Below are positions 1 through 44,491 of a DNA stretch of 44,491 bases, piece after piece. Positions within the stretch are counted from its first letter, which is position 1. Every line of letters begins with the position of its first letter. This DNA comes from Methyloprofundus sp. (GTDB taxonomy: Bacteria; Pseudomonadota; Gammaproteobacteria; Methylococcales; Methylomonadaceae). The stretch lies in contig JAQRMR010000053.1 in NCBI GenBank assembly GCA_028599115.1, positions 1 to 44,491 on the forward strand, read 5' to 3'. The position numbers and the translations under genes are program-made. The notes under the pieces were generated by a model, which was given only the letters and a program-made list of their open reading frames with translations, did no database searches and was not told where the DNA came from.

Positions 1-129
1 CATGTAAGTACGCCATTTCAATTAACTAATCAGCAAAATGTAGTACAGGGTGAGGTGCGCTCTACTGGGATTTATTTACAGGAAAATGGAAGTGTGGGAA
101 CGATTCAGCAAATAGATTATAAGGTTTAG
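1..129 (+). CDS. 3' end of a truncated CDS (C-terminus ...GTIQQIDYKV*), product unknown
   Basis: Frame 1 is open from base 1 to a TAG at 127-129 (HVSTPFQLTNQQNVVQGEVRSTGIYLQENGSVGTIQQIDYKV*); start lies outside the window. Confidence 0.45.
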   Translation, partial: HVSTPFQLTNQQNVVQGEVRSTGIYLQENGSVGTIQQIDYKV

Positions 130-374
130 GCTTGAGTTGATAAGTTGTTGAGCTTTTTAATGGCAACGAATTTATTTTCTGTGGTTAATTCCATTTCAAA
201 ATAGCCATAAATGCCATCGTGACTGAGAAATTGCTTAATATTATGCGCAGGAAATTTTATTAAGCGGCCATCATCAGCACGGGTGGAGATATTTTTTGCT
301 GAGCCCTGATAAACACGTAAAAACTGTTCAGCAGAGATGCCCAGTTGGAAGCGAATAAATTGATGTTTTGCCAT
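126..374 (-). CDS. DUF2835 family small protein
   Basis: 82 aa ORF resembling the DUF2835 family (MAKHQFIRFQLGISAEQFLRVYQGSAKNI...). Confidence 0.7.
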   Translation of the reverse strand: MAKHQFIRFQLGISAEQFLRVYQGSAKNISTRADDGRLIKFPAHNIKQFLSHDGIYGYFEMELTTENKFVAIKKLNNLSTQA

Positions 375-396
375 AATTGAGAATATAAATACGGGT

Positions 397-436
397 TAAA
401 AAGCCACCACTGTCCTGTATCAGTGGTGGCTTTTTA
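397..436 (-). terminator. Rho-independent terminator downstream of htpX (also upstream of the DUF2835 gene)
   Basis: Perfect 16-bp stem taaaaagccaccactg / cagtggtggcttttta, 8-nt loop, A/T tracts. Confidence 0.8.
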
Positions 437-437
437 C

Positions 438-1313
438 TTAACGCTGGTTTTGTAATGCAGCAATACGCTCTTCTAAAGGTGGATGACTCATAAATAGTTT
501 TTTAACTTCTGAACCATTAATAGCAAAAGCAGCTAATTGCCCGGGTAACTCTTCTGGCTCATGTGCACGTTGTAATGCACGTAATGCACCAATCATTTTT
601 TCTTTACCGGCTAAATGTGCGCCGCCTACATCGGCTTTAAATTCGCGGTAGCGAGAGAACCATGCAACAAGCATAGAAGCTAAGAAAGAAAGTACAATTT
701 GTGCAACCAACTGCGTTATAAAATAAGCAATTCCATGACCTTCTTCATTTTTAAAAATAAGACGATCAACGGTATGGCCTATGATTGTTGCAAAGAAATA
801 CACAAACGTATTTACCACGCCTTGCATTAATGCCATTGTTACCATGTCGCCATTAGCAACGTGCGAAATTTCATGTCCCACAACGGCTTCTACTTCGTCT
901 TGTGACATAGCATGTAATAAGCCAGTGCTAACAGCAACTAAAGAGCTATTTTTAGTCATGCCGGTTGCAAAAGCATTGGCATCTGGAGATTGAAAAATAC
1001 CTACTTCAGGCATATCTATACCAGCTTCACGGGCTTGTTTTGCAACAATACTAACCAACCACTGTTCTGTTTGGTTTTGTGCTTGTTCAATAACGTGTAC
1101 TCCCATTGCTCTTTTAGCTGACCATTTGGAAATGGCTAAAGAGATGAAGGACCCTGTCATACCGATAACAGCTGACATCACTAATAAGGCGTTTAAGTTA
1201 AGGTCTACGCCTTGTGCATCTAAAATACCATTTAGGCCTAAAAGGCTGAAAACGATACTAATAACCGCCATAATGGCAATATTAGTGGCTAAAAAAAGAA
1301 CAATTCGCATCAT
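438..1313 (-). CDS. htpX: Protease HtpX (M48 family membrane metalloprotease)
   Basis: Full-length 291 aa; HEISH zinc motif (VVGHEISHVANGD), N-terminal TM helices. Confidence 0.95.
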   Translation of the reverse strand: MMRIVLFLATNIAIMAVISIVFSLLGLNGILDAQGVDLNLNALLVMSAVIGMTGSFISLAISKWSAKRAMGVHVIEQAQNQTEQWLVSIVAKQAREAGIDMPEVGIFQSPDANAFATGMTKNSSLVAVSTGLLHAMSQDEVEAVVGHEISHVANGDMVTMALMQGVVNTFVYFFATIIGHTVDRLIFKNEEGHGIAYFITQLVAQIVLSFLASMLVAWFSRYREFKADVGGAHLAGKEKMIGALRALQRAHEPEELPGQLAAFAINGSEVKKLFMSHPPLEERIAALQNQR

Positions 1314-1439
1314 AGTAGTTAAACCTCAAATAATAGGGATAAAATAAAAATTCACCCGTCTATTTTTATTTTTTATAAGGGTGAGTTGCTATAGATATGG
1401 TGTGCTTCTGCAAAATTACAATACGAAAGGGCTGAGGAA

Positions 1440-2027
1440 ATGAAAAAAGAATTTAAAATAATTAAAAAAGAAGTGATGCATGATGGTTTTTTTAGCCTCA
1501 ATAAATACCAAGTTCAGCATACTTTATTTGCTGGTGGTTGGAGCGAGGTTTTAACGCGTGAACTTTTTGAGCGTGGTAACTGTGTGGCTGTTTTACTTTA
1601 TGATCCAGAAAAAGATAAAGTAGTGATTATTGAGCAATTTCGTTTAGGTCCGATTGATGAACCAAAGAGTGCGTGGATGTTGGAAATTGTCGCAGGTATT
1701 ATTGATGCAGGAGAAACCGCAGAGCAGGTAGCCTATCGAGAGTCGGAAGAAGAGGCGGGCTGTGTGGTAAAGAAAATGCATTTTATTAATGAATTTTATA
1801 CCTCACCGGGTGGTGCATCAGAGAAAATTAGTTTGTTTTACGGGGAAGTTAATTCTGATGATATTGGCGGTTTACATGGATTGGCGCATGAACATGAAGA
1901 TATTTTAGTAAAAACAGTGAGTTCTGAGGAGGCTTATCAAATGATAGAAGATGGGAGAATTGAGTCGGCAATTCCTATTATTGCGATTCAATGGTTAGCA
2001 CTGAATAAACATCATTTACCGGTTTAA
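1440..2027 (+). CDS. nudF: NUDIX hydrolase, ADP-ribose pyrophosphatase type
   Basis: NUDIX-box-like GIIDAGETAEQVAYRESEEEAG; YTSPGGASEKISLFYGEV typical of ADP-ribose pyrophosphatases. Confidence 0.85.
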   Translation: MKKEFKIIKKEVMHDGFFSLNKYQVQHTLFAGGWSEVLTRELFERGNCVAVLLYDPEKDKVVIIEQFRLGPIDEPKSAWMLEIVAGIIDAGETAEQVAYRESEEEAGCVVKKMHFINEFYTSPGGASEKISLFYGEVNSDDIGGLHGLAHEHEDILVKTVSSEEAYQMIEDGRIESAIPIIAIQWLALNKHHLPV

Positions 2028-2083
2028 AACTGCTAGAATGAATAGTTCATATTTTTAGTTTGATTGCATAGGGAAGTACAGAT

Positions 2084-3475
2084 TTGACACACGTTCAAGA
2101 TATAACCAGCTCCATGTCTTCATTGGAGCGCCGCGCGACTTTATCCTTATCGAGTATTTATGCATTACGCATGCTCGGTTTATTTATGATTTTGCCGGTA
2201 TTGTCTTTATTTGCCGAGACTTTAGAGGATGCTACACCTTTATTAATTGGTTTGGCGATTAGTATTTATGGATTGACGCAGGCTTTATTACAAATTCCTT
2301 TTGGTTTATTGTCTGACCGATTTGGGCGTAAGAAAATCATTATTATTGGTTTGATTTTGTTTACCTCAGGTAGCATTGTCGCGGCACTTTCTACCAGCAT
2401 TTATGGTGTTTTAATCGGTCGAGCCTTGCAAGGCAGTGGCGCTATTGCAGCAGCGATTATGGCACTGGTGGCAGACTTAACCGATGAAGTGCATCGCACA
2501 AAAGCAATGGCGATGATTGGCGCAAGTATTGGTGTTTCTTTTGGCGTGGCTATGACAATAGGGCCAATTATTGCAGGCTTTGCAGGTGTCCAAGGGGTTT
2601 TTTGGTTAACTGCAATGCTGTCATTTTTAGCCATTTTTGTGGTTTTATTTATTGTGCCTAACCCAACCCAATTAAAAGTACATAGAGATGCTGAGTTAGA
2701 CCCTAAGCAGTTTATTAATGTTTTAAAAAATAAAGATTTATTGCGCTTAGATTACGGTATTTTTATTTTGCATTTAATTTTAACGGCAAGTTTTATTGTT
2801 GTGCCGTTATTGTTGCGTGATGCAGGCTTGTTAGCGAAAGATCATTGGATGGTGTATTTACCTGTCTTAGTTTTATCGATGGCGATGATTGTGCCTTTTG
2901 TTATTATTGCTGAGAAAAAGCGCAAAATGAAAGTAGTGTTTATTGGTGCAGTTGCTACAGTTTTATTGGCTGATTTAGCGCTCTATTATTTTGATAATAC
3001 CCTGTGGTATTTAATTGCTGGTTTAGGTTTATTTTTTTGTGGCTTTAACTTATTAGAAGCGACTTTGCCTTCTTTGATTTCCAAAACAGCACCGGGTAAC
3101 TTAAAAGGTACCGCTATGGGCGCGTATTCTAGTTCGCAATTTATGGGCGCTTTTGTAGGTGGCTCAATAGGTGGCTGGATTTATGGAGAATGGGGCGCAA
3201 ATTACGTGTTTTTATTGTGTGCCGTTGCTGCCAGTACTTGGTTAATTGTCGCTTTGTTTATGAATGCACCGCAATATCTAGCAAATTTATTAGTCTCAAC
3301 TGAAGATATAGCCGAAGAACATATTGCTGGTTTTATGACCGCTGTTTTAGAGGTAAAAGGGGTCGCTAGTCATATACTGCAAGCGAATGAGCAGGTTTTA
3401 TATATTAAAGTCGATAATAGTCAGTTGGATAAAGAGCGCTTGCAAGCGATAATTACTCAGCATACTGAGGGGTGA
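2084..3475 (+). CDS. MFS transporter, YajR-like, with small C-terminal domain
   Basis: 12-TM MFS protein with LSDRFGRKK motif and a C-terminal ~65 aa soluble extension; start may be TTG 2084 or the internal ATG (MSSLERR...). Confidence 0.8.
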   Translation: MTHVQDITSSMSSLERRATLSLSSIYALRMLGLFMILPVLSLFAETLEDATPLLIGLAISIYGLTQALLQIPFGLLSDRFGRKKIIIIGLILFTSGSIVAALSTSIYGVLIGRALQGSGAIAAAIMALVADLTDEVHRTKAMAMIGASIGVSFGVAMTIGPIIAGFAGVQGVFWLTAMLSFLAIFVVLFIVPNPTQLKVHRDAELDPKQFINVLKNKDLLRLDYGIFILHLILTASFIVVPLLLRDAGLLAKDHWMVYLPVLVLSMAMIVPFVIIAEKKRKMKVVFIGAVATVLLADLALYYFDNTLWYLIAGLGLFFCGFNLLEATLPSLISKTAPGNLKGTAMGAYSSSQFMGAFVGGSIGGWIYGEWGANYVFLLCAVAASTWLIVALFMNAPQYLANLLVSTEDIAEEHIAGFMTAVLEVKGVASHILQANEQVLYIKVDNSQLDKERLQAIITQHTEG

Positions 3476-3543
3476 AAATTCAATAATATCCGAGTTTGAC
3501 TTGTCTTTCGGGTGTTATTAAACCCTCGTCCCTGAGGTATAAA

Positions 3544-4521
3544 TTAGAGATTGGATAATGCGAGTTCTAGTTGTTGCCAGTCTTGTTCTGTTTTAGGCAG
3601 CCCAAAACGTAAGCTATGTGGTTGATTAAATAAGCGGGTGAAAACAGCTTGTTGGGCAAGATTTTGGTGTATTGCTTGTGCGTGGTTGGTTTCTATCCAT
3701 TGAAAAAGAGCATTTGAACCCGTAGGAGCTAGTGCATACCCACTCAGAAGCTCCTTTAAACGTTGGCTTTGGTGCTGTAACTGCAGGCGCGTTTGTTGTT
3801 GCCATGCTTTATTTTGTAAAGCATGCGCAGTGACTAATCGGCTAGGGTTGCTAATCGTCCAAGGGCCAAGCTGTTCATTGAGCGCGTCTAAAATAGTAGG
3901 TTCGGCTAATACAAAGCCACTTCTTATACCGGCTAGACCAAAGAATTTGCCAATAGAGCGTAATATAATCAAGCCTTTTTGTGGGCTTAGAGTGCTTAGG
4001 CTTAGTTCGGGGGTGCAATCTATAAAAGCTTCATCAATAATGAGCCAGCCATTTCTTTTGTTGAGTTCTTTTAGCCAAGCTAAGCATTGCTGCTTGCTAA
4101 ATAGTATGCCGCTGGGATTATTGGGGTTAACAAGGACTAAGTTATCTAGGTGTTGGATATTTGCATCAATTTCATTAGGGAGTAAGGTGCGCAGACGGTG
4201 GCCTGCTTTTTTCCAAGCATAGGCGTGTTCTGCATAACTTGGAGCAACAAGCCCAGTTAATCCAGGTTTGCGCAAGAAGGGGAGTGCTTGAATGGCAGCT
4301 TGTGAACCTGCAACGGGGAGTATCGCAGGGCATTGATAATAATTCTGTGCAGTTGCCAGTAAGTTATCCTGCTCTTCAGGTAAGCGTAACCAAATATCGT
4401 TAGGTATGTGCGGTATTGGGTAGCCGTTAGGGTTAATTCCCGTTGATAAGTCTAGCCATTGCTTTAATGGAATTTGATAGTATTCAGCAGCTTCTAATAA
4501 TCGACCTCCATGTTTAAGCAA
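3544..4521 (-). CDS. cobD: Threonine-phosphate decarboxylase (PLP aminotransferase fold), cobalamin biosynthesis
   Basis: LDLSTGINPNGYP, NPNNPSG, and GKFFGLAGIRSGF PLP-lysine region; adjacent to cbiB and cobQ. Confidence 0.85.
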   Translation of the reverse strand: MLKHGGRLLEAAEYYQIPLKQWLDLSTGINPNGYPIPHIPNDIWLRLPEEQDNLLATAQNYYQCPAILPVAGSQAAIQALPFLRKPGLTGLVAPSYAEHAYAWKKAGHRLRTLLPNEIDANIQHLDNLVLVNPNNPSGILFSKQQCLAWLKELNKRNGWLIIDEAFIDCTPELSLSTLSPQKGLIILRSIGKFFGLAGIRSGFVLAEPTILDALNEQLGPWTISNPSRLVTAHALQNKAWQQQTRLQLQHQSQRLKELLSGYALAPTGSNALFQWIETNHAQAIHQNLAQQAVFTRLFNQPHSLRFGLPKTEQDWQQLELALSNL

Positions 4522-5419
4522 GGGTTTCTCCTATAAAGATAAGACTTACCCAGAGAGCCAAGCATAGTAAAACCAGCAGGTTAGCGCGCTTTATGTCTTG
4601 GAATATGGGTGATCGACCTAAGCCGAGTATTGGCTTTTGTTTTAGCTGGCCATGATAAATGGCAGCACCTCCTAGTTGTATTTGCAGTGCGCCTGCGCCA
4701 GAACTCATTACAACACCCGCATTAGGGCTTTCACAGAAGGGACTTTGTTTTTGATAGCAGGCCCAAGCACTTTTTGAGTGACCTAAGAGTAAGTAGCTTA
4801 AGGCAGTGAGTCGAGAGGGAATCCAATTTAAGATATCGTCTAATTTAGCAGCAGCATAGCCGAAGTTTAAATAATGGGTGTTTTTATAACCCCACATCGC
4901 ATCTAAAGTATTGCTTAACCGATAAAAGATAACGCCAACAGGGCCGGCAATAATAAACCAAAAAATGGCCGAGAAAATTGCATCAGCGCCATTTTCTAAA
5001 GTTGTTTCGATGGTTGCTTTACATATTTCGTGGCGACTCATTTGCTGTGTTTCACGACTGACAATCATGGAAATGGCATGCCGTGCCAATTTGAGGTCAT
5101 TAGCAACCAGCGGGCGGTAAACGGCTAAAGTATGTTGCAATAGGCTTTTGGGTGCGATACAAAAATATAAGATGAGGGGGTTAAGGGCAGGACTACTCTG
5201 GGTTAAAATAGAAGTTAAAACCAGTAACGGGCTAATGGCGATTATTAAAGCAATGAAACCACGAGTTTTTTGCTGCTTAATGCTGCTATTTTTTGCATGT
5301 AGTTTACGTTCAAGATAGTTTGCCCAGCGCCCAAAGCCTACTAAAGGGTGGTACTTTTTGGGTTCGCCAAAGATAAAATCAAGTAATAAAGCGACTACAA
5401 CGGTAAAAAAGAGAGACAT
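4514..5419 (-). CDS. cbiB: Adenosylcobinamide-phosphate synthase CbiB/CobD
   Basis: LLLDFIFGEPKKYHPLVGFGRWANYLE...; start placed at MSLFFTVV rather than the ORF-track start, which would overlap cobQ. Confidence 0.9.
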   Translation of the reverse strand: MSLFFTVVVALLLDFIFGEPKKYHPLVGFGRWANYLERKLHAKNSSIKQQKTRGFIALIIAISPLLVLTSILTQSSPALNPLILYFCIAPKSLLQHTLAVYRPLVANDLKLARHAISMIVSRETQQMSRHEICKATIETTLENGADAIFSAIFWFIIAGPVGVIFYRLSNTLDAMWGYKNTHYLNFGYAAAKLDDILNWIPSRLTALSYLLLGHSKSAWACYQKQSPFCESPNAGVVMSSGAGALQIQLGGAAIYHGQLKQKPILGLGRSPIFQDIKRANLLVLLCLALWVSLIFIGETLA

Positions 5420-5456
5420 TAAGTAATTATAAGTTGGGTCGTTACAAAGGAAAAGA

Positions 5457-6923
5457 ATGCAAGCAATAACATTAATGATACAAGGAACAACATCTGATGC
5501 AGGCAAGAGTGCATTGGTCACTGGATTATGCCGGTATTATAAACGCAAAGGACAACGTGTGGTGCCGTTTAAACCACAAAATATGGCCTTAAACAGTGCG
5601 GTGACAATTGATGGTGGCGAAATTGGCCGAGCGCAAGCTGTGCAAGCGCAAGCCTGTGGGTTAGAGCCGCATACGGATATGAATCCTGTGTTATTAAAGC
5701 CTAATTCAGATAAAACCGCTCAAGTTATCCTTCAGGGTAAAGCATTGAATAACTTTAATGCTAAGTCTTATCATGCCTATAAACCTAAAGTGATGCCGGC
5801 TATTTTAGAATCTTATGGTCGCTTAAAACAGCAGTATGATTATATTGTCGTTGAAGGGGCAGGTAGCCCAGCAGAAATTAATTTACGTGATCGTGATGTG
5901 GCCAATATGGGCTTTGCAGAAGAAGTTAATTGTCCAGTTATTATTGTTGCCGATATAGAAAAAGGGGGTGTTTTTGCTCACCTAGTTGGGACATTGGATT
6001 TATTAAGCCAAACTGAGCAAGATCGAGTGTTAGGCTTTGTGATTAACCGATTTCGAGGCGATATTGATATTTTACAGCCGGGCATTGATTGGTTAGAGCA
6101 GCGCACGGGCAAGCCTGTTTTTGGGGTGTTACCGTATTTGCATGGACTGTATTTGGAGTCTGAGGACAGCGTTGCGACTCATCAAGTTGCGATAGAAAAA
6201 AATGACTTTTATATTGTTGTGCCAAGTTTACCAAGAATGAGTAATCATACGGATTTTGATGCTTTACGCTTGCAACCTGGGGTTAATATTCAATTCCTAC
6301 GCCATTCAGATGATTTGCAAAAAGCAGATTTGATTATCTTGCCGGGAAGTAAGTCTGTCAGGGATGATTTGAAATGGCTAAAAGAGCAGGGTTGGGAGGG
6401 GGTTATTCAACAGCACTTACGTTATGGCGGTAAAGTAATGGGCATTTGCGGTGGTTATCAAATGCTAGGAGACATGGTTCATGATCCTTTAGGAGTGGAA
6501 GGAAAGGCTGGCTCTAGTGATGGTTTGGGGTTATTAGCCATGCAAACGCGATTAACCGCTGATAAGCAACTAAAGAGAGTAGAAGGTTGTTTTTATAGTG
6601 ATGATATTGCATTTGCAGGTTATGAAATACATGCAGGTATTTCTGAAGGTGAGGCGTTATTAAAACCATTCTTAAAAATGTCATCAGGTGAGAGTGAAGG
6701 CGCGGTATCAAGTGATAATAAAATTATAGGAACGTATGTACATGGGATTTTTGATATAACTCAGGCCTGTGAGGCGCTATTAAAATGGGCAGGAGTTGGT
6801 GAAATTTCTATGGTAGATTTTTCGGAGTTGTCAGAGCAAGGAATAGACTTGATGGCTGATACGGTAGAGGCTTATTTGGATCATTCAAAACTTGAAAATA
6901 CTATCACTTTGTTTGGTAACTAA
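5457..6923 (+). CDS. cobQ: Cobyric acid synthase (adenosylcobyric acid synthase, glutamine-hydrolysing)
   Basis: [21 protein letters not shown]-loop, [19 protein letters not shown] glutaminase motif. Confidence 0.95.
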
Positions 6924-6958
6924 AGAGGCTCAGCACTTTTAGTGATGAGCCTCTTTAG
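6920..6958. terminator. Bidirectional terminator between convergent cobQ and lipoprotein gene
   Basis: Perfect 13-bp inverted repeat ctaaagaggctca / tgagcctctttag. Confidence 0.8.
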
Positions 6959-6967
6959 TTGGTAGTA

Positions 6968-7306
6968 TTAAATATTATTTCTAACGGCAGTACCACGAAC
7001 TTGAGTGCAAGTATTACTCCATAAAATCCAATATTGAAAGTAAGAATCTGCTGTTATTTGGATAAGAGCATCTGTTTCAGGGACTTGAATTAGTGCGTCT
7101 TCTAGTGCATCTTTTGATTCATTGCCATCTGTTAGAGGAATTAACCCGAGTAGAGAGTAATAGCAATCATTTCCTTCTACCTCTTCGAGGATAGTATAGC
7201 TATTAGGTGCTAATGGGATGTTTGATGCGGAAACTCCGCCAGGGATATGTGCGCAAGCGGTTAAAAAAGAAAGGACTATAAGTGATAATGAAATTTTACG
7301 AAACAT
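6968..7306 (-). CDS. Small lipoprotein (possibly TRL-like)
   Basis: 112 aa, signal with LTAC lipobox (VLSFLTACAHIPGG). Confidence 0.65.
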   Translation of the reverse strand: MFRKISLSLIVLSFLTACAHIPGGVSASNIPLAPNSYTILEEVEGNDCYYSLLGLIPLTDGNESKDALEDALIQVPETDALIQITADSYFQYWILWSNTCTQVRGTAVRNNI

Positions 7307-7397
7307 GGAAATCCTATGGTGCAGATAGTTAATGTTAGTCTTTAGTATAACCTTAATTAATTAAACATTAAACTGTGTGTTCAGAGTGTGCTTCCTG

Positions 7398-8852
7398 TTA
7401 TTTTGTAATGACTGGCATAGCCCCATTTTCATTACGTTTTTTATTGTTAGTATCCCAGATGAGCAAGTCTACATAACTACGAATATTGGTCACATAGATG
7501 ACAGGTTCTTTGCCCCGAGCATAGCCATGCTTAGTTTGTGAATACCATTTTTTCTGAGATAGCAGGGGTAGCATTTCTTTAACATCAACCCATTTATCCG
7601 GATTTTTTCCAAATCGTTGGGCTAGGATACGAGCATCATTAACATGTCCAAAACCTACATTATAGGAAGCTAGGGCAAACCAGGTTCTGTCAGGTTCTTG
7701 AATTCTATTGGGGAATTTCTTGATACGCTGTTTTAAATAAAGCGCACCACCATAAATACTTTGTTTAGGGTCAGTTCTGTCAGTAACATGCAGGCCTTTT
7801 GCCGTACTTTGGGTAAGCATCATTAGGCCCCTGACACCCGTTGGAGAAACTGCTCGTTTATTCCAGTGAGATTCTTGATAGCTGATGGCAGCAAGTAGTC
7901 GCCAATCAATTTTATGTTTATTGGCGGCTTCTTTGAATAAATTCAGATAAAGTGGAAGGCGGCTGGAAACATGTTTTTTAAAGGTGCAGTTGCCTACATA
8001 GCGTATTTGTTTAACATGGCCATAATGGCGTTCAAGTAGTTGTGCAAGTGTTTTATTTTGTTGTATTTTTTTAAAGAATAATGCAGCCTCATTGTATAGG
8101 CTTAAGTCGTCAGACTTTGTAAAAGCCCAAGCAAATCGTCTTGGTGGGCTAATATCAAATGCAACATGTAGCTTAGGGTAAAAGCGGCGCAACAGTGTGA
8201 TTTGATTAGAGTCTGCAACGGTGTAATCAATGAGTCTTTCATTAATCAGGTAAAGCAATTCATCGGTTTCAAGTTCGGTATTAACTAGCCATTGAAGTTC
8301 AGGTGTCTCTTCTTTTAATAGTAATAAGGATTCATTATGGCTCGTTCCTTGAACGATTTCTAATATTCCTTGGCTAAGGTCCTCAGGTTTTTTAGGACGT
8401 TTTGTCCCTGATCGATAAACGAGTTGTTCTGTAATTTTTTGGTAGGCTGGGGTGAAAAGCAGGTGTTTATTACGCTCTTCGGTAATCGTTAGCCCAGCGG
8501 CAGAAAAATCAGCAAAACCACCTTGTTCAGTTTGTAACAAAATCTCAGAAAAAGTGGCAGGAACTTTGAAGTTAACTTTAACGCCTAAGTGCTGAGCAAA
8601 CAGGGTCACTAAATCATATTCTAAACCAGAAAAACCAGAGGCATTCTCATAAAAGGTTGTTTGGTCATAGCGACTGAGAACTGTAATAGAGCCTAGTTGT
8701 TTAACCCTGTCCAGTTGATTAATATAATAAGCGACCTTTTTATTACTATCTGAAAGGCTTCCAAAGAGAAGGAAGAATAATAAAAAAAGTCGCTTAAAAA
8801 GCAAAATTAACGAAGTGCTTTGTAATGGTTGATTAAGCCATTGGTCGAACAA
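7398..8852 (-). CDS. mltF: Membrane-bound lytic murein transglycosylase F (SBP-bac-3 + SLT domains)
   Basis: N-terminal solute-binding-like domain; SLT motif [27 protein letters not shown]; start uncertain (TTG near 8804 would avoid overlap with pgi). Confidence 0.9.
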
Positions 8853-10432
8853 TCATGAGCGGTTACTTTATGATCGCCTTCAAGTTGAGGGAAGATATTT
8901 TTTGCGAGTACTTTACCTAGTTCAACGCCCATTTGATCGTAGCTATTAACATTCCATACCTTGCCTTGCACAAAAATCTTATGTTCATAAAGAGCAATGA
9001 GTTTCCCTAGGCAATGAGGGGTTAATTTTTTGAATAAAAATGAATTAGTTGGGCGGTTACCAGAAAATACTTTGGCGGCAACGACATTATCGCAAGCGTC
9101 ATCACCTAATGCAGTTCTAACTTCATCCGTTGTTTTACCTTTCATTAATGCTTCTGTTTGAGCTAAAAAGTTAGAAATTAAAATATCGTGGTGTTCTTCT
9201 AAGTCGTAATGGCTTTGTGCTGGCGCTAAGAAATCACAAGGGATCAATTTTGTGCCCTGGTGAATGAGTTGATAAAAGGCGTGCTGTCCGTTAGTACCTG
9301 GTTGTCCCCAGATTATAGGGCCAGTGCTGTAGTCTGTTGCCTTACCTTCTAGATCAACACTTTTACCATTACTTTCCATGTCGCCTTGTTGAAAGTAATC
9401 AGCAAAAAACTGCATCGTATGGTCGTAAGGGAGCATTGCATGAGATTCGGCATTAAAGAAATTGTTATACCAAACACCTAATAACCCCATAATGACAGGG
9501 ATGTTTTCTTCAAAATCTGTATTTGCAAAATGCTGGTCAGCATCGTGAGCGCCTTCAAGAAGCTGCTCAAAATTATCCATACCAAGATATAAAGCAATAG
9601 ATAAGCCAATGGAAGACCAGAGTGAATAACGTCCGCCAACCCAATTCCAAAATTCAAACATATTATCGGGGTCTATACCGAAGTCTGTGACATTTTGTTT
9701 ATGAGTTGATAAGGCCACAAAGTGTTTTGCAACGGCAGAGGTATCATCGGTGTCTTTTAGTAACCAAGCACGTGCAGAATTTGCATTGGTCATGGTTTCA
9801 TGTGTGCTGAAGGTCTTAGAGGCAACTAGAAATAAAGTTGTTTCTGGGGATACTTTATTGAGTGTTTCAACTAAGTCAGCTTGGTCGATATTAGAAACAA
9901 AATGTACGCTCATGCCTTCAATAGCATAAGGTGTTAAGGCTTTTGTTACCATTTTGGGGCCTAAATCAGAGCCGCCAATGCCTATGTTGACAATATCAGT
10001 GATTTTCTTGCCTGTGTAACCTTGCCATTCGCCTGAGTGTACTTTTTCGCAAAAGCCACGCATTTTTTGTAAAGCTGCATTAATCTGCGGCATAACGTCT
10101 ATGCCGTCAACGAGTACAGGTGTATTGCTGCGATTACGCAATGCTGTGTGTAAAACAGCTCGGCCTTCTGTTTTATTTATTTTTTCACCCTTAAACATAT
10201 CTGCTATATGTGATTTTAAATTGACAGAGTTTGCTAAGTTGATGAGTAAAGGGAGTGTGTCGTCATTGATTCTATTTTTTGAGTAGTCAAAAAGTAGGTC
10301 ATCAAACTGAGTTGAGTGCTGAGTAAACCGGTTTGATTCAGCTGCAAATAAGTCTCTTAAGTGTAATTTATCGACGTGTTTCTGGTGTTCTTTTAAAGCT
10401 AACCATTCTGGTGAGCTAGTTAGATGAGACAT
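8807..10432 (-). CDS. pgi: Glucose-6-phosphate isomerase
   Basis: 541 aa; [39 protein letters not shown] motifs. Confidence 0.97.
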
Positions 10433-10676
10433 GTAAGGACCTTAAATTGCGTAAATATTATTAAAATTTTACGAAATGCTGGGCACTATAGCAATAGCAA
10501 TATAAGGATTTGCTTAAGTTAGCGTCTAATAAGCTGTTAATTTATGTGTAAGAATCTTCCTTTGTGAGGGGCTATATGATAGAGTTTGAATATGTTTTGA
10601 CACATTTATATGTGCTTATATGAGTGCTATGCAAAACATTAATAGAATTATAAAAAAATAATAGAGGAAGGTATTT

Positions 10677-11270
10677 ATGAACACAAAAGGCATTATGAGA
10701 AGTGGTTTCATCGCACTGCTAAGTATGTTGTTTTCAGCTAGTGTATTTGCACATGGTGGGGCAGCGGGTACTGATACAGATCAGTGTAAATTTGAACTAG
10801 AACCCGAGCACTGGATTCACTATACGGCATATCAGCCTATAGCTTTTCCAGCTGAGGATTTTTGTGCGAATATCCCAAGTTTAGATACGATGACATTGCT
10901 TGTTTTTGATTATCAAGATGTTAGATATCGTAGTAGAGCAGTTGAATTTGAAATTACCAAAGAGCCAGAGGGAACTCGTGTCTTTTATCAAGCAGCAAAA
11001 AAGCATAAATCTGGGTCAGTTAAATTAACTTTACCTAAAGGTCTTTCTGAAGCAGGTAAATATTTAATTCATATCACGCTTTTACAAGGTAACGGCGAAA
11101 GATTAGATGCGCATATGGGCTTTAATGTTGGTGCTGGACAAGCTTCAAGCATGAAAGACTTATTTATGTATGCATTATTCTTATTTGCGGGCCTTTATAT
11201 CTTATATCTGTCAAATGCAGGGTTCAAAAGCAAGGTAGATGAGATTATTGCTGGTATTAAGAAAGCATAA
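10677..11270 (+). CDS. Exported, C-terminally membrane-anchored protein with predicted mature N-terminal His (putative copper-associated)
   Basis: Signal peptide ...FSASVFA^HGGAAG, ~150 aa predicted beta-rich domain, C-terminal TM MYALFLFAGLYILYL followed by basic tail. Confidence 0.7.
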   Translation: MNTKGIMRSGFIALLSMLFSASVFAHGGAAGTDTDQCKFELEPEHWIHYTAYQPIAFPAEDFCANIPSLDTMTLLVFDYQDVRYRSRAVEFEITKEPEGTRVFYQAAKKHKSGSVKLTLPKGLSEAGKYLIHITLLQGNGERLDAHMGFNVGAGQASSMKDLFMYALFLFAGLYILYLSNAGFKSKVDEIIAGIKKA

Positions 11271-11412
11271 AGTATAGGTTTTATTTTTATAAAACAAATA
11301 ATGAAAGTATAAATAAGTGTTGTTTTAAACTTGGTGTAAATTGTTGATAACAAATATTTGCGCTAAGTTTTTATACTTTTAAAGATCAGGTGTTTAATTT
11401 TAGGGTCATTTT

Positions 11413-13146
11413 ATGATGCAGAAAAATCCTTTAGGCGTGCTGCTGAGTACGGCAGTGGTATGCTTAACAATGTCGACGATAGTGACGGCAGCTTTACCTA
11501 AATCAATTGAGGTAGATCGCGGCAAAGTAGAGCCAGTTTGTAACGAAAATAATCCGGATTGGCGACTGGCGCAAACGATAGAGGGCGTTAAAATTCAGGA
11601 GTCATTACGCTGTAGCCCTGATAACCCTTACTCTATTGCAGCTGAAGTTAAAGGTACAAATAATTTGTCTATGGAAGCGGTAATGAATACGCATTACGCT
11701 ATGGACTCAATCATTAAAAAGAATGATATGGATGGCGATGGCGATCCAGATTTAATTATTATTAAATTAGAAGTGGCAGAATTGAATGGCCATTCTCCTG
11801 ATTTTGATGGAGTTGTGCCTACTTTTGATATTGCCCCAGGTATTCAGCCGGCAATGTGGGTTTTTGCACCTAAATCACGAGGTATGGCAACCAATAGTTT
11901 TGTTGGGGTTGATGCGAACCCATTGTTAAGAGCGCCATCTCCTGTTATTAGGGTAGAGCAAGGCGATACTATTTGGATTCAATTAGAAAATACGCATTAT
12001 TTTCCACATACTATTCATTTGCATGGTGTAGATCATCCATTTGTGGATAGTTCAGGCGAAGGTAATGATGGGGTACCACAAACCAGTGATAAATTTGTAT
12101 TACCTGGGCAAAGTAAAACTTATGAAATACGTCCGCGTATTCCTGGTACATTTGTCTATCATTGCCATGTACAAACACATGTTCACTTAGCAATGGGCTT
12201 AGTGGGAATGTTTGTTGTGGAAGAAAACCGCCCAAATAACTGGGTACAAACATTTAATGTTGGCGCGGGACAGGTTCGTCACCCTTCTAAAGCTATTTTA
12301 GAGGGGTTTGATAGTGAGTATGACTTACATTATCATGCGATGGATAAGGAAATGCACAGTATCGTGCAAAAGTATAATGACCCACGTTTAATTGCTAAAA
12401 AAATGAATCGTGAATACGATATGACCGATTCAACAGAAGATTACCATACCTTAAATGGTCGTTCATTCCCTTACACGCTGAGGGAGTCGTTAATTGTAAC
12501 GGAGCCTGATAAAAACATTAAAATTAGAATGTTTAATAGTACGGGCGAACAATTAGCAATGCATACGCATGGACATAAAGGAACAATCACTCACTATGAT
12601 GGTGTTGAGCATAATCCTGTCGCCCAAATTACACGTGATGTTTATGACTTAGCACCTGCACAACGTAATGATTTAAAAATCAGTACGGTTGATGATGGTT
12701 TTCATAGTTATGGTGAGGGTATTTGGATTTTTCATGACCATCGTGAAAAAGGAATTACCACTGATGGACAAAACCCGGGTGGTAATTTGAGCGCATTAGT
12801 CTATAAAAAGTATTTAGATGAAATTGGCTTACCAAAAGGTATTGGTGAAAGTCCAATGCAGTTGTTTTCGGAGAAATTTCAACAACGCAAGTTACCTGTT
12901 TGGCAAAATATAGATGAATGGAATAGCTTAGGTGAGGTTGATTCGCTTAATTATGTTGCGCCAGAAGCAAGCAAACCAGCACCGGCAGATGTAACGCCAG
13001 GTTCTTCTGCTATTGTTGAGGTAGAAGAAGATAGTTCGATGAGAAATTTATTTTTTGGATTATTATTAGGTCTTTTTGTTTACCTTGCTTTTGTTAAACG
13101 TGAACAATGGCTAGCTGTTATATCTTCACTTAAAGGGAGTAAATAA
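11413..13146 (+). CDS. Two-domain multicopper oxidase, T1 Cu ligands in domain 1 (type C-like), C-terminal TM anchor
   Basis: FPHTIHLHG + FVYHCHVQTHVHLAMGL (T1 + trinuclear ligands) in domain 1; AMHTHGHKG + IFHDHREKG (no Cys) in domain 2; C-terminal NLFFGLLLGLFVYLAFVKREQW. Confidence 0.88.
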   Translation: MMQKNPLGVLLSTAVVCLTMSTIVTAALPKSIEVDRGKVEPVCNENNPDWRLAQTIEGVKIQESLRCSPDNPYSIAAEVKGTNNLSMEAVMNTHYAMDSIIKKNDMDGDGDPDLIIIKLEVAELNGHSPDFDGVVPTFDIAPGIQPAMWVFAPKSRGMATNSFVGVDANPLLRAPSPVIRVEQGDTIWIQLENTHYFPHTIHLHGVDHPFVDSSGEGNDGVPQTSDKFVLPGQSKTYEIRPRIPGTFVYHCHVQTHVHLAMGLVGMFVVEENRPNNWVQTFNVGAGQVRHPSKAILEGFDSEYDLHYHAMDKEMHSIVQKYNDPRLIAKKMNREYDMTDSTEDYHTLNGRSFPYTLRESLIVTEPDKNIKIRMFNSTGEQLAMHTHGHKGTITHYDGVEHNPVAQITRDVYDLAPAQRNDLKISTVDDGFHSYGEGIWIFHDHREKGITTDGQNPGGNLSALVYKKYLDEIGLPKGIGESPMQLFSEKFQQRKLPVWQNIDEWNSLGEVDSLNYVAPEASKPAPADVTPGSSAIVEVEEDSSMRNLFFGLLLGLFVYLAFVKREQWLAVISSLKGSK

Positions 13147-13148
13147 TC

Positions 13149-14003
13149 ATGCTAAAAAAGTTATCTATTGCTATTGTCAGTTTAGCGCTATCGGCACCTG
13201 TTTTTGCAGAAAAAGAGTTTGAAAATCATACCAATATGATGGACCACGGTGATGGTCATTTAATGGATATGACCGGTGGAATGATTATGGGGCAGAATAC
13301 TGATATTTTGCCTGGTGGTTGTGACAGTATTGCTGCAACAAAAGAGATTACCGTTCATGCAGGGCATAAATACGCTAAAAAGTTTCCTGGACGAATGTAC
13401 GCTTTTGATGTGCAAGAGTATCAATTTGAGCCTTGCACAAAGCTAACGATTAATTTTGTTAATGATGATAGTGTGCGTCACCAGTGGATGATGCATGGCT
13501 TACCTAAATACCTCTATCCAAAAGGTATGTTCCATATGGAAGTAACGGGCCCTGGGAAAATTTCAGGTACCTTGATTTTTCCACCTGGTGATAAAACTTA
13601 CCTAGTTCATTGTGATATTGCACAGCACATGGAAAAAGGAATGAAAGGTCAGTTGAAAATTGGTAAAGGGAGTGGTGATTTGCCGAGTATTCCTGGTGTC
13701 ACGCCCTATGTAATACAAGATGATTACTGGGATACTGAAAAAGAGCCAAATGATATTAGTGATGTCATCATTGAAGAAGTGACTGAGCTTAAGGAAACTG
13801 TTTCGAGTAACGATTCTTTTTTCTCTGGTCTTACGATTATTGGTTTAGCAATCGGCTTATTAGTTGCTCCTTTGCTTGCGCGTAAATTTAAAGATATGAG
13901 TGCTGGTGAAATTATCAGTTACTTATTTGAATTAGCCCAATCTGCAATTAGTATGGCAATTAAGCTAATTAAGTGGCTTATGAGTTTAGTCATTAAAAAG
14001 TAG
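13149..14003 (+). CDS. Membrane-anchored cupredoxin-domain protein with Met/His-rich N-terminus
   Basis: Signal peptide; HTNMMDHGDGHLMDMTGGMIMG; VRHQWMMHGLP and YLVHCDIAQHMEKGMKG Cu-ligand pattern; C-terminal TM segments. Confidence 0.85.
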   Translation: MLKKLSIAIVSLALSAPVFAEKEFENHTNMMDHGDGHLMDMTGGMIMGQNTDILPGGCDSIAATKEITVHAGHKYAKKFPGRMYAFDVQEYQFEPCTKLTINFVNDDSVRHQWMMHGLPKYLYPKGMFHMEVTGPGKISGTLIFPPGDKTYLVHCDIAQHMEKGMKGQLKIGKGSGDLPSIPGVTPYVIQDDYWDTEKEPNDISDVIIEEVTELKETVSSNDSFFSGLTIIGLAIGLLVAPLLARKFKDMSAGEIISYLFELAQSAISMAIKLIKWLMSLVIKK

Positions 14004-14027
14004 CATTATTGGTACTTTGTTTTAATA

Positions 14028-14066
14028 GCCCTTGGTAATTATATTAATAATTGCTAGGGGTTTTTT
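14028..14066 (+). terminator. Rho-independent terminator after cupredoxin gene
   Basis: Imperfect stem cccttggtaatta / taataattgctagggg followed by tttttt. Confidence 0.6.
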
Positions 14067-14091
14067 ATGCATGAAATTAAGGAAGCTTTAA

Positions 14092-14505
14092 ATGCTGGAA
14101 TTGTGGGGGCTGTTTGTTAGTGCTTTTATTTCTTCAACGATTGCACCAGGAGGCTCTGAAGCTGTTTTAGCTTATATGGTTGCTGAGAAAGTTCAGCCTA
14201 TTGTGTGGCTTGTTTCTGTGGCAACGATTGGTAATACAATAGGTGCTTTAACAACTTGGTGGCTTGGTTCTATTGCCGCGAAAAAATACCCTGCGGAATC
14301 TGTTTTAGATAAGCACAAACAACGAGCATTAAGCTGGGTAAAGCGTTGGGGCAATTGGAGTCTATTATTGTCTTGGTTACCTGTGATTGGTGATGCCTTA
14401 TGTTTTGCTGCTGGCTGGTTAAAATTACCTCTACTATTTTCTGTTGCTTTGATTTTTGTAGGGAAATTAGTTCGGTATTTAATGGTTGCATATTGGTTTG
14501 TATAA
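14092..14505 (+). CDS. YqaA/DedA (VTT)-family membrane protein
   Basis: LFVSAFISSTIAPGGSEAVLAYMV... and ATIGNTIGALTTWWLG, YqaA-like. Confidence 0.75.
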   Translation: MLELWGLFVSAFISSTIAPGGSEAVLAYMVAEKVQPIVWLVSVATIGNTIGALTTWWLGSIAAKKYPAESVLDKHKQRALSWVKRWGNWSLLLSWLPVIGDALCFAAGWLKLPLLFSVALIFVGKLVRYLMVAYWFV

Positions 14506-14561
14506 ATGAAACTAAGAAAAATAGTTATCACGGTAGATTTAAGAGTAAAGGAATGAAATAG

Positions 14562-15323
14562 ATGTTTCGCAATTTTCCTACAGAAATTCATGATTATTCT
14601 CATCAAAAGAGAGATTATCAAATTGTTGTTTTTACATTTACTTGTACAGCAATTTGTTTAACACTAGATGGTTTCGCACCACAGTATTTGCAGTGGATTT
14701 TAGCTTTTTTCGGCTATATTTTTCTTGCAGGGTTGTTATATTGGGAGTCTAAGCTTGTTCGGATGCAAGTTGTGGTTGCCTTGTTATTTGCAACAGCAGG
14801 GGAGATTTTCGCTTCACCTTATATGGAAGGCTATATTTACCGTTTTGGCTCAGTTCCGCCGTATGTACCTGCTGGACATGGCATGGTGTACTTAACGGCA
14901 ATTATTTTGGCGCGCTCAGGCTTTTTTCTACGCCATGCTCGAACGATTGCTTTTGTTGTTGTTGCTGTGTGTGGTGTTTGGTCGGCATGGGGGCTAAGTC
15001 CTTATGCGGAAAGAGGCGATCAAATTGGCGCAGTTTTATTTATCGTGTATTTGCTGTATCTTTTTAAAGGTAAAGCGCCAATGGTTTATTTAGGTGCTTT
15101 CTTTATTACCACATGGTTAGAATTGGTCGGCACGAGTGCAGGAACTTGGGCGTGGGCCGTGGTTGATCCTGCATCAGGTTTAACCCAAGGAAACCCGCCT
15201 AGCGGGGTTGCAGCATGGTATTGTTTGGTTGATGCTGTGGCAATGGCAGGCGCTCAGCCTGCATTAAATTTATTTCAAAGAATTAAAGAGCGCATTTGGC
15301 GTATAGAACAGAGTGTTAATTAA
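14562..15323 (+). CDS. Polytopic integral membrane protein of unknown function
   Basis: 253 aa, multiple hydrophobic helices, motif SVPPYVPAGHGMVYLTA. Confidence 0.65.
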   Translation: MFRNFPTEIHDYSHQKRDYQIVVFTFTCTAICLTLDGFAPQYLQWILAFFGYIFLAGLLYWESKLVRMQVVVALLFATAGEIFASPYMEGYIYRFGSVPPYVPAGHGMVYLTAIILARSGFFLRHARTIAFVVVAVCGVWSAWGLSPYAERGDQIGAVLFIVYLLYLFKGKAPMVYLGAFFITTWLELVGTSAGTWAWAVVDPASGLTQGNPPSGVAAWYCLVDAVAMAGAQPALNLFQRIKERIWRIEQSVN

Positions 15324-15329
15324 AATATT

Positions 15330-16232
15330 ATGCATAGAATAGAAGCGAATAAAGATTACCGCACAGTTAGCGATGAAAATACCAGTATAGAAGCGCTACA
15401 AGAAGCGGCTGTTAAGCACTATGATGCCTGTTATTGGGATTACTTATTTGCTTGGAGTAGCCGAAATGATTTGGCGCTACACTATGGTTATTGGGATGAA
15501 AATACGACATCTCACAGCCAGTCCCTATTGAATAAAAACCAAAAATTATATGAGTTAGCCGGTATTAAAGCGGATGATTTTGTACTGGATGCAGGGTGTG
15601 GAATTGGTGGCAGCTCTATATGGATGGCTAAAAATCATGGTAATCAATTAAAAGCGATTACTATTAGCGCTAAGCAAACTTATTATGCTGCGAACCATGC
15701 GAAACGGCATGGTGTGGCTGATAAGGTTGATTTTGAGGTGTCTGATTTTTGTAAGACTCCTTATGCAGATGAAACTTTTGATGTGGTTTGGGGCTTAGAA
15801 AGTATTTGTCATGCATTAAATAAAGGTGACTTTATTCGTGAAGCTTTTCGTATTTTAAAGCCAGGTGGGCGGTTAGTGGTTTGTGATGGCTTTATTACTC
15901 AGCGGGAGATTGCTGATGAAGATTGGCAAGCAGTTGTTGACTGCTTAGATGGTTGGGCAGTACCGAATCTATGTTTGCGTAGTGAGTTTGACGGTTTATT
16001 GCATGAAAACCAATTTTCTGAAGTGAAGTATACTGATATTACTCAGGAAACGATGCCATCAGCTGACTATATGTATAAAGTATCCAAGCGTTTAGAGCCT
16101 GTACAAAAAATTAGTCGATTTTTGGGCCTTCGCAGTGCCACTCAAACAGCTAATTTTAAAGTAGGCTTAGCGCAGCACCATTTATTTCACAAAAAGTTAG
16201 TTGAATATGGTATTTTTACCGCACAGAAATAA
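15330..16232 (+). CDS. SAM-dependent C-methyltransferase resembling sterol/tocopherol methyltransferases
   Basis: LDAGCGIGGSSIWMAK motif I; VVWGLESICHALNKGDFIREAFRILKPGGRLVVCDG. Confidence 0.8.
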   Translation: MHRIEANKDYRTVSDENTSIEALQEAAVKHYDACYWDYLFAWSSRNDLALHYGYWDENTTSHSQSLLNKNQKLYELAGIKADDFVLDAGCGIGGSSIWMAKNHGNQLKAITISAKQTYYAANHAKRHGVADKVDFEVSDFCKTPYADETFDVVWGLESICHALNKGDFIREAFRILKPGGRLVVCDGFITQREIADEDWQAVVDCLDGWAVPNLCLRSEFDGLLHENQFSEVKYTDITQETMPSADYMYKVSKRLEPVQKISRFLGLRSATQTANFKVGLAQHHLFHKKLVEYGIFTAQK

Positions 16233-16244
16233 TTGAGAGAAAAA

Positions 16245-16838
16245 ATGAAAAATATATTATTAGCTCTACTATTCATCAGCCCGTCAGTTTTTGCCCAACT
16301 GGACTTTGGCAATCAACAAGGTGATGCTTGGAAATTAAGCCAGAAAGATTCAAGCTTAATGTTTGTAACGACAAAAAATGCCAGTAAAACTGAATTACAG
16401 AATTTTAAGCAAATTAGTGGCCAAATTAAGAACAATGTTGCCACGGTAACCGTTGATTTGAATAGTGTTGCGACAGGCATTGAGATTCGTGACCAGAGAA
16501 TAAAGGATTTGTTTTTTGAAACTAAACTTTTTTCACAAGCATCGGCAATAATTAAACTACCCGCTCGGAAATTTTCAGCGATGAAAGTAGGGGATGTTAA
16601 GATTGTTGATCTGGAAGCGGAGTTAAATATACATGGCGTTAAACAAAAAGAAACGGTCAGCACGCAAGTTATTTTATTGCAAAATAACAAACTTTTAGTT
16701 AGCTCATTGAAGCCATTAATTATTAATGTACAAAATTTTAAGTTGCTTCAAGGTGTTAATTTATTACGTGAAATAGCCCATTTAAAAAGTATTAACTCTG
16801 CCATTCCGGTTACTTTTAACTTAATATTTACACAATAA
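16245..16838 (+). CDS. YceI-family exported protein (polyisoprenoid-binding fold)
   Basis: Signal peptide; VDLNSVATGIEIRDQRIKDLFFETKLFSQASAIIKL and LNIHGVKQ typical of YceI. Confidence 0.85.
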   Translation: MKNILLALLFISPSVFAQLDFGNQQGDAWKLSQKDSSLMFVTTKNASKTELQNFKQISGQIKNNVATVTVDLNSVATGIEIRDQRIKDLFFETKLFSQASAIIKLPARKFSAMKVGDVKIVDLEAELNIHGVKQKETVSTQVILLQNNKLLVSSLKPLIINVQNFKLLQGVNLLREIAHLKSINSAIPVTFNLIFTQ

Positions 16839-16858
16839 TAATTATAAAAAATACTTTC

Positions 16859-17299
16859 ATGAAAAATAAAAAAATAATAACGTTAAAAACTTATTTAATC
16901 AGTAGTTTACTTATTTTTGGATTAACAGCTTGTTCAGATGATGAGCCAAAAAAAATCATCCCAAAAAATGTTGTCAGTACAGATAATCACTTTGATCATA
17001 ATCATGATGAAGCAACTAATCTGGAAAAACATAAATTTGAGCATGAATTTGCTGAGCAATGTATTGCGCGAGAAATAAGAAATTCGGTTAATAAGGAAAA
17101 TGATAGAAAGCGTTTTGCTAAACCTTGTTTATGTATTGCTGAGGAAATGATGGATGATTTAACGACGGTAGAAGCAGAAAAATTCTTAGAAGAAGATAAA
17201 AATACTCAGTCATTAACTATTCGTTTTGAAGCAGCTGCTTACAATTGCTTGCAAGAAAAAGCAAAACCTCAGGAGCCTGAGATTTTTAAACGTCGTTAG
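16859..17299 (+). CDS. Lipoprotein with His/acidic-rich segment
   Basis: Lipobox LTACSDDE; STDNHFDHNHDEATNLEKHKFEHEF. Confidence 0.65.
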   Translation: MKNKKIITLKTYLISSLLIFGLTACSDDEPKKIIPKNVVSTDNHFDHNHDEATNLEKHKFEHEFAEQCIAREIRNSVNKENDRKRFAKPCLCIAEEMMDDLTTVEAEKFLEEDKNTQSLTIRFEAAAYNCLQEKAKPQEPEIFKRR

Positions 17300-17310
17300 G
17301 CTTAAGTGTT

Positions 17311-17348
17311 AATAGTCACTTTTTTCTGCCTGGAAAAAGGTGACTATT
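17311..17348 (+). terminator. Probable terminator/hairpin after the copper/MT cluster
   Basis: Inverted repeat aatagtca...tgactatt with T/A-rich arms. Confidence 0.5.
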
Positions 17349-17385
17349 TAATTTATATTTGTTTTAAAGGTTGCTGAATATAGAA

Positions 17386-18312
17386 ATGGGCAAATCAAAT
17401 AGCCATTTTTCCAACGAGTTAGCTGAGCTATTAGTGCCTTTTGAGCAATTATTAGAGCAACAATCAGTACAGAAACTAAAGCTAGTCATCCATGCGGGTA
17501 CACCCAAAACTGGCACCACGAGCTTACAAACTTATCTAGATAAAAAACAACGAAAGCTAAGGGGGCTGGGGATTCTTTATCCGCATAACCTTGAAAAACT
17601 AACAAACTCTAGCGCACCAAAACACCAATGGTTTGAGAAGAACTTAGCCACAGCAAACTTGGACAGTTTTTTAGAAAACTTTAAAAATATTCTTTCGCAA
17701 GTTAAAAAAGAGACGCATACGATTATCTTATCCTCGGAAGGCATTTATAATTATTGGTGGGATTTTCCAGAGGAATCCAAAGCGCTTTTATGTGAGTTGG
17801 ATCAGTTCTTTGATGTTGAAGTTTGGGTATGGTTTCGTGAGCCACTTGAGTTTATTGAAAGTTACTACAAGCAATGCATTCGCAACCCACAAGTTGCAAG
17901 TAACCCATGTTATGGGCAAAACTTATCCTTTGCCGAAATGTTAAATATCGAATGGTTTTCTCGGCACTTAAATTACCAAGGTTTTGTTAGTGAATGCCAA
18001 GCGTTATTTGGTGAAAATAAGGTTTCAGTCTTTAAGTACGAAGGTGATGTGGTACAAGAAGTCAGGCAGAAATTAGGGCTAGCAACGCCTCATGACAATC
18101 CAACCCCAAGGCAAAATAAAAGTTTAAATAGTGCTTCGGCAGAATTATTAAGAGCGATAAATCACTATGAGCTTAAAGCAAAAGACAAAGAGCTTTTAAT
18201 GCCTCATTTAAAAGCAATCAATGAGATTCTTGATAATTACGCAAATGAGTCACTGATTGATGAAGAGTCTAGAAAAAAGGTTCTGAAGATATTTAGCCCG
18301 ACCAAGTTTTGA
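17386..18312 (+). CDS. Sulfotransferase-like P-loop protein
   Basis: VIHAGTPKTGTTSLQTYL (5'-PSB-type motif); EVWVWFREPLEFIESYYKQ region. Confidence 0.65.
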   Translation: MGKSNSHFSNELAELLVPFEQLLEQQSVQKLKLVIHAGTPKTGTTSLQTYLDKKQRKLRGLGILYPHNLEKLTNSSAPKHQWFEKNLATANLDSFLENFKNILSQVKKETHTIILSSEGIYNYWWDFPEESKALLCELDQFFDVEVWVWFREPLEFIESYYKQCIRNPQVASNPCYGQNLSFAEMLNIEWFSRHLNYQGFVSECQALFGENKVSVFKYEGDVVQEVRQKLGLATPHDNPTPRQNKSLNSASAELLRAINHYELKAKDKELLMPHLKAINEILDNYANESLIDEESRKKVLKIFSPTKF

Positions 18313-18363
18313 TTCTGGGTCTATGAATTTATTGGCCTAAAACAATAGCGAGAAAGCCCCATT

Positions 18364-19266
18364 TTAATGTTGATAGCGTAACTTTCTTTCTTTACGCGAC
18401 ATTAAGTAAAAAACCACTGCAGTACCAACAAGCCCCATCATGCCGCCAGGCCCCCAAATCATGATTCCACCTAGTTGCTGATCTAACATGATTTCAATGG
18501 CTAAACGGCCATCTAGTACGTCGTATGCTGCATAAATTTGGTCTCTCTTTAGGGTGATAATGGCACCAATAACGGTATTGGGAATAGTGACAGCCCATAA
18601 AATAATTAAGCGTACGCCAAATGAAATTCGAGATGTTTTCTGTCGTGGGTCACAGATTAGCCACCAAAAGAAAAAGCCAGTTAGAATCATCGTAAAGTGC
18701 ATGGTGTTATGCAGCGATTGATCCGCTAAGGCTTGGTTATGCAAATCAGGGATTTGCCAGATGACTAATGTCGCAATAAATAATATGGGAGCAAGAACAG
18801 GGTGGCCTAATAGGTGATAGAGCCATTGAATGACTTTATTACGTACAATGGGGACTAAAACTTTATGCCGAATGCTTTTAGGTAGACCTTGTAATAAAGG
18901 CGCGAGAGGCATACTTAAGATGAGTAATAAGGGACCTAGACCACGCATTAATAAATGTTCTATTTGATGAAAAAATAGAAAGTGCTCTGATAAGGGTTCA
19001 AGGGGGGATTGCAGGGCTATGACAAAGCAAAGCATACCCAATAGAAATGTGATTGTTTGGCCTATTCCCACGGGGCGACCAGCTTCGCGCCTAACGACAC
19101 GCCCTCGGAAATAAACAATCACCGTTAATAGCATGGGAATGGCTACATCAGGCGTATAAATCCATGCTGACCAGATAGACTGGTAGGGACTAATTGAGCC
19201 ATGAGCAAAACAGAGGCTAGAAAATAAGGCTAGAGTAAATGCTAAGTAAGCTTTTAAGTAGGGCAC
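18364..19266 (-). CDS. ctaG: CtaG-like (Caa3-type) cytochrome c oxidase assembly factor
   Basis: Polytopic; FFHQIEHLLMRGLGPLLLILSMPLAPLL, HNTMHFTMILTGFFFWWLICDP typical of the CtaG_Caa3 family. Confidence 0.85.
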   Translation of the reverse strand: MPYLKAYLAFTLALFSSLCFAHGSISPYQSIWSAWIYTPDVAIPMLLTVIVYFRGRVVRREAGRPVGIGQTITFLLGMLCFVIALQSPLEPLSEHFLFFHQIEHLLMRGLGPLLLILSMPLAPLLQGLPKSIRHKVLVPIVRNKVIQWLYHLLGHPVLAPILFIATLVIWQIPDLHNQALADQSLHNTMHFTMILTGFFFWWLICDPRQKTSRISFGVRLIILWAVTIPNTVIGAIITLKRDQIYAAYDVLDGRLAIEIMLDQQLGGIMIWGPGGMMGLVGTAVVFYLMSRKERKLRYQH

Positions 19267-19293
19267 AAGAAAAAGTTTATTAGGGAAGTAGAT

Positions 19294-19328
19294 TGCTATA
19301 GGGTGAGTGAATGATTCACCCTATAGCA
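19294..19328. promoter_or_regulatory. Perfect 13-bp inverted repeat between dxs 3' end and ctaG 5' end
   Basis: tgctatagggtga / tcaccctatagca, no strong T-tract; terminator or operator. Confidence 0.5.
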
Positions 19329-19334
19329 TGGTAA

Positions 19335-21197
19335 TTATGCGCAGAATTGTTCGATATTTTCTAAAATTCCATGGCTATCTAAGCCGCATAAAGATAATAG
19401 TTCTTCACGCGTACCTTGCTCAACGTATGCGTCAGGTAATGCGATATTTAAGACAGGCATTAAAATTTTGTTAGCTTGCAAGAACTCATTGACTGCTGAA
19501 CCTGCACCACCGGCTAAAACATTTTCTTCGATAGTAACGATAACATCATGTGTTTTTGCCATTTCTAAAATCATATCGGCATCAATTGGCTTAATAAAGC
19601 GCATATTGACAACTGTTGCACCTAGCTTTTTAGCAGCTTCAAGTGCTGGGGTTACCATGCTGCCCCAAGCTAAAATAGCAAGTCGTCCACCTTGATGACG
19701 AATTTCTGCTTTACCAATTTCAAGATCAGTCAGCTCTGAATTAACCGCAGCAGAAGGGCCTTTTCCGCGTGGATAGCGTACAGAAGCGGGGCCTTCATAG
19801 TTATAACCGGTTGTTAACATCTGGCGACATTCATTTTCATCAGCGGGTGCCATAATAACCATGTTTGGCACGCAACGTAGAAAACTATAATCAAAATTAC
19901 CCGCATGAGTTGGACCATCGGGGCCTACTAGGCCTGCTCGGTCAATGGCAAAAAGGACATCTAAGTTTTGGATAGCAACATCGTGCAATAACTGATCGTA
20001 AGCACGTTGTAAGAATGTAGAGTAAATAGCGACAACTGGCTTAGCACCTTGGCAGGCTTGTCCCGCCGCTAAAGTGACGGCATGTTGTTCTGCAATGGCA
20101 ACATCAAAATAACGCGTAGGAAAGCGTTCAGAGAATTCAACCATACCAGAGCCTTCACGCATTGCAGGTGTGGTTGCTAATAAACGCTCATCTTTCTCTG
20201 CCATATCGCAAAGCCATTGGCCAAAGACCTGAGTGTAAGTTGGGTGTATTGAGGCTTTAGATTTAGGTAAGCTATCTTTGCTAGGGTCAAAGGCAGGAAC
20301 GCCATGATAGGCTAAAGGGTCTTTTTCCGCAGGAGCATAGCCTTTGCCTTTTTTAGTTACTATATGTAAGAAAATAGGGCCAGACATTTTTTTGATGGAC
20401 TGTAGTGTATCAACCAGCATATCAATATCATGGCCATCAATAGGGCCGATATAATTAAAGCCTAGCTCTTCAAATAAAGTTCCAGGTGTCACCATGCCTT
20501 TAAGATGCTCTTCAGTTTTCTTGGCAAATTCCCAAGCGCCAGGCATATTGCTTAGAATTTTTTTACTTTCGTTACGTACCGAGGTGTAGGTTTTGCTAGA
20601 AATAACTTTAGTAAAATAGTTATTCATCGCGCCAACATTAGGCGAGATAGCCATATCGTTATCATTTAAGATAACCAATAAATTAGCATCAATCGCGCCA
20701 GCATGATTCATTGCTTCAAAAGCCATACCGCCAGTGATACTACCATCACCGATAATAGCGACCATACGGCTATCGTCACCTTTATTTTTAGCAGCGATTG
20801 CCATGCCTAATGCAGCACTAATCGAAGTGCTTGAATGTCCGACACCAAAGGCATCATATTCACTTTCAGCACGCTTAGGGAAGGCGGATACACCATCCTT
20901 AGTACGGATGGTGGGCATTTTTTCTTTGCGACCGGTTAATATTTTATGTGGGTAGGCTTGGTGGCCTACATCCCAGACAAGTTGATCGTTAGGTGTGTCG
21001 TAAACGTAGTGTAAAGCAACTGTTAACTCAACGGTTCCTAAACCTGCGGAAAAATGCCCGCCAGATAAGCTAACAGAGTGGGTTAAAAACTCACGCAATT
21101 CTTTGGCAACTGGATTTAGCTCTTCGCGTGGCAGTTTTCTTAAATCTTCCGGAAGGTCTATGGTATTTAATAATGGGTAGTTTTCTGTGATTTTCAT
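19335..21197 (-). CDS. dxs: 1-deoxy-D-xylulose-5-phosphate synthase
   Basis: [67 protein letters not shown]; start placed at MKITENYP. Confidence 0.96.
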
Positions 21198-21207
21198 AAT
21201 GCTTCCT

Positions 21208-22599
21208 TTAGGCCCCTTTCTGAGTTTTGAGTGCGTGACTTGCAAGATTTTTTCCAAGGGTCCAAATGGAGCCAGGAACTTTATGCGTATCTGCAATAGC
21301 TTGATCGAATGAAGTTACAATCCAATCTCGGTCTTTATTGGTTAAATTAAGGGGAGGTAATAATTTAACTACGTTCATGCCATGACCTGCAACTTGCGTT
21401 AGCAGATGATGTTCTTTAAATAATGGTATGGTAATCATTTGGCAAAACAGTCCTTTATTTGCAGCTTCTAGTGTTGCCCAAGCCGCTTTTAAAGCTAGGC
21501 TTTTAGGTGCTTGAAATTCAATGGCAATCATGAGTCCTTTGCCGCGTGCTTCTTTTAAAAATTCATATTCAGAACTCATGGCGTTTAAACGAGTAATGAT
21601 TTCATTACCAATTTTTGCGCTATTTTCAATGAGCTTTTCATCTTCTAAGACTTGCAGTGTTGCGAGTCCTGCCGCCATAGCCATATTGTTTTTTGAAAAA
21701 GTAGATCCGTGAACAACAGCTCTATCCATACGATTAAAAACGGATTCCATTATTTTATCAGTTATTGCTACTGCACCGATAGGAATAAAACCACCTGAAA
21801 GAGCTTTCGCCATACAAATCATATCGGGCTGAACATCCCAGTGTTCAATAGCCCAAAACTTTCCTGTACGGCCAATACCTGTTTGTACTTCATCAGCAAC
21901 AAAAAGGGTGTCATATTTTTTACATAAACGTTGTACTTCAGGTAAATAATTATCATCAGGAATATTAACGCCTTTCCCTTGAATAGGCTCTACTATAAAG
22001 GCTGCAACATCATTATTTTTTAAAGCTTCTTCTAAGGCACCTAAATCATTAAAAGGGATAGAGTGGCATTCGGGTAATAATGGACCAAACCCTTCGCGAA
22101 AAATATCATCCCCAACAAGGGATAAAGCGCCCATTGTTAAACCATGATAGCCATGGTCACAGAAAACAACTTTTTCTCGTTTAGTCGTGTACCGGGCAAA
22201 TTTAATGGCAGCTTCTACCGCTTCGGTACCCGAGTTACAAAAAAACATTTTTTGTAAGTTGTCAGGGGTTGTTGCCAAGATCTTTTTTGCCAGTAAACCA
22301 CTTAAAATGGATACGTCCATTTGTACTAAGTTTGGCAGTTCTAGGGTTAATGTTTCTTGTAATGCACTGACCACCGTTGGGTGGTTTCGGCCAACGGCAA
22401 AAACACCAAAGCCACTTAAACAATCTAAGTATTCTATATTGTCTTCATCATATAAATACTGGCCGATTGCTTTGTTGTAATTACGGTCATAGCCGATGGT
22501 TTTTAATACGCGCACCATTTGTTTGTTTAAATGGTCTTGGTGTAACTCAAATTTTTCAGAGTTATGTTCTAAAAAAAGACTCTTAATGCTGAAAGACAT
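21208..22599 (-). CDS. hpnO: Class III aminotransferase, HpnO-like (hopanoid side-chain aminotransferase)
   Basis: Class III PLP motifs ([38 protein letters not shown]); position inside the hopanoid operon. Confidence 0.82.
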
Positions 22600-22623
22600 A
22601 ATCGTATAAACGCGGGTTAAATT

Positions 22624-25227
22624 TTAAAGTGAAAGCGATTTATTGCTAAAAGCAGGCAATATAATGAGCGTGCAAATTAGTGTAAAACTAATGCCAACAG
22701 CTAAGGTTATGCCCATACTAGAAATACCAAAATGAGGAATTAGCGTTAAACTGAGAAAGCTACTCATGGTGGTTAGACTGCTGAACATAACGCCCCTTGC
22801 TGTACTGCTTTGGAGTACGTGTTGTTGGCCATTATTGTTATGCAAACAATGCATAATATGAATGCCACTATCAACGCCAATCCCTAGCAGTAGGGGTAAG
22901 GCAATAATATTGGCAAAGTTAAAAGGGATATCTAGTAAAACATTAACACTGCAGGTCAGTAAGCCTGCTAACACAAGGGGGCCAATCACCAAGAGGGTTC
23001 TTTTAATGCTTTTTAAAATAAATAACAGCAAAATAGTAATGAGTACAAAAGAAGCGGAAAAGGCTTGTTGAAAAGCCGAGACAACCGCTTCTCCTGATGC
23101 CAAGTCAGCGACGGGTAAACCGGTCGCCGTAGGGACGATTGTTTGGACATCTTTAGCAAATTGTTTTAAGTTGCTAGGAATGTTTAAGTCTTCTTCTGGC
23201 ATAATCATAATGCGATATAAACCAGCGGGGCTAAGCCATTGTTCGCGAATTTCTTGGGGAATATCGCTTAAATTAAACTCATAAGCAGCTAAGCTTTGGT
23301 TTAGGCTATCAATGGTATGAGGGAGCAAGCTGAGCAAGTTATTATCTAATTGCTGGGCAAGTTGTGGGTTTTTCTCAAATTCAGTGAGAAATTGAGTGAT
23401 ACTATTATTTAGCTGATTAAGTTGCTCTGGCTCAATCGCTGGTGCAGTTTTAGCTAATTGCTTTTGTAATGTGCGTTGAAACTTATTTAAGACTGACCTT
23501 GTATCAGAAGGGTTTAATGTTTGGTTAAATTGATTGAGTTGGGCGCCTAAAATAATCGCTAAATCTTCAATTAGAAAGAGTTTTTCTTCTTGCTCTTGTG
23601 CAACAAGGTCTTCTAATGTCAGGGTGTTATGTACGGTATTGAGTTGTTTAAGTTGCTGGGTCGTGGTGCGTGTCTTATCTAAATTATCGGTTAATGCATA
23701 AAGCGCATAAGGTGATTCGGTTTTGCTTTGCAATAGGTCTTTAAAGGTAGAAACACTGATTGCTTCTGCATTGCGCATATTGACAGGGTTTGAATCAAAG
23801 CTGAGATAGGGTAGAAAAAATAAGCAGCCAAAGCCTAATAATAAGCTAACAATGCGAATGGTTTTTTTGTGGCGAAGCGGCAGGGTATGTAAGGCGCTTG
23901 GCGTGGTGTTTTGTTGAATGGCTTGTGCTTTTTTAAGTTTTAATACGCTTAAAAAAGCCGGTAAAACGGTCAATGATAAAAATAAAGCGATAAACATGCT
24001 AACGCCAGAGATTAAGCCTAGCTCAGATACGCCTTTATAGTCAGTCGGGGCGAAGGCTAAAAAGCCAATTGAGGTGGTCAATGCACAAAGAAAAAGAGAG
24101 AAGCCCACGCTGTGTAGTGCGTTTTTTATAGAACTAGTATTATCATGTTTATTGACGATTTCATCACGGTAATGCAAATTCATGTGGATGGCAAAATCAA
24201 CACCTAAGCCGATATAAAGAGCGGCAAAAGAAATAGAAATAACATTAAGGTGACCAATGGTGATGGCTGCAAACCCAGCAGTGAGTATTAACCCCATAAC
24301 GAGTATTAATAAAGTTGCAAACAGTAGTTTGAAGGAACGTAAGCATCTAAATAGAATGAGCAGCACGGCAATCATAGAGCCTATTCCGCTCAGAACAGCT
24401 CCTTTCCCCATGGTTTCTAATTCTTCATGCTCTAAAGCGGTTTCACCGGTCATGCGAATTTTTGCGGTGGCGGTATGACTTTCAATTTTTTGTACAATAT
24501 GACGCGCTGCATTAATGGCGTTTTCTGCCGGCATGAGTGCATTAAAGTCTTTGATAGGTTTTGCGATAACAATGCGGCGTGTTTTATTACTTAAGCTGTT
24601 TGAACTTAAGATTTCTTGCCATGAGATAGGCTTATTATCATCTAGGCTGGCGGCATTAATCGCAAGTGTCATGCTGGATAATAGTTTTGGTAAGCTGTGG
24701 TTAATCACGCTTTCTTTATTTTCTAATGCCTTGGTTAAAATATCCAAAAGCCCTGCTAAATGATAGTTTTGCGCAAGATAGCCAATAAAGGGCTGAGCAT
24801 CGGTTAGGTTGTTAGATAAATCTTCCAGTTCGTCTACAGATAAATAAAGTAAGGCTTGTTGGCGAAAGAATTCATTATCTTCAGGAATGTAGCTAGAGCT
24901 AAAATTGTCCGTGTTTTGCTTTAATTGTGCGGATAATTTGTTAGCAATAATCGCTGTTTCTTCTGGCGTTTCTGCATCCACTACAAAAATAATCGTACCG
25001 GCATCTTGTGGGAAATGTTGCTCAAGTCGTTTTGTGTTTTGCTGAAAAGGCAGGTCAGGAGACAGCATTTCAGCGGAGTTATTATTAACGCCTAAATTAT
25101 CTTTAATATAAAGAAGACTCGCGGTAGTGAGTGACAGTGCCGCAATGATAATAAACCAAGCATATTGGGTGACAAATTGTCCTTGCCAGCTAATCACTGT
25201 ATGACTGATAGAGCAGCGATGATTCAT
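22624..25227 (-). CDS. hpnN: Hopanoid-associated RND transporter HpnN
   Basis: 867 aa RND/MMPL protein with two 6-TM blocks (GLGVDFAIHMNLHYRDE; GIGVDSGIHIMHCLHNN) next to hpnG/shc. Confidence 0.9.
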   Translation of the reverse strand: MNHRCSISHTVISWQGQFVTQYAWFIIIAALSLTTASLLYIKDNLGVNNNSAEMLSPDLPFQQNTKRLEQHFPQDAGTIIFVVDAETPEETAIIANKLSAQLKQNTDNFSSSYIPEDNEFFRQQALLYLSVDELEDLSNNLTDAQPFIGYLAQNYHLAGLLDILTKALENKESVINHSLPKLLSSMTLAINAASLDDNKPISWQEILSSNSLSNKTRRIVIAKPIKDFNALMPAENAINAARHIVQKIESHTATAKIRMTGETALEHEELETMGKGAVLSGIGSMIAVLLILFRCLRSFKLLFATLLILVMGLILTAGFAAITIGHLNVISISFAALYIGLGVDFAIHMNLHYRDEIVNKHDNTSSIKNALHSVGFSLFLCALTTSIGFLAFAPTDYKGVSELGLISGVSMFIALFLSLTVLPAFLSVLKLKKAQAIQQNTTPSALHTLPLRHKKTIRIVSLLLGFGCLFFLPYLSFDSNPVNMRNAEAISVSTFKDLLQSKTESPYALYALTDNLDKTRTTTQQLKQLNTVHNTLTLEDLVAQEQEEKLFLIEDLAIILGAQLNQFNQTLNPSDTRSVLNKFQRTLQKQLAKTAPAIEPEQLNQLNNSITQFLTEFEKNPQLAQQLDNNLLSLLPHTIDSLNQSLAAYEFNLSDIPQEIREQWLSPAGLYRIMIMPEEDLNIPSNLKQFAKDVQTIVPTATGLPVADLASGEAVVSAFQQAFSASFVLITILLLFILKSIKRTLLVIGPLVLAGLLTCSVNVLLDIPFNFANIIALPLLLGIGVDSGIHIMHCLHNNNGQQHVLQSSTARGVMFSSLTTMSSFLSLTLIPHFGISSMGITLAVGISFTLICTLIILPAFSNKSLSL

Positions 25228-25925
25228 GAAATGGTAAGTTGTGCTAAGAGAGGGCTTATGTGTTTAAGCTTATTATTGGCTGCTTTAAAATGCTGCCCCA
25301 ATTGAATGAGCCCTGAGATTTCTTTAGGGTGGCAAAGAATATAAAAAATAAGTTTTGTTAAGTTCAGCTTTCCTTCAGAGTCAATAGAATGGTTGATTGC
25401 AGTAGGGAGGTTAAAGTTAGCGGGATCCACAATAGTACGAATAGCGAGAAAAGGAATATTTTCTTTTTGGCAGACTTGTGCAGCCGCAGCACTTTCCATA
25501 TCAACAGCAATAGCAGAGCCTTTGTTAAATAACACTGATTTTTCTGTGGCGCTAGAAACGATACAAGGGCTTTCTAAGAGGGTGTCTTCAAAATACGCTT
25601 GCTCAGTTAGTGCTTGTGTTATGTTTTTATGTAGTAAAGAGTCTGTCTTCAACAAGGTATTTGATTGTGTTTGAATCAGTTTGGGGATAATTAAATCTCC
25701 CGCTTTTAAGTTGGGTGCTAATGCACCAGCACAGCCCCAGCTAATAAGTTGTTTTGCCCCTAAGGCAATAAGTTGGCTACTTGCTTTTTGTGCATTATTT
25801 GCTCCTGTGCCTGCTAGGCTAACAAGTAGGCCATTAGGCAAGGTCATACACTCGCCTTGATTCATTTTAGTTTTGCTAAGGCTGCGTAATTCTTCTGGGA
25901 GGGCAACAAGAATACCAATACTCAC
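25224..25925 (-). CDS. hpnG: Hopanoid-associated phosphorylase HpnG (nucleosidase/phosphorylase fold)
   Basis: ILVALPEELRSL, ISWGCAGAL, VDMESAAAAQVCQ; GTG start at 25925 overlaps the shc TGA as GTGA; its own stop overlaps the hpnN ATG. Confidence 0.85.
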   Translation of the reverse strand: MSIGILVALPEELRSLSKTKMNQGECMTLPNGLLVSLAGTGANNAQKASSQLIALGAKQLISWGCAGALAPNLKAGDLIIPKLIQTQSNTLLKTDSLLHKNITQALTEQAYFEDTLLESPCIVSSATEKSVLFNKGSAIAVDMESAAAAQVCQKENIPFLAIRTIVDPANFNLPTAINHSIDSEGKLNLTKLIFYILCHPKEISGLIQLGQHFKAANNKLKHISPLLAQLTIS

Positions 25926-27841
25926 TGCTGGCTTGCCTCGTTGCGATATTTTGCTAAAGCCCATAGTGGAAAGAACTTATCATAGCCATGATACTTTAGG
26001 TAAAAGACGCGAAGAAAGCCGGGTGCATTATGGTATGCATCCGTCCATAAGCCAGAAGCATCTTGCTGCTCTAGTAAATAACGTACGCCATTTTTGACAG
26101 CTTTAGAATTGACCTCGCCTGCTGCTATTAAGGCTAACAGTGCCCAAGCCGTTTGGCATGCAGTGCTGCTGTGAAATTGACCGCTTAATGATTCATCAAA
26201 ATAACTTTGATTATCCTCACCCCAGCCGCCATCAGCATGCTGGACCTTTTTTAGCCATGTTGTTGCTTTGCTATATAAAGGATCAGATTTAGCAATGCTT
26301 GTTTGTTCTAAGGCCATTAAAACTGACCAAGTACCGTAAATATAATTGCTTCCCCAGCGACCAAACCATGAACCATTCTCTTCTTGTTGCTTGCGTAAGT
26401 AAGTAATACAACGCTCATAAGCAGGTAGGTATTCGCTATGATTTTGCGCTACCTTTGCGATTAGCATCACACAGCGAGCGCTGACATCGGCAGTCGGAGG
26501 ATCGAGCAATGCACCATGATCAGCGAAGGGGATTTCATTAAGATAATAGCAGGTATTATCAACATCAAATGCACCATAGCCGCCATCTTTATCTTGCATA
26601 CCGATAATCCAGCGAGTTGCTTGATGGATTGCTTCATCCATATCTTCTAGCCCTGATGTTGCCATGCCAAAAGCAATCACAGCAGTATCATCTACATCAG
26701 GGTAATGTGGGTTGTTATATTGAAATGCCCAGCCGCCACCTGGTAAATTTGGGCGGTGGATGCGCCAGTCGCCCGCTTCATCGGAAAGTTGCTTATCTTT
26801 AAGCCAGTTGTATGCTTTTTGCCGGCTTTTTGTTGTGTTGGTTAAATCTGCTTCTTGTAGGGCTAATAAGCTTAAACCTGTATCCCAAACTGGGGAAAGG
26901 CAGGGTTGGCAATAAGCTTCGTCAGTCTTAATGACCAGTAAATTGTCAATTGCTTTGCGTGCTGTGACAACATGCGGGTGATCTTTAGCTAAGCCAAGTA
27001 ATAACATGGCCTGATAGACGTTGACCATGGCAGGAAAAATTGCTCCTAAACCATCCTCACCATTTAAGCGCTCAGTAAACCAGTCAGACGCTTTTTCAAC
27101 CGCGCGCTGGTGCATCTTTTTTGTGATTAGGCAGCGTGATTTTCGACCGATGTAATCTAAAAATAAGAAGCTTTTGTTGAGTAAACCGCGCTCAGGAAAG
27201 TAATGCTGCTCTTTATCGGGGTGCGTAATAAATAGCTCAAGTACATCAATTTTTAATGGGTTTTTTGCTTTAGCTTCTAGTGTGCATAAGATAAATAAAG
27301 GAATCATAACGGTACGCGACCAATAGGAAACTTTATCGATATGAAAAGGAAACCATTTAGGTAGTAACATGATTTCGACAGGAATAAAGGGCGCAGCACG
27401 CCAAGGCACTTGCTCAAAAATAGCCAGTGCAATACGGGTAAAAACATTTGCTTTTGCAGCACCACCTTGGTCGAGAATATAACGGCGCAATTTTTTCATG
27501 TGCGCTGCATTAATGTCGTCGCCAGCCATTTTTAAGGCGTAATAAACCTTGACACTACAGCTAATATCACCAACGCCACCATAAAATAGAGGGTAGCTAC
27601 CATCTTCTGATTGACGTGCGCGCAGATAAACAGCAATCTTTTCCTGTAACTCTGCTTCTATATCATCCAAGTAATGCATCATCATGATGTATTCGGCAGG
27701 GATAGTGCAGTCTGCTTCTAATTCAAAAACCCAATAGCCATCTTTGTGCTGTAGCGCAAGAAGCTTTTCTTGTGCGCATGCTATGGCTGATTCTAAAGAA
27801 TGAGTCATAGTAAGTAAGGATGGGTGGTCTTCGGTAAACAT
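25922..27841 (-). CDS. shc: Squalene-hopene cyclase
   Basis: 639 aa with QW repeats and PDVDDTAV catalytic motif. Confidence 0.97.
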   Translation of the reverse strand: MFTEDHPSLLTMTHSLESAIACAQEKLLALQHKDGYWVFELEADCTIPAEYIMMMHYLDDIEAELQEKIAVYLRARQSEDGSYPLFYGGVGDISCSVKVYYALKMAGDDINAAHMKKLRRYILDQGGAAKANVFTRIALAIFEQVPWRAAPFIPVEIMLLPKWFPFHIDKVSYWSRTVMIPLFILCTLEAKAKNPLKIDVLELFITHPDKEQHYFPERGLLNKSFLFLDYIGRKSRCLITKKMHQRAVEKASDWFTERLNGEDGLGAIFPAMVNVYQAMLLLGLAKDHPHVVTARKAIDNLLVIKTDEAYCQPCLSPVWDTGLSLLALQEADLTNTTKSRQKAYNWLKDKQLSDEAGDWRIHRPNLPGGGWAFQYNNPHYPDVDDTAVIAFGMATSGLEDMDEAIHQATRWIIGMQDKDGGYGAFDVDNTCYYLNEIPFADHGALLDPPTADVSARCVMLIAKVAQNHSEYLPAYERCITYLRKQQEENGSWFGRWGSNYIYGTWSVLMALEQTSIAKSDPLYSKATTWLKKVQHADGGWGEDNQSYFDESLSGQFHSSTACQTAWALLALIAAGEVNSKAVKNGVRYLLEQQDASGLWTDAYHNAPGFLRVFYLKYHGYDKFFPLWALAKYRNEASQQ

Positions 27842-27847
27842 TTGGAT

Positions 27848-28927
27848 TTATTGTTTAGCGGTGTACTGCCAGTCTTTGCAGATAAGGTTTTTGCTTTTTG
27901 CATTAAAGACAGCGGAAAGTAAAACATTACTGCGACCAATGATTTTAGTGGTAAGAATAGTCGCTTTTACTTTTTTTCGGGTGATTTTAACTTGGTTGGA
28001 ATCATTAAAATCTAAGTGTTGCTGGATTTCATTTAACGTTAATACCGCCATGCCAATTGCCCATAAACAAAAATTACGCATACCCACTTCGTGGCTAGGA
28101 ATTAAAAGCGTATAGGTCATTGCATCTTTCAAGTGACCTTGTGCGGTACTCAATAAGTGCTCTAAGCCGAGTCTGAATTCAGGTGTGCTTTCTGATGTAT
28201 TCAGGTCTTTTAAATCAAAGCCCACTTCAGTAAAAACATCTTGTGGTAACCAGCACACACCACGTTTTGCATCATCCCAAATATCTTTAAGGATATTGGT
28301 CATTTGTAAGCCTTGACCAAATGATGTGGAAAGGGTGAGAAGTTCATCACGGTGCTGGTTGATTTCAGGAGAGTAGTGACAAAATAATTTTGCTAACATT
28401 TCACCTACGCACCCAGCGACATAATAGCAGTACTCATTCATGTCTTGCATAGTGGCTAAACCGCCACTCAAATCCATGCTTTGATAGCCAGGCATGCCTT
28501 TTGCCATTGCATCGACGCAATATAATAAAGCATCAATTTGTTCAGGAGCAAAGCTGCGTGTGATTTTAATAACGCGTTCTGTTAGCTGTACAAGTACATG
28601 TTCAGCAGGAATGGTTTGTTCCGACAATAGAGGTGATAAGTCAGTTGCAAAACTAGCAGCGCCTTCGCCAGTTTTTACAACTTCAATAAAACGCAGGCAA
28701 AAATGCTCTTTTTGTTCGGCAGATAGAGAAACTTCATCTTCAACAGTATCAACAATTCGGCATAAAAGGTAGGCGTTAGCGACTTCTTTATAGAGTCCAA
28801 GGGGAAGTTGAGGAATGGTTAATGCAAATGTTCGAGAAACACCTTCAAGTAAAACAGCCTGAAATTCATCGTCAGAAGCGGCAAGTAGCGATTCTGGATT
28901 ATCAATAGAAGCTTGGGTATCAGTCAT
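27848..28927 (-). CDS. sqs: Squalene synthase (farnesyl-diphosphate farnesyltransferase, single-protein type)
   Basis: SRTFALTIPQLP, CRIVDTVEDE, YCYYVAGCVGEML, GLQMTNILKDIWDD, and C-terminal MRNFCLWAIGMAVLTL resembling eukaryote-type SQS. Confidence 0.88.
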   Translation of the reverse strand: MTDTQASIDNPESLLAASDDEFQAVLLEGVSRTFALTIPQLPLGLYKEVANAYLLCRIVDTVEDEVSLSAEQKEHFCLRFIEVVKTGEGAASFATDLSPLLSEQTIPAEHVLVQLTERVIKITRSFAPEQIDALLYCVDAMAKGMPGYQSMDLSGGLATMQDMNEYCYYVAGCVGEMLAKLFCHYSPEINQHRDELLTLSTSFGQGLQMTNILKDIWDDAKRGVCWLPQDVFTEVGFDLKDLNTSESTPEFRLGLEHLLSTAQGHLKDAMTYTLLIPSHEVGMRNFCLWAIGMAVLTLNEIQQHLDFNDSNQVKITRKKVKATILTTKIIGRSNVLLSAVFNAKSKNLICKDWQYTAKQ

Positions 28928-29158
28928 ATTTATTTATGGGTTAGTCTTTTTGGGAAGAATAAAAGCACGATTTTATAGCTATAATTATACGAAATTATAG
29001 ACTGAATAGGTCGAAAATACAAAGCTTGTTGTTTTATTGCTACAAATATTAATATTTTAGTTAGTCCTTATGTTGTTTGTGATTTTTGTTGTCGTTAGGA
29101 ATAGCAAGATATGAGCGGAGTAGTAGTATTGGAGTGTTAAAAATAGTATGCTAAACAT

Positions 29159-29208
29159 AATAATCATCTAAGATTGACTCAATTAAAGTTCACTTTTAGA
29201 TGATTATT
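29159..29208. promoter_or_regulatory. 13-bp perfect inverted repeat in the sqs/hpnH divergent intergenic region
   Basis: aataatcatctaa / ttagatgattatt, loop 24 nt. Confidence 0.5.
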
Positions 29209-29301
29209 TTTGTAAAATACTGAGGTGGTTTACTATTTTGTTGCATTTTTGCAACTTTTTACAACTTATTTAAGTTAAGTTTAAATATTGAGGCAGACTA
29301 G

Positions 29302-30351
29302 ATGGGCGTTCCTTTAATTCAGCAATTAGCTGTAGGTTCTTATTTAATAAAACAAAAAATAAAAAGGGTGCAGAAATACCCTTTGGTATTAATGTTAGAG
29401 CCGTTGTTTCGCTGTAATTTAGAATGTGCAGGCTGTGGGAAAATTGCGTACCCAGATGATATTTTAAATAAAAGGCTATCCGTAAAGGAGTGCTTACAAG
29501 CTGTTGATGAATGTGGCGCGCCTATGGTTTCAATTCCTGGGGGAGAGCCGTTAATTCATAAGGAAATGCCGGAAATTGTCGCGGGAATTATTGAGCGTAA
29601 AAAGTTTCTTTATTTGTGTACTAATGCTTTGCTACTCAAGAAAAAAATTGATGACTATACGCCATCACCGTATTTAACTTTTTCTATCCATTTGGATGGA
29701 AATCAGCATAGACATGATTCCTCTGTGTGCCAAGAGGGTGTGTTTGATATTGCGGTGGAAGCAATTAAATTAGCTTTAGATAAGGGCTTTCGAGTCACCA
29801 TTAACTGTACCTTATTTCAAGGAGAGACAGCGCAAGAAGTGGCTGATTTTTTGGATTATGCAACTGAACTCGGTGTGGAGGGAATAACGATTGCGCCTGG
29901 TTTTAGTTATGAAGATGCACCTGATCAAGATTCTTTTATGTCTAGTCGTATGGCAAAGGAATTATTTCGAGGCATATTTTCGCTTGGCAAGCATAAGAAT
30001 TGGAAATTAAATCATTCATCTTTATATTTAGACTATTTAGCGGGCAATCAGGCTTATGAATGTACGCCTTGGGGGAATCCAACACGAAATGTTTTTGGCT
30101 GGCAAAAGCCTTGTTATTTATTGTCGGATGAGGGGTATGTTGATACTTTTCAAGAGTTATTAGAGTCAACGCCGTGGGAAAAGTATGGTGCAGGCAATAA
30201 TCCTAAGTGTGATGGTTGCATGGCACATTGTGGTTATGAAGCGACATCGGTAGAGGATACTTTGCGCCATCCTTTAAAGGCGTTGTTGTCTAGTATTAAC
30301 GGGCCAAGAACGCACGGGGAAATGGCGCCTGATTTGATTTCAAAAGGGTAA
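29302..30351 (+). CDS. hpnH: HpnH radical SAM (adenosylhopane-forming)
   Basis: EPLFRCNLECAGCGKIAYP (CX3CX2C cluster motif), SIPGGEPLIHKEM; adjacent to hopanoid operon. Confidence 0.93.
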   Translation: MGVPLIQQLAVGSYLIKQKIKRVQKYPLVLMLEPLFRCNLECAGCGKIAYPDDILNKRLSVKECLQAVDECGAPMVSIPGGEPLIHKEMPEIVAGIIERKKFLYLCTNALLLKKKIDDYTPSPYLTFSIHLDGNQHRHDSSVCQEGVFDIAVEAIKLALDKGFRVTINCTLFQGETAQEVADFLDYATELGVEGITIAPGFSYEDAPDQDSFMSSRMAKELFRGIFSLGKHKNWKLNHSSLYLDYLAGNQAYECTPWGNPTRNVFGWQKPCYLLSDEGYVDTFQELLESTPWEKYGAGNNPKCDGCMAHCGYEATSVEDTLRHPLKALLSSINGPRTHGEMAPDLISKG

Positions 30352-30360
30352 GGGGTAATT

Positions 30361-30476
30361 CACTGCCATTAAGTTAAGGCAAAAATAGTAGGATGTGCTG
30401 AGGCACGAATTTGTATTATTGATGCGCTTCCTGTCGTCAGCACATCCTAGGCAAAATGCTTAACTTAATGGCAATG
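30361..30476. mobile_element. MITE-like element, 18-bp TIRs (17/18) with nested 13-bp palindrome, near-perfect ~10-bp flanking direct repeat
   Basis: TIRs cactgccattaagttaag / cttaacttaatggcaatg; inner taggatgtgctga (30389-30401) / tcagcacatccta (30437-30449); flanks aggggtaatt (30351-30360) and aggggataatt (30477-30487). Confidence 0.75.
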
Positions 30477-30546
30477 AGGGGATAATTGGAAAAATTCATT
30501 AGGATTAGTTTAGGTTTATTAAGGTATATAAAAATAAGGTTTAAAA

Positions 30547-31152
30547 ATGAGTAAACTAAAAAGTATTGTTGCAGGTTTTATTTTGTTAGTTTTAAGTCAA
30601 AATGTTTTGGCTGATGCTGACTTGGATCAGGCAACTCAGGTGGTGAGTGACTTTCAAGCAGAATTAATTGATCTGATGAAGCAAGGTGAACAATTAAGTT
30701 TTGAGCAAAGATCCGCTCAATTACGGCCTGTATTAATTAAAACACACAATATGGTTCGTATGAGCAGGGCTGTGATGGGGAGAGAGTGGAAAAACTTATC
30801 TCAGGAGCAAAAGAAACAACTAATTACTAGATTAATTGATTTAAGTGTTGCTTCTTATGCGCATCATTTTTCTTCATTTTCAGGGCAGTCGTTTACAGTT
30901 AAGTCCGCTGAAAAAGTGAGATCGCAAATTTATGTAAAAACATTTTTGGTACTACCTGATGACGAGGATGTGAGTATTGATTATTTGCTTAAAAAGAAAG
31001 GTGATAGCTGGCGTATTATCAATATTCTATCGAAGGGTGTTAGCGATATTGCTTTAAAGCGCTCTGAATATGTAGCGATATTAAATAAGTCAGGTTTTGA
31101 TGTTTTGTTGGCTGAAATTGCCGTTAAAATTAAGAATTTTTCTAAAGATTAA
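30547..31152 (+). CDS. hpnM: MlaC/Ttg2D-family ABC transporter substrate-binding protein, HpnM-like
   Basis: Signal peptide; MlaC-like ...MSRAVMGREWKNLSQEQKKQLITRLIDL...; follows hpnH. Confidence 0.75.
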   Translation: MSKLKSIVAGFILLVLSQNVLADADLDQATQVVSDFQAELIDLMKQGEQLSFEQRSAQLRPVLIKTHNMVRMSRAVMGREWKNLSQEQKKQLITRLIDLSVASYAHHFSSFSGQSFTVKSAEKVRSQIYVKTFLVLPDDEDVSIDYLLKKKGDSWRIINILSKGVSDIALKRSEYVAILNKSGFDVLLAEIAVKIKNFSKD

Positions 31153-31168
31153 TTTTAGACTTGGGTGA

Positions 31169-31726
31169 GTGGCAGTGGATTTTGAGCAAGAAGTGATAGA
31201 AAAGACGAAGGCATGGTTGCAGCAGCTTGTGATTGGTTTGAATTTTTGCCCTTTTGCAAAACCTGTTTTTGATGCGGGTAAAATTCATTACCAAGTGAGT
31301 ACCGCAAAAGCTTTAGAGGATTGCCTAAAAGATTTAATTGATGAAGCGGAGCGATTAGATGGCACTGAAAGGATTGAAACGAGTTTATTAATTTTTCCTG
31401 ATGCCTTGAGCGAATTTGATGATTTTTTAGATGCTGTTGAAATCGGTGATGATTTAATGTTAGCGCAGGGCTATGAAGGGGTTTATCAATTGGCCAGCTT
31501 TCATCCTGATTATTGCTTTGCAGATAGCGATGAAGACGATGCTGCAAATTATACTAATCGCTCCCCGTTCCCTATGTTGCATTTAATTAGAGAAAAGAGC
31601 ATGGAAATGGCGTTAGATAAATACCCTAAAGATCCGGACTTAATTCCTGAGGCTAATGTGAAGTTAGCAAGGAAGTTGGGTTTGAAAAAGATGCAATCTT
31701 TGTTGGCGGCGAGTACTAAGCTTTAA
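31169..31726 (+). CDS. DUF1415 family protein
   Basis: VIGLNFCPFAKPVF and ASFHPDYCFADSDEDDAANYTNRSPFPMLHLIRE; GTG start. Confidence 0.85.
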   Translation: MAVDFEQEVIEKTKAWLQQLVIGLNFCPFAKPVFDAGKIHYQVSTAKALEDCLKDLIDEAERLDGTERIETSLLIFPDALSEFDDFLDAVEIGDDLMLAQGYEGVYQLASFHPDYCFADSDEDDAANYTNRSPFPMLHLIREKSMEMALDKYPKDPDLIPEANVKLARKLGLKKMQSLLAASTKL

Positions 31727-31735
31727 GCCACAAGG

Positions 31736-31775
31736 ATAAAAAAGGGGAGCTTATATTAAGCCCCCCTTTTTTTAT
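31736..31775. terminator. Bidirectional terminator between DUF1415 gene and fhs
   Basis: aaaaaaggggagcttatattaagcccccctttttt. Confidence 0.75.
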
Positions 31776-31785
31776 GTGGACTGGT

Positions 31786-33459
31786 TTAGAACAAGCCTGT
31801 AATGACACCTTCATCGGTGATGTCAATGCGCTCTGCAGCCGGCATTTTAGGTAGACCAGGCATGGTCATCATGTTGCCTGCAATAGCGACGATAAAACCA
31901 GCACCATTAGCGAGTCTTACTTCGGTAATTTCAACTGTGTGGCCAGAAGGTGCACCTTTTGCAGTTGGGTTAGTTGAAAATGACATTTGTGTTTTAGCCA
32001 TGCAAATAGGAAATTTTCCGTATTGCTCTTGCAGGGCTTTGATTTCTGCTTTTACTTTAGGGCTAGCGGTAATGTTAGCTGCACCATAAAGCTTAGTAGC
32101 AATCGTTTCCATTTTGTCCCAAAGTGGTAGGTCTTCATCGTAAACATAGCTAAAGCCAGGTTCGCGATTATCAACAATATTTAAGACTTCTGTTGCTAAA
32201 TCTTCAGCGCCTGCGCCACCTTCAGCCCAGTGTTTAGAAACGATGCATTTAGAACCTAGTGCCTCTACTTTTTCTTTGATTAAAGCAATTTCTGCATCTG
32301 TATCGAAAGTGAAGTGGTTAATACAGACGACACAAGGGAGTCCGTAATTTTCTGTGATGTTATGTAAATGACGTTCTAAATTAGAAAAGCCAGCTTCAAT
32401 GGCAGTTAAGCTTTCATTATTTAAATCATCTTTTGCGACACCGCCATGAGACTTAATGGCACGAGCAGTAGCAACTAATACCACAGCAGAAGGTTTCAAA
32501 CCTGCCATACGACATTTAATATCAATAAACTTTTCAGCACCTAAATCGGCACCAAAACCTGCTTCAGTAATGGTGTAATCAGCCAGTTTTAAAGCAGTTT
32601 TAGTGGCAGTCACAGTATTACAGCCATGAGCGATGTTGGCAAAAGGGCCGCCGTGAATAATCGCTAGGTTATTTTCTAGTGTTTGTACTAAATTTGGTTT
32701 AATAGCATCTTTTAACAGTGCTGCCATTGCGCCGTGGGCATTAAGGTCGCTGGCGTAAATAGGTGTTGTGCGATCTGATTTGTAAGCAATAACAATGCGG
32801 CCTAGACGTTCTTTTAAATCGGCACGGCTGGTTGCTAAGCATAAAATAGCCATGACTTCTGATGCGACCACAATATCGTAACCATCTTCACGTAAATAAC
32901 CATTAGCAGGGCCACCTTGACCTACGGTTACTTGGCGTAATGCACGGTCATTCATATCGACAACACGCTTCCATTTGATGCGGCGAGAGTCAATGCCTAG
33001 CGCATTGCCGTGGTTGATGTGATTATCCAGCATGGCTGATAATAAGTTGTGTGCTACACCAATCGCGTGAAAATCTCCGGTGAAATGTAAATTAATATCT
33101 TCCATTGGTACAACTTGTGAGTAACCACCACCAGCAGCGCCACCTTTCATGCCAAAACAAGGGCCTAAAGAAGGCTCGCGCAGACACATGATGGTATTTT
33201 TACCTAGGCGGTTCATTGCATCGCCTAGACCAACAGTCGTCGTTGTCTTTCCTTCACCAGCGGGAGTAGGGCTGATGGCAGTTACTAAAATTAATTTACC
33301 ATCTTTTTGTGCTTTTAAACTGTCGATGTATTCAAGCGAAATTTTAGCTTTATAGTGCCCATAAGGCTCTAGGTGTTCAGCGGGCACGTTTAATTTATCG
33401 GCTGCTAAATTTATGATGGGCTGCATTTTTGCTTGTTGAGCAATTTCAATGTCAGACAT
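31786..33459 (-). CDS. fhs: Formate-tetrahydrofolate ligase
   Basis: [46 protein letters not shown]; start placed at MSDIEIAQQ with upstream GGAG. Confidence 0.97.
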
Positions 33460-33502
33460 GCTGTCATCTCCAGGTTGGTAAATAAATAAGTGAGTATTTT
33501 TT

Positions 33503-33545
33503 AAATGCAAAAAGCCCACCTCATAAATGAGGCAGGCTTTTTTAT
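33503..33545 (-). terminator. Terminator-like hairpin between glyA and fhs
   Basis: aaaaagcccacctcataaatgaggcaggctttttt. Confidence 0.65.
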
Positions 33546-33567
33546 AATTTGAGAGTGCGGAAGCTGC

Positions 33568-34824
33568 TTAGTTGTTATACACAGGAAATTTAGCACATAA
33601 AGCGCCAACTTTTTCTTTGGTGTTATTAATGACTGACTCGTCATCCATATTTTCCATAACATCACACATCCATGTTGCAATATCAGTCACTTCAGCCTCT
33701 TTAAAGCCACGAGTTGTTGGTGCCGGTGTACCAACACGAATACCGCTGGTGACAAAAGGGGATTCAGGATCATTAGGAACCGCATTTTTATTAACAGTGA
33801 TATGCGCTTTGCTTAAAGCCGCATCGGCAGCTTTTCCAGTAATGCCTTTTGGAATAAGAGAGACCAACATTAAATGGTTGTCTGTACCGCCTGAAACAAC
33901 ATCAAAGCCGCGATCAATAAATACTTTAGCCATGGCTTGGGCATTTTTAATCACTTGTGCTTGGTAGGTTTTGAATTCAGGCTGTAAGGCCTCTTTAAAT
34001 GCAACCGCTTTAGCTGCAATCACATGCATTAAAGGGCCGCCTTGAATGCCTGGGAAAATATTAGAATTAAATTTTTTCTCAAGTTCAGGGTTACTTTTAC
34101 ATAAAATGATACCGCCACGAGGACCACGTAATGATTTATGTGTGGTACTAGTAACAACGTCAGCAATAGGCACAGGGTTAGGGTATAAGCCTGCAGCAAC
34201 TAAGCCAGCAACGTGAGCCATATCAACAAATAAATAAGCGCCGACTTTATCAGCAATCTCTCTAAAACGTTGCCAATCCCAAATACGAGAATAAGCGGAA
34301 AAACCAGCCACTAATACTTTTGGTTTGTGCTCTAAAGCTAAACGCTCCACTTCATCATAATCAATCTCACCTGTTTCAGGATGTAAGCCATATTGAATAG
34401 CGTGATAGATCTTTCCGGAAAAGTTAGGTTTTGCACCGTGAGTTAAATGTCCACCGTCAGCTAGACTTAGGCCCAATATAGTGTCGCCAGGCTGAATAAG
34501 GGCCATAAAAACAGCCATATTCGCTTGTGATCCAGAGTGCGGCTGTACGTTTGCGTAATCAGCAGCAAATAATTCTTTAGCGCGGTCGATCGCTAGTTGC
34601 TCGGCTTTATCAACAAATTCACAGCCACCGTAGTAGCGTTTTCCTGGGTAGCCCTCAGCATATTTATTGGTTAGTTGAGAGCCTTGTGCTTCAATAACGC
34701 GAGGGCTAGTGTAGTTTTCTGACGCAATCAGTTCAATATGATCTTCTTGGCGTTGATGCTCTTCCGTAATCGCTTGAAAAAGTTCATCATCAAAGCCTTC
34801 AATAGTCATAGATTTTGTAAACAT
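33568..34824 (-). CDS. glyA: Serine hydroxymethyltransferase
   Basis: [33 protein letters not shown]. Confidence 0.97.
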
Positions 34825-34866
34825 GCAGTGCTCCTGAGTGCGTAATATAAGTGCGCTATATTTATT

Positions 34867-36213
34867 TTATAAGTTGGGTTGGATTAAAAGTATTTGCAAA
34901 TCAGCAACGTTTGTACCTGTTGCGCCTGTTACTAATAAATCCTGAGATTCTTTTAATGCGTAATAACTGTTATTATTCGCTAAATATGTCTCTGGTTCAA
35001 TCCCTGCTGCAAGTAAGCGGGAAAATGTTTGTGTATCAACGATGCCACCAGCGGCATCGGTAGGGCCGTCACGGCCATCTGTACCGCCACTTAGAAAGAC
35101 CCATTCAGCATTTAAATGATGTTTTTCTGCTGCAATGGCAAAAGCAAGAGCCATTTCTTGGTTGCGACCACCCAAACCACTTCCCTGTATGGTGACAGTT
35201 GTTTCACCACCAGCAACAAAGGCTAATGGCGCTGATGTCGGCTGACTTAATTTTTGCTTAATAAATAGTACCCAATCTTCTGCGACTATTTTCGCCTCGC
35301 CTGTCAGTGCGGTACTATAAACTTCTGTTGTATAGTCTAAGTTTTTAGCATGGCTAGTAATCGCATTAAGGCTAATGATATTGCTACTAATCAAGCGATA
35401 ACTAGTTTGCCTAAAAAAAGCTGCATTTTTTTTAGGTGTTTCTTCGGTAATCAGTTTAATTCCATCTTCTAAGTGCTGTTTAATGCTACTAGCTGCTTTT
35501 TCCCATAAAGAATATTTTTCTAAAATAGTCTTTGCATCAGAAAAACTGCTTGGATCAGGAACAGTTGGGCCACTTGCGATGGTGCTGAGGTCATCGCCGA
35601 GAACATCCGATAAAATTAAGGTATGTAGCTCAGCAGGTGCGGTTAATTTTGCTAATTGTCCGCCCTTTAAGCGAGATAAATGCTTGCGTACACAATTAAG
35701 CTCATTAATTGTTGCTCCTGAACTTAATAACAGATCAGTTATAGTTATTTTTTCTTCTAAACTGATGTTACCGGCAGGGTAAGGCAGTAGTGCGGATCCG
35801 CCACCAGATAATAAAATAAGAACTAGTTCATTCTCTTTTGCTTGCTGAGCAATTTTGTATACTTGGTTAGCTGCTGTAAGCCCTCGTTGATCTGGCAAAG
35901 GGTGGCCTGCGCTAAGTACAGTGGTATTTTCAATGCTGAAAGCATTCTCAGTATTGGTAATAGCTAGGGAGTGTGAGCTTAATAACTGAGGCGGTATGAT
36001 TTCTTGTGCCGCTTTTGCCATGCTGCAAGCTGCTTTACCGACAGCAATTAAATGAATTTTTTGCCACTCCTTAGAAGCTTGGTGCTGAATAATTAGTTTA
36101 GCATCCTGAGCAGATAGCTCTTGTTTGACTGCTTGATAAGGGTCAGCAGCTAAAATTCCTGATTGAAAAATATCCGAGGCATCTTTACGTAAGTTAGTTA
36201 AGTTAAAAGTCAT
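34867..36213 (-). CDS. gck: Glycerate 2-kinase (MOFRL/GckA family)
   Basis: LILLSGGGSALLPYPAG, AGGETTVTIQGSGLGGRNQEMALAFA, LSGGTDGRDGPTDAAGG. Confidence 0.9.
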   Translation of the reverse strand: MTFNLTNLRKDASDIFQSGILAADPYQAVKQELSAQDAKLIIQHQASKEWQKIHLIAVGKAACSMAKAAQEIIPPQLLSSHSLAITNTENAFSIENTTVLSAGHPLPDQRGLTAANQVYKIAQQAKENELVLILLSGGGSALLPYPAGNISLEEKITITDLLLSSGATINELNCVRKHLSRLKGGQLAKLTAPAELHTLILSDVLGDDLSTIASGPTVPDPSSFSDAKTILEKYSLWEKAASSIKQHLEDGIKLITEETPKKNAAFFRQTSYRLISSNIISLNAITSHAKNLDYTTEVYSTALTGEAKIVAEDWVLFIKQKLSQPTSAPLAFVAGGETTVTIQGSGLGGRNQEMALAFAIAAEKHHLNAEWVFLSGGTDGRDGPTDAAGGIVDTQTFSRLLAAGIEPETYLANNNSYYALKESQDLLVTGATGTNVADLQILLIQPNL

Positions 36214-36222
36214 TGATAAAAT

Positions 36223-37080
36223 TTAAGCCATTTCTTTGGCAAGTTTGAAAATCAATTCAGCATCAAAAACTTGCTTATTGTCTTCAAATAATTTTTCTAT
36301 ACACGCACGGTGGAGTGCGAGTTTTAACGTACCAAAACCAATAGCCCCCCAGATGATTTTTCCGTGGCGCTCTAGGCCTTTATCCATCATGTCTGTACCA
36401 CCTATTCCTAAAGGTGGAGTAGCATTAGCATCAGCAATCATTTCTAATTGTGAGTTGTTTTCCCAGTGCTCGGCTTTTAGTAGTTCAACACCCGCGGCTC
36501 CTGTTGCTAAAATAATTTGCGCATCATTGACTGCTGCAGCACGATCATCAATATTACGTGCTTCAATTGGGGTTAATTGAACGCCAAAGCGCTTTTCCAT
36601 GTTGGTGCAGGCTTGTTTGGCTTTTTCTAATTTGCGAGAGGTGATGCAGACTTCAGCGCCTTCTTGAGCAAGCATAACTGCAGCTCGTTGACCTACTGGA
36701 CCTGTTCCAGCAAGAACCACTGCTTTCTTACCTTTTAGAGAGCCGCTACTAGCTAGTTTTGCAACCGCTGCTGCTGCTGTTGTATTACTGCCGTTGCTAT
36801 CTAGCATGACTGAGACTTGGAAACCCGGAAAGAAATAAGATTGAACAGCTTCAAAGAGAGCTTGCCCTGCTTCCATGTCACTGCCACCGACAAAAATAGC
36901 TGTATTTTTTTTAGCTTTAGGGGGACGCGTGAAAATAGTTCCTTCGACTAAAGAGCGAATATTCTCAGGGCTTAGATTAGCATGGCCGATAACATGATCA
37001 GCGCCACCATCATAGGCGACAACGGTATCAAAAACAGAAGGGTGGGTGTCGGTATCAAATTGGAAAAGCAGTTTTTTCAT
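36223..37080 (-). CDS. mtdA: NAD(P)-dependent methylene-H4MPT/methylene-H4F dehydrogenase MtdA
   Basis: MKKLLFQFDTDTHPSVFDTVVAYDGGADHV...; VVLAGTGPVGQRAAVMLA. Confidence 0.92.
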   Translation of the reverse strand: MKKLLFQFDTDTHPSVFDTVVAYDGGADHVIGHANLSPENIRSLVEGTIFTRPPKAKKNTAIFVGGSDMEAGQALFEAVQSYFFPGFQVSVMLDSNGSNTTAAAAVAKLASSGSLKGKKAVVLAGTGPVGQRAAVMLAQEGAEVCITSRKLEKAKQACTNMEKRFGVQLTPIEARNIDDRAAAVNDAQIILATGAAGVELLKAEHWENNSQLEMIADANATPPLGIGGTDMMDKGLERHGKIIWGAIGFGTLKLALHRACIEKLFEDNKQVFDAELIFKLAKEMA

Positions 37081-37248
37081 TGGTGGCTTGGATGTTTGTG
37101 ACAATAATGCGTTTAAATATGCGCTAAATCGCGCTATTATACCTTATAAAAATAGAGTTCATCCTGATTTGAGATCTGTAATAAAGCAAAAGACTCAGAT
37201 GAATGATTTGTGCCGATGAAACGAAAAGATTATTAAATAGGAAATTAG

Positions 37249-38241
37249 ATGAAGACACCAGTAAATGTCGCTGTTACTGGGGCAGCCGGACAAATTAGTT
37301 ACTCTTTATTATTTCGACTAGCCTCTGGCGAAGTGTTTGGCGATGATCAGCCAATAATATTAAGATTACTTGAAGTAACACCTGCCCTACATCGTTTAAA
37401 TGGTGTTGTTATGGAGTTAAATGATTGTGCTTATCATTTGCTGCAAGAAATTGTTCCTACAGATGATGCGTTAGTCGCGTTTGATAAAGTGGATTACGTA
37501 TTTTTGGTGGGTGCTAAACCTCGTGGCCCAGGTATGAAACGTAATGACCTTCTAGAATGCAATGCGGCTATTTTTTCTGCACAAGGGAAGGCATTAAATG
37601 CCGTTGCAAATAAGAATGTTAAGGTGCTAATTACCGGTAACCCTGCCAATACCAATGCCTTAATAACGCAACGCAATGCACCGGATTTAGATCCTAAGTG
37701 TTTTTCAGCAATGAGTATGCTTGATCATAATCGAGGTATCGGGTTACTGGCAGAAAAGTGTCATGCGCGAGCTGAAGATGTGCGTAACATGATTGTTTGG
37801 GGTAATCACTCTGAAACCCAATACCCAGATTTAACGCAAGCGACGGTAAAAGGCAAAAGTGCTTTATCTTTAGTTGATGATGAGTGGGTTGCTAAAGAGT
37901 TTGTACCTACGGTTCAGCATCGTGGTGCAAAAGTGATTGAAGAGAGAGATGGTTTATCAAGTGCAGCCTCTGCTGCTAATGCAGCTGTCTGTCAAATGCG
38001 CTCATGGACGATTGGCACAGCAAAAAGTGATTGGAGCGACTGGATCAGTATGGCCGTTATTTCAGATGGCAGCTACGGTATTGAGAAGGGCTTATTCTAC
38101 TCATTCCCCGTTACAGTTTCACCTGAAGGGCAGGTTGCGATTGTTCAGGGCTTGGAGACAAGTGAATTTAGCCGTCAATGTATGGTAGAAACTGAACAAG
38201 AATTAAAGAAAGAGCGTGATGCAATTGCGCATTTACTTTAA
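37249..38241 (+). CDS. mdh: Malate dehydrogenase
   Basis: [54 protein letters not shown]. Confidence 0.96.
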
Positions 38242-38260
38242 AATTTTTAGCTAGGCATGA

Positions 38261-38287
38261 AAAGGCGGCTTAAAGCCGCCTTTTTTG
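38261..38287. terminator. Bidirectional terminator between convergent mdh and IMPase gene
   Basis: aaaggcggcttaaagccgcctttttt. Confidence 0.85.
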
Positions 38288-38300
38288 TGCGTTTAAAAAA

Positions 38301-39065
38301 TTACATCAGGGTTAGCAACTCTTTGAGTACTCCGCCATTGCTTGCCAATATTTGCTTAGGGAAAATTCCATCATTGCCTTGGAAATCAGTGACTGTACCG
38401 CCAGCCTCCAAAAGAATAAGCGCGCCCGCAGCAATATCATAAAGGTTTAATTCTTGCTCCCAAAAAGCATCGATTTGCCCGTCAGCAACTAAACACATAT
38501 CCATAGCAGCAGAACCAAAACGGCGCTGCCCAGTTGTTCTTTGAGCAATTCGGCAAAAGCGCTCTAAATTATTTTCTTCTAAATAAGAGCGTAAGCAAGC
38601 AAAGCCGGTGCCTATCATCGAGTTAGCTAAATCAGTTTCAGTAGAAACGCTAATTTTTTTACCATTCTTAAATGCGCCTTTATTTTTTTCAGCACAGTAA
38701 TAATCATCAAGAGCAGGTGCAAAAACAGCTCCCATAACAAGTTCACCGTTAATCTCTAAGGCAACACTAATAGACCAAAAATACTGCCCTTTAGCGAAAG
38801 AGTGAGTGCCATCGATTGGATCGACGATCCAGCGGTTATCCTGAAATTCTGTTTTGCCGCTTTCCTCTCCCCAGAAGCCATACTCTGGAGTTTGCTGTGC
38901 TAATTCTTTTTGTAGGAACTTTTCCACAGCAACATCAGCTGCAGTCACAAAATCTCGTGGGCTTTTTTGTGAAACTTCCAAGTTTTGTAAGTCATTGAAA
39001 TGGCTTAGGGCAATTTCACCCGCTTGGCGGACAATATTTTCAAGTATATTAAGGGTGATAGGCAT
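38301..39065 (-). CDS. Inositol monophosphatase family protein
   Basis: EFQDNRWIVDPIDGTHSFAKG and NLYDIAAGALILLEAGG IMPase motifs. Confidence 0.88.
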   Translation of the reverse strand: MPITLNILENIVRQAGEIALSHFNDLQNLEVSQKSPRDFVTAADVAVEKFLQKELAQQTPEYGFWGEESGKTEFQDNRWIVDPIDGTHSFAKGQYFWSISVALEINGELVMGAVFAPALDDYYCAEKNKGAFKNGKKISVSTETDLANSMIGTGFACLRSYLEENNLERFCRIAQRTTGQRRFGSAAMDMCLVADGQIDAFWEQELNLYDIAAGALILLEAGGTVTDFQGNDGIFPKQILASNGGVLKELLTLM

Positions 39066-39135
39066 AAATAAAATTGATGGATTGGTTGGGAATTAGCGAT
39101 AAAGTATAGCATACAAAGCCTTACAGTTGATTTGG

Positions 39136-39258
39136 GTAACTTCTCATTATCCACAGGATCGAACTCTTGAATAAGTGGAACGCAGGTCTTTAGCCTGCAT
39201 TGATTCAGCGGCAGGCTAAAGACCTGCATTCCAGTACCCGTTGATAATGAGAAGTTAC
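39136..39258. mobile_element. MITE-like element, 16-bp perfect TIRs, nested 17-bp palindrome, perfect 8-bp target-site duplication
   Basis: TIRs gtaacttctcattatc / gataatgagaagttac; inner gcaggtctttagcctgc (39182-39198) / gcaggctaaagacctgc (39211-39227); TSD tgatttgg at 39128-39135 and 39259-39266. Confidence 0.85.
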
Positions 39259-39426
39259 TGATTTGGCTTGATGATCAGCCTTTGAGATGGATATTATTTC
39301 TCTTATGCCTTGATGGAAAATTTTATTTAAGATATATTGAATCGCAATATTATGTAGCATACTGCCTGTTTGGCGGTATAAATTATAAATTGATAACGCC
39401 TAAGTTATCGAGAAGTGAGGCTGTTA

Positions 39427-41007
39427 ATGAGTGGATTAAATGCAGAAGATTTGGGGCTAAAACGAGTCGCAAATGTCTACCACAATTTGAGTTACGATGA
39501 GTTGTTTACACACGAAAATGCTAACAAGGAAGGCAGTGTGGCAACAAGTGGATCTATGATGATTGATACTGGGAAATTTACGGGACGATCGCCAAAAGAT
39601 AAATATTTTGTTGAGCAATCTCCATCAAAAGAGCATATTTCATGGGGGGATATTAATAAGCCAGTTTCAGCTGAAATTTTTGATGAGCTTTATGATGATG
39701 TTATTGAATATCTTTCTGGTAAAGATATCTATGTAACAGACGGATTCGCTGGTGCTAGTGATAAAACACAAAAATCTGTACGCTTTATTACCGAATTTGC
39801 TTGGCAATCACATTTTGTAAAAAATATGTTTATTCGCCCAGAAGGGGCGCAAGTAGATGAGTTTTCTCCTGACTTTCGTGTTTATAATGCGAGTCATTTA
39901 AGTAATGCTAAATGGGAAAAGCATGGTTTAAACTCTGAAGTTTTCGTTATTTTTAATATTGAAAAAAATATTGCCATTATTGGTGGAACTCAGTATGCAG
40001 GTGAGATGAAAAAAGGCATCTTTACCATGATGAATTACTGGTTACCATTGCAAGGCATTTTATCGATGCATTGTAGTGCTAATGTGGGCAAAGAAGGTGA
40101 TGTAGCCTTATTTTTTGGTTTATCAGGCACAGGTAAAACAACCTTATCTACTGATGCTGAACGCGAATTGATCGGTGATGATGAGCATGGTTGGGATGAT
40201 GACGGTGTGTTCAATTTTGAAGGCGGTTGTTATGCCAAAACAATTGATTTATCGAGCGCAAGTGAGCCAGAAATTCATGCAGCTATTAGGCGTAATGCTT
40301 TATTAGAAAATGTCGTTGCTAATGCAAATGGTGAAGTAGACTTTTCTGATGTTTCTAAAACGCAAAATACACGTGTTTCTTACCCGATTGATCATATTGA
40401 TAATCATCGTGCCAGTTTGCAGGCAGGGATACCAAAAAATATTATCTTTTTAAGCTGTGATGCATTTGGAGTGTTACCTCCAGTCTCTAAGCTAACAAAA
40501 GAACAAGCAATGTACTACTTCCTGTCAGGCTATACAGCAAAAGTTGCCGGGACTGAACGGGGCATAACTGAGCCTGTAACGGCTTTTTCTGCTTGTTTTG
40601 GTGAGCCTTTCTTTCCATTGCATCCCACGGTTTACGCGCAAATATTAGGCGACAAAATGGAAAAGCACGGAGTTAATGCTTTTCTAGTGAATACTGGTTG
40701 GGTTGGTGGCGGCTATGGTGTCGGTGAGCGTATGAGCATTAAAGGCACACGTGCTTGTATTAATGGCATCTTGAATGGCAGTATCAATAAATCTGAATTT
40801 GTTAGCACACCTTTTTTCCAATTAAATATTCCAACAACTTTGGATGGCGTTGATAGTAACTTACTGAACCCTAGAAATGCTTGGAAAGATAAGGACAGCT
40901 ATGATGTAACAGCCACTAAATTAGCTGGGATGTTTGTAGAAAACTTTAAAAAATATACAAATGATGACAATGGTTTTGACTATACAAAAGCAGGGCCACA
41001 GCTTTAA
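39427..41007 (+). CDS. pckA: Phosphoenolpyruvate carboxykinase (ATP)
   Basis: [41 protein letters not shown]; start placed at ATG 39427 (MSGLNAED). Confidence 0.97.
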
Positions 41008-41040
41008 GCTGAGTTGTTTGATTTAGGTGCAAGATATAGA

Positions 41041-41078
41041 AAGGGAGAGCTAATTGAGTTTAGTTCTCCTTTTTTTAT
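41041..41078 (+). terminator. Terminator downstream of pckA
   Basis: aagggagagctaattgagtttagttctcctttttttattt. Confidence 0.7.
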
Positions 41079-41158
41079 TTGTTGGCTAAGATTTAAATAG
41101 AATGCGGATAATGTTTATTCGTAACAATTAGTTTTTAATATTCTTTAGGAGAAAATTG

Positions 41159-42172
41159 ATGGCGATTAAAATTGCAATTAATGGGTATGGTCGTATTGGG
41201 CGTAATATCGTGCGTGCAGTGTATGAAAATAATCGTACTAGCGAAATAAAAGTTGTCGCTATTAATGATTTAGGTGATGCTGAAACAAACGCACATTTAA
41301 CGCAATACGATACAGTACAAGGAAAATTTCCTTTTGAAGTGAGCGTAGAAGGGGACTATATTGTCATTAATGGCGATAAAATTCGCGTTTTTGCTGAAAG
41401 AAACCCGGCTGATATTCCTTGGGGGGAAGTTGGTGTTGATGTGGTTCATGAGTGTACAGGTATTTTCAATAACAAAGAAAAAGCCTCTGCACATATAAAA
41501 GCAGGCGCTAAAAAAGTTATTATTTCTGCACCAGGTGGTGAGGATGTTGATGCAACGATTGTTTATGGTGTGAACCATGACATATTAAAATCATCAGATA
41601 CTGTTATTTCTAATGCATCATGCACAACAAACTGTTTAGCACCTTTAGTTAAGCCACTCATTGACGGTATTGGTATTGAATCTGGTTTAATGACAACCAT
41701 TCACTCTTATACCAATGATCAAGTATTAACTGATGTATATCATAAAGATTTACGTCGCGCACGTTCTGCAACGCAATCAATGATTCCTACCAAAACAGGT
41801 GCAGCAGCGGCTGTAGGATTAGTTTTGCCTGAAATGAAAGGAAAGTTAGACGGTTTTGCAATGCGTGTACCAACCATTAATGTATCAGTTGTTGATTTAA
41901 CGTTTGTTGCTTCAAGAGCAACAACCATTGAAGAAATTGATTCATTACTAACAGCGGCATCAGAAGGTCCATTAAAAGGCGTTTTAAATATCAACCGTAA
42001 ACCGCTTGTTTCAATGGATTTTAATCATGATGCGGCTTCATCAACGTATGAAGCAAGCTTAACTAAAGTCACTGGCGGTACTTTAGTGAAAGTTTTATCT
42101 TGGTATGACAATGAGTGGGGCTTTTCAAACCGTATGATAGACACCACTATTGCACTAATGAATGCAAAGTAA
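41159..42172 (+). CDS. gap: Glyceraldehyde-3-phosphate dehydrogenase, type I
   Basis: [43 protein letters not shown] 41159 preceded by AGGAG. Confidence 0.97.
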
Positions 42173-42200
42173 TATTTCTGACGCATTTTAAAGGTACACT

Positions 42201-42250
42201 AGGGTTAGTTTATTGAGGCGCAAATGCTTTAGTAAGCTAACCCTTTTTAT
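42201..42250 (+). terminator. Terminator between gap and pyk
   Basis: agggttagttta...taagctaaccct followed by ttttatttt. Confidence 0.7.
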
Positions 42251-42279
42251 TTTCTGTTTTATAAACTATGTGAATTGAT

Positions 42280-43737
42280 ATGACTGCATTAAGAAGAACT
42301 AAAATTGTCGCTACCTTAGGCCCTGCAACAGATGACCTAGAAGTGCTTGAAAAACTATTTTATGCGGGTATTGATGTTGTACGTTTAAATTTTTCCCACG
42401 GAAAAGCACAAGATCATATTGATCGAGCAAAACAAATCCGTGCGATGGCTAAAAAAACAGGGCGTAGAGTAGGTATTCTTGCCGATTTACAAGGCCCTAA
42501 AATTAGAATTTCACGTTTTGCAAACGATAAAGTTTGGTTAAATGAAGGTCAGTACTTTGCTTTAGATATTAATTTAGGTGAAGAAGAAGGTGATTATGGG
42601 CAAGTGGGAATTACTTATGAGCCGCTTTCGCGTGAAGTAAAAAAAGGTAGCCGATTATTATTAGATGATGGGCGTATTGTTTTAGATGTTGATAAGGTCG
42701 AACAAGGCAGAGTGAGTTGTACTGTTGTTGTGGGTGGGCAACTTTCTAATAATAAAGGTATTAACTTATTAGGGGGAGGCTTATCTGCAGCGGCTTTAAC
42801 AGACAAAGATAAAAAAGACATTAAAACCATTGCTAAAATAAAAGCGGATTTTGTTGCTATTTCTTTCCCGCGTTCTGCAAAAGATATGCATGAAGCAAGG
42901 GAATTGTTAACGGCGGCAGGATGTGATGCAAGCCTTGTTGCGAAAATGGAACGTGCAGAAGCGATGGAGGTAATGGATGAAATTATTTTGGCATCTGATG
43001 TGATTATGGTTGCGCGTGGGGATTTAGGGGTAGAAATTGGTGATGCGAATTTACCTGCTGCTCAAAAACGCTTAATTAAGCGTGCAAGACAGTTAAATCG
43101 AGCTGTTATTACCGCGACACAAATGATGGAGTCTATGATTGAAAATCCTATCCCTACTCGTGCAGAAGTGTTTGATGTTGCCAATGCTGTGGTTGATGGC
43201 ACGGATGCTATTATGTTATCTGCAGAAACTGCGATGGGAAAATACCCGGTACAAACGGTAGAGGCAATGTCGCGTGTTTGTGTAGAAACAGAAAAGCAGC
43301 GGAGTGTTCGAGTTTCCAAGCACAGAGTTGATATGCAATTTGAGCGTGTTGATTTAGCCATTGCTATGGGAGCGATGTATATGGCTAATCACATGAATAC
43401 CCAAGGTATTATTTCTTTAACTCAGTCGGGTTCAGCACCTTTATGGATGTCACGAATTAGCTCAGGTTTGCCTATTTTTGCATTTAGCAATCAAGAGGCA
43501 ACCTTAGGCAAAGTGACTTTATATCGAGGGGTTATCCCGGTCTATTTATCCTTAAAATCGACTGACCAAGCTATATTAAATCAATCGGCATTAAAAACAT
43601 TAACAGATTTAAATTATGCTCAGGTAGGTGACACTTATATTATTACCCAAGGTGATTTAAGTAATAAGTCTGGTGGTACGAATGCTTTAAAAGTTATTTC
43701 AGTTGAGGAAGATGAAAAAAAGCAGGCGACATCGTAA
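42280..43737 (+). CDS. pyk: Pyruvate kinase
   Basis: [83 protein letters not shown]. Confidence 0.97.
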
Positions 43738-43895
43738 TACCCTTTTATTAGGTAAGGGATTGAAAAAAAAACGGAATTATTTTTTATGATATAATTTACT
43801 AAGTATTTAAAACTTTAGGTACGGAAGTGAGTGAGTATATTTAGACACCCACTTTAAATTACAATAACAATTAATTAACGAGGTTAATTTTTCTA

Positions 43896-44303
43896 ATGAG
43901 TTTATTAAAAACAGCTGTACTAGCTCTATCACTTAGCACTGCAATGATGGCAGTATCTCCTTCTGTAATGGCTAAAGAGAAGAAGGGTGGAAAAATTCAA
44001 AATCAATCAGGTGCAGAAGTTTTAGTTGCATTTGATGATTCAATTGCTGCAATCGAAGCCGCATCAGAAGCTTTAAACTCAGGTGTTGAGAAAAAAGAAG
44101 TTTTAGCTTTAATGAAAAAAGCTAAACAAACTATGAACACAATTGAAAGTGCTACTGTCAATAGAGCAAAACAAAAAGCAAATAAGTACCTTAGAAACTC
44201 TCGTAAAGCTTTCAAAGCAAACGATATGGGCGAAGCTGCAGAACAAATGGCTTTAGCTGTTGAGGCTGTAAAAGATCTTAAAAGTATTTACTTAAACTTC
44301 TAA
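43896..44303 (+). CDS. Small exported helical protein of unknown function
   Basis: Signal peptide (MSLLKTAVLALSLSTAMMAVSPSVMA), then ~110 aa predicted all-alpha, Ala/Lys-rich. Confidence 0.65.
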   Translation: MSLLKTAVLALSLSTAMMAVSPSVMAKEKKGGKIQNQSGAEVLVAFDDSIAAIEAASEALNSGVEKKEVLALMKKAKQTMNTIESATVNRAKQKANKYLRNSRKAFKANDMGEAAEQMALAVEAVKDLKSIYLNF

Positions 44304-44330
44304 AGAAAGAATATTTTTTAGATAAAAAGT

Positions 44331-44373
44331 AAAGGAGAGGCTGCAATATTTGCAGCCTCTCCTTTTTTTTGCC
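44331..44373 (+). terminator. Strong Rho-independent terminator
   Basis: Perfect 16-bp stem aaaggagaggctgcaa / ttgcagcctctccttt, 3-nt loop, T8 tract. Confidence 0.9.
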
Positions 44374-44491
44374 TAAAATTTAGTGACATTTTTGAATTTT
44401 GTCCTGACACTCTGATATTTTATAGTGCGTAGGGTGACCTTAAGATGACCACCTATGCTAAGTCATATTAAGCAACGCCGGAAAACGCTGA

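Follow-up and report, generated by a model that had tools for sequence, protein, structure and literature searches.

The eight-gene locus described here, from a Methyloprofundus sp. genome, is probably the accessory half, now detached, of an operon for a copper membrane monooxygenase (CuMMO), and its products would form a periplasmic relay for the oxidation and loading of copper; we put the probability of this reading at roughly 60%. Since the genes share an operon with a methane or small-alkane copper monooxygenase in related bacteria, the encoded proteins probably assist that enzyme, by loading or tuning it. The window, by which we mean the whole 44,491-nucleotide stretch of DNA analysed, comes from an assembly of 2.29 Mb whose named neighbours indicate kinship with Bathymodiolus/Methyloprofundus symbionts.

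An ORF check bore out the original prediction of eight co-directional genes between positions 10677 and 17299, all eight being found in place (Table 1). A Pfam search returned matches for genes 2, 3 (weak), 4, 6 and 7 and no family for genes 1, 5 and 8, while RNA family and tRNA scans of the window found none of either. The C-terminal membrane anchors predicted for genes 1–3 are likewise present, as a modelled helix in gene 1 and as visible hydrophobic segments in genes 2 and 3. A sulfotransferase-like ORF directly 3′ of the cluster (17371–18312) is unlike the rest and was not seen there in the relatives examined; just downstream lies CtaG (18364–19266, − strand; caa3 oxidase assembly, copper-related), which has stayed beside these genes only among close relatives.

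Table 1. Features of the cluster and its upstream flank, in window positions
Feature	Position	Strand	Remarks
MltF-like lytic transglycosylase (SBP_bac_3 + SLT)	7398..8852	−	Pfam; also flanks the f7 and f8 pmo operons
pgi, divergent neighbour	8807..10432	−	Occupies the place of pmoCAB in families f7 and f8
Gene 1, pmoD-like	10677..11270	+	Signal peptide; His26-Gly-Gly; Cys37/His45/His48/Cys63; C-terminal membrane helix
Gene 2, two-domain multicopper oxidase	11413..13146	+	Pfam Cu-oxidase_3/2 (7e-23); C-terminal anchor
Gene 3, type 1 cupredoxin	13149..14003	+	Met/His-rich N-terminus; C-terminal membrane helices; weak Pfam Cu-oxidase_2
Intrinsic terminator or attenuator, gene 3/gene 4 gap	14027..14066	+	16 pairs and T-run; folding z=-3.5
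Gene 4, YqaA-like VTT-domain membrane protein (DedA superfamily)	14092..14505	+	Pfam VTT (1.3e-10)
Gene 5, orphan polytopic membrane protein	14562..15323	+	Synteny throughout family f1, also in UBA1147
Gene 6, class I SAM methyltransferase	15330..16232	+	Pfam Methyltransf_11 (3e-20)
Gene 7, YceI-family protein	16233..16838	+	Pfam YceI (4e-13); lineage-specific addition
Gene 8, lipoprotein	16859..17299	+	Lineage-specific addition
Terminator-like hairpin 3′ of gene 8	17311..17348	+	Closes second transcript

The order of genes in related genomes supports this reading. PmoD is followed by the cupredoxin, with or without an intervening multicopper oxidase (MCO), in 57 of the 60 loci sampled from the order, and mostly then by yqaA and gene 5; the MCO is encoded in 114 and the cupredoxin in 113 of 121 genomes. 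In family f1, pgi lies divergently upstream of the PmoD loci, and in many genera of this family the MCO is absent from the PmoD locus and sited elsewhere. Families f8 and f7 combine the same genes with those of the monooxygenase: the f8 operon reads pmoC-pmoA-pmoB-pmoD-MCO-cupredoxin-yqaA (L192, L193), and the f7 operon continues this series with the methyltransferase gene (L194, L197, L198, L200, L211), the MCO and cupredoxin genes of L200 overlapping by 4 nt and its gaps being 6–14 nt. An MltF-like gene stands divergently upstream of both f8 loci and of three f7 loci (L198, L200, L211). The window has kept this gene together with the tail of the operon, with pgi taking the place of pmoCAB, and two f7 loci (L201, L203) present an intermediate state in which mltF is followed by pmoD-MCO-cupredoxin-yqaA-methyltransferase without pmoCAB. 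Other arrangements include that of UBA1147 (L199), where MCO-cupredoxin-yqaA-gene 5 precedes pmoCAB by about 1.3 kb, and that of genus g4, where pmoCAB lies about 4 kb downstream in convergent orientation. In the genome under study pmoCAB does not adjoin the cluster, being located on contig C76 as against C71 for the window. The set can nevertheless be counted among the accessory genes of CuMMO operons, as some genomes encode it together with pmoCAB and the two co-occur. From these arrangements we infer that the window locus is the detached tail of a pmo operon, detachment being our inferred direction of change; in the MCO tree, built to trace vertical descent of the operon, the f7 and window proteins are not placed as sisters, and its long branches and open forks do not settle the direction. 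As for family f7, our guess is that it corresponds to the Cycloclasticaceae, on grounds that include multiple phmo copies (compare PMC12510462).

Presence and absence of the genes point the same way. Among 18 genomes of family f7, MCO and cupredoxin are both encoded in the 13 that have PmoB and both missing from the five that do not, a distribution with a chance probability of 1/8568 (Fisher), a value inflated by relatedness and shared operons, the genomes coming from one genus and not being phylogenetically independent. In 4 of the 13 PmoB-positive genomes the triad (PmoD, MCO and cupredoxin) and pmoB are on separate contigs, so that linkage is not the whole reason for their co-occurrence. 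Across 399 genomes of the phylum, PmoB was found in three, and the cupredoxin was detected strongly in two of these three and elsewhere weakly in one fusion protein. A universal requirement for CuMMO can be rejected, since a Methylocystis-type genome, Nitrosospira-like genomes and some Nitrosomonas encode the enzyme and no cupredoxin.

Gene 1 was left unnamed in the original prediction, which also missed the operon tail in sister families and the co-occurrence in family f7. Searched as a single sequence against the PDB, it matched only 6CPD (E=0.0024), and a profile of 33 sequences retrieved the same PmoD structure with E=1.1e-13 and nothing else significant. The AlphaFold model (pLDDT 82; helices at residues 3–25 and 159–179, the second being the C-terminal membrane helix) was also closest to 6CPD in a Foldseek search of the PDB, with a TM-score of 0.80, CopC following further down the list. 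Cys37 and Cys63, which are conserved in 100% of homologues, align with PmoD Cys41 and Cys65, and His48 with the CuA ligand His51. On the strength of these sequence and fold matches, the two strict cysteines, the signal peptide and the C-terminal helix, gene 1 is assigned to the PmoD/AmoD family of copper proteins. The predicted N-terminal histidine of its mature form holds up as well: His26, the first residue after a cleavage point read from sequence between SVFA and HGGAAG, is kept in 99% of 75 homologues, and the HGG terminus is 99% conserved in the order. The motif of the CuA-forming PmoD subclass, Cx7MxHxnC, is absent from gene 1, which reads Cx7HWIH; because Trp46 stands at the place of the CuA ligand Met49 in the alignment, we do not file the protein in that subclass and expect no CuA centre. 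By the rule published for PmoD proteins without the CuA methionine (PMC6189053), it should bind copper and not form CuA. In the same study, both of the PmoDs of Methylotuvimicrobium buryatense 5GB1C were detected in membrane proteomics, and a pmoD knockout in Methylosinus had a growth defect dependent on copper. The syntenic pmoD is carried by M. buryatense (L112), where cupredoxin, yqaA and gene 5 accompany it and an MCO gene is sited separately. Methylothermaceae-type genomes show some variation, with two tandem pmoD-like genes 5′ of the MCO gene (L167, L169) and, in some members, loss of the His ligands (L068, L069).

The copper ligands encoded by genes 2 and 3 are complete and do not vary within the order. 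Gene 2 qualifies as a two-domain MCO, with the type 1 copper motif in domain 1 (HxxHxH, HCHxxxH) and eight trinuclear-site histidines; the ligand residues of its motifs HTIHLH, HCHxxxHxxxxM, HTH and HDH are unchanged in 94 homologues. Its best PDB matches are the two-domain enzymes 2zwn and 3g5w, and against the curated CueO/CopA cuprous oxidase models it scores 33–36 bits, below cut-offs of 479–525. In the cupredoxin, H111, H154-C155 and H160 are invariant and M165 is 98% conserved in the homologue alignment of the order. Sequence searches found no PDB relative of this protein; in its Nitrosomonas homologues, the Met/His-rich N-terminus has turned into a His-rich tail that is tens of residues long. 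A second, divergent MCO–cupredoxin pair without an adjoining pmoD is present in the same genome (L174 17–2091 / L207; G000 contig C12), comparable second pairs are found across much of the order, and in M. buryatense the second cupredoxin is duplicated (L204). The single relative outside CuMMO carriers is a natural MCO–cupredoxin–CusF fusion, encoded by a gammaproteobacterium without detected pmoB (L173 1240–3249, − strand / L213 10089–12059, − strand), its CusF domain matching Pfam CusF_Ec at 4e-13. Because CusF carries Cu(I) in the periplasm, the fusion suggests that Cu(I) is the substrate. The Met/His-rich N-terminus of the cupredoxin, its His-rich counterpart in Nitrosomonas and the invariance of all copper ligands likewise speak for copper over another substrate.

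The terminator-like hairpin that the original prediction had noticed 3′ of gene 3 was recovered, and comparable hairpins occupy the cupredoxin–yqaA gap in 79 of 96 distinct loci, as against 1.3% of random 90-nt windows. This conservation makes two transcripts probable, the first comprising pmoD, MCO and cupredoxin and the second running from yqaA to the hairpin behind gene 8.

The neighbourhood check showed genes 1–5 adjoining in relatives, whereas the YceI and lipoprotein genes, also included in the predicted system, proved restricted to particular lineages. In the f7 and f8 pmo operons, yqaA takes the equivalent position. No known fold could be assigned to gene 5, which has no PDB relative by sequence or structure. 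It also occurs in 76 of 81 Nitrosomonadaceae genomes, directly 3′ of hao-cycA-cycB (hydroxylamine oxidation) wherever the upstream sequence sufficed to tell (for example L230 8171–8932, − strand; L250, L243, L244). Gene 5 is tied to CuMMO-fed metabolism in methane and ammonia oxidisers; it is not CuMMO-specific, as distant relatives exist in genomes without detected PmoB. The methyltransferase of gene 6 shares 44% identity over 297 aa with the gene that ends the pmo operon in f7, as against 26–31% over part of its length with its nearest others in its own genome, and a homologue lies beside gene 5 in several lineages, in one orientation or the other. Its membership in the cluster thus stands, given its place at the end of the pmo operon in one family, but not the isoprenoid or tocopherol specificity once proposed for it: the GPP 2-C-methyltransferase model gave 79 bits against a cut-off of 400, the best NCBIfam model about 80 against 400–550, and the UbiE/MenG models fell far below cut-off, for which reason an isoprenoid or quinone methyltransferase was rejected. 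YceI genes occur 3′ of gene 5 or 6 in some f1 genera only, and gene 8, a moderately His-rich lipoprotein with lipobox LTAC as predicted, is found at this position almost only in the Methyloprofundus-type clade; given their patchiness across relatives, both are rejected as core members.

Taken together, PmoD, MCO and cupredoxin, all tethered to the membrane, probably constitute a periplasmic relay for copper. The metal would be bound and passed on by PmoD and by the cupredoxin with its Met/His-rich N-terminus, while the MCO would use O2 to convert Cu(I) into Cu(II); PmoB/PmoC would receive copper in the proper state, and the level of free Cu(I) would stay low. In the weakest step of the scheme, the products of genes 4–6 would probably condition the membrane around the enzyme through lipid or quinone. 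Of the interpretation offered at the outset, a conserved copper-centred membrane gene cluster holds up; the electron transfer invoked with it is not the simplest role, since a multicopper oxidase uses up electrons in reducing O2.

Electron delivery to the monooxygenase nonetheless deserves discussion, although we consider it unlikely. Cupredoxin and PmoD would then shuttle electrons from the quinol pool, with the MCO as an overflow to O2, a role that would suit the intact type 1 site of the cupredoxin, the tethering of all three proteins to the membrane and the position of gene 5, in ammonia oxidisers, beside hao-cycAB, whose pathway passes electrons to quinone. The PmoD of Methylocystis does form a CuA site of the electron-transfer type (PMC6189053), but the window protein is without the CuA methionine and Methylocystis-type methanotrophs manage without the cupredoxin. 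Moreover, a complete MCO would draw electrons off the chain, and a Met/His-rich tail is a feature of copper binding, not of electron carriers. The CusF fusion, the PmoD fold and the Met/His-rich cupredoxin lead us to favour copper oxidation and loading. The same fusion also counts against an accessory role, because its occurrence in a genome without detected CuMMO implies that MCO and cupredoxin can work without the enzyme. It would fit a general, CueO/CopA-like copper detoxification, the link to CuMMO being incidental in cells that are copper-rich, as would the RND efflux pair divergent from the MCO and cupredoxin genes in Nitrosomonas (L214, L215). Such a role appears quite improbable, as the genes are sited in the pmo operon, go missing together with pmoB inside one family and are near-absent from 396 other genomes of the phylum, all of which also have copper to handle. 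Finally, action of the MCO on NO, nitrite or hydroxylamine arising from CuMMO side reactions, suggested by its distant similarity to copper nitrite reductase and by norCBQD-like neighbours in two Nitrosomonas genomes (L214, L215), is very improbable, given that other Nitrosomonas loci (L075, L216) lack the nor neighbour and that the linkage is to methane- and alkane-type pmo operons, where nitrogen oxides are marginal.

Particulate methane monooxygenase (pMMO) is much less active when isolated than in cells and, to our knowledge, the pmo operons of type I methanotrophs have been thought devoid of accessory genes. PmoD, MCO, cupredoxin, YqaA, gene 5 and the methyltransferase make up a short list of conserved, genetically linked candidate partners for pMMO in these organisms, bearing on how its copper sites are filled and on the identity of its partners. 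A bolder and doubtful extension is that the ancestral CuMMO set of the order comprised eight genes, namely pmoCAB, the copper-loading triad and a membrane-tailoring pair (a YqaA-type transporter and a lipid/quinone methyltransferase), that these are the missing parts whose absence costs isolated pMMO its activity, and that they have since moved from pmoCAB in most methanotrophs; if true, this later separation would explain why the accessory genes were overlooked. Proximity of pmoD and MCO genes in some genomes has already been published (PMC6189053). For the whole accessory operon, its loss along with pmoB and its detachment in type I methanotrophs, a search largely outside subscription journals found no description.

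Several known systems invite comparison. Cupredoxins are also genetically linked to CuMMO in the Angelarchaeales, where blue copper proteins are encoded beside the archaeal CuMMO genes (PMC9038741); those are different proteins, and no set of PmoD, MCO and methyltransferase is described there. With PmoD/AmoD (Fisher et al. 2018, PMC6189053; PDB 6CPD) gene 1 shares the fold, the two invariant cysteines, the C-terminal membrane helix, a histidine (His48) at the place of CuA His51 and a family distribution restricted to CuMMO organisms. It departs from them in having Trp46 for Met49, a one-residue insertion and an extra His45, in its mature N-terminal HGG, where the Methylocystis protein has no histidine, and in not adjoining pmoCAB. 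Gene 2 agrees with the two-domain MCOs (2ZWN; 3G5W) in its copper motifs, domain order and type 1 copper in domain 1, and differs from them by an N-terminal extension of about 170 residues with a conserved DxDGDGDPD motif, a C-terminal membrane anchor and a constant cupredoxin partner. A parallel in layout exists with the extended pmo/amo operons of alpha-methanotrophs and beta ammonia oxidisers, which include pmoD, copC, copD and pcuAC. Here MCO, cupredoxin, YqaA and methyltransferase replace CopC, CopD and PCuAC, and the window is without the pmoCAB head; what the two have in common is that the monooxygenase genes are followed by accessory genes for copper.
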